This document shows, piece by piece, positions 1 through 41,097 of a stretch of DNA of 41,097 bases. The stretch lies in NCBI GenBank assembly GCA_022821875.1, contig JAJECV010000050.1:1-41097 (forward strand), read 5' to 3'. The notes under the pieces are model-generated. The model made no database searches, was not told the origin of the DNA, and saw only the letters and a list, made by a program, of their open reading frames with translations. This DNA is from Rhodothermales bacterium (GTDB lineage Bacteria > Bacteroidota > Rhodothermia > Rhodothermales > Bin80). Positions within the stretch are counted from its first letter, which is position 1. The number at the start of each line of letters is the position of its first letter. Position numbers and translations under genes: made by a program.

Positions 1-264
1 CTCTCTTAGCCATGGTGCGACCGCATCCTTGTGTACTTTATACCACTTGTAGAAATCAAACTGAGAGGTCTGAGATTGCCCGGTTTCCGCGTAATCGTCT
101 TTGGCTTTCGCCAGCGCCGCATTCCAGAGATACCGGTTGACACCCGCCAGTTCATTCAGGAGCCGGCAGGTCTTTTTGTCGCCTCGCAGACGAAAGCGGA
201 TCGTCACATGCTGCCGTGTCCTTGAACCAGCGGGGGACTTTGTCTTACAATCTTTAACGGGCAT
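1..264 (-). CDS. TnpB/OrfB-type IS200/IS605 element protein, N-terminal part (cut by window edge)
   Basis: Reading the minus strand from ATG at 264 gives 88 open codons that run off the left edge. The product has the N-terminal pattern of TnpB/OrfB proteins: a short beta-strand start (VTIRFRLRGDKKT), then LLNELAGVNRYLWNAALA, a tyrosine-rich spacer, and KWY...PWLRE. This matches the small N-terminal helical domain that precedes the RuvC core in IS605 OrfB proteins. TnpB proteins are RNA-guided nucleases carried by IS200/IS605-type elements. The nuclease core lies outside the window, so intactness cannot be judged. No TnpA gene lies between it and the gene at 516. An alternative start is GTG at 207. 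The family call rests on recognising the N-terminal pattern only. Confidence 0.7.
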   Translation of the reverse strand, partial: MPVKDCKTKSPAGSRTRQHVTIRFRLRGDKKTCRLLNELAGVNRYLWNAALAKAKDDYAETGQSQTSQFDFYKWYKVHKDAVAPWLRE

Positions 265-515
265 AGCATCAAGCGGATGATGTTGTGTAGACAATCAGGG
301 AGGCACTATCTTTCCCGATTGTATTCGTTTTATCCACCTGAATGGGAAAGGTTCCCCGCATTGTTACTTGTGGATATAATTCCCTTATTGTTCGTATTTT
401 GGGTTCCGGGGGCATGATTCGGGAACCGCCTGCCCGTCTAAGCCTATTATACGGTTAAGAGGGAACTTCAGACGGTTCCGATACCCATAAAGTTAATGAT
501 CAGCAGAATAACTCC

Positions 516-3500
516 ATGAGAAATGTCTCGAAGATAACTGCATTCATCGTTCTACAGGTTTTTCTGGGTGCCTTTCCCGTACTGGCACAGCAGTTTGGCC
601 GCAATAAGGTCCAGTATGATCAATTCGAGTTCCGGAGTTTTCAGACTCCTCACTTTGAATTCTACTATTATCCTGAAGAAAAGGAGGCGGTGGCCGATGC
701 AGCCCGCATGGGGGAACGGTGGTATCGCCGGCATTCCCGGACCTTTCTGCGTGATTTTCATGAACGGAAGCCAATCATTTTTTATGCCAACGATGCCGAT
801 TTTCAGCAGACCAATGTGATCGGGGGGTTTTTAGGCCAGGGCACAGGCGGGGTGACCGAAAGCCTGAAGGAGCGGGTGGTCATGCCGCTCACCGGGATCT
901 ACAAGGAAACGGATCATGTGCTTGGACATGAACTGGTGCACAGTTTCCAGTATGATATTGCGCTTTCGCGCGGAGACAGTTCCCGCTTTGCCCTTCAGAT
1001 TCTCCCGCTCTGGCTTGTGGAGGGAATGGCGGAATACCTGTCCGTAGGCAGGAAGGATGCCCATACAGCAATGTGGATGCGGGATGCGGCACTGCGTGAC
1101 GATTTGCCGACCATTGAGGATATGACCCGGACGAATAAATACTTCCCCTACCGTTACGGACAGGCGTATCTGGCATATATTGGCGGGAAATACGGCGATG
1201 CGGCCGTCACCAATCTTTTCAAACTGGGGGGGCGCGTCGGAGTGGATTCCGCATTTGTATATACGATCGGGATTACGGCGGATTCTCTTTCTGTGGAATG
1301 GGCACAGGCGATCAAAGAAGCCTATCTTCCTCTGATGGAATCACGGACCCACCCCGACAGTGCCGGAGTTGCAATCCTTACCGAAGAACGAAGCGGGGGG
1401 GCACTGAATCTGTCTCCCGCAATAAGCCCGGACGGGCAGTATATTGCGTACCTGAGTGAGCAGGATGTTTTTAACATCAACCTGTTTATTGCAGATGTAG
1501 CTACGGGGGAAACTATTCGCAAACTGCAGTCTACGAACACCAATCCCCATTTTGACAATATCCGCTTTATTAATTCTGCCGGCACCTGGTCGCCTGACGG
1601 GAGACAGTTTGCGTTTGTTACGTTCGTTCAGGGGGATAATGAAATTTCAATATGGAGTCTCACCAGCGGCGCAATTGAACGCCGCATCAGTGTAGACGGT
1701 GTAACTGCACTCAGTAATCCTGCGTGGTCTCCGGATGGCGGATCCATTGCATTTTCAGGAATCGATGGCGGGATCAGCGACCTGTACATATATGAAATTG
1801 AGAGTCAACAGGTACGCCAAATTACCAGTGACCGGTTTGCAGACCTGCAACCAGCGTGGTCCCCCGATGGCCAGACGATTGCCGTGGTTACGGACCGGGG
1901 AACGGACGGAACGGATTTTGAGACCCTGGAGTATGCCGATACGCGTTTTTCGCTGATTGATCTAGAGAGCGGTACACACCGTACGCTTCGCCCCTTCCTG
2001 CACGGGAAGCACATCAGCCCTCAGTTCTCACCCGATGGACAGAATTTGTATTTCGTGAGTGATCAGGATGGATTCTCGGATGTCTACCGGTACCATTTAC
2101 GGGAAGAGGCTTCCTATCGTGTGACAAATCTGAAGACAGGGGTCAGCGGGATCACCGCGCTCTCCCCCACGATGAGTGTGGCCTCCCAGAATGGACGGCT
2201 GGTTTACTCCGTGTATTATGACGGGGAATACTCGGTCTTTGGACTAGACGGAGAGGATGCAGCCGGGACGCTCGTTGAACAGAGTCTGCTATCCGAGGCC
2301 GATATTCTGCCTCCCCAGAGTGCAGCAGATGAAGGGCTGGTTGAGAATTACCTGGATGATCCCCTGACCGGGCTGCCGGAACCCAGTACGACGATTGAAG
2401 AAATCTATGACTCACGTCTGCGTCTGGACTATGTTGCTCCGCCCTCAATTGGCCTTTCCGTAGGGGGATATTACGGGGGTGGCGCGTCTGGAGGCGTTGG
2501 GTTTTATTTCAGCGATATGTTGGGAAATCGAAATCTGGCAGTGATTGCACAGGCAAACGGAACGTTCCGGGATGTGGGGGGGATGGCGCAGTACATGAAT
2601 CGCGGCCGGCGATTCAATTATGGCGGCATGGTTGCGCATATCCCGTATCTGTACGGTTACCCGCAACGAGGCTTTAATCAGTATGGCGAGTATGTTATCC
2701 AGGATTTGCGGCAGCGGCTTTATATAGATCAGGTTCGCGGGATTGGTTCGTATCCGTTCTCAACCACGCGTCGGCTGGAGATCTTCGGGGGGTTCACCCG
2801 ATATGGATTTGACATTCAGGCCTACACCTACACCTATACCGCGTTCGGAATTCAGAGGGATCGTCAGAATGCGCAGAAATGCAGCAGTTTGACGGAGCAG
2901 GAACGCCAGACTGTGTGGGCGTGTGAGCCGGACGGGTTTTATTACTTTGACGCAGGCATGGCTTATGTGGGGGACTTCAGCAATTTTGGCTTTACGTCAC
3001 CTTCGCAGGGAGGCCGCTACCGGCTTGAGGTCATACCTCGTTTTGGGACGGACAATTTTGTGAGCGTTTTAGGGGATTACCGGCGCTACTTCTTTTATCA
3101 GCCGGTCACGTTTGCGGTCCGGGGCATGTTCGCAGGGAATTTTGGAGGGGATCAGGATCAGATTTTTGCACGGGAAAGCCTCTATTATCCATACTATCGG
3201 GGCTTCGTTCGCGGATATAATTATAGTTCCTTTGATTTTGTAGATGAGTGTAAAGATGCCGCCTGCTCGGTATACACACGTCTCTACGGGACACGTGCTG
3301 CGCTGGCGAGTGCCGAAATCCGCCTTCCGTTCCTGGGAACGGAGGCATTGGGATTGGTCAATTTTCCCTACCTGCCCGTGGAACTGGTCGGTTTTGTGGA
3401 TGCAGGGATCGCCTGGAATGCGGGAGATGATCCGCTGAAGATGCTCAAGTTTGAGCGGGACTCGGTGGAGCGCATCCCGGTCGTCAGTGTCGGCCCATCG

Positions 3501-3611
3501 GCCCGGTTCAATCTCCTGGGCTACATCATCTTTGAGATCTACTACGCCTATCCATTCCAGCGGCCGGACAAGGGAGCACATTTTGGATTCCAGTTATTAC
3601 CTGGCTGGTAG
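516..3611 (+). CDS. Secreted gluzincin-like metallopeptidase with TolB-type propeller and C-terminal outer-membrane barrel
   Basis: A 1031-residue protein with a signal peptide (cleavage near VLAQ, residue 25). Residues 40-260 carry HELVH at 138-142 and a downstream glutamate in WLVEGMAEY near 169. This is the HExxH...E layout of peptidase MA-like gluzincins. Residues about 280-590 hold repeated WSPDG/FSPDG motifs typical of TolB/PD40 beta-propeller blades (SPDGQYIAYLS, WSPDGRQFAF, WSPDGGSIAF, FSPDGQNLYF). From about 640 to the end the sequence alternates aromatic and polar residues with Gly/Tyr-rich strands and ends in ...QLLPGW, as expected for a BamA/TamA-like barrel. Similar three-part proteins are known in Bacteroidota, but the substrate is not. 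It probably sits in the outer membrane with the peptidase and propeller on one face. Its stop shares one base with the pyrD GTG start, so the two genes are probably coupled. Confidence 0.85.
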   Translation: MRNVSKITAFIVLQVFLGAFPVLAQQFGRNKVQYDQFEFRSFQTPHFEFYYYPEEKEAVADAARMGERWYRRHSRTFLRDFHERKPIIFYANDADFQQTNVIGGFLGQGTGGVTESLKERVVMPLTGIYKETDHVLGHELVHSFQYDIALSRGDSSRFALQILPLWLVEGMAEYLSVGRKDAHTAMWMRDAALRDDLPTIEDMTRTNKYFPYRYGQAYLAYIGGKYGDAAVTNLFKLGGRVGVDSAFVYTIGITADSLSVEWAQAIKEAYLPLMESRTHPDSAGVAILTEERSGGALNLSPAISPDGQYIAYLSEQDVFNINLFIADVATGETIRKLQSTNTNPHFDNIRFINSAGTWSPDGRQFAFVTFVQGDNEISIWSLTSGAIERRISVDGVTALSNPAWSPDGGSIAFSGIDGGISDLYIYEIESQQVRQITSDRFADLQPAWSPDGQTIAVVTDRGTDGTDFETLEYADTRFSLIDLESGTHRTLRPFLHGKHISPQFSPDGQNLYFVSDQDGFSDVYRYHLREEASYRVTNLKTGVSGITALSPTMSVASQNGRLVYSVYYDGEYSVFGLDGEDAAGTLVEQSLLSEADILPPQSAADEGLVENYLDDPLTGLPEPSTTIEEIYDSRLRLDYVAPPSIGLSVGGYYGGGASGGVGFYFSDMLGNRNLAVIAQANGTFRDVGGMAQYMNRGRRFNYGGMVAHIPYLYGYPQRGFNQYGEYVIQDLRQRLYIDQVRGIGSYPFSTTRRLEIFGGFTRYGFDIQAYTYTYTAFGIQRDRQNAQKCSSLTEQERQTVWACEPDGFYYFDAGMAYVGDFSNFGFTSPSQGGRYRLEVIPRFGTDNFVSVLGDYRRYFFYQPVTFAVRGMFAGNFGGDQDQIFARESLYYPYYRGFVRGYNYSSFDFVDECKDAACSVYTRLYGTRAALASAEIRLPFLGTEALGLVNFPYLPVELVGFVDAGIAWNAGDDPLKMLKFERDSVERIPVVSVGPSARFNLLGYIIFEIYYAYPFQRPDKGAHFGFQLLPGW

Positions 3612-4744
3612 TGAAAATGGACTCCATTCTGATGCGCAGGCTTTTCGGGCTGGGGCCTGAATTTGCACACCGGCTGGGGTTCAGCGCTGCGTGGCTTGCG
3701 GACCGGCTCATACCTGCGTATCTGGAGAAGACCTATGGATTTGAGGATCCGATCCTGCATCAGGAGATCTGGGGGCTGGAGTTTCCGAACCCGATTGGTC
3801 TGGCAGCAGGCTGCGATAAGAACGCCCTGCTGGTTCCGTTCTGGGAACGGCTGGGGTTTGGGCATATAGAGGTCGGTTCGGTTACGGTAAACCGTTCTGC
3901 CGGAAATGCACGGCCGCGGTTATTTCGCCTGCAGGAAGATCGTGCAATCATTAACCGATTAGGGCTTCCCAGTAAGGGTTCAAATCTGGTCGCCCGGCGT
4001 TTATCCCGCACATCTGCCGTGAACATGCCAATTGGTATAAGCATTGCCAGAGTCGATGGGAGTGCATCCGCCATCAAAGATTACTGTCAGTGCATGATGC
4101 GGCTTTTACCGTATGCAGATTACCTGACCATTAATATCTCGTGCCCCAATACGGTGGATGGAAAGAATTTTGAAGCACCGGAACACCTTGACTCGTTGCT
4201 GGATGCTCTGATTGATCAGATAAGCGGCCGCGTCCCCGTACTGATGAAGCTCGCCCCACCGGACACACCGAAAGTCGTCTACGACAGCCAGACAGACGCA
4301 ATTCTGGAGACGGCAGTCCGACATGGCGTGAATGGGTTTGTGGTAACCAATACAGCCAAGGATCGGCTCGGGCTCGTCACCGATAAGGAATCACTGCAGG
4401 AGATCGGCGATGGCGGGCTGAGCGGCCCGCCCATTTATCCTCGATCGGTTCAGATGGTCAGATATGTTCGCTCATGCGTTGGACCGGATTATCCGATTAT
4501 CGGAGTCGGAGGGATTTCTTCAGCGGAGGATGCCTATCAGATGATCCGCGCAGGCGCCAGCCTTTTGCAAATTTATACTGCACTGGTCTATGAGGGTCCG
4601 AAACTGGTTCAGCACATTAAGCGGGGGCTGGTTCAGCGCCTGAAGTCCAGCGGCTATGCATCCATTGAATCCGTGATCGGTACGGCACCGGGGATTGGCG
4701 AATATGCGAATCTTACCGGGCTCTCCTTCAGTCCTGGTGTTTGA
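3611..4744 (+). CDS. pyrD: Dihydroorotate dehydrogenase, class-2-like (quinone-dependent)
   Basis: FMN enzyme that oxidises dihydroorotate to orotate in pyrimidine synthesis. The 377-residue length, the N-terminal amphipathic helices (residues 1-40) and the motifs NPIGLAAGCDKN, GHIEVGSVT, PRLFRL, INRLGLPSKG and GVGGISSAEDAYQMIRAGAS fit the membrane-associated class 2 family. Against this, the catalytic-base loop reads NISCPNT. Class 2 enzymes normally have Ser here (NISSPNT), and Cys is the class 1 residue, so the electron acceptor should not be assumed. GTG at 3611 overlaps the preceding TAG by one base. ATG at 3617, two codons in, is an equally possible start. It ends close to the phosphopantetheinyl transferase gene. 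Confidence 0.93.
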   Translation: MKMDSILMRRLFGLGPEFAHRLGFSAAWLADRLIPAYLEKTYGFEDPILHQEIWGLEFPNPIGLAAGCDKNALLVPFWERLGFGHIEVGSVTVNRSAGNARPRLFRLQEDRAIINRLGLPSKGSNLVARRLSRTSAVNMPIGISIARVDGSASAIKDYCQCMMRLLPYADYLTINISCPNTVDGKNFEAPEHLDSLLDALIDQISGRVPVLMKLAPPDTPKVVYDSQTDAILETAVRHGVNGFVVTNTAKDRLGLVTDKESLQEIGDGGLSGPPIYPRSVQMVRYVRSCVGPDYPIIGVGGISSAEDAYQMIRAGASLLQIYTALVYEGPKLVQHIKRGLVQRLKSSGYASIESVIGTAPGIGEYANLTGLSFSPGV

Positions 4745-4785
4745 GATGTACGGTTGCATTTACGTTTCAATTCAGGGAGGAGAAT

Positions 4786-5568
4786 TTGCAGTGCAGAAGC
4801 GTTCTCTCTCCATATCCTTCTGTCATGCCGTCTGATCTGATTCCATCATGGATCCGGCCTGTTTCCCGAACTGGCGAGGTGAGTGTGATCCACATTAGCC
4901 TAGCCCCTGATCCGGATCGTGAGCAGTATGCCGTCAGTTGGCTTGATGCGGAAGAGTTGCGGCGCTGGCAGCGTTACAAAGTTGATCGTGCGCGAAGAGA
5001 GTTTGCACTTTGCCGGGCTACGCTGCGCTACTTGCTCTGCCAGCAGCTAGGATGTAAGAATGCTGACTTAGCAATCGTCGCTGCCTCCGATCACGGGAAA
5101 CCGTATGCCGTATTATGCGGAAGGACGGTCTCCGCCAAATTCAACGTGAGCCACAGCGATCCGCACGGATTGATCACGATTGCGGAGGGAGTTCGTGTAG
5201 GGATAGATGTGGAGGCGGGTTTACGCAAGCGAGACTTTGACGGGATTGCCGAGATGGTTTTTGGCCCGAATGAGCGGGCAGAGATCCGATCCGCGTGCGG
5301 TGTAAAGAAGGCGAGCCTGTTTTTTAGATACTGGACGCTGAAGGAGGCACTGCTCAAAGCAGCCGGGACCGGATTGTCCGCCGACCTGACCAGGATGGAA
5401 CTCCCCTGGAGCGTCCGGCACGGGGCTTCAACGGGAGTCTTTCAATCGCCCGACGATCCAATGATCCGCTGGCAGCTTCAGGATTTGAGCACCCGGCAGT
5501 ACACCGCAGCGATTGCAACCGAAATCGTCCATCCGGCCTCCTCCCATACTTCGCCTCCTGCATGCTGA
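4786..5568 (+). CDS. 4'-phosphopantetheinyl transferase (Sfp/AcpT superfamily)
   Basis: Transfers the 4'-phosphopantetheine arm from CoA to a serine of acyl- or peptidyl-carrier proteins. The two signatures of the superfamily are present: VGIDVE (Mg-binding acidic residues) and the later FRYWTLKEALLKAAGTGLS (WxxKEAxxK). The frame is open from TTG at 4741, which overlaps the pyrD stop. I chose TTG at 4786 because AGGGAGG at 4774-4780 lies five bases upstream. ATG at 4825 is another option. About 260 residues is typical of two-lobed Sfp-type enzymes. No polyketide or peptide synthetase is nearby, so it may serve the fatty-acid ACP, a distant cluster, or both. Confidence 0.88.
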   Translation: MQCRSVLSPYPSVMPSDLIPSWIRPVSRTGEVSVIHISLAPDPDREQYAVSWLDAEELRRWQRYKVDRARREFALCRATLRYLLCQQLGCKNADLAIVAASDHGKPYAVLCGRTVSAKFNVSHSDPHGLITIAEGVRVGIDVEAGLRKRDFDGIAEMVFGPNERAEIRSACGVKKASLFFRYWTLKEALLKAAGTGLSADLTRMELPWSVRHGASTGVFQSPDDPMIRWQLQDLSTRQYTAAIATEIVHPASSHTSPPAC

Positions 5569-5695
5569 ACAGCCAGCGTGCAGGAAGAAACAGGTGCTTC
5601 CATACGAATAATGTCTAGTGTCAACTGAATATCCGTGGAAATTCACCCCGGTTTCGGAGCCCAGGCCAAAGATCATCCTATTTCACTATATTTCC

Positions 5696-5722
5696 AAGGT
5701 GCTTGCACAGTAAGCACCTTTT
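5696..5722 (+). terminator. Rho-independent terminator candidate after the phosphopantetheinyl transferase
   Basis: A perfect 9-bp stem (AAGGTGCTT at 5696-5704, AAGCACCTT at 5712-5720) with a 7-base loop is followed by T residues on the plus strand. It sits 128 bases after the transferase stop and about 150 before the FkbM gene, so it would separate two plus-strand transcripts. I recognise no gene in the surrounding 5569-5871 interval. Confidence 0.65.
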
Positions 5723-5871
5723 ATGCGTTCGGCACAAAATGCCTCCAAATGCACATGGACAAACTTCCCGGTAAGTATTATCCGCTGTCCCTATACAAAT
5801 GACCAGATTGCCAAAGGAATGCAGCAAGCACGACTGACGGAGCCAACTGTCGCCCATCACATTTTTGTTTG

Positions 5872-6600
5872 ATGAGAATCAGGACTTTCTTGAAGCAACA
5901 GCTTCGCAGGGTTGGTTTGGAGGTGAATCGTTTCAATGCGGCGGGTTCGTTCACTGCACGGAGGCAGCGGATGCTGGAACGCGCAGGTGTAGATCTCGTC
6001 CTTGATGCCGGGGCTAGCGATGGCGGGTTTGCATCTGAACTGAGAGATGCCGGTTATCAGGGGCGGATCGTTTCATTTGAGCCGCTGGAGAAACCTTTTC
6101 AATCCCTGTTACGCAAAGCAAGAAAGGACGACAATTGGGATGTTTTTCAATATGCATTGGGAAGTGCACCGGAACAGGCCGAGATGAATATCGCCAAGGA
6201 CGATAAATGCAGTTCCCTCTTATCCCCGCTGGAGCGACAGACTAGAGTATATTCGGGAGCACGGAGGGCATCATCGACCACGGTTCAAGTGCAGCGGTTA
6301 AGTGACCTGTACGGTGTTCAGTTTCAACCTGGCGCGAATCCCTTCTTGAAAATTGATACCCAGGGTTATGAGGGGCATGTGATTGACGGGGCCCGAAATG
6401 TACTGGACAAGATGGTCGGAATACAGATAGAACTGTCACTGATACCACTTTTTGAAGGAGGCCGGAACTATACCAGACTCCTGCAGGAACTGGAACACCG
6501 AAAATTTCAAGCTGTACTGCTGGAGCCCGTGTTCGTCGATCCGGAAACCGAACAAACTCTACAGATCGATGCCGTCTTCTTCCGTCGGAAACTGCAATAA
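5872..6600 (+). CDS. FkbM family methyltransferase
   Basis: A 242-residue SAM-dependent methyltransferase. The SAM-binding loop is VLDAGASDGGFASELRDAG (near residue 40), followed by the acidic strand end IVSFEPLEKPF. The later FLKIDTQGYEGHVIDGA and IQIELSLIPLF are the second conserved FkbM block. Family members O-methylate sugars, polyketides or other small molecules, often in surface-polysaccharide or natural-product clusters. The substrate cannot be told here. ATG at 5872 is preferred over the adjacent TTG at 5869. It stands alone, converging with phoH. Confidence 0.88.
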   Translation: MRIRTFLKQQLRRVGLEVNRFNAAGSFTARRQRMLERAGVDLVLDAGASDGGFASELRDAGYQGRIVSFEPLEKPFQSLLRKARKDDNWDVFQYALGSAPEQAEMNIAKDDKCSSLLSPLERQTRVYSGARRASSTTVQVQRLSDLYGVQFQPGANPFLKIDTQGYEGHVIDGARNVLDKMVGIQIELSLIPLFEGGRNYTRLLQELEHRKFQAVLLEPVFVDPETEQTLQIDAVFFRRKLQ

Positions 6601-6850
6601 TGAGCGGACGTTTGAATATTTAAGGTCCAGACCTTCGCCCCCTGTCGCTAGACACCCCCACATGGAGATGTCCTGCAAGTGATCACCGAGGATACGGTAT
6701 CTGCTATTTCGGGGGTTGGGCAGTTTTTACTCACTGCCCGCAGGCACAGAACATTGCAAGGGGAACCCTGCTCTTTACCAATATAGGTCCCTCAAGATTG
6801 GGGCGTTCAATTCTGGTCAATACCCTACCGTGACCACGACTGAGATGCTG

Positions 6851-7816
6851 TCAATCCCCGTTCCTCTGGTAGGCGTTAATGATCTCCTTAACGAGCCGGT
6901 GACGTACAACATCAATCTCACTGAAGTATACAAAACTGATGCCTCTGATCTTTTGGAGAATAGATTCTGCTTCCACGAGACCGCTTTGCTTTGGATTCTG
7001 AAGGTCAACCTGGGTGAGATCCCCCGTCACAATGGCACGGCTATTGATTCCGAGACGCGTCAGAAACATCTTCATCTGGATAGCCGTCGCATTTTGTGCT
7101 TCGTCCAGAATGACGAAGGAAGAATTCAATGTGCGTCCGCGCATAAAGGCCAGAGGCACGATTTCTATAACATGGTCGGCCATGTGTGCGGAGAGCTTTT
7201 CAGCGGGTAGAAACTCCTCCAGAGCATCGTAGAGCGGGCGCAGGTAAGGATCAATCTTGTCCCGGAAATCCCCCGGCAGAAACCCTAAACGCTCTCCCGC
7301 CTCCACCGCAGGGCGGCAGAGTACAATCCGCTTTACCTGCCGCGCTTTCAGGGCGGCGACGGCCAGCGCAACGGCCATATACGTTTTCCCGGTACCCGCA
7401 GGGCCAATGGCAAACACAACATCATTCTGGCGGGTCGCTTCAAGCAGTTGGGCCTGTCCAGGGGTTTTGGTCCTGATCATGCCCCCGGAAGGGGTGTATA
7501 ACACGACATCACCAATCCCCTTACTGGATGGCCTTGGATCTGAAGTTGCCATGGCAAGGATGGTATCAAGATCTCCAGAAGTCACAGATCCGTTCCGGCC
7601 GGCAACCGATGCAAGTTCTCGGAAGGCATGCGCAATCGAATCAAGCAAGCCGCTTGGGCCACGGAGATGGATCTGATTTCCCCGTGCAATGATGCGGATA
7701 TTCGGAAAGGCAGACTCAATTCGTTTCAGATGCACGTCATGCGTGCCGAACAGTAGAAGAGGATCCGCCTGATCAAGCGTGAGAGTAGTTTCTGCCAATG
7801 GTTTATTTGGTTCCAA
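6851..7816 (-). CDS. phoH: PhoH-like P-loop ATPase
   Basis: A 321-residue cytoplasmic ATPase with an N-terminal KH-like region (residues 20-80), Walker A GPAGTGKT and Walker B FVILDEAQN. It also has the conserved PhoH blocks RPAVEAGERLGFLPGD and TGDLTQVDLQ. PhoH/YbeZ proteins are linked to RNA metabolism and ribosome maturation, often next to ybeY, which is absent from this window. The start is TTG at 7816 and no ATG lies upstream in frame before a long non-conserved stretch. It is divergent from dapF with only 36 bases between the starts, so promoters must overlap. The C-terminus is short, as in the PhoH-like rather than the PhoH2 type. Confidence 0.93.
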   Translation of the reverse strand: MEPNKPLAETTLTLDQADPLLLFGTHDVHLKRIESAFPNIRIIARGNQIHLRGPSGLLDSIAHAFRELASVAGRNGSVTSGDLDTILAMATSDPRPSSKGIGDVVLYTPSGGMIRTKTPGQAQLLEATRQNDVVFAIGPAGTGKTYMAVALAVAALKARQVKRIVLCRPAVEAGERLGFLPGDFRDKIDPYLRPLYDALEEFLPAEKLSAHMADHVIEIVPLAFMRGRTLNSSFVILDEAQNATAIQMKMFLTRLGINSRAIVTGDLTQVDLQNPKQSGLVEAESILQKIRGISFVYFSEIDVVRHRLVKEIINAYQRNGD

Positions 7817-7852
7817 ATCAAAACTCGGGGGTTCAACCGAGTAGAATGATAA

Positions 7853-8695
7853 ATGTGTCCGATGAAACGTCCGTTAATCGCTGAATTTACGAAAATGAAT
7901 GGTGCCGGGAACGATTTTATCGTGTTCGATAACCGGTTTTATGCGTTTTCAGTTGCCGAACTCTCACGGATTGCCCAACAGGTATGCCCGAGACGGACCG
8001 GAATTGGAGCAGATGGCATACTGGCATTGGCAGAGCATGCCGATGCCGATTATCGGATGATTTACATGAATGCAGACGGCAGCGAAGGCACCATGTGCGG
8101 CAATGGTGCCCGCTGCCTTGCCAGATTTGCATTTGAACGCGGGATCCGTCAAACCACGGCGCACATGCAGACGGCCTCAGGCATCTGTGAAGTTCATGTC
8201 TGTGCAGACCCCCCTGTACGGATCTACATGGATGCACCGAAAAATTACAATGGCATCATCAAACTGGATCAGCCGATCCCAGGTGTAATTAGTTCAGTAC
8301 ACTATCTATGGCCTGGAACCGAACATATCGTATGTTTCACATCGGATATCGATCCGCTGCCGGTGGCGGAATGGGGAGCCCGGCTCCGGCATGATCCCAT
8401 GCTTCAACCAGAGGGGGCAAATATCAACTTTGCAATGCTGGACACTGATTCATCCGGCACAGGCATCCGTGTTCGGACCTATGAAAAAGGAGTTGAAACA
8501 GAAACCCTCGCATGCGGGACCGGTGCGATTGCAAGCGTGGTCGCTGCGCAGGAATCCAACCTCATTTCCTCCGATACCTGTGATGTCAAGATGCCAGGGG
8601 GAATCCTGACCGTCGGTCTGGAAACCGACCGCGTATATCTGGAGGGACCCGCTGACTTCGTCTATCGCGGTTCGATTGAACTGGACATTCTCTAA
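7853..8695 (+). CDS. dapF: Diaminopimelate epimerase
   Basis: Interconverts LL- and meso-diaminopimelate for lysine and peptidoglycan synthesis. Both catalytic cysteines are present: Cys82 in SEGTMCGNGARC and Cys221 in ETLACGTGA. The N-terminal TKMNGAGNDF and the 280-residue length are typical. Starts are possible at ATG 7853 or ATG 7862, the second placing the protein at MKRPLIAEF. It leads a plus-strand run with the TPR lipoprotein and the PLP enzyme. A run of nine A residues follows its stop codon. Confidence 0.96.
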   Translation: MCPMKRPLIAEFTKMNGAGNDFIVFDNRFYAFSVAELSRIAQQVCPRRTGIGADGILALAEHADADYRMIYMNADGSEGTMCGNGARCLARFAFERGIRQTTAHMQTASGICEVHVCADPPVRIYMDAPKNYNGIIKLDQPIPGVISSVHYLWPGTEHIVCFTSDIDPLPVAEWGARLRHDPMLQPEGANINFAMLDTDSSGTGIRVRTYEKGVETETLACGTGAIASVVAAQESNLISSDTCDVKMPGGILTVGLETDRVYLEGPADFVYRGSIELDIL

Positions 8696-8760
8696 AAAAA
8701 AAGAAACTACCTTTGACCTGCCTGCGTAATGGCAATACCGCAGAATAAAATTTTTACCCC

Positions 8761-10008
8761 ATGAAACGCCCCCTGCCCGTCATGAGCTGGCTGCTTGTGA
8801 TCTTCATCGCCGTTAGTGGCTGCAGAAGCAATCCACATCTTGAGGGAGCCCGGCTTGACCTCCGCAATAAGGACTACCAGCGTGCACTCAGTAATATCAA
8901 CAAGGCCCTGGAGTCCGAACCAAAAAACCCGGAAGTTCTTCTGCTCAAAGGAGATATCCTCATGTCTATGCTCCCACAGGTTTCGGACGGCGAGGAACGA
9001 ACTGGATATGTGGGAGAGTTAATGGGAGCTTACACTCAGGCCCGGATACTGAACCCGGAACACCATGCACATGTAGCAAGACAGCGCTCAATTCTGTATC
9101 GAAACGAGTTTATGTTAGCGATGGAGACGTTCCGGGATGCAGATCAACTGGGAGGACGTGAGCGTGCTAATCAGTTCACGGAAGCAGCACGTCATTTTCG
9201 AAATGCATCCATGATCATTCCAGATTCGGTGAGTGCGCTGATCAATGAAGCCCATGCGTACTATAACGCCGGCGAGGCGCAAGAAGCCGTGAATGCCTAT
9301 GAATCGGCCATCGCCCTTGGCCATACGGATCGCAACCTGTTCATCCATCTGATACGGACCTACGAGTTGATGGCCACCGAACTTGCCGATCCCGGGACAC
9401 AGCCTGAGTATTACCGCCAAATGATCCGGGTCCTGAAAATAGCACGGCAGCATTATCCCGATGACAGCGAGATTCGCAGGCTGCTGCTGAATGCGTACGC
9501 AGGGTCTGACGCAACCGAGGAGGCACGCTCCTTTTATCAGGATATCTATCTCCTTGAGGAAACTAATCCCACATACCTCTATAATTATGGCACGCTGCTG
9601 CTGCGTCAGGAAGACTATGAAGAGGCAATTCCGCTTCTTTCGCGGGCAATTGAACTGGATTCATCCTATGTGAATGCCCGCTTTAATCTTGGTGCCGCTT
9701 ATGCAAACCTTGGGTTTCAGGTTGATCATCATTTTCAGGCAGTACAAGATTCGTTACAGGGAGATGGAAGAAGGATTGCCCCAAACGAGATGGAGCGGCT
9801 GGAAGCCCGCAAAGAAACTCTGGAACAGTCAAAATCGGAACATTTCGGACAGGCGATTCTCCATCTGGAAGCCGTCAGGCGGCAGCTGGAGCATGATTTA
9901 TCCGATCTCGGCAGTGTTTGCCATGCGCTGTATCTGGCCTATGCACAGACCAACCAGAGATCCCGTGCAGAAGAGGCCAACATCTGTGCCAGACAGTCGG
10001 GATACTAA
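8761..10008 (+). CDS. TPR-repeat lipoprotein
   Basis: A 415-residue protein with a lipoprotein signal: hydrophobic residues 7-18 and lipobox VSGC with Cys21. The mature part is made of tetratricopeptide-like helix pairs, for example DYQRALSNINKALESEPKNPEVLLLKGD, the segment EAVNAYESAIALG and the segment EEAIPLLSRAIELDSSYVNARFNLG. A basic coiled-coil-like stretch (MERLEARKETLEQSK) lies near residue 345. It is probably an envelope scaffold. The gap to dapF is 65 bases and to the following PLP enzyme 22 bases, which suggests co-transcription, but nothing ties it to either pathway. Confidence 0.85.
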   Translation: MKRPLPVMSWLLVIFIAVSGCRSNPHLEGARLDLRNKDYQRALSNINKALESEPKNPEVLLLKGDILMSMLPQVSDGEERTGYVGELMGAYTQARILNPEHHAHVARQRSILYRNEFMLAMETFRDADQLGGRERANQFTEAARHFRNASMIIPDSVSALINEAHAYYNAGEAQEAVNAYESAIALGHTDRNLFIHLIRTYELMATELADPGTQPEYYRQMIRVLKIARQHYPDDSEIRRLLLNAYAGSDATEEARSFYQDIYLLEETNPTYLYNYGTLLLRQEDYEEAIPLLSRAIELDSSYVNARFNLGAAYANLGFQVDHHFQAVQDSLQGDGRRIAPNEMERLEARKETLEQSKSEHFGQAILHLEAVRRQLEHDLSDLGSVCHALYLAYAQTNQRSRAEEANICARQSGY

Positions 10009-10030
10009 TATCTATTAATTTTTTTACCCA

Positions 10031-11176
10031 ATGCGTTTTGCAACGCGGGCCGTGCACGCCGGTCAGAAGCCAGACGAGGCGACCGGCTCCATCATGCCCC
10101 CAATCTATCAAACCTCCACCTACAGACAGCCGCCGGCCGGCTCTGCAACCACATACGAATATGGGCGGGCCGCAAACCCGACCCGGACGATGCTGGAGAA
10201 GAATCTTGCAAGCCTTGAAGATGCAGCCTACGGGATTGCTTTTGCCTCTGGAATGTCAGCAACGGATGCAATCCTGCGAGCACTGCGCCCAGGTGATCAT
10301 ATTGTTGCCTCTGACGATATGTATGGGGGGAATTACCGTTATCTAAAGCTTGTGCTTGCCCCGATGGGGGTACAGGTGACCTTTACCGATCTGACCAGCA
10401 CGGATGCGGTGACGCAGGCATTAAGATCGGCAACCAAGGTCGTCTGGATGGAATCTCCGACAAATCCCTTGATCCAGATAGTGGATATTCAGGCCATCGC
10501 CGAGTGCGCACATTCGGTTGGTGCAGCGGTCGTCGTTGATAATACGTTTGCATCGCCATACCTGCAGCAGCCACTCTCCCTAGGGGCAGACCTGGTCCTT
10601 CATTCCACGACCAAATATCTTGGGGGACATTCAGATCTTGTCGGTGGTTTTGTGTGCACCAATAGCGAAGAGTGGACCGAACATTTACGGTTTCAAGTGA
10701 AATGCGTGGGGGCAATCCCCGGTCCAATGGATTGTTTTCTGGTACTCAGAGGAGCAAAAAGCCTTCATGTGCGCATGGAGCGCCACTGCTCTAATGCGCA
10801 GGCCGTTGCCGCCTATCTTGCGGATCATCCGAAAATCGCACAGGTCAATTATCCAGGGCTAAAATCAGATCCTGGACATGATCTGGCCAAAAAGCAGATG
10901 ACGGATTTTGGGGGGATGCTGGCGGCGGTACTCAGAACTTCTTCCTCCGCGCAGACAAGGGATATTTTGCACTCACTCAATGTCTTCACGTTTGCCGAGA
11001 GCCTTGGCGGGGTGGAAAGTCTGATTGGGCATCCTGCCACAATGTCACATGGTGCACTCACTGCCGAGGAACGCGCCAATCTCGGAATCAGCGACAATCT
11101 AGTCCGCTTATCCATCGGGATTGAAGACGCAGAAGATCTGCTGGAGGATTTAGAGCAGGCACTGAGCAGGATCTAA
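10031..11176 (+). CDS. Cystathionine gamma-synthase / gamma-lyase family PLP enzyme
   Basis: Cys/Met-metabolism PLP enzyme of 381 residues. Visible motifs are YEYGRAANPTR (substrate and cofactor contacts), FASGMSATDAI, the VVDNTFASPYLQQPL block and the PLP lysine K195 in HSTTKYLGGHSDLVGG. The C-terminal VFTFAESLGGVESLIGHP and RLSIGIEDAEDLLEDL complete the fold. The family covers cystathionine gamma-synthase (MetB), gamma-lyase (MccB) and methionine gamma-lyase, and sequence inspection does not separate them safely. The family therefore fits methionine/cysteine interconversion. It follows the TPR lipoprotein by 22 bases and ends at a hairpin. Confidence 0.92.
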   Translation: MRFATRAVHAGQKPDEATGSIMPPIYQTSTYRQPPAGSATTYEYGRAANPTRTMLEKNLASLEDAAYGIAFASGMSATDAILRALRPGDHIVASDDMYGGNYRYLKLVLAPMGVQVTFTDLTSTDAVTQALRSATKVVWMESPTNPLIQIVDIQAIAECAHSVGAAVVVDNTFASPYLQQPLSLGADLVLHSTTKYLGGHSDLVGGFVCTNSEEWTEHLRFQVKCVGAIPGPMDCFLVLRGAKSLHVRMERHCSNAQAVAAYLADHPKIAQVNYPGLKSDPGHDLAKKQMTDFGGMLAAVLRTSSSAQTRDILHSLNVFTFAESLGGVESLIGHPATMSHGALTAEERANLGISDNLVRLSIGIEDAEDLLEDLEQALSRI

Positions 11177-11177
11177 G

Positions 11178-11194
11178 CACCACATCCTGTGGTG
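11178..11194. terminator. Hairpin between convergent genes, possible terminator
   Basis: CACCACA and TGTGGTG form a perfect 7-bp stem with a 3-base loop just after the stop codon of the PLP enzyme. There is no T tract on either strand, so intrinsic termination is uncertain. The position between convergent genes (the PLP enzyme and ppiD) is the main support. Confidence 0.4.
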
Positions 11195-11277
11195 TCGCCT
11201 GCCTGAACCAGAACTTGCCGAAGAACCAATTAAACGCTTTCTCCACCGGATTGATTGGGTGGATGATGTAAAACTTA

Positions 11278-13374
11278 CTACTGCAGAGGCAGTAAATCGG
11301 TCCGTAGATCCTCGATTTTCGCCGACTCACGAAGGGTCGTAATCCAGCCCTGAAGAACAAGGTTCTGCTGGTCTCGGGTGAGATCATTCAGCATGGTTTC
11401 AAGTTCATCGTCCGAGATTTCAGGAGATTCACTGATGGAGTTCGTACGAATAACATAGGCTCCGTTGTCGCCCGCCAAGACCCCGGAATCTTCTCCGGCA
11501 CTTAATCCCAAGGCTGCCCCGATAAACTGGTAATCCCGCCCCAATCCACTGACAACAGGATTATCAAAGGAGATTCCTGAGGCGATCTGGGGACTGATCT
11601 CAAGCGCATCCGCAAGCCCCTCAAATCCGCCGGAATCATAGGCAGACTGCAGTTGATCCACCTGATAATCACGTTTTCTCTCCAGAGCTGCAAGTTCTCT
11701 TACCTGGGTTTCTACCGTCTCAAGCGCCTCGTACCCTGCTGATTCAATGCTGACCACATGCACGAGCAGCGCAACATCATTGAGTTCGATCACAGGGCTG
11801 ATATCCCCCGTGTCCGCGTCACGCAAAAATGCCTCAATCGCAAAACTTTGCCCAAATCCTGGAATGGCGGTCTGATCTTCCTGAATCTGCAAAGATTCAA
11901 TTGCAATACCGCGCCGTTCCGATTCACTGATAAAGTCGCCTTCCTCTTCCGCATAGTAGCGTAAATCTTCCAGAGATTCCTGAAGATTGTTCAGCGTAGC
12001 CACCGATACATCAATCGTATACGCTAGTCGAGATAATTGTACATCCACCGATGCCCGATGCGTGACCTCAATCAGATGGAACCCAAAGGTGGTTTCCACG
12101 GGGCCGACCAGATCTCCAATGTCAGCTCCAAAAGCGGCCTCCTGGAAAGGTGCCACCATCCTCCCCGGCCCAAACCATCCAAGATCCCCGCCATTCGCAC
12201 CACTCCCCTGATCATCACTCATCTCAATGGCTACTGCTCCAAAATCTTCCCCCGCCTGGATTCTGCGCCTGGCCTCCTGTATGGAAGCACGAGCGGCAGC
12301 AGGATCATCATCGGCATTTACGAGGATATGGCGTGCACGGACATGGGTTTCTTCCGCGGGGCGTGCAGCTGCAACCTTGATTAATTGTGCCTGACCATTC
12401 ACAATGATGGGACCGATAATCTCCCCCGTCTGGACTTCGGTGTCCTGCTCAAATAGAATAGCCAATTCATCGGGCGACAATGTAGAGGCACCAACAAAAT
12501 TATCCGACCAGTTTATGTCGCTGGCAGACTGGGCGAGGAATAAGGAATCATTCTCTGTTTCTGCAAATCCCTGGCGCAGCCGCTCAATCTCTTGCAGGAT
12601 CGCCAGTGTGTCTTCCTGGGACGGCAATCTGGACAGGGAGGCAATCTGGACTGAATAGAGCCGTTCTTTTGCATAATCTTCCCGGTTATCTGAGTAATGC
12701 TGAGATACATCACGGTCAGTAACAGTGACAAGAGAATCTGGTACATCTGCGTACCTTAGAAAGAAAAATTCAACATCCGCCCGTTTCTGTTCAAGTTCCC
12801 ACATTGCCTTTGCATCGGCCTCGGATACGCGTACGGAAGCTTCCAGAAGCTGATTCAGCCGCTGCTCCCGGCGGTCAAGCCGGATATACTGCTCCAACTG
12901 GATGAGCGCCGGTGCCTGCGCCGGATCATCAATCACATTCTGCAGGATCGCACGATTGATCCCCCCCTGACCATCCGAAAAATTCTGCCGCACAATCCAA
13001 TGAGGGTTCTCGCCAAGAATGAGTTCCCGAACCTCCGTGTCACTGACCGTTACTCCGATCTCATCCATCATGTGTTCACGCAGTTTATTTTCCACCAGAG
13101 CATTGAACGCCCGTTCGCGCTCGGCCTCCAACTGCTGTGGCGGCACATTCCCGTTATTGCTGCGCCGTACCTGTTCCAGCTGCGCTTCCAGCTGCCGGCT
13201 GTAAATCTCCCGGGTGATGGGGTCCCCGTCCACGACGATCACTTTCCCGAGAGGATCCGCACCAATCGTGTCAAACACTCCAGAGTCCTGGAGAACCCAG
13301 AGACCGCCAAAGGAAATAACGAGAATCCACAGGACGATGCCCGTGTTTTCCCGCATACGATTCATTGTACCCAT
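11278..13374 (-). CDS. ppiD: PpiD-like membrane-anchored peptidyl-prolyl isomerase / chaperone
   Basis: A 698-residue periplasmic folding factor. One transmembrane segment near residues 13-28 (IVLWILVISFGGLWVL) anchors it. A SurA_N-like chaperone region follows (DGDPITREIYSRQLEAQLEQ and onward). The parvulin domain at roughly 340-440 carries VRARHILV, GGDLGWFGPGRMV and VETTFGFHLIEV. A second, degenerate parvulin-like or helical region fills the C-terminus. PpiD works near the Sec translocon on emerging outer-membrane proteins, which suits the many barrels in this window. The start is ATG 13374 or ATG 13365. It lies downstream of rplU-rpmA on the same strand with a 66-base gap. Confidence 0.92.
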   Translation of the reverse strand: MGTMNRMRENTGIVLWILVISFGGLWVLQDSGVFDTIGADPLGKVIVVDGDPITREIYSRQLEAQLEQVRRSNNGNVPPQQLEAERERAFNALVENKLREHMMDEIGVTVSDTEVRELILGENPHWIVRQNFSDGQGGINRAILQNVIDDPAQAPALIQLEQYIRLDRREQRLNQLLEASVRVSEADAKAMWELEQKRADVEFFFLRYADVPDSLVTVTDRDVSQHYSDNREDYAKERLYSVQIASLSRLPSQEDTLAILQEIERLRQGFAETENDSLFLAQSASDINWSDNFVGASTLSPDELAILFEQDTEVQTGEIIGPIIVNGQAQLIKVAAARPAEETHVRARHILVNADDDPAAARASIQEARRRIQAGEDFGAVAIEMSDDQGSGANGGDLGWFGPGRMVAPFQEAAFGADIGDLVGPVETTFGFHLIEVTHRASVDVQLSRLAYTIDVSVATLNNLQESLEDLRYYAEEEGDFISESERRGIAIESLQIQEDQTAIPGFGQSFAIEAFLRDADTGDISPVIELNDVALLVHVVSIESAGYEALETVETQVRELAALERKRDYQVDQLQSAYDSGGFEGLADALEISPQIASGISFDNPVVSGLGRDYQFIGAALGLSAGEDSGVLAGDNGAYVIRTNSISESPEISDDELETMLNDLTRDQQNLVLQGWITTLRESAKIEDLRTDLLPLQ

Positions 13375-13440
13375 GGGGATGATTATGCGTTAGTTCAATA
13401 CCATAGTTGAGGCTGGAGACCGAGGCGGACCTTCAGGAAA

Positions 13441-13704
13441 TCAGGCCGGTGCAATGGGGTCAACATGCACCATCTTGCGGTCTTTGCGCCCACTTGCGAA
13501 CCGGACGATCCCTTCCGCACGGGCAAAGAGTGTGTCATCGCCCCCCCTGCCAACATTGATGCCCGGGTGGATGCGTGTGCCTCGTTGACGCACGATAATG
13601 CCGCCAGCCGAAATATGCTGGCCGGCATAGACCTTCACCCCAAGCATCTTGGGCCTGGAGTCGCGACCGTTCTTGGTGGAACCTAGTCCTTTCTTATGTG
13701 CCAT
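13441..13704 (-). CDS. rpmA: 50S ribosomal protein L27
   Basis: An 87-residue protein beginning [16 protein letters not shown], the classic L27 N-terminus that reaches the peptidyl transferase centre. It continues with [23 protein letters not shown] and [13 protein letters not shown]. There is no Firmicute-type N-terminal extension needing cleavage. It lies 12 bases downstream of rplU, the conserved L21-L27 arrangement. Confidence 0.98.
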
Positions 13705-13716
13705 AGTAACTCTTGT

Positions 13717-14037
13717 CTATTCTTCAATGGAGAGCGATGAAATTCGGATTTGGGTATACCGCTGCCGATGGCCTTGCTTAACCTTGTAACGCTTGCGGCG
13801 TTTTTTCTTGAACACGATGATCTTGTCCCCGCGGACATGCTGAACCACCTCGCCGGTCACCTGTGCACCGGCCACATGAGGACGGCCAATCTTTACGTCT
13901 TCCTGGTCCGCAACCAGAAGAACCTCCGGGAAATGAAGGGTGTCTCCCTCCTTGGCCTCCGCCTCATAGGGAATGAAAAGCGTATCTTCTTCGGCAACGC
14001 GGTATTGCTTTCCGCTGATATTGACAACTGCAAACAT
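13717..14037 (-). CDS. rplU: 50S ribosomal protein L21
   Basis: A 106-residue protein starting MFAVVNISGKQYRVAEEDTL, with HVRGDKIIVFKKKRRKRYK and GHRQRYTQIRI near the end, all diagnostic of L21. It is first in the rplU-rpmA operon. The nearest promoter-like sequence (14045-14072) would place the transcript start at or within a few bases of the ATG, so the message may have almost no leader. No Shine-Dalgarno is obvious. Confidence 0.98.
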   Translation of the reverse strand: MFAVVNISGKQYRVAEEDTLFIPYEAEAKEGDTLHFPEVLLVADQEDVKIGRPHVAGAQVTGEVVQHVRGDKIIVFKKKRRKRYKVKQGHRQRYTQIRISSLSIEE

Positions 14038-14044
14038 TGATTCT

Positions 14045-14072
14045 AGTATAAGTGCGCCAATTTGACGCGCAA
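14045..14072 (-). promoter_or_regulatory. Sigma70-like promoter candidate for rplU-rpmA
   Basis: On the minus strand TTGCGC (14072-14067) and TATACT (14050-14045) are 16 bases apart, close to the vegetative consensus. They point towards rplU, whose ATG is at 14037, only 8 bases from the -10 box. The inferred transcript would be leaderless or nearly so. Prediction by eye only. Bacteroidota sigma factors often prefer a different -7 box. Confidence 0.35.
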
Positions 14073-14129
14073 TTTTTTCGGTAGCCCACTGTTATGCGTC
14101 TAATTTAAATAGGTTCCCAATTTATTCGG

Positions 14130-14783
14130 ATGATACTGACTGACCCATCTACTATGGAGCGAGTGCGTGTCGGCAAAGTGCTCTGCATCGGTCGAAACTA
14201 CGCAAAGCACGCCGCAGAAATGAACGCTGCCGTTCCGGCGCAGCCGATCATTTTTCTGAAGCCCTCCACCGCACTTATACGCTCGCATGAGGCCATTCGT
14301 CTCCCCTCCATGACCTCAAACGTCCATCACGAAGTGGAACTGGTCGCCATGATCGGACGGGGCGGACGGGATATCCCCCCACAGCGCAGCCTTCATCATG
14401 TAACGGCCTACGCAATCGGATTAGATATGACGGCACGGGATTTACAGTCGGAAGCGAAGAGGAAGGGCAAACCGTGGAGTATAGCGAAAGGGTTTGATAC
14501 GTTTGCGCCACTTGGAGAACTGGTGCCTGCGGCCGAAATCGGGAATCCCCAGGAACTAACACTGTCGCTCAAAGTGAATGGCACCGTGAAACAGCATGGA
14601 ACTACGCAGAACATGATCTTCCCGGTTGCGCACCTAGTCTCATACTGTTCTAAAATCTTTACGCTGGAACACGGAGACCTGCTTTATACGGGTACGCCAG
14701 AGGGCGTGGGCCCGGTTGTCCAGGGGGATCGGCTGGAGGCGACCTGCAGCCGACTGCCGTCCCTTGAGGTCACGGTCGTTTGA
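14130..14783 (+). CDS. Fumarylacetoacetate hydrolase family protein (acylpyruvase / FAHD1-like)
   Basis: A 217-residue single-domain FAH protein. Visible are [13 protein letters not shown], the metal-binding [48 protein letters not shown] and the C-terminal [14 protein letters not shown]. Relatives such as YcgM and FAHD1 cleave acylpyruvates or decarboxylate oxaloacetate using Mg. It is convergent with ltaE, and the two coding regions overlap by 14 bases at their 3' ends. It is divergent from rplU. Confidence 0.92.
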
Positions 14784-15795
14784 GTGCCTGCTCAAACGCC
14801 CGAATCGCGGTATCAATGTTTTCTGTACAGAGATCCCGGTGAACCGTGGCCCGCAGTGTATTTGGGCCAACTTCCACCATTAAGACTCCCCGCTCATGTA
14901 AGCGCCTGAGCAAACGATCAGTTGTGAGTTCTATATCTGTCAACTGGATCAGTACGATATTCGTAGGGGGCGCAGGAACATGGATAGAGGGAAGAGTGGC
15001 CAGCCCATCTGCCAGACGCTGAGCATGCGCATGATCCTGTTCAAGGTCAGCGAGATGATGCTCAAGTGCATAGAGCCCGGCGGCCGCCAGGATGCCGACC
15101 TGCCGCATTCCTGCTCCCAATTCTTTTCTACGCCGGTGTGCACGCCGGATTGTTTTTTCGGTACCTGCAAACACGGATCCCACCGGGGCGCCCAATCCTT
15201 TGGAAAGGCATACGGTTACGGTATCAAAGGGGGCCGCATACTTGTGCACCGGGATCCGGGTGGAAACCGAGGCATTCCACAATCTGGCACCGTCAAGATG
15301 GCATGCCAGCCCATGCGCATGCGCACAGTCGGCCAGTTCCTGCAATTCCAGAAACGGATTCAGCAGCCCTCCGGCAATATTGAGTGTATTTTCCAGACAC
15401 AGCAGGGTGGAAGCGGATTCCCAGTAATGGCCGTTTCGCAGTGCACCCAGTAACTGGTCTTTCTGGAACCGTCCTCCCTTTCCCTCAATGACATGCAGCG
15501 TCACTCCGCTTAAACTGCTGGCGGCTCCAGATTCGTAATTAAAGATATGACTCTTTCTCTCCACAATGACTTCGTCGCCGGGCCGGGTATGTACATGAAT
15601 CCCCAACTGGTTTCCCATCATTCCCGACGGGACAAAGAGTGCCGCTTCTTTGCCGAGAAGCTTTGCAACTGTGTCCTGCAGTACCTCTACGGTTGGATCT
15701 TCCCCAAATACGTCATCCCCCACCTCGGCAGCTGCCATGGCACGGCGCATTCCCTCGGACGGGCGTGTCACCGTGTCACTGCGCAGGTCAATCAT
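14770..15795 (-). CDS. ltaE: Low-specificity threonine aldolase
   Basis: PLP enzyme that cleaves L-threonine or allo-threonine to glycine and acetaldehyde. The 341-residue protein begins [20 protein letters not shown], a hallmark of the family. It has [34 protein letters not shown] and the PLP-lysine region [15 protein letters not shown]. Its ATG overlaps the greA stop by four bases (ATGA), so the pair is coupled. Its 3' end overlaps the convergent FAH-family gene. Confidence 0.95.
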
Positions 15796-16268
15796 TGCCC
15801 ATCCCGGGTAATTTCCAGCACCTTCACATGCAGTTCGCCGGCCGGGACTTCAATGACCGCTTCTTCGTCCACAGCTTTGCCCAGGAGTCCCTTCCCGATG
15901 GGACTGGTAATCGGAATGCGTCCGCTGGCAACATCTGCTTCGGGTGCAGATACGAGAGTAACGGTCTTTTCTTTACCGGTCTTCAGGTTCACATAGCGAA
16001 CGGTAGACAGGATCCGGGCTCTGGAAGCATCGACATCCTCTTCATTCACGAGTCGGGCTTCTGCCAGGGTGTTCTCCATCTGCGCAATATGCGCCTCCAG
16101 TTTGCCCTGTGCCTCCTTGGCCGCATCATATTCGGCATTTTCAGAAAGGTCGCCATGTGCACGGGCTTCGGCGATCTCATTTGAGATACGCTTACGTTCC
16201 ACCGTACGTGCGTGATGGATATCTGCTTTGAGTTTCTTCAGTGCTTTTTCAGTGAGATAAACAGGCAT
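15792..16268 (-). CDS. greA: Transcript cleavage / elongation factor GreA
   Basis: A 158-residue protein with the two GreA parts. The N-terminal coiled coil carries the acidic tip [16 protein letters not shown], whose D and E residues sit in the RNA polymerase secondary channel. The C-terminal domain includes ISITSP-like [15 protein letters not shown]. It rescues backtracked polymerase by stimulating RNA cleavage. It lies between the NlpC-like lipoprotein (26 bases upstream) and ltaE (overlapping). Confidence 0.97.
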
Positions 16269-16294
16269 TCATACTCAGATTATTATGGTTATGG

Positions 16295-16864
16295 TCACCA
16301 CCCTACACGCCGATTTCCGAGGCTATCTGGAGTCTCTCCGGCCGTAACGGGGGTATGTACCGGGATCTGCTGCCCCAGAAGGCGTTTCCCGGCCCAGTAG
16401 GCACCGCTCCAGTACGGCTCATCAATTCGTCCGACAGTGACTCCGTCTTCCGGCCAAACATGCAGAAATTCCTGTGAGCCAAGGTAAATACCCACATGCC
16501 TCGGCATACTTGTAGGGCGGAAGAATACAATGTCTCCCGGCATGAGGGAACTTCGTTCAACTTCTACACCGAATCCCAGTTGCCGTGCCGTTGAATGCGG
16601 AAGCGAAAGCCCCATTATCTGTTCCGCAGCGGCCACTACGAGTCCAGGGGCATCCACGCCTGTCTGGTCTTTTCCTCCCTCTAGATGCGGGGTTCCCTGC
16701 CAGGATGCTGCAAAGGCGCGTAGTTCAGATGCAATTGCGGCGGAAGGCATGACTGGACTCACCGACGAAACCGCTTGCAGGGAGGGCGAGTCCTGTGTAC
16801 GCAGTTGCCGGCTTTGAGAGCAGCCCGCAAGGCAGACCGTACAGAGAAGAATATATACACGCAT
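16295..16864 (-). CDS. NlpC/P60-like lipoprotein lacking the catalytic cysteine
   Basis: A 189-residue protein with a lipoprotein signal (lipobox LAGC, Cys15). An NlpC/P60 fold follows: WQGTPHLEGGKDQTGVDAPG, LPHSTARQLGFG, SLMPGDIVFFRP and PRHVGIYLGSQEFLH. In active members the first motif reads G-x-D-C-S-G, with Cys as nucleophile. Here it is D-A-P-G: Ala72 replaces Cys and Pro replaces Ser. The second-site His123 (PRHVGIY) is kept. No cysteine lies nearby, so it cannot be a normal cysteine peptidase. It may bind peptidoglycan or regulate a true hydrolase. It is first gene of a likely minus-strand operon with greA and ltaE. Confidence 0.82.
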   Translation of the reverse strand: MRVYILLCTVCLAGCSQSRQLRTQDSPSLQAVSSVSPVMPSAAIASELRAFAASWQGTPHLEGGKDQTGVDAPGLVVAAAEQIMGLSLPHSTARQLGFGVEVERSSLMPGDIVFFRPTSMPRHVGIYLGSQEFLHVWPEDGVTVGRIDEPYWSGAYWAGKRLLGQQIPVHTPVTAGETPDSLGNRRVGW

Positions 16865-16992
16865 CGTAGTATATTACCTTGGTGGTGGGTATGAATCTCT
16901 GAATTTAGTATCCGAAGATTGAACCTACCCATCCGATAGTACACACAGACCGTGAATTCGGTTCATTATTACGTTTTTCCAGGAAGATACAC

Positions 16993-17604
16993 ATGACCGT
17001 TAATACCATTGAAGAACTGCGTACGACCTATCGTCCGCCTGCGCCAAGGGCGGAACTCAAGGTCCTGGATCACCTGGATATCCACTGCAGAAAGTTCATT
17101 GCACTCTCTCCATTCTATGTCATCAGTTCCGCACGCGCCAATGGACGGGCGGATGCTTCGCCACGTGGGGACCCGCCGGGCTCACTGGCGCATATTCCAG
17201 ACAATAAGACATTATTGCTGCCTGATCGACCGGGGAACCGCCAGGTGGACACATTGATGAATCTTGTTGAACGCCCGTATGTAGGCCTGCTCTTCTTCGT
17301 ACCCGGCTTCACGGAGACGTTGCGTGTCAACGGACGGGCAGAGATCTCCATTGATCCAGAGTTGCGTGCGCCGCTTGCGATCAAGGGAAAACTGCCCATC
17401 TCAGTTCTCAAGGTGACGGTTGAAGAGGCATTCCTCCATTGCGCAAAAGCATTGATTCGGGCACGTCTCTGGGATTCAGAAGCCCGGATGGAACGCTCAT
17501 GCTATCCAACCTACGGGCAGGTATTGGCAGATCAGATTGCAGGTTCGAATGCCCGTGAGATTGATGCCGGCGAGGCGGATAGTGCCCGCAACGAACTCTT
17601 TTAG
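16993..17604 (+). CDS. Pyridoxamine 5'-phosphate oxidase-family (PPOX) flavoprotein
   Basis: A 203-residue split-barrel flavin protein. The core has FIALSPFYVISSARANGRAD, ASPRGDPPG, LLLPDRPGNRQVDTLMNL, VGLLFFVPGFTETLRVNG and a C-terminal AFLHCAKALIRARLW. This resembles the FMN-dependent PPOX subgroup that includes mycobacterial MSMEG_1061-like proteins. The substrate is unknown; relatives reduce diverse small molecules or bind FMN/F420. A weak Shine-Dalgarno (AGGAAG) lies six bases before ATG 16993. It is divergent from the NlpC-like gene and 134 bases upstream of the bacilliredoxin. Confidence 0.85.
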   Translation: MTVNTIEELRTTYRPPAPRAELKVLDHLDIHCRKFIALSPFYVISSARANGRADASPRGDPPGSLAHIPDNKTLLLPDRPGNRQVDTLMNLVERPYVGLLFFVPGFTETLRVNGRAEISIDPELRAPLAIKGKLPISVLKVTVEEAFLHCAKALIRARLWDSEARMERSCYPTYGQVLADQIAGSNAREIDAGEADSARNELF

Positions 17605-17738
17605 GGACTTGTACAGATTGGGCCTTGTATAGCGGGAATGGAAAGCGTCAATTCCTGATCATAATTTCACAGGAACAATCTGCTCCTCTGCGTGTATACA
17701 GGAACTCCATACCCTGTATATCGCTTACTGATTCTATC

Positions 17739-18257
17739 ATGCCATACCCCGAACATCTTGTATCTCCGATGCGTCAGGAACTCACCCGATTCGGCGTGGA
17801 TGAGTTGCGAACCGCCGAAGAGGTGACGAGTGCATTTGACATGACCTCCGGCCAGACAATGCTGCTGGTGATAAACTCTGTATGCGGCTGCGCGGCGGCC
17901 ATGGCACGCCCCGCGGTTGGCTTAGCTATGCAGAATAAGACGCAGCCAGACCGGGCAGTGACGGTATTCGCGGGGCAGGACCTCGCGGCGACCACCGCTG
18001 CAAGGGATCTACTGGTCGGTATTCCTCCCTCCTCCCCGTTTATGGCCTTGATCAAGGGTGGGGATGTGATGTACGTTATTGAACGCAGACACATTGAGGG
18101 GCGCAGCGCCGAGGCAATTGCGGTGGACTTAATCCAGGCATTTGATCGGTTCTGCGGAACGGATCAGATCGTAGAAGACGGACCTGAGAGCCCTGATACA
18201 ACGGGGACGGATGCCGGGAGCCCGCTTTCGTCTTCATTCCGTTCCATCATTCGGTAA
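17739..18257 (+). CDS. BrxA/BrxB-family bacilliredoxin
   Basis: A 172-residue thioredoxin-like protein. The start at ATG 17739 fits the family's MPYPEHLVSPMRQELTRFGV opening, although the frame is open upstream to 17625. The redox motif is C49-G50-C51 in VINSVCGCAAAMARP. The later PSSPFMALIKGGDVMYVIERRHIEG is also typical. Bacilliredoxins remove bacillithiol from mixed disulfides, or act as general thiol-disulfide proteins in Bacteroidota. The C-terminal tail of about 28 Ser/Thr/Asp-rich residues extends past the usual family end. It might form a small redox unit with the upstream flavoprotein. Confidence 0.9.
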   Translation: MPYPEHLVSPMRQELTRFGVDELRTAEEVTSAFDMTSGQTMLLVINSVCGCAAAMARPAVGLAMQNKTQPDRAVTVFAGQDLAATTAARDLLVGIPPSSPFMALIKGGDVMYVIERRHIEGRSAEAIAVDLIQAFDRFCGTDQIVEDGPESPDTTGTDAGSPLSSSFRSIIR

Positions 18258-18420
18258 CTGAATTTTGAGTATTGCCTGATTTATCCAGATCAATACAGAC
18301 ACTATCTGATTCCTTTGACATCGGGATGATAGACAACTGGAATGGAGACGGAACCAGTTGTTGTATATCCCGAATGGAGCTTGGAAGCCTCATGGCCTGA
18401 ACGCAAACCTTTGGGAATAT

Positions 18421-18502
18421 CAAGCAGCCGGAGGGAATTTCACCCCCCGGCTCTCGCAGAACCGTGCGTGAGCCCCTCAACTCTGGGGCATCCGCAGGAT
18501 TT
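18421..18502 (-). mobile_element. Scar resembling part of a group II intron
   Basis: On the minus strand the segment contains CACGCACGGTTCTGCGAGAG followed by a hairpin at 18451-18427, with stems GCCGG.GGG and CCC.CCGGC around GAAA-type sequence. This arrangement is familiar from the RNA part of bacterial group II introns just before the intron-encoded protein. No reverse transcriptase gene or domain V hairpin is seen, so it would be a decayed fragment. The rest of the 18258-18654 interval holds nothing I recognise. The assignment rests on remembered sequence similarity. Confidence 0.4.
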
Positions 18503-18654
18503 CCGTACCACCCGATGCCCGCTGTGCGGGTCAGGGCTTTCCTCAATGGAAAATGTTGCGGTCTGAAAATGGGCTGTGCTGACATGATGCAAGCAATCCG
18601 GCATCCGCCTGTGCAGGCTATTACAGGTGAGATCATTATTTCTGAAAAGTGCCG

Positions 18655-18963
18655 CTATTCCAGAGCCACATGCATTTCCCTGATCTCTTCCTGAAACACC
18701 TTCGGTAAGTCATCCCATATAAACAAGTCCACCCGGAACAGTAAATCGCTTTCCTCAAAGGCTTCCCGCAGATCATGGACCTGCGGCCGCTGTTCAGGTT
18801 TCGCAAAGACTACGAGGTCCAGGTCGGATTTGTGCGTAGATGTTGACTTCACACGGGAACCATATACCCAGGCAGGCGTGCCGGGAAGGTACTGTTCGAG
18901 CAATGTCTGGAGCACTTTGTACTCGTCCGTGCTAATGTGAATTGCGTCCTGAGTTATATCCAT
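18655..18963 (-). CDS. mntA: MntA-like minimal nucleotidyltransferase (antitoxin)
   Basis: A 102-residue minimal nucleotidyltransferase. The active-site motif G35-S36-x10-D47-x-D49 lies in VYGSRVKSTSTHKSDLDL, and a third carboxylate, D79, is in RVDLFIWDD. This is the GSx10DxD pattern of MntA antitoxins, which in characterised type VII systems transfer AMP to a tyrosine of the partner HepT toxin. Its ATG (18963) overlaps the end of the HEPN gene by ten bases, the usual toxin-first coupled order. All catalytic acids are present, so it is predicted to be active. Confidence 0.85.
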   Translation of the reverse strand: MDITQDAIHISTDEYKVLQTLLEQYLPGTPAWVYGSRVKSTSTHKSDLDLVVFAKPEQRPQVHDLREAFEESDLLFRVDLFIWDDLPKVFQEEIREMHVALE

Positions 18964-19370
18964 GGCTCTCCGGTCATTTCATTATAGAGTTTGATCGCAT
19001 CCGCAATAAAATCCGGTACCAGATCAAGGCATGCCAACGCCTTATCCTCATCATAGTCGTGAGATGTATCTGTTCGTGCGTTCGCATACTTGAACCATTG
19101 TGCCAATGATCCAGACAGAAGATCGTTTTCGTTTGCCAACCTTAAGAGCGGCTTCGGACTGTTTGGAACACTGGCCAGTCCAAGTTCTTCAATCATGTAC
19201 CTTTTCATCGCCTTCCACAAGCATTCACAGCAAACTTCAAAGCGCTGAATGACGGACTCCATGACTGCCTCACGAATCAGGACAGCGACTGATGGATCCA
19301 GTCGTATATAGTGTTCATGCTGTTCCTGCAGGCGTTTGAGAGATAAACGAAACTTATCGTAGTTAATCAT
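18954..19370 (-). CDS. hepT: HepT-like HEPN-domain toxin
   Basis: A 138-residue all-helical HEPN protein of the nucleotidyltransferase-substrate-binding (HI0074-like) type. The RNase motif R99-x4-H104-x-Y106 is intact in ARTDTSHDYDEDKA. The tyrosine corresponds to the residue that MntA AMPylates in studied HepT/MntA pairs. The start ATG 19370 gives MINYDKFRLSLKRLQEQ, the family's normal N-terminus. However, the frame continues open upstream to 19628, so a longer fusion cannot be excluded. The gene overlaps mntA by ten bases. A DNA methyltransferase gene lies upstream on the same strand, which is consistent with a small defence or addiction cluster. Confidence 0.85.
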   Translation of the reverse strand: MINYDKFRLSLKRLQEQHEHYIRLDPSVAVLIREAVMESVIQRFEVCCECLWKAMKRYMIEELGLASVPNSPKPLLRLANENDLLSGSLAQWFKYANARTDTSHDYDEDKALACLDLVPDFIADAIKLYNEMTGEPWI

Positions 19371-19630
19371 GAATACCGTCGGGTTTGCTTTGGTAAGAAA
19401 TGAGATGCTCACCGTATGTAGAATAACCGTTCTTGATTGATCACCGAAAAGCAAAACACGGGAATAAATTTCCGCCTTCAAACCGTATGATCTGTTCGCC
19501 TCCTGCATCTCTGATCGCCCGATTATCTGAGCGAACCCGGTTCTGGACATGAGCAATGAGATCCGTTGCCCATGACCGTTTGCTGCAGGATAAATCAGGC
19601 ATGATTCACCCTGTGACTCACGAAGAATCT
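19371..19630 (-). other. Open reading stretch between methyltransferase and hepT, function unknown
   Basis: The hepT frame stays open upstream for 86 codons back to a TAG at 19631-19629. It overlaps the end of the methyltransferase gene and reads plausibly as protein (FAQIIGRSEMQEANRSYGLK, then EIYSRVLLFGDQSRTVILHT). Possible starts are TTG 19556 and ATG 19550. A second frame has ATG 19602, preceded by AGGGTGA, and encodes 53 residues (MPDLSCSKRSWATDLIAHVQ...) up to a TGA at 19441. Either could be the remains of a restriction enzyme or another partner of the methyltransferase. I recognise no domain. Confidence 0.3.
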
Positions 19631-20622
19631 AACCCGCTATCCACATCAATCATACATGAATCGCCGGCCTGTCCAATTCTAGCACTGGGTTGAAGTGATG
19701 ACAACAGCGGTGGAGGCAGATTTTCTCCGGCCATATCGTTTTCAACTTCAGCTAGTCTCTGATGAGCGACTTTCATATAATCAATCCGCTCGTTCCTGAA
19801 AAGATGTACATCTTCGTTTTTTTCAATACCAATATATCTGCGCCCTTCCATAGCGGCCGCGACCAGAAAGCTACCGCTGCCGAAAGCATTATCAAGCACA
19901 AGCCCGTTTTTTCCGGTAAATAGTCGAATGAGGTACCTCCCCAGGGCAACGGGTTTCTGTGTGGGATGCCAAACACGCCCTCCTGCTTCACTTTCAGCCG
20001 TTTTGCAATAGAGCGTATCTGTAGGAAAACGTTCACCAGTACTCTTTACATAAACCGGCTTAAAATCTCCGTAACTTCCTGTATACTGATCCTTACGGGT
20101 TCCTTTATCGGATGGATCCGCTAACCACATTACAGAACGATACTTTGGCTGTCTGAGGTAGAAGATGCAGATATCTTCATGCTGCCTCAGAGGCTGCCGC
20201 CGGGCATTCAAGAAGTTTGTAGGCTTGCTCTTTACCCAGACAAATTTATAGCGGAACCATTGTTCATTGCTAAGAATGAGTTTAGCCGTAAACACGCCCT
20301 GTGATGTTAATGCAATGACCCCTCTGGGCTTAATTATCCTTCGATAGGCTTTCCATAATTGATCAAGGGGGATTTGGCTGTCCCATTTATTCCGGGTAGT
20401 ACCATAAGGCAAATCACAGAGGATCAAATCAACAGAATGGTCCTTTATATTTTCCATCAACCGGATACAATCTCCCTGATAGAGATGATTTGCTGACAGG
20501 ATCAATTCGGCAATTTCCGGTGACACATCCGTTGCGGGACTTGAATCTTTCCTTGACAGCGCACCATCATACCTGCTGGATGCATGTTGAGATGAGGTTA
20601 GAACGTCAGCAGGTTGTTGCAT
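19618..20622 (-). CDS. Beta-class DNA N6-adenine / N4-cytosine methyltransferase
   Basis: A 334-residue SAM-dependent DNA methyltransferase. The catalytic motif IV is DLPYG (residues 70-74) in LILCDLPYGTTRNKWD. The target-recognition middle comes next. Near the C-terminus are HPTQKPVALGRYLI and the SAM-binding motif I, NAFGSGSFLVAAAMEGRRYIG. Motif IV before motif I is the beta order, and the TTRNKWD variant is common in phage and orphan methyltransferases. The first 45 residues are not conserved-looking, so the true start may be internal. No restriction endonuclease is recognisable next to it. The next genes downstream are an unknown stretch and HepT/MntA. Confidence 0.88.
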   Translation of the reverse strand: MQQPADVLTSSQHASSRYDGALSRKDSSPATDVSPEIAELILSANHLYQGDCIRLMENIKDHSVDLILCDLPYGTTRNKWDSQIPLDQLWKAYRRIIKPRGVIALTSQGVFTAKLILSNEQWFRYKFVWVKSKPTNFLNARRQPLRQHEDICIFYLRQPKYRSVMWLADPSDKGTRKDQYTGSYGDFKPVYVKSTGERFPTDTLYCKTAESEAGGRVWHPTQKPVALGRYLIRLFTGKNGLVLDNAFGSGSFLVAAAMEGRRYIGIEKNEDVHLFRNERIDYMKVAHQRLAEVENDMAGENLPPPLLSSLQPSARIGQAGDSCMIDVDSGLDSS

Positions 20623-21042
20623 AACCTGATCTGCACTTGCTTAAGTGTACAATGGTGCCCATGTCAGGAGGATTGGCTTCCAGAGGCACAGAAATCAACT
20701 TTTTGCAAACCATAATCAGCAGTGCGTGTAACTTGACATACATTCCGCCGAACTTTGCTCACAGATTCGGACCGTTTCGATACCCCCAACATGCTCCTGT
20801 CTATCTGATTACGACAATATACAAAATTCGTTTATCTCCACTTGATGAAATGATCAGGCCGTCCCCTGCTGAATCTGACTGTGGTACGATAACGGTCCCG
20901 TTCCGGTGCTCCAGATTCGTGTTTGAATTTACTTCCGGGAAAAACCCATCACGGAGCACACCTCGCAGTAGTAATGTCGCTCTGGCCTGAAGGAACGTCA
21001 CTTGGACAGATACTGACAGGCAGGCGGTCCGACTCAATACAA
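20623..21042. other. Intergenic, no gene recognised
   Basis: This 420-base interval lies between the methyltransferase start and the stop of the TonB-receptor-like gene. It contains open frames of 117 (plus) and 78 (minus) codons, but neither has a recognisable motif or convincing start context. An AGGAGG-like string near 20665 is not followed by a coding-looking frame. It probably holds the methyltransferase promoter and the islet boundary. Confidence 0.5.
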
Positions 21043-22950
21043 TCAGGACACATCACGGCTGCGGACCAGGAATGCATAATGCAGTGTCACCTGAAATAAT
21101 GCACGGGTTCGGGCACCGGCGGGATGGGTCAAATGGGGGTGATCAAGTACGTTCCGCATTGTGGCACTCATGCGGAGCCGGTCGCTCCAGAATCTTTTTT
21201 GCACCGTCAGATGAAGATGCACGGTACCCGGTAATTGCGCCGCATAAAACCCGGGGCGGTCCCGGGCCGCCCTCTCAAATTCATGCCATGTACTTGACCC
21301 GACATAGCGCAGCTGCAGATTCAGACTGAACCGGGGACTGGGGCGGAATTCTCCCCGCAGACCCACCTGCAGACGATGATGCCACGCATCCCGAAAGGTG
21401 TGCATTTTTGACCACGGATACGCATAGACACCATGAACCCCGAACGTGAAGTGCCGCGTCACAGGATAATGAACCCGCAGGCTTGTGCGGGCAACCGTTC
21501 CACGGGTAGAGATGATACCGGTTACGGCTTGCAGATAGGTTTGAGTGGAGTCCAGTGCAGACACAGTGAACGGGCGCACAGCATTCACATACCTGCGGAT
21601 ACCACTGCTGAGATATAGTCTGACCATGTTCCCGGCTGCCCAGTGCAGATCGGCAGAGTACACCGACTCCCGCTTAGACGAGTCCAGATCTTGAACATGC
21701 AGTTCCGCATCCCCTGGATGATGCCCGCGTGTAACCCAACTGGCAAAGTTGATTCGGGAGGCCAGCGCCCGGCGTTTCATTAGAAGCCGTAAACCAATCT
21801 CACGCTCTTCATGCCATGCATGGGCAAACAGTTCGTAACCCGGCGTGCCATCATCCAATGAAAATGCGGACAGGACCTTCATCTTCAAAGGATCCCTTAA
21901 ATCAGGTGCGAAGGTGGCATCCACACGCAGGGAATTGAGACGGTCATGTTCCTGACCGGAGGCAAAGCGTGCATCGGCCAATACAGCACTGACTCCATAT
22001 TCCAGTCTTGATGTACCCATCAGAAATGCATGCGTGGAGGCGCGTGCATACAATTGCCTCCGGGTAAACATAATGGAGACGGATTCCGGGTTCTGACGGG
22101 TATTCAGTGCCGCTAAACTGGCGGACAATGAGTACCTGAATCTACTCTGGGAGAACGATGCAGATGCATAGGAGAACTCCTGGTCTAGTGGAATCTCCCT
22201 TCCCATAAAGGGAAGAAACATCAGATCTTCCACCCGGCTCGTCCCCGCATTAACGCTGTGACCAAATAACCCGGTGTCCAGACCCAGTGCCCGGTGAAGG
22301 ATGCGGGCATCTTTTTCACCCTGATAGAGCTGAACCACTCTCGGGCGGATACGTGGGTCGGTTGCATGGTGTTCGTCCGCCATTCCGGTAACCCGTATGA
22401 ACCTGTCGTGGGATCTGGCCGCCAGACTGCTGTGGACGGTTGGCCCCGTACGATCCACATTGGATCCTCCAAAACTTGTGTACCGGTACGGGCCTGGATC
22501 CCCCGTCTCATTGCCCGCACTAAACTGCCCCTCAAATGAAATCCCGGCTTCCGGAATACAGCGGGTAATCTGAATCGCCCCGCCGGAAGCCAGAATTCCA
22601 TGGATCACTACCGGATGCGTGTGCAGCCGAACTTCACAGATCCCGGTAATCGCCAGAGGAAGTACATTCAGGCTTTGCCGGTTCAGCGCATGCAGATCTA
22701 TTGGCTGCCCGTCAATGAACAGGCGCCAGTCAGGGCTGGCCTCCCAGGAAGCGCCCAGCGGAGCAATGTTCCAGTGATATCCCTCGGTAGAACTGCGCAC
22801 CCAATCCTCGGTAAGTTCCAGAATATCAGCGAGCCGGGCGACTCCAGCCTGAACAAGGTCCTCCGCAGTGAGCACCTGTGCGGAAGCGATGGAGATGCCG
22901 GACCCAAATAGGATCAGAACCCAGAAACAGATCTTCCACAGACACGACAT
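21043..22950 (-). CDS. TonB-dependent receptor-like outer-membrane protein
   Basis: About 635 residues from ATG 22950, which gives a clean signal peptide (MSCLWKICFWVLILF...SAQ). The plug-like N-terminus reads LTAEDLVQAGVARLADILEL, RLFIDGQPIDL and a GICEVRLHT...ILASGGAIQITR segment, which matches the plug pattern of TonB receptors. The rest is beta-strand-rich. The last barrel-like strand, LFQVTLHYAF, is followed by eight extra residues. No TonB box is clear, and the protein is shorter than most receptors, so transport activity is uncertain. ATG 22950 overlaps the upstream gene's TGA by one base (TGATG), showing coupling. A longer start at 23019 is less likely. Confidence 0.75.
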   Translation of the reverse strand: MSCLWKICFWVLILFGSGISIASAQVLTAEDLVQAGVARLADILELTEDWVRSSTEGYHWNIAPLGASWEASPDWRLFIDGQPIDLHALNRQSLNVLPLAITGICEVRLHTHPVVIHGILASGGAIQITRCIPEAGISFEGQFSAGNETGDPGPYRYTSFGGSNVDRTGPTVHSSLAARSHDRFIRVTGMADEHHATDPRIRPRVVQLYQGEKDARILHRALGLDTGLFGHSVNAGTSRVEDLMFLPFMGREIPLDQEFSYASASFSQSRFRYSLSASLAALNTRQNPESVSIMFTRRQLYARASTHAFLMGTSRLEYGVSAVLADARFASGQEHDRLNSLRVDATFAPDLRDPLKMKVLSAFSLDDGTPGYELFAHAWHEEREIGLRLLMKRRALASRINFASWVTRGHHPGDAELHVQDLDSSKRESVYSADLHWAAGNMVRLYLSSGIRRYVNAVRPFTVSALDSTQTYLQAVTGIISTRGTVARTSLRVHYPVTRHFTFGVHGVYAYPWSKMHTFRDAWHHRLQVGLRGEFRPSPRFSLNLQLRYVGSSTWHEFERAARDRPGFYAAQLPGTVHLHLTVQKRFWSDRLRMSATMRNVLDHPHLTHPAGARTRALFQVTLHYAFLVRSRDVS

Positions 22951-23528
22951 CACTCCAGCAGGGTCTGGAGAATTTTCCCCATATTCATCTGAACACCAAC
23001 CCCCGCCGAAACAAACCACAAGTGCATCAGGGGCTGGGTCTGAACACGAAGATATTCGGCCTGGCTAAACACAAACCATCTGCGCCCCAGATCCAGCGAG
23101 GCCAGTACTCCAATACTGCTGACAAAATCACTCTCGCTTTGCTCCCCCGAATAGCCGGTGACGGATTCATCAAATGACATCCGGTAATTTCCGATACTGA
23201 TGCCCGGATTGAGCATCATCCGATGGGTCACCGGAATTTTCAGTGCCCAGCCGGAACTGATCCAGAGTGCTCCAAATCCAGGGACATCCGTGGAGTTGTT
23301 GAAGCGGTGAATTCCCAGGCTGACCTCCCAGTCTCCTGTATAAAATGGTGTAGAAGCGGATACTTTCATCCCGCTTGCCGGATGCCAGTAATCGTGCAAC
23401 CGGCTTTGGTTCACATTTTGGGTTCCCTGAATACGCAGCGCTAATCTGCTGAAAGGGACCTGTGCAAGACAGGAAACCGTAATGAAGGTCAGGGGCAGGA
23501 TGGCCAGCGTGTATTTCACGAATCCCAA
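22950..23528 (-). CDS. Small outer-membrane beta-barrel protein, unknown function
   Basis: A 192-residue protein with a signal peptide (MGFVKYTLAILPLTFITVSCLAQ). The remainder alternates hydrophobic and polar residues with strand-like blocks such as WEVSLGIHRF, ALWISSGWALKIPV, MLNPGISIGNYRMSF, SIGVLASLDLGRRWFVFSQAEYLR and WFVSAGVGVQMNMG. This suggests an eight- to ten-stranded barrel. No family is recognised. It is the middle gene of an overlapping trio: 13 bases shared with the Wzi-like gene upstream and one base with the receptor-like gene downstream. The three products are therefore probably made together. Confidence 0.7.
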   Translation of the reverse strand: MGFVKYTLAILPLTFITVSCLAQVPFSRLALRIQGTQNVNQSRLHDYWHPASGMKVSASTPFYTGDWEVSLGIHRFNNSTDVPGFGALWISSGWALKIPVTHRMMLNPGISIGNYRMSFDESVTGYSGEQSESDFVSSIGVLASLDLGRRWFVFSQAEYLRVQTQPLMHLWFVSAGVGVQMNMGKILQTLLE

Positions 23529-25123
23529 AGCTTGATGGTCTGTTCCAGTGTAAGCAGGATGCCGGCGTTAAGGAGTCCAATGAATCGATTCGAGTCGCCA
23601 CTGTTGATATTATACCCCCCATCCGCCGCAATCCACCACCAATGCATGGGCTGATACGTGAGTCTCATGGATCCCCGGATCGTACGCTTAACATCGCCAT
23701 CAAGAAGATTTTGAATCGACTCTGACTTTACGGGAAATGGCTGGCGCAGATCCCGCTCCCCCTGAAGCAATAGGTCCATCTTCGGTCCCAGCCGCAATCC
23801 CCGCACCCGGCGATCCAGATAAAACTCAAGGAACAAAGAGGTATGGACATAATCGCTGAACTGTGTTGCCAGCCCCCGGTTGAGATAGATGTACTGTCCC
23901 TCAGTCTGGGGCGCGTTATAGGCTCTGGAGGTGACGGTTTCCAGTGTCAGTTTCAAATCTGCTTTTGGCAGAGCATAGGCAGCCGATCCGGTCAGCACAA
24001 AGGTGATCGTCTCTGGCCCCGTATTTGACTGGAGGCGGATATCATCCACCATGAATTGCCCCTGTATGGTCAGACGTTTGAACTGTGCCCATAAAAGCCC
24101 CGCCAGAAAACCATTGTTATCGTCATTCTTGGGAACGTTATCCACAACGAATGTGAACGGATTGACAGGGTTCAGGTATTTTAGAGAGAGGGAGGAGGAA
24201 GGGCCCGAATAGATGGCAGACTCCATAAAGCTGAGCATGAATTTTTTGGTCGGACGATAATCCCAGCGGTGGGCCGCATGGAACCTCCGGGTACTGCCGA
24301 ATTTTACGGAGTCATCCGCTGCCCGCCCGGTATAGTACCGTCCATCCGTCGCACTGTCCAATTCACTCAGAACTGCCGTCACCGAGACGCGGTCCCCTCC
24401 AAGCCGAAGCCATACCTGATCCCGGCTGCGTGCATTGCTGCTGATGATCGTAGACGCATCTCCGGGAGTTCCCCAATGCAGATCCCAGCGCCCCATATAG
24501 GCAGAGAGCCGCCGTTGACTCCAGCCGACATAGGAATGTTCGCTTCGTGCCATCAGGCGCAGGCCGGCATCAATGCCGTCCGGGTCCCGGTCATAATAGC
24601 GGCTGTGAAACACGGACATTTCTGCGACGGCGGGCCCGGCCTCCAGATAGCCACTGGCCGCCGTGCCGTGCCAGTAAAAATTAACGGCCTCTCCCTGGGG
24701 ACGTACCGGGTCAATCCGGTCACTGTTAATTACATCCGTTCCTGCCATAAACGTATATCCGACCGCAACCCGGTCTTTGGACATGGAAGGCGGGCGGAGT
24801 TTTTTTCGAAGTAAATCCACCCAGTGATGCTCGGAATGGTTCAGCTGCGTTGTGTCTATCTGGCTCAGTGCATCCCAGACCTCCCCTCTCTGATAAGGAA
24901 GGGCCGTCGGATTTAAGCCCAGCAAATGGCCCCGGCGCTGAAGCCGCACAATGTATTCGTAGGCATGGTCGCCCGTCGGAAGAAAACGATTACTCTGCGC
25001 CAGAACCAGATCAACTGTTAATATAAACAGGCCGCCAAGCAGCAGACCAATCCGCAGCATCCGGCCCTGCAATGAGGAGTAAGTCGAGCGGGCGGGCACA
25101 ATGAGTTCATGTGGGAACCTCAT
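23516..25123 (-). CDS. Wzi-like capsule assembly outer-membrane protein
   Basis: A 535-residue protein, or 514 if translation starts at ATG 25060, which puts the hydrophobic signal (MLRIGLLLGGLFILTVDLVLAQ) at the N-terminus. Wzi-like features are the early helical segment YEYIVRLQRRGHLLGLNP, then SAYMGRWDLHWGTPGDASTI, RSRDQVWLRLGGDRVSVTAVL, ESAIYSGPSSSLSLKYLNPVNPF and LAGLLWAQFKRLTIQGQFMVDDI. Wzi in E. coli binds group 1 capsule to the surface; Bacteroidota relatives sit in polysaccharide loci. The location is divergent from an undecaprenyl-phosphate sugar transferase, which supports a role in polysaccharide export or attachment. Confidence 0.78.
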   Translation of the reverse strand: MRFPHELIVPARSTYSSLQGRMLRIGLLLGGLFILTVDLVLAQSNRFLPTGDHAYEYIVRLQRRGHLLGLNPTALPYQRGEVWDALSQIDTTQLNHSEHHWVDLLRKKLRPPSMSKDRVAVGYTFMAGTDVINSDRIDPVRPQGEAVNFYWHGTAASGYLEAGPAVAEMSVFHSRYYDRDPDGIDAGLRLMARSEHSYVGWSQRRLSAYMGRWDLHWGTPGDASTIISSNARSRDQVWLRLGGDRVSVTAVLSELDSATDGRYYTGRAADDSVKFGSTRRFHAAHRWDYRPTKKFMLSFMESAIYSGPSSSLSLKYLNPVNPFTFVVDNVPKNDDNNGFLAGLLWAQFKRLTIQGQFMVDDIRLQSNTGPETITFVLTGSAAYALPKADLKLTLETVTSRAYNAPQTEGQYIYLNRGLATQFSDYVHTSLFLEFYLDRRVRGLRLGPKMDLLLQGERDLRQPFPVKSESIQNLLDGDVKRTIRGSMRLTYQPMHWWWIAADGGYNINSGDSNRFIGLLNAGILLTLEQTIKLWDS

Positions 25124-25482
25124 CGCTGCCTCGAAAATTTTGATTCAAGCAGGTGAACCGACCGGAAATTAAAGTGCAAAAACGAATTGGCATGGAAAGG
25201 AGTCGGATCCTTCTCTGCATACAACCGGAACAGATTCAGGATAGTACAAGATTTATGCATCAATTCATTAGATTTATTGTGGTTCCAGAACGGACTGAAA
25301 CCGGGATTTGCAGCTCATAGGATCGGATCAAACCCATCCAGACACCCCAAACTAAGGACTAAAGTTATATTGTTTTGATGACCATGGTCTTTGAGAATCC
25401 GAGCGGTTCTGCGGGGGAATGGACGGTACGGGCACGGGAGATGCAGGTTTCGTGTATAAGGGCGGCATAAACCGTTTGATGA
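25124..25482. other. Divergent intergenic region between polysaccharide genes
   Basis: This 359-base interval lies between the Wzi-like gene (minus) and the sugar transferase (plus). I recognise no coding sequence. It contains the perfect 10-base palindrome GACCATGGTC at 25380-25389. It should carry promoters for both directions, but no convincing -35/-10 pair was found by eye. Confidence 0.5.
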
Positions 25483-26901
25483 ATGTCTCGGAAGTTTGAA
25501 TTTATTGCTCTGATCATTACGGACATCATTGCCGTGGCAGCCTCCTGTATTCTGTTTTTACGGATCAGGTTTCCTGATAGTTTTGATCTTCTCGGCTTTG
25601 AGGGGGCGCAGGGACAGATGATCTACCCCCTGTATGCCTCGCTGGGCCTTGCACTCTTCTGGATTGTCATGCTCCTGTTTGCCGGGATGTACCGCGAACG
25701 ACACGCAGCCAGCCGGATTGATGAAATCGTCTCTCTGGCAAAAGTGATTACGGTCGGCGTTCTGATCCTGGTCTTCAGCATCTTTATTGAGGCGCTGGAA
25801 ACTGGAGGAAACCTCTCTATATTTGCAACCTACTGGAGCTCCGTACTGGGAATGATTACATCCGGACGGATCCTTGTGCGCTCGGTGCAGAAGGCACTCA
25901 TCCTGCGGGGATACGGGACACACCGTGCCCTCGTCGTCGGATGGCGGGATCAGGTTGAGCGGCTGCACCGGGATGTCGCCAAATACCCGGCTGCCGGTCT
26001 GCAAATCGTCGGAGCAGTGCGGCTAGGCCAACAGGGAGATGCGACCTTGAATAGATCGGAAGCAGACGGAACAGAAACAATACACGCCATTGAGCACCTA
26101 CCTGACATGATTGATGACCTGCAGGTCCGGGATGTCCTGATCGCACTGGGATCGCAGGATCATAAAGAACTTGCAGAGGTCCTGCAGCTCTGTGACGGAA
26201 AGAATGTAGCTCTCAAAATCGTTCCGGATTTTTACTCCGTGATCGGGGGAATGGCACGGACCGAACACATCTACGGTCTCCCCCTCATTGAAGTGTTTCC
26301 AATTCCAATGCCCGCATGGGAACAGGTCACAAAGCGGCTCATTGATCTGGTTGTCGCACTGATCATTCTGGTTGTCGGGATGCCGCTCTGGATCGGACTC
26401 ACCATTGCTGTGAAGACGACCTCCGAAGGCGGGGCCATTTACAGGCAGAAACGGATCGGAAAACAGGGCCGTGTTTTCACCATGTATAAATTCAGGACGA
26501 TGCAGATGGATGCAGAAGCGGAAACCGGCCCCGTATGGGCTTCCAAGGATGACACCCGCTACACCCCCGTTGGACGCTGGCTGCGGAAAACGCGTCTGGA
26601 TGAAATTCCCCAGTTATGGAATGTCATGCGCGGGGATATGAGCCTGGTTGGTCCCCGCCCGGAACGGCCGTACTTTGTGGAGAAGCTCATCGGCAAGGTG
26701 CCGCTCTATAATCGACGCCACCGCGTCAAACCCGGGATCACCGGCTGGGCACAGGTCATGTGGCATTATGACCGCTCGCTTGAAGATGTACAGCAAAAGG
26801 TAAAGTTTGATCTCTACTACATCGAAAATATGAGTCTGCGGATGGACTTGAAAATTCTCTTCCGAACCCTACGAGCCGTTATATCGGGAGGCGGTCATTG
26901 A
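25483..26901 (+). CDS. Exopolysaccharide polyprenyl-phosphate sugar-1-phosphate transferase (WcaJ/WbaP type)
   Basis: A 472-residue membrane enzyme that loads the first sugar-1-phosphate on undecaprenyl phosphate. Four N-terminal transmembrane segments (about 7-27, 47-69, 84-104, 108-128) are followed by a nucleotide-binding-like middle domain (ALVVGWRDQ...). A membrane hairpin near 283-307 precedes the catalytic domain, with KRIGKQGRVFTMYKFRTMQMDA, TRLDEIPQLWNVMRGDMSLVGPRP and HRVKPGITGWAQV. All catalytic signatures are intact. The sugar specificity is unknown. The stop TGA overlaps the TTG start of the E1 gene by four bases, and it is divergent from the Wzi-like trio. Confidence 0.92.
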   Translation: MSRKFEFIALIITDIIAVAASCILFLRIRFPDSFDLLGFEGAQGQMIYPLYASLGLALFWIVMLLFAGMYRERHAASRIDEIVSLAKVITVGVLILVFSIFIEALETGGNLSIFATYWSSVLGMITSGRILVRSVQKALILRGYGTHRALVVGWRDQVERLHRDVAKYPAAGLQIVGAVRLGQQGDATLNRSEADGTETIHAIEHLPDMIDDLQVRDVLIALGSQDHKELAEVLQLCDGKNVALKIVPDFYSVIGGMARTEHIYGLPLIEVFPIPMPAWEQVTKRLIDLVVALIILVVGMPLWIGLTIAVKTTSEGGAIYRQKRIGKQGRVFTMYKFRTMQMDAEAETGPVWASKDDTRYTPVGRWLRKTRLDEIPQLWNVMRGDMSLVGPRPERPYFVEKLIGKVPLYNRRHRVKPGITGWAQVMWHYDRSLEDVQQKVKFDLYYIENMSLRMDLKILFRTLRAVISGGGH

Positions 26902-28880
26902 GCAGGATTAAGCAATTCTCAAATACCGAACTTCGGGAGTTGCTTCACGCACTCCTGATACCGCGTGTGATTGAGGAGCACATGCTGCGCCTCATTCGCC
27001 ACAACCGGATCTCAAAATGGTTCAGTGGCTACGGTCAGGAAGCCATTGCCGTCGGCTGTACCTGGGCATTGCGGAAAACCGATGTCATTCTGCCCTTACA
27101 TCGGAATCTGGGCGTGTGGACTACGCGGCAGGTACCGCTTCGTCCACTCTTCTGCCAGATGATGGGAAAAGCAGGAGGCTATACCCAGGGGCGGGATCGC
27201 ACCTTTCATTTTGGACTGCCGGAGAAACGTCTTGTGGGGATGATTTCGCATCTTGGCGCAATGCTGCCCGTCGCCTGCGGGATCGCTCAGGCCGCCCAGC
27301 TCAAGGGAAACGAGGACATTGCAGTTGTTTTTTGCGGGGACGGAGCCACGCGAGAGGGAGATTTTCACGAAGCGTGCAGTCTGGCGGGGATCTGGGATTT
27401 ACCCGTCTTGTTTATTGTGGAGAATAACGGGTACGGTCTCTCAACTCCAACCGAGGAAGCGGTACCCATTGCAAATTTGGCCGATGCAGCTTCTGGCTAT
27501 GGATTCCCAGGCATATCCGTGGATGGAAACGATGTACTGAGCGTGGTCACGGCAGTTCAAAGCGCCGCTGCACATGCACGTCAGGGCAGCGGCCCGACCC
27601 TTCTTGAGATGAAAACCTTCCGGCGGCGCGGGCATGAGGAAGCCTCGGGAGTGAAGTATGTCCCTCAGGCACTCATGGAAGAGTGGGCGGCGAAGGATCC
27701 GGTGGAGCTGTATACGGCCCGAATGATCGAAAATGAGGTGGTTACCCCCAGGGAAATAGAAGCGATGCGGGGCGAAATATCCAGAGAGGTCGAGGCGGCC
27801 TCCGAGTATGCGCTGGCGCAGCCTCTGATGGAAAGTACCGCTTCCAGGGAAAAAAGATCGGTGTTTGCAATCGGGAGTGCGCCACTTCGGCAGCCCGATA
27901 GCAAAACGTCCGAACTCCGCTTAGTGGATGCCATCTGTGAGGCGATGCGGCAGGCAATGGAAGAAGATGAACGCGTCCTTCTGATGGGACAGGATGTTGC
28001 CGGGTACGGAGGAGTATTCAAAGCATCCGCCGGACTTCTGGAGCAGTTCGGGGCCACGCGTGTGCGCAATACACCGATCATGGAAAGTGGTGTGCTGGGG
28101 GCAGCACTGGGGCTGACGCTGGAAGGCTTTCGCCCCATTATAGAAATGCAGTATGCCGACTTTATCTCCTGCGGATTTAATCAGATTGTAAATAATCTGG
28201 CTACGACGCATTACCGGTGGAACGCGCCCGTGAATGTGACCATCCGGGCTCCATTTGGAGGGCATATCGGTGCCGGCCCGTTTCACTCACAGTCCAAAGA
28301 AGCCTGGTTCTGCCATGTTCCCGGATTAAAAGTGGTCGTCCCGTCCACCCCCTACGACGCAAAGGGACTGCTTCTGGCCTCTGCTGCAGATCCGAATCCG
28401 GTTCTATATTTTGAACACAAGTATCTGTATCGCAGTCAGCGCGGTGAAGTGCCAAATGCCGCGTTTGATGTCCCTTTAGGGAAAGCGGTCCGCCTGTGCT
28501 CCGGCAGGGATGCCACCATCGTGACATATGGACTGGGCGTACAATGGGCGCTGGAAGCGGCACAACTGCAACCGCAAAATGGATTTTCGGTTGAAGTAAT
28601 TGACTTGCGTACGCTGATCCCCTGGGATCAGGACACCGTCTTGCAGTCGCTGAAAAAGACGGGCCGCCTCCTGATACTGCATGAGGCAACCATGACGGGC
28701 GGCTTTGGCGCGGAAATTGCTGCAAGGATTACGGAGAAGGGGTTTGAGTATCTGGATGCCCCGCCGGTTCGAGTCGCCAGTCTGGATACCCCCGTGCCTT
28801 TTTCAATCAATCTGGAAAAAGAAATATTTTCTGCCCGTGCACGGCTTCAGGAAGCGCTTGAACACCTTCTGGCGTATTAA
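26898..28880 (+). CDS. 2-oxoacid dehydrogenase E1, fused alpha and beta subunits
   Basis: A 660-residue thiamine-diphosphate enzyme with both E1 subunits in one chain. The alpha part (1 to about 330) has LPLHRNLGVW, GKAGGYTQGRDRTFHFG and the TPP motif CGDGATREGDF...VENNGYGLSTP. The beta part (about 335-660) has RVLLMGQDVAGYGGVFKAS, NTPIMESGVLGAALG, MQYADFISCGFNQI and PFGGHIGAGPFHSQS. Fused E1 proteins are common in Bacteroidota and usually act on branched-chain 2-oxoacids or pyruvate. The substrate cannot be fixed here, and no E2 or E3 gene is nearby. The TTG start at 26898 overlaps the sugar transferase stop by four bases. No better in-frame start is seen close by. Confidence 0.92.
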   Translation: MSRIKQFSNTELRELLHALLIPRVIEEHMLRLIRHNRISKWFSGYGQEAIAVGCTWALRKTDVILPLHRNLGVWTTRQVPLRPLFCQMMGKAGGYTQGRDRTFHFGLPEKRLVGMISHLGAMLPVACGIAQAAQLKGNEDIAVVFCGDGATREGDFHEACSLAGIWDLPVLFIVENNGYGLSTPTEEAVPIANLADAASGYGFPGISVDGNDVLSVVTAVQSAAAHARQGSGPTLLEMKTFRRRGHEEASGVKYVPQALMEEWAAKDPVELYTARMIENEVVTPREIEAMRGEISREVEAASEYALAQPLMESTASREKRSVFAIGSAPLRQPDSKTSELRLVDAICEAMRQAMEEDERVLLMGQDVAGYGGVFKASAGLLEQFGATRVRNTPIMESGVLGAALGLTLEGFRPIIEMQYADFISCGFNQIVNNLATTHYRWNAPVNVTIRAPFGGHIGAGPFHSQSKEAWFCHVPGLKVVVPSTPYDAKGLLLASAADPNPVLYFEHKYLYRSQRGEVPNAAFDVPLGKAVRLCSGRDATIVTYGLGVQWALEAAQLQPQNGFSVEVIDLRTLIPWDQDTVLQSLKKTGRLLILHEATMTGGFGAEIAARITEKGFEYLDAPPVRVASLDTPVPFSINLEKEIFSARARLQEALEHLLAY

Positions 28881-29002
28881 TCAGGAACGTACTGCGATCA
28901 GGATGCGGCATAAAGAGTTTGACGGAACTGTACAGGATGCTCACGTATGGGAGCAGGATGTGCATATTCGCTTATAACCAACTCATTTAAACCTAAATTG
29001 CA

Positions 29003-29464
29003 ATGTTACAAGTAGGAGATCAGGCCCCCGATTTTACAGGACCATCCGGAGATGGGCAGGAACTGCGACTCAGTGATTATGCCGGTCATAAGGTCGCTTT
29101 GTATTTTTATCCCAAGGATGATACCCCGGGATGCACGGCAGAAGCCTGCAGTATTCGGGATCACTGGGAAGGACTCCAGGAGGCGGGAATTATGGTGATT
29201 GGCGTTTCGCCTGACAGTGTATCGTCACATCAAAAATTTGCGGCGAAGCATGATCTGCCCTTTTCGCTTGTGGCAGATCCGGAAAAAAAGATTCTGGAAA
29301 CGTATGGGGCCTGGGGCGAAAAGAAGATGTACGGAAAGACCTTTATGGGGGTAAAGCGCACGACGTTCCTGATGGATGAATCCGGGACGATTATAAAAAT
29401 CTTCAAGCGCCCGAAAACCAAAATTCACGGCCAGGAAATCCTGGATGCCTTCACAGAATCATAA
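29003..29464 (+). CDS. bcp: Thioredoxin-dependent thiol peroxidase (Bcp/PrxQ)
   Basis: A 153-residue atypical 2-Cys peroxiredoxin. The peroxidatic Cys44 and resolving Cys49 lie in YPKDDTPGCTAEACSIRDHW, the five-residue spacing of the PrxQ group. The opening MLQVGDQAPDFTGP and the later VSPDSVSSHQKFAAKHDLPFSLVADP are standard. It reduces hydrogen and organic peroxides with thioredoxin. It lies 122 bases after the E1 gene and 52 before gatB, so it is probably part of the same plus-strand run. Confidence 0.96.
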   Translation: MLQVGDQAPDFTGPSGDGQELRLSDYAGHKVALYFYPKDDTPGCTAEACSIRDHWEGLQEAGIMVIGVSPDSVSSHQKFAAKHDLPFSLVADPEKKILETYGAWGEKKMYGKTFMGVKRTTFLMDESGTIIKIFKRPKTKIHGQEILDAFTES

Positions 29465-29516
29465 CCGGTGACCGCATCCCCGGATCATGGTTCCTATCAG
29501 AGGAGGAAGTCCCGAG

Positions 29517-30977
29517 ATGGAGTACGAGTCTGTTATCGGCCTTGAGGTGCACTGCCAGTTATTGACCGCTTCCAAGGCGTTCAGTCCGGATTCCGCCGAG
29601 TTTGGGGCGGCTCCCAATCAGCATGTGGATCCTGTGAGTCTGGGACTGCCGGGCACATTGCCTGTCCTGAATGCCAGGGTCATTGCATTCGCTGTGCGTC
29701 TGGGCCTGGCAACCCGTTGTGAAATTGCAGAGCGGAGCAGTATGGCCCGGAAACATTACTTCTATCCAGATCTGCCGAAAGGGTATCAGATCTCACAGTT
29801 TGAAGATCCGATCTGCACCGCGGGATACCTTAATATTGAGGCGGACCGACGGATCGGAATTACCCGGATCCATATTGAAGAGGATGCAGGCAGGTCCCTG
29901 CACGATCAGGATCCAGTCCGTACATTGCTTGATTATAACCGGTGCGGGGTACCACTTCTGGAAATCGTCTCCGAACCCGATCTGCGATCCGGTGCAGAAG
30001 CAAACCGGTACATGCAGAAAATCCGTCAACTGGTCCGATACCTTGAGATCAGTGACGGGAATATGGAAGAAGGTTCATTACGCTGTGATGCGAATGTATC
30101 GGTGCGCCCTAAGGGATCCCGGATACTCGGTACGAAAACAGAAATTAAGAACATGAACTCGTTTCGCCATGTCGAGCGGGCCATTGACTATGAAGTTCAG
30201 CGACAGATCACTCTCCTGATACAGGGGGAAAGCGTAATCCACGAAACCCGCCTGTGGAACGACATCGCCGGGCAGACCCATCCCATGCGATCCAAGGAGG
30301 AGGCACACGATTACCGGTATTTTCCAGATCCTGATTTACCTCCTGTTCTGGTGACCGAGTCGGACAGAGCCGCCATTGAAAGAGAGATGCCGCGGCTTCC
30401 TGACGAGCGCTATCGGGACTATGTTCAAACCTTGCAGCTGCCGGAGTACGATGCGGGAATTCTGACGGATGAGCGACCGGTTTCTGACTATTTTGAAGCG
30501 GTGCTGGACGCACTGCGCTCCTCGCACTCGAATCATTCATTTTCGGATCAGGCAAAAGCCGTCTCAAATTTTATCATGGGGGATGTACTTAGAACCTGCA
30601 AGGAAAAAGATGTACGCATGGCGGATTTCCCGATTGCGCCGGAGCGTCTGGCCGGGTTGGTTCATCTGCGGATGGAGGCCGCGGTCAGTTCCAGTGCCGC
30701 ACAGGTGCTGTTCGAGGAAATGATCACCGATGACCGGGCACCGGATGCGATTGCAAAGGAGCGCAGACTGATTCAGATTTCGGATCGCAGTGCTTTGCAG
30801 CCCGTTGTGGATCTTGTCCTGAAAGAAAACCCCAAACAGGTAAACCAATACATGAACGGCAAGGAATCCATCGTCGGGTTCTTTATCGGACAGGTTATGC
30901 GCCGATTTGACGGTGCAGCGGATCCGAAGCTGGTGCATACCTTAATCAGAGAAGAATTAATCCGCCGCAGATCATGA
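29517..30977 (+). CDS. gatB: Asp/Glu-tRNA amidotransferase subunit B
   Basis: GatB activates and amidates mischarged Glu-tRNA(Gln) or Asp-tRNA(Asn) together with GatA and GatC, which are not in this window. Motifs are SVIGLEVHCQLLT, HYFYPDLPKGYQISQ, GITRIHIEEDAGRSLHD, EIVSEPDLRS, EGSLRCDANVSVRP and EIKNMNSFRHVERAI. The C-terminal YqeY-like helical tail includes NPKQVNQYMNGKESIVGFFIGQVMR. The length of 486 residues is normal. ATG 29517 is chosen over an upstream ATG (29487) because AGGAGG at 29501-29506 is well spaced for it. The stop overlaps the next gene's ATG (ATGA). Confidence 0.97.
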   Translation: MEYESVIGLEVHCQLLTASKAFSPDSAEFGAAPNQHVDPVSLGLPGTLPVLNARVIAFAVRLGLATRCEIAERSSMARKHYFYPDLPKGYQISQFEDPICTAGYLNIEADRRIGITRIHIEEDAGRSLHDQDPVRTLLDYNRCGVPLLEIVSEPDLRSGAEANRYMQKIRQLVRYLEISDGNMEEGSLRCDANVSVRPKGSRILGTKTEIKNMNSFRHVERAIDYEVQRQITLLIQGESVIHETRLWNDIAGQTHPMRSKEEAHDYRYFPDPDLPPVLVTESDRAAIEREMPRLPDERYRDYVQTLQLPEYDAGILTDERPVSDYFEAVLDALRSSHSNHSFSDQAKAVSNFIMGDVLRTCKEKDVRMADFPIAPERLAGLVHLRMEAAVSSSAAQVLFEEMITDDRAPDAIAKERRLIQISDRSALQPVVDLVLKENPKQVNQYMNGKESIVGFFIGQVMRRFDGAADPKLVHTLIREELIRRRS

Positions 30978-32350
30978 AACGATCCTTTACGCAAACCACA
31001 TGTGCAGTACTGTACTGTGTGCTCATTACGGTGCCCGGACTGGCATGTGCACAGTCGGAGCAAAGCCCGCCGCCGGAACAGATCCAGAGTTCGTTTGAGG
31101 GTACGCTGAGTATTCGTGCAGAGATTGATCCGTCCACGGATTATCGTGGATTCGAGGTTCTTGTGGCGGGAGATCATGCGGGGGAGCCGGATACCCTCGG
31201 CTACGCGGTTACCGACAGCACCGGGTATTTCTCTATGCAGGTGAATGCTCCGCGGCGCGGGGTATACCGGTTGATTATCAGCCGGTTAGGACAAATTCAG
31301 GTGTCCGGCCAAATGGCGGTCGCTGAGGGGGATTCCGCATCATTAGAGGCCGCATTTCCCCTGCGTGGACGCAATCTGCGGATCCGGTCAAAGCAGAACG
31401 CATCGCTGCAGGCATATCAGAATATTCGTGCACAGCATGAACAGGCACTCCTTGATCTTGTGCAGTCGCAGTTATACAGTGAAGAGGAGGTGCGTACGCG
31501 TGTATCACAGACGACGATGATTCTCTGGAATCTGCAGGAGACCTTCCCGAACTCGATGGGAGCGGAACTTGCCGCGGCAGAGGCGATCCTGATGGGAACC
31601 GGCTGGCAGGATTCGCTTGTCGTTGCACGGATGCAGCAACTTCCTTCGTCCAATCGCCGCTACGGGGATGCCGTCCGCGCGGCCAGACAGGCAAAGGCCC
31701 GTCTGGAAGGGCAGTCGGCGGCATTGGCGCTTCTGGATGATCTGTCGGAGCGGGCGGAGCCCCCGCTTCAGCAGGCCGAAATTGCCTCAGAACGTGTGCT
31801 TGCCCATTTGGACAGCATGGAGTATGATGCCGCCCTAGAGGTGACCCAGACCATACAGAGGGACTTTGGCGATACGCATTGGGCTACATGGGCGCAGCGG
31901 GCCGCATACGAAGTACAGAACCTTCTGCCTGGAATGAAAGCCCCTCTATTTGCGGTTCGAGAAGCCGATGGAGACTCCTTGCGGCTGCAGGAGTTCAGAG
32001 GCCGGCATGTGGTGCTGGAATTCTATCGGCCGGAAGATGATCTTTATCAGCGGGAGCTGCCGGGACGTAATGACATGATTGCGGCATTGGGGCTGGATCA
32101 GGTCGCAGTCGTCTCCATCTCCATGCAGCCTGATACGCTGGTGAATGAGGCATTTTTTGAAGAACGGGATGTTCCCGGCTACCATGTATACGGAGGGCAG
32201 GAAGTTGCACAGAAGTATAACATCAATGTCCTTCCGACACGCTATCTTATCGGCCCGGAAGGGAATCTCATCAACAAGTATGTTGGCGGCACCATGGCCT
32301 CACTCCATGAGTACATGGTGGGACGTTTAGAAACACAGGAACAGGAATAA
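30974..32350 (+). CDS. TlpA-like exported protein without redox cysteines
   Basis: A 458-residue secreted protein (signal peptide to about residue 26, VPGLACAQ). Residues 35-115 look like a beta-sandwich resembling the N-terminal domain of Bacteroidota TlpA proteins (RAEIDPSTDYRGFEVLVAGD, TDSTGYFSMQVN). A helical middle follows. The C-terminal 140 residues form a thioredoxin/AhpC-TSA fold: LLPGMKAPLFAVREADGDSL, then HVVLEFYRPEDDLY and VLPTRYLIGPEGNLINKYVGG with the cis-Pro. Where TlpA has WCxxC this protein has YRPEDDLY, and the domain contains no cysteine. It cannot be a thiol oxidoreductase and may be a binding or chaperone module. It is coupled to gatB by ATGA and sits two bases before tpiA. 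Confidence 0.8.
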   Translation: MKRSFTQTTCAVLYCVLITVPGLACAQSEQSPPPEQIQSSFEGTLSIRAEIDPSTDYRGFEVLVAGDHAGEPDTLGYAVTDSTGYFSMQVNAPRRGVYRLIISRLGQIQVSGQMAVAEGDSASLEAAFPLRGRNLRIRSKQNASLQAYQNIRAQHEQALLDLVQSQLYSEEEVRTRVSQTTMILWNLQETFPNSMGAELAAAEAILMGTGWQDSLVVARMQQLPSSNRRYGDAVRAARQAKARLEGQSAALALLDDLSERAEPPLQQAEIASERVLAHLDSMEYDAALEVTQTIQRDFGDTHWATWAQRAAYEVQNLLPGMKAPLFAVREADGDSLRLQEFRGRHVVLEFYRPEDDLYQRELPGRNDMIAALGLDQVAVVSISMQPDTLVNEAFFEERDVPGYHVYGGQEVAQKYNINVLPTRYLIGPEGNLINKYVGGTMASLHEYMVGRLETQEQE

Positions 32351-32352
32351 AG

Positions 32353-33117
32353 ATGCTTATCGCAGGAAATTGGAAAATGAATACGAATGCCGCCTCTGCC
32401 GTCGAACTGGCACAGGGGATCATTCAGGAAAGTGCAGATGCCGCCGCAGTCCGGGTGGCAGTCTGTCCTCCGGCCCCTTTCCTAAGCGGTGTCCGTGCCG
32501 CCCTGAAGGGGAGCCGGGTACGTCTGGGTGCGCAGAACATGTATTGGGCGGATCATGGAGCATTCACGGGCGAGGTTTCTGCACAGATGCTTCTCTCGGT
32601 GGGATGCCATTATGTGATCCTTGGCCATTCGGAGCGGCGACAGCATTTTGGAGAGACCGATGGTGGAGTGAGCAGTAAAGTAAAACAGGCGGTCAGAACC
32701 GGGTTAATCCCCATCATTTGTGTGGGCGAACGCTTAAATCATCGAAAAACCGGAAAAGAACAACAGGTTGTGGCAACCCAGGTCAAACATGCCCTGGAAG
32801 ACTTAAAAAAGATCCAGTCCCCCAGCTCCCTCGTGATCGCGTATGAGCCGGTCTGGGCGATTGGCACCGGAGAAACGGCAACCCCGGAGCAAGCCCAGAC
32901 TATGCACAGATTTATCCGGTCACTGGTGAGCCGGCAGTTTGGCAAAAATTTTGCATCCGGTCTGCATATTCTCTATGGCGGGAGTATGAAACCATCCAAC
33001 GCGAAAGATCTTCTCCGCCAGAAGGATGTAGACGGCGGGCTGATTGGCGGAGCAAGTCTTAAATCCGAAGTATTCGGCCAGATTATCCACGCTGCACAGG
33101 AAGTCCAGCAGGGGTAG
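32353..33117 (+). CDS. tpiA: Triosephosphate isomerase
   Basis: Interconverts dihydroxyacetone phosphate and glyceraldehyde 3-phosphate. The 254-residue TIM barrel has the N-terminal GNWKMN (Lys8), the catalytic-histidine block ILGHSERRQHFGE, the catalytic-glutamate block AYEPVWAIGTGETATPEQ and the phosphate-binding ILYGGSMKPSNA / DGGLIGGASL. All active-site residues are present. It starts two bases after the TlpA-like gene's stop and ends the six-gene plus run. It converges with the FmdB-like gene. Confidence 0.98.
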   Translation: MLIAGNWKMNTNAASAVELAQGIIQESADAAAVRVAVCPPAPFLSGVRAALKGSRVRLGAQNMYWADHGAFTGEVSAQMLLSVGCHYVILGHSERRQHFGETDGGVSSKVKQAVRTGLIPIICVGERLNHRKTGKEQQVVATQVKHALEDLKKIQSPSSLVIAYEPVWAIGTGETATPEQAQTMHRFIRSLVSRQFGKNFASGLHILYGGSMKPSNAKDLLRQKDVDGGLIGGASLKSEVFGQIIHAAQEVQQG

Positions 33118-33189
33118 ACGCAGCCCTGTAAGGACGGGGGATGACCGGTGCAATCACTGCTCCGCAGGATGCGCAGCGCTCACCGAAGG

Positions 33190-33489
33190 TCAGTCCTCAC
33201 TTTTTGAGGAAGCGGACTTCTCTTTATCCGCAGATGCTTCACTGGTTTTCGTTTCTGCACTGGATTCTTTACCGTCAGACTTGCCGCCTTTCGGCCTTTC
33301 ATGGTCAGGCTTCGTGACGTAGTCGGTCTGGTAGAACCCGCTGCCCTTGAGGATAAAGCCCGTGCCCCCGCTGATTATTCGCTCCACGGGCTGACCGGTG
33401 GTGGGACATTCTGTAAGCGGCTCGGCCGTAATGGACTGAAATGCTTCAAAAACGGTTCCGTCGGCGCGTTTATAGTCGTATGTTGGCAT
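33190..33489 (-). CDS. FmdB-family regulatory-type protein lacking zinc-ribbon cysteines
   Basis: A 99-residue protein that aligns with the FmdB/CxxC_CxxC_SSSS family: MPTYDYKRADGTVFEAFQSI, CPTTGQPVERIISGGTGF and the conserved LKGSGFYQTDY, with a lysine/serine/glutamate-rich tail (from about 65). Family members normally begin MPxYxYxCxxCG and contain CPxCG, four cysteines forming a zinc ribbon. Here positions 8 and 11 are Arg and Gly, and the second pair keeps only Cys28 (CPTT). Zinc binding by the usual site is therefore lost. The role of the family is poorly known. It lies 40 bases upstream of the serine hydrolase gene on the same strand. Confidence 0.85.
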   Translation of the reverse strand: MPTYDYKRADGTVFEAFQSITAEPLTECPTTGQPVERIISGGTGFILKGSGFYQTDYVTKPDHERPKGGKSDGKESSAETKTSEASADKEKSASSKSED

Positions 33490-33528
33490 GCGGCGTGCAG
33501 TACAATAAAGACAGCCCGCTTTTAAGCA

Positions 33529-34788
33529 TTACCGGGAGACTTGTTCCGCTGCCGGGTCTGTACTTGATCCAAAGAGTGCTTCATAGGCGGCATCGGCAAC
33601 CAAACCTCGAACCCCGCGGAAGCGTTCGTAGGCATCTCTTGTCGGATAAACGCGGTTGCTGAGCAGGATCACCCACACCTTTGAGTCAGGATCAATCCAT
33701 ATTGAGGTGCCGGTGAAGCCGGTATGCCCATAACTGCGCGGCCCGAAGTGGTGACCGGCGGAAGAGGGACGGCCGTCCCGTCTCTGGGTATCCCAGCCCA
33801 GCGCACGCGTACTCAATGCCGTGTCTACGGCCGCGGTGAACCGGTCAATCGTGCGGGGCTGCAGAAAGTCATTCCCATTGTGGTCTCCTCGCTGCACCAT
33901 CATCCGGGCAAATTGTATAAGATCTCTGGCGGAGGAGAAAAGTCCGGCATGGCCGGCGACTCCTCCCATGATCCAGGCGGTTTCATCATGAACCTCCCCC
34001 TGAATGAGACGATGCCGGAAATAGTCATCCAACTCGGTAGGAACCACCGTGGAATCGGCCTTTCCGGTGCCGCGAAAGCCTGTGGACTCCATCTCCAGCG
34101 GTTCGAAAATATTACGGATGCACCACGGATCAAAGGGTTCCCCCGTGATCTCTTCCATCACCAGTACCAGGGTAATCATCCCGATGCTGCTGTAGAGTGA
34201 TTCTTTTCCTGGATCGGTCAGAAGTGGTATAGAAAAAATGGAATCCAGGACCGCTTCATAGGTTGTAAGGCCATATTGATAGAAGGGCTGCCCTGCGGGT
34301 AAGCCGCTGGTATGTGCTAAGAGATGTCGGATCGTAATGGATTGCCGTTCCGGAGTATTGAATGCATCCAGATAACGGGAAACCGGTGCTTCCAGATCCA
34401 GCTTCCCCCGCTCGTAAAGGATCATGGCGGCAGTGGTTGTGGCAACAACTTTGGTCAGAGAAGCCAGATCAAAGACGGACGTTGCGGATATATGCCGCTC
34501 TGATTGATAGGTGAATGCACCGTAGCCGGTCAATTTGATGATTTCCGAGTGTTTTCCCACTGCAACCGCTGCGCCTGGAAAGGCTTGATTTCGAATGGAC
34601 TGGAGGAGGAGGGAATCCAGATTCGTAAATGCATCCGGGTTCACGACGCTGGAGGAATTCGTACCACGAATGAAATGCTGGATGGACGGCATCTGGCCTG
34701 ACGATTCCAGATTGCCTTCCACGGGCGATTGGCATCCAGTTGGTACCAAAAGCAAAACAGAGAAAACGTATAGAGTATGATGACTCAT
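33529..34788 (-). CDS. Serine beta-lactamase-like hydrolase (class C / esterase fold), exported
   Basis: A 419-residue protein from ATG 34788, preceded by a G-rich GGGGGGTT ribosome-binding stretch. The N-terminal hydrophobic signal ends in LLVPTGC, an imperfect lipobox (Cys19). The catalytic Ser110-x-x-Lys113 lies in FDLASLTKVVATTTAAM. The second motif is Y199-S-S rather than the usual Y-S/A-N. HTGFTGTSIW is the third (KTG-equivalent) motif. Members act as D-aminopeptidases, esterases or penicillin-binding relatives, and real beta-lactamase activity is not implied. It lies downstream of a 744-base gap and upstream of the FmdB-like gene. Confidence 0.88.
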   Translation of the reverse strand: MSHHTLYVFSVLLLVPTGCQSPVEGNLESSGQMPSIQHFIRGTNSSSVVNPDAFTNLDSLLLQSIRNQAFPGAAVAVGKHSEIIKLTGYGAFTYQSERHISATSVFDLASLTKVVATTTAAMILYERGKLDLEAPVSRYLDAFNTPERQSITIRHLLAHTSGLPAGQPFYQYGLTTYEAVLDSIFSIPLLTDPGKESLYSSIGMITLVLVMEEITGEPFDPWCIRNIFEPLEMESTGFRGTGKADSTVVPTELDDYFRHRLIQGEVHDETAWIMGGVAGHAGLFSSARDLIQFARMMVQRGDHNGNDFLQPRTIDRFTAAVDTALSTRALGWDTQRRDGRPSSAGHHFGPRSYGHTGFTGTSIWIDPDSKVWVILLSNRVYPTRDAYERFRGVRGLVADAAYEALFGSSTDPAAEQVSR

Positions 34789-35532
34789 AATCAACCCCCC
34801 CATGATTATTGTGACAGGAACAGGCAATGAGGCAAAATAAACGATGATACCTATAGAAAGATGCCAAAGATCTGCGCAGAAAATTCAAACAGGTGAGAGG
34901 ATGAGATTTGGAAAGAGTCCACGGGGCTTTCGGCGGGCAGGGGGATAGACGGCGGGGAGTTGAGGTTCACACAAAGTCATCTTTGTCCATTTTCAGTGGA
35001 GTTAAAGTTTGGCATACCCCCCTCTGAATCAGCATTTTTCTTTGTCATTGACACTGTGGATCCTGAAGTTCACGCAGCTGTATCTGTGAGCAACCATGGG
35101 AGAGAAGGGAACCCATCCACTCCCGCATCCGTTTACCCCGGTTTGCAGCACCCTCTGGTATTCCCTATGAGCGCACGGTCCGATATCCCCGTTACCCTAT
35201 GTCTGATCGGGGTACTGCCAGATACTTTGACCGACATACAGAGGAACGGCAAAGGTTTGCCGACGGGATGAAAGAGGCTGTGGTGACAAATGGGGCTGCA
35301 ATCTCCCTGATTCAGGGGACACCCGGTTCCGGCAAGACCGCGTCGCCTGCCGAATATCTGCGTATTGCAGATACAGATCATGTGACCTACGGCCTGCGAA
35401 TACGCTGCTCCGACCACCGGACCAAAGCCTGAATCCTGAGAAATGGTCAATCAGGTAATCCGTTGTTATTTGTGCATAATTTCCTAAATTCCGTGCATCG
35501 TTGAGCTACGAAGTTTCCGGACCTGAGTGGTG
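34789..35532. other. Long intergenic region before the Calx-beta gene
   Basis: No intact gene is recognised in these 744 bases apart from the P-loop fragment at 35067-35432. The region divides the serine hydrolase (minus) from the giant surface-protein gene (plus) and should contain promoters for both. No repeats, tRNA or convincing terminators are seen. Confidence 0.5.
35067..35432 (+). pseudogene. P-loop NTPase-like fragment
   Basis: The frame is open from 35067 to TGA 35430-35432, with ATG at 35199 (77 codons). It contains a good Walker A motif, GTPGSGKT, after TEERQRFADGMKEAVVTNGA. It then continues ASPAEYLRIADTDHVTYGLR and stops about 45 residues later with no Walker B. This looks like the N-terminal piece of an AAA/helicase-type NTPase that has been truncated. 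The upstream residues have no clear start or family. A chance match to the short motif is possible. Confidence 0.35.
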
Positions 35533-38500
35533 ATGAGAAATAAACCCGAACTTTACCGGCATCCCGGGAGAGGATGGTCCTTCCGGCAGACGGGCATTTA
35601 CTCCATGTACGGGATATTTGCTGCCTTCCCTGTTCGGGCTTTGCTTCACCCGAATCGAGGATCACAACCCTCGGTGATGCTTGGAATTCTGTTTTTCACT
35701 CTATTCTTCAACGCCTTTGGTTCAAAGTGCTATGGTCACCATCTTATGCCGGCAATGTCTTATATGGGTACGGAGAAAAACAGACCATTGTCCGTTTCCC
35801 CGAAGAATACAATACAAACGCTTCCGTCGGGAAATTTTACGGATTTAACCCTGATCGGAAAAAATCAGGTATTCACGCTTACAGGGCAGGATCAGCATAC
35901 CGCGCAGAATGAACATCAAGTAATACTCCCGCATTTTGACTCCACCGCAGAACATGAACCTGCTGTCATCGGTATCGGGGACTTCAGCGACCGGATTGAG
36001 TTCGAAATCACGCCAGATGATTTTGATTTGTATGGGGGGACACCCGCCGTGGTATGGGCTGATGAACCATTCACCCGGATTGCCGCAGGTCCCCTGGGCG
36101 GTAATGTTCTAGATAACCGCCTCTTTGTAATCGTACATGAGGCGAAGGATGATGCGCCGGAGACAGATAAAACTGTTCTGGGCGGAGAAGACAGTAAGTT
36201 AATCCTGACATTGGAGGCGGATAAACTCGTGGTTTCTGAAGGAGAGTCTGTGACTCTAACGATGTCTCTGTCAAAAGCACTCACGAAGAGCGGAGGGACT
36301 CAAATCAGTTTACAGGGATCTTCTTCAGGCGGTGCCTGGGATTATAATATGAGCAGTTGTTCAAGCCCCTCTAATCCGAATGGCTGCGATTACTATCATG
36401 AATTTATATTCGCGGCCGGTACAACAAAATCCAGTGTTAACGTTGATGTCATTAGAGATAATGTGGCTGAGAAAGAGGAGTTTTTGATTTTTGCCAGAGG
36501 CACACCAGTTGGAATCGGGGATGCAGGATGGGACTTCTTTGGAGCTGATTGCGACGCATCCGAGTGTAAAGTTAAGATTACCATCCGGGGGGAGCCGCTG
36601 ACGGTAAACCTTGCGGCATCTCCGAATCCGGTGGAGGAGGGCACCCCGGTGACGGTCACAGCGACGCTTGCCTATGCATCAGCAAATGAGTTGGAGATTC
36701 CGCTGAACGTAACTCACAAATGCGGAAAATGTACTGCAGAACGTACAGACTACAAAAAAATACCATCCATTATAATCCCTGCCGGAGAAACCGAAAATAC
36801 GGCAGAGATCCAGACCCGTACAGATTCGGATCATGAAGATGAGATCTTTCTGATCGCATTAGACAACGTACCGCCGGAGGTGCAGGAAGGCCCTCAGGAT
36901 TCAGTTTTTGTGAAGATTAAAGAACCATTGCCGGAAGTTAATTTTGCTTTGGCTTCTGCCAGTAAAAGCGAAGACGCGGGTGCGCACAGCGTAGTGGTAA
37001 ACCTCAGTATGGCTGCCCCCGCGGGAGGCTTAACATTGAATTACGATGTGAGTGGTAGCGCAGCAGCCGAAGACTACAGTATCACCGATTCGGGGACGGC
37101 TTCCGTGAGTGCAGGTGAGACCTCGGTGACCATTTCAGTCAGGATTCACGATGACAGCAAAGATGAGAATGATGAGACGGTAATTCTGACGTTAACTGAT
37201 GGTCCAGGATATACGGCGGGAAGTGCGAATGTACATACCCTGACGATTCTGGACAATGATCAGCCTTCGGCAGCACATACGGTCAAATTATTATCGGCAT
37301 ACCCGCCGAACCCGGTGAATGAGGGGCAATCCGTTATCATCACGGCGGAGTTATCGGGGAGTTTGTCCGGCGATGTGGAGATTCCGCTAGCGCTCATAGA
37401 GGATACTGCCGAACCGGCGGACTATGGAGGTTTGACCGAGCGCAAGATCACGATTCCCGGAGGCAGTACGACCGGAACGGTCAAGATTCCGATAACGGAG
37501 GACCAAAAGGAGGAGCAAAAGGAGCAGTTTACGGTGGAGATTGATGCAGACAGGTTGCCCTCTACGCTGACCGTGGGAGATCCCGGTTCCATCAGGATAA
37601 CGATCATCAACAGACTGATAATTACTTGGTCGGCAGATCCCAACCCGGTTTATGAGGGTCAGACAACGACGCTGACATGGACGCTGTCTGAACCGATCAG
37701 CGGCGGTAACGGCGTTGTCGTTATTGATCCTGACTGCGACCCTCCACGTGCAGGCCATATCATAATTCGCGTATCGAACAAGCGGCGCGGCGGAAATGTT
37801 GATGATTTTGATTTTGTGAATCCAGGCTGTGATCAATATGGAGTACGGCACGCAAAAATGAATATCTATCCAGATCCCGACAATCCCGAATATACGCTCA
37901 AAACGGCCAGTATTGAACTCCGTATCAAGGAGGATGATATTGTGGAGGGTGAAGAGACGTTAGTGTGGACCAGGAGCGATTGGGGAGGGCATAATTCGCA
38001 TAACTTGCTAGGGCTACTTCATGCCCGGTGTTTTCCTAATCAAAACTGTTCGTATGCCCTGACCATCAAGGACCGGCCTACGGTGAGTTTGTCGGCAGAT
38101 CCTGACTCGGTGGCTGAAGGAGAGTTGGTGACGGTCACGGCGGCGATTACGGAGGTGCAGTCCACGGATGTAGACGTTCCGATAGAATCAAATTTCTTGA
38201 GGGGAGATGATGACGGCGACTACGGTCCGGTTCCAGACCGGATCACAATCCCGGCAGGGAAAACAGAGGGGACCGGTGAAATCCCAACAAGAGATGACGA
38301 AATTGTGGAGATTGACGAAAAATTCAGGATTTTGATTAAGCAAGATGAGTTTGAAAAAGCCTACCCCGAACTAAAGATCTGGAAACGAGGGGCGATTCCG
38401 ATCTGGATTCTGGATAATGATCGACCCACCGTTACGCTTTCGGTAACGCAGAACACATTGTACGAGGGGGAGTCAACGGATCTGACGCTGACGCTTTCTG

Positions 38501-41097
38501 AAGCACAGCCTGCCCCGGTAGCGATCCCGCTGACGCTGACCCCAGGTACGGCGGAGACGGGTGATTATGGGAGTTTACGTGAGATCACGATCCCGGCAGG
38601 TGCGCTGTCAGGAATGGGTACGATTACAACCAAAGAGGATTTGGATGCGGACGATGAGACGTTTACAGTATCACTGGGAGATTTGCCACCGAAGATAGAC
38701 AAAGGAATGCCTTCTTCGGTGGAGATCACGATTCTGGAGAAGCGCAATGTTCACTTATCAGTAACCAAGCAGGTGACTGAAGGGGAGGATGTGACGGTAA
38801 CGGTGACACTTTCCGGAGCACTTTCGGATCCGGCGACGATTCCGCTGACGCTGACACCGCGCACCGCGGAAAAAGACGATTACGGCAATTTGGGATCTAT
38901 CACCATTGCGGCCAATACGCTGACAGGCACGGGGACAATTGCGACGGTAAAGGATGCAGACTATGACGATGAAACATTCACGGTTTCTCTGGGCAGTCTG
39001 CCATCGGAGATCAGCGAGGGAACGCCTTCTTCGGTGGAGGTTACGATTCTGGAGAAGCGCAATGTTCACTTATCGGCGACCAGACAGGTGACTGAAGGGG
39101 AGGATGTGACGGTGACGGTGACACTTTCCGGAGCACTTTCGGATCCAGTGACGATTCCGCTGACGCTGACACCGGGCACCGCAGAAAAAGACGATTACGG
39201 CAATCTGGCATCCATCACGATTGCGGCCAATGCGCTGACAGGCACGGGGACAATTGCGACGGTAAAAGATGCCGACCATGACGATGAGACGTTCACGGTT
39301 TCCCTGAGCACTCTGCCATCGGAGGTCATCAAGGGAACGCCTTCTTCGGTTCCGGTGACGATTACGGATCCTGACACGCCTCCGAGTGTGTCTCTGTCCG
39401 CAAATCCCAATCTAGTGGACGAGGGTGGTTCGGTGATCGTCACGGCGACGCTCTCCCAAGTACTGCCCAATCCAGTGACGATTCCGCTGACGCTGACCCC
39501 GGGCACGGCGGAAGAAGGGGATTACGGCAATCTGGCATCCATCACGATTGCGGCCAATACGCAGGCAGGCACGGGGACAATTGCGACGGTAAAGGATGCA
39601 GACTATGACAATGAGACATTCACAGTTTCTCTGAGCAGTCTGCCATCGGAGGTCATTGAGGGAACGCCTTCTTCCGTTCTGGTGACGATTACAGATCCTG
39701 ACACACCACCGAGTGTGTCTCTGTCTGCAAATCCCAATCCAGTGGACGAGGGCGGTTCGGTGACCGTCACGGCGACGCTCCCCAAAGTGCTGCCGAATCC
39801 GGTGACGATTCCGTTGACGCTGACACCGGGCACGGCGGAAGAAGGGGATTACGGCAATCTGGCATCCATCACGATTACGGCCGATGCACTGACAGGAACC
39901 GGTACAATTGCGACGGTAAAAGATGCAGACTATGACGATGAGACGTTCACAGTTTCTCTGGGCAGTCTGCCATCGGAGATAAGCGAGGGAACACCTTCTT
40001 CGGTTCTGGTGACGATTACGGATCTAGACACGCCTCCGGCCGTGCTTCCAGATGTGCGCCTGTCCGTAAATCCCAATCCAGTGGACGAGGGAAGTTCGGT
40101 GACCGTCACGGCAACACTCTCCAAAGCACTGCCGGATCCGGTGACGATTCCGTTGACGCTGACACCGGGCACAGCAGAAGAAGGGGATTACGGCAATCTG
40201 GCATCCATCACGATTGCGGCCGATGCGCTGACAGGAACCGGTACAATTGCGACGGCAAAGGATGCAGACTATGATAATGAGACCTTCACGGCTTCTCTGA
40301 GCAGTCTGCCATCGGAGGTAAGCGAGGGAACGCCTTCTTCGGTTCTAGTGACGATTACGGACCCTGACACGCCTCCGAATGTGTCTCTGTCTGCAAATCC
40401 CAATCAAGTGGACGAGGGAAGTTCGGTGACCGTCACGGCAACGCTCTCTCAAGTACTGCCCAATCCAGTGACGATTCTGTTGACGCTGACACCGGGCACC
40501 GCGGAAGAAGGGGATTACGGCAATCTGGCATCCATCACGATTGCGGCCGATGCGCTGACAGGAACCGGTACAATTGCGACGGTAAAGGATGCAGACTATG
40601 ATAATGAGACGTTCACGGTTTCTCTGGGCAGTCTGCCATCGGAGGTAAGCGAGGGAACCCCTTCTTCGGTTCTGGTGACGATTACGGATCTTGACGCGCC
40701 TCCGGTCACATTTCCAAGTATATCTCTGTCCGCATCCCCGAACCCGGTCAACGAGGGCGATGCAGTTACAATCACCGCCACGCTCACCGGCGAGTTATCC
40801 AGCCCGGTCGTCATTCCCCTGACCTATACCCCCGGGGCTCCCGGCCCCACCGAGCCGACCGATTATGTGCCGATTCCATCAATCTCAATTGCTGCCGGGG
40901 TGCAAAGCGGTACCGCCGTGGTGCACATGGTACAGGATGAGATCTCGGAGGGAACAGAGCGGCTCATCGTGGCCTTGGGGGCACTGCCAGCGGCGGTGGA
41001 GGCCGGCCGTCCTTCGGAGGTGGAGATTACGATTCTGGATGATGATCAGCCGCCCCCGGTGGAGGTGACGCTGTCGGTGAATCCCGAGAGGGTCGAA
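35533..41097 (+). CDS. Giant Calx-beta-repeat surface protein (5' part, runs off window)
   Basis: The frame is open from ATG 35533 to the window end, at least 1855 codons without a stop. An alternative start at ATG 35677 would give a signal-like N-terminus (MLGILFFTLFFNAFGSKCYG). An N-terminal region of about 220 residues, with no recognised domain, is followed by at least 14 Calx-beta-like units. Typical unit text is SVSLSANPNPVDEGSSVTVT, then IPLTLTPGTAEEGDYGNLAS and KDADYDDETFTVSLG. Calx-beta domains bind calcium through acidic loops and occur in bacterial adhesins. Early units are diverged, and some hold cysteine pairs (KCGKC, CDASEC); late units are nearly identical. A secretion sorting domain would be expected beyond the window. 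Confidence 0.88.
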   Translation, partial: MRNKPELYRHPGRGWSFRQTGIYSMYGIFAAFPVRALLHPNRGSQPSVMLGILFFTLFFNAFGSKCYGHHLMPAMSYMGTEKNRPLSVSPKNTIQTLPSGNFTDLTLIGKNQVFTLTGQDQHTAQNEHQVILPHFDSTAEHEPAVIGIGDFSDRIEFEITPDDFDLYGGTPAVVWADEPFTRIAAGPLGGNVLDNRLFVIVHEAKDDAPETDKTVLGGEDSKLILTLEADKLVVSEGESVTLTMSLSKALTKSGGTQISLQGSSSGGAWDYNMSSCSSPSNPNGCDYYHEFIFAAGTTKSSVNVDVIRDNVAEKEEFLIFARGTPVGIGDAGWDFFGADCDASECKVKITIRGEPLTVNLAASPNPVEEGTPVTVTATLAYASANELEIPLNVTHKCGKCTAERTDYKKIPSIIIPAGETENTAEIQTRTDSDHEDEIFLIALDNVPPEVQEGPQDSVFVKIKEPLPEVNFALASASKSEDAGAHSVVVNLSMAAPAGGLTLNYDVSGSAAAEDYSITDSGTASVSAGETSVTISVRIHDDSKDENDETVILTLTDGPGYTAGSANVHTLTILDNDQPSAAHTVKLLSAYPPNPVNEGQSVIITAELSGSLSGDVEIPLALIEDTAEPADYGGLTERKITIPGGSTTGTVKIPITEDQKEEQKEQFTVEIDADRLPSTLTVGDPGSIRITIINRLIITWSADPNPVYEGQTTTLTWTLSEPISGGNGVVVIDPDCDPPRAGHIIIRVSNKRRGGNVDDFDFVNPGCDQYGVRHAKMNIYPDPDNPEYTLKTASIELRIKEDDIVEGEETLVWTRSDWGGHNSHNLLGLLHARCFPNQNCSYALTIKDRPTVSLSADPDSVAEGELVTVTAAITEVQSTDVDVPIESNFLRGDDDGDYGPVPDRITIPAGKTEGTGEIPTRDDEIVEIDEKFRILIKQDEFEKAYPELKIWKRGAIPIWILDNDRPTVTLSVTQNTLYEGESTDLTLTLSEAQPAPVAIPLTLTPGTAETGDYGSLREITIPAGALSGMGTITTKEDLDADDETFTVSLGDLPPKIDKGMPSSVEITILEKRNVHLSVTKQVTEGEDVTVTVTLSGALSDPATIPLTLTPRTAEKDDYGNLGSITIAANTLTGTGTIATVKDADYDDETFTVSLGSLPSEISEGTPSSVEVTILEKRNVHLSATRQVTEGEDVTVTVTLSGALSDPVTIPLTLTPGTAEKDDYGNLASITIAANALTGTGTIATVKDADHDDETFTVSLSTLPSEVIKGTPSSVPVTITDPDTPPSVSLSANPNLVDEGGSVIVTATLSQVLPNPVTIPLTLTPGTAEEGDYGNLASITIAANTQAGTGTIATVKDADYDNETFTVSLSSLPSEVIEGTPSSVLVTITDPDTPPSVSLSANPNPVDEGGSVTVTATLPKVLPNPVTIPLTLTPGTAEEGDYGNLASITITADALTGTGTIATVKDADYDDETFTVSLGSLPSEISEGTPSSVLVTITDLDTPPAVLPDVRLSVNPNPVDEGSSVTVTATLSKALPDPVTIPLTLTPGTAEEGDYGNLASITIAADALTGTGTIATAKDADYDNETFTASLSSLPSEVSEGTPSSVLVTITDPDTPPNVSLSANPNQVDEGSSVTVTATLSQVLPNPVTILLTLTPGTAEEGDYGNLASITIAADALTGTGTIATVKDADYDNETFTVSLGSLPSEVSEGTPSSVLVTITDLDAPPVTFPSISLSASPNPVNEGDAVTITATLTGELSSPVVIPLTYTPGAPGPTEPTDYVPIPSISIAAGVQSGTAVVHMVQDEISEGTERLIVALGALPAAVEAGRPSEVEITILDDDQPPPVEVTLSVNPERVE
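38413..41037 (+). repeat. Tandem coding repeat, eight Calx-beta units of about 105-117 codons
   Basis: Unit boundaries taken at the D/E-rich linker (DNDRP, EKRN, DPDTPP, DLDTPP, DDDQPP) fall at 38413, 38737, 39052, 39367, 39694, 40021, 40360, 40687 and 41038. Spacings are 324, 315, 315, 327, 327, 339, 327 and 351 bases. The 327-base units from 39367 onward are almost the same at DNA level, including silent positions, which points to recent tandem duplication. The 339-base unit has a four-residue linker insertion (AVLPDV region). Such arrays expand and contract easily and may be misassembled in short-read genomes. Confidence 0.85.

Follow-up and report, generated by a model that had tools for sequence, protein, structure and literature searches.

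A MepS-type lipoprotein without its catalytic cysteine is probably kept as a pseudoenzyme throughout one Rhodothermales family

The only NlpC/P60 protein of one family of marine, partly sponge-associated Rhodothermales lacks the nucleophilic Cys in every genome sampled (16 genomes of 6 genera, nearly all fragmented drafts). With moderate confidence, this protein is regarded here as an outer-membrane pseudo-endopeptidase, in which an ancient, single loss of the Cys was followed by retention as a pseudoenzyme that likely binds peptidoglycan or controls a hydrolase. The parts of this reading differ in strength. It is highly probable that the protein is not a hydrolase, and equally so that it is selected for a non-catalytic function; involvement of peptidoglycan binding in that function is slightly favoured, and direct control of another hydrolase, a role overlapping with peptidoglycan binding, is put forward tentatively.

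The window, i.e., the whole stretch of 41,097 nucleotides that was analysed, corresponds to contig 51 in a draft genome of 3.68 Mb (~96% complete). Its closest named relatives are Rhodothermales MAGs, with 96% protein identity to isolate jk18x9bins.87; the relative bin80 derives from the sponge Aplysina aerophoba (PMC5649159). The first-pass annotation placed an NlpC/P60 lipoprotein at 16295-16864, and this location is correct; translation of the open reading frame adds that the gene lies on the minus strand, with the start codon at 16864 and the stop codon at 16297-16295. The gene, here nlpC, and its features are as follows.

16295..16864, minus strand: gene of the Cys-less NlpC/P60 (MepS-like) lipoprotein, 189 aa (open reading frame, PF00877; MepS is the best solved relative)
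16820..16831, minus strand: lipobox L-A-G-C15 with the acylation Cys (translation)
16388..16696, minus strand: NlpC/P60 domain (PF00877), residues 57-159, E 3e-20 (2.8e-20 in the contig profile search)
16649..16651, minus strand: Ala72 codon GCC, replacing the catalytic Cys (MepS Cys68; MepS alignment)
16646..16648, minus strand: Pro73 codon CCT, replacing the invariant Ser of D-C-S (Ser in 74/74 active orthologues, Pro in all 12 members of the Ala-Pro subclade)
16496..16498, minus strand: His123, first catalytic-site His of MepS, retained (invariant in 90/90 orthologues, Cys-bearing and Cys-less)
16460..16462, minus strand: His135, second catalytic-site His of MepS, retained (invariant in 90/90 orthologues)
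16448..16456, minus strand: Trp137-Pro138-Glu139, rebuilt loop past His135 (active orthologues mostly H-A-S-S/T-S)
16298..16312, minus strand: C-terminal R-R-V-G-W (G188 and W189 invariant in a 20-sequence alignment)

With a PF00877 profile score of 72.5 bits, where the cut-off is 23, the protein belongs to the NlpC/P60 superfamily. Cys15 of the lipobox is invariant in 20/20 homologues aligned and is followed at +2 by Ser, so that the Asp signal for inner-membrane retention is absent; under the Asp-signal sorting rule, which is taken from E. coli lipoproteins, the protein is predicted to be anchored in the outer membrane and to face the periplasm. At the other end, the -GW tail (16298-16303) terminates most orthologues, active or not (including L014-L031 and L033-L037), with L040, L048 and L052 as exceptions, and is absent from E. 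coli MepS in the alignment. It is conceivable that this tail serves as a docking tag, read by a protease specific for C-termini or by some other partner.

E. coli MepS (Spr) is a murein DD-endopeptidase/LD-carboxypeptidase lipoprotein (NF008096) that cuts D-Ala-mDAP cross-links, and its structures (2k1g, 8xud, 7v6s) are the nearest solved ones by sequence (E ~1e-24). In this alignment, MepS G-I-D-C-S-G pairs with G-V-D-A-P-G, which assigns the nucleophile position to Ala72 and the neighbouring one to Pro73, and MepS RHVGIY...FVH pairs with RHVGIY...FLH. The AF2 model of the window protein (mean pLDDT 68; most core blocks at 77-94, with low confidence in both tails and in loop 59-69, which precedes the nucleophile helix) also finds its best matches among MepS structures (Z 18.4, 2.5 A over 119 residues), and matches RipD at Z 13.4; these model-based matches support the NlpC fold and say nothing on function. 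The replacement of D-C-S-G by D-A-P-G (codons GAT GCC CCT GGA) is as initially described, as is the retention of the His motif, lipobox and fold. The window protein resembles MepS as a lipoprotein with a single NlpC/P60 domain, both active-site His and the same overall length, but differs in the change of Cys68 to Ala and of the flanking Ser to Pro, the rebuilt post-His loop and the RRVGW tail. It has the lipobox and the two catalytic-site histidines of MepS, but scores 97.8 bits against the cut-off of 186 of the MepS equivalog NF008096 and lacks the catalytic Cys.

Substitution of Cys68 by Ala (C68A) abolishes the endopeptidase activity of E. coli Spr/MepS (PMC7774453). The window protein has no Cys beyond the lipobox, and no second Cys follows the lipobox in 15/16 family orthologues; the one extra Cys of the remaining orthologue, L010, lies in the DIVCF strand, off the active site. 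Without a Cys after the lipobox, activity through an alternative Cys is impossible, and an alternative nucleophile Cys is thus ruled out in these 15. Together with the effect of C68A, this makes hydrolysis by the known mechanism very unlikely.

The absence of Cys is a property of the family. The site holds Ala in 13, Pro in 2 and Gln in 1 of the 16 family genomes, whereas Cys is kept, always as D-C-S, in 74/74 matching genomes from the rest of the order; ten further paralogous loci examined are also D-C-S. With 16/16 Cys-less proteins inside the family and 0/74 outside, chance is no issue. The Ala-Pro pair is common to all 10 genomes of the window's genus and to two further genera (12 genomes in all), in which all four GCN codons for Ala and several CCN codons for Pro are in use, indicating that the pair is held at the amino-acid level. 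The first-pass annotation had proposed examining close homologues for conservation of the Ala-Pro substitution, and had named Cys retention throughout sister species (a recent mutation or error) and activity from a different Cys as outcomes that would speak against it; the Ala-Pro pair proved conserved, no family member has Cys at the site, and no usable second Cys was found. An origin in an error of sequencing or a recent mutation, or activity provided by some other Cys, has nothing in its favour, and is opposed by the sixteen separate genomes in six genera, the varied codons at the site and the lack of Cys past the lipobox in 15/16; its probability is practically negligible.

Exactly one PF00877 gene is present per genome in 16/16 family genomes, and no backup active NlpC/P60 gene was found elsewhere in any of them. 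Across the order, PF00877 is wholly absent from 24 of 114 genomes, several of which are >95% complete and none of which belongs to the Cys-less family; members of genus g34 and part of g19 are among them. In genome G007, a stop-riddled degenerate fragment (contig 65, 25317-25603) matches the same protein (E 5e-6) and is possibly a second, broken copy.

The genes adjoining nlpC provide markers of orthology.

15792..16268, minus strand: greA, 26 bp downstream of nlpC, probable operon partner and orthology marker (Pfam GreA; synteny)
14770..15795, minus strand: gene of an ltaE-like beta-eliminating lyase, overlapping greA by 4 bp (PF01212, E 1.7e-95; synteny)
17625..18257, plus strand: divergently oriented BrxA/BrxB-type gene (PF06491), which also marks synteny

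The co-orientation of nlpC with greA and ltaE, already pointed out from the sequence, is thus borne out. In a comparison of ~50 loci with flanks, the block of divergent brxA/B-like gene, nlpC, greA and ltaE is common, with minor gaps, to most Cys-bearing and Cys-less orthologues across the order. The Cys-bearing syntenic orthologues of other Rhodothermales families share the locus, the neighbours, ~31-46% identity and, in most, the -GW tail, but have D-C-S in 74/74 and a mostly intact H-A-S-S/T. Homologues found in a search of plasmids are distant only (<60% identity). Only in the window genome and in its nearest relative (L003/L068) does a PNPOx-type gene (PF01243; 16993-17604, plus strand) separate nlpC from the brxA/B-like gene; none was found in this place at the other loci compared. 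Farther out, at 18655-19556 on the minus strand, genes for a small nucleotidyltransferase (Polbeta/NTP_transf_2) and an NTase_sub_bind protein adjoin each other, a pair whose make-up is like that of MNT-HEPN toxin-antitoxin systems; an N6/N4 DNA methylase gene (PF01555) follows at 19618-20622 on the minus strand, with no obvious nuclease in the part examined.

Because nlpC heads a closely spaced, co-oriented cluster whose gene order is identical in active and inactive lineages, it might be kept only as the leader of an nlpC-greA-ltaE operon, supplying a promoter or translational coupling while the protein itself is irrelevant. Selection acts on the amino acids, beyond mere presence of a reading frame, which makes such a role very improbable. 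A scan of the operon for promoters and terminators returned sites not above approximately chance level. Domain-only dN/dS between Cys-less pairs is 0.06-0.20 (median 0.09), against 0.04-0.17 for the Cys-bearing orthologues. Purifying selection on the Cys-less domain is thus strong, about as in active orthologues, which argues that the protein is retained for function. The first-pass annotation had suggested a retained non-enzymatic role, such as binding peptidoglycan or controlling another hydrolase; this selection, together with the inactivity of the MepS C68A protein, supports a retained non-enzymatic role, of which peptidoglycan binding and hydrolase control would be possible forms. A decaying, functionless gene would agree with the loss of the nucleophile and with the gaps in NlpC/P60 content elsewhere in the order, but is contradicted by a reading frame open in 16/16 genomes and by the low dN/dS, and further opposed by the retained lipobox and by newly fixed residues; decay is extremely improbable.

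These residues are found in the 12-member Ala-Pro subclade, where R94, L96, G97, E101, T118, P121, S130, R146 and G154 are fixed at positions that are variable in active orthologues. Ser at 137, present in 65 of the 71 active orthologues with a residue there, is Trp in 12/12, and Ser at 139 (66 of 74 active orthologues) is Asp, Glu or Gly. At two more positions, R90 is changed to His in the window's genus and T92 to Pro in the other Cys-less subclade. Positions 90, 92, 137 and 139 all belong to the former substrate groove, part of which is thus rebuilt, and 90, 137 and 139 are close to the catalytic centre; the ancestral ligand may therefore be bound no longer. The newly fixed columns suggest, at the level of sequence, new constraint, and neither decay nor drift.

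Such remodelling could mean that the protein acts away from peptidoglycan, as a regulator whose rebuilt face (W137-P138, R94-x-L-G-x-G-x-E101 and T118-x-x-P121) binds another envelope protein. The newly fixed residues surround the former groove loops in 12/12, and control of wall hydrolases by inactive domains is established in another fold (PMC10336132, PMC8360153). However, the invariant His123, His135 and G69 and the near-invariant D71 exceed what a pure partner surface would need, and no conserved hydrolase gene adjoins nlpC at the syntenic loci compared; this possibility is considered rather unlikely.

The same conserved residues could instead sustain an enzyme of another chemistry, with His123, His135 and Asp71 activating water or holding a metal. 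Both His are invariant in 16/16 Cys-less proteins and, by contrast, RipD lacks both (Ala83-Ser132-Glu144; PMC12067865). Against this stands the loss of Spr/MepS activity in C68A. The Cys site itself varies among Ala, Pro and Gln, and D71 is Gly in L035, so that these positions offer no conserved replacement for the catalytic residue. His123, which opens a core strand, may also be structural. Continued catalysis by other means is therefore improbable. The same low probability is given to a family without a Cys-dependent NlpC/P60 peptidase whose former MepS has a new Cys-independent activity, or a new ligand, still needing the invariant His123 and His135.

In a tree of the neighbouring genes (GreA+LtaE+BrxA), the 16 Cys-less loci form one clade (SH-aLRT 100), suggesting a single ancient loss. 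The nlpC gene tree groups 15 of them and leaves L034 (genus g5) unplaced; a single clade appears in 25% of bootstraps and is not rejected for all 16 (p-AU 0.27). The nlpC tree alone does not settle a single origin because L034 is a long branch, and the neighbouring genes settle it better. One Cys loss in the family ancestor is suggested as the simplest history. The site of L034 is otherwise enzyme-like (D-A-S-A with H-A-S-S-S), and looks like what would be expected of an early stage after Cys loss. The absence of Cys in 16/16, the median dN/dS of 0.09 and the single neighbour-gene clade together characterise a lineage-fixed pseudoenzyme.

In the proposed course of events, the gene is orthologous to that of an active murein endopeptidase lipoprotein of MepS type; it would have been inherited vertically, would have lost its nucleophile Cys once in the ancestor of this family, and would then have been kept as a pseudoenzyme. 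Peptide cross-links would no longer be cleaved, and, less certainly, the non-cleaving groove might still recognise the stem peptides of murein, or a hydrolase as partner, thereby positioning or limiting the real cutters. The candidates for these are the M23 metallopeptidases, the single Amidase_3 enzyme and the PBP4-type enzyme: all 16 family genomes encode M23 proteins (5-7), one PBP4-type protein and two YkuD proteins, and 15/16 encode one Amidase_3 protein. M23 expansion was not seen, the 5-7 genes per family genome lying within the 3-13 of the order; compensation for the lost cutter is not visible in them. Retention in every family genome under strict selection points to what is probably a non-cutting job at the cell wall.

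Non-catalytic NlpC/P60 proteins are already known. The closest functional precedent is M. tuberculosis RipD (Rv1566c; 4jxb, 4lj1), a non-catalytic, peptidoglycan-binding protein with Ala83-Ser132-Glu144 that is one of five NlpC/P60 proteins in its genome (PMC12067865), and it was the only precedent found in a non-exhaustive search of the open-access literature for NlpC pseudoenzymes or Cys-lacking NlpC proteins. Both proteins have Ala for Cys and are retained in a clade, but in RipD the two remaining triad positions are replaced as well (now Ser132 and Glu144), whereas the window protein, with its triad replaced at Cys only, keeps both His; it is also a predicted outer-membrane lipoprotein and the sole NlpC/P60 protein of its genome. 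Its score with the RipD model NF033743 is 32.7 bits against a cut-off of 215. The LytM proteins ActS and DipM, which are catalytically dead, bind amidases and further autolysins (PMC8360153, PMC10336132), and are alike in their way of working, a hydrolase fold without catalytic residues controlling wall hydrolases, but have the M23 metallopeptidase fold, not that of a papain-like cysteine peptidase, and share no ancestry with the window protein. What appears to be new is that the sole MepS-type protein, an orthologue of active ones, has been disarmed across a whole family with its His pair conserved.

RipD coexists with active relatives, whereas here the only NlpC/P60 gene has been disarmed throughout a family and yet kept; elsewhere in the order, some lineages dispensed with the gene altogether, and the Cys-less family kept a presumably dead version. 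This amounts to a natural experiment in which what a MepS-type protein contributes by catalysis is set apart from what it contributes otherwise. With Cys-bearing and Cys-less orthologues at one locus, and with L034, which looks like little beyond the bare Cys-to-Ala step, the roles of MepS-type proteins besides cutting become testable.
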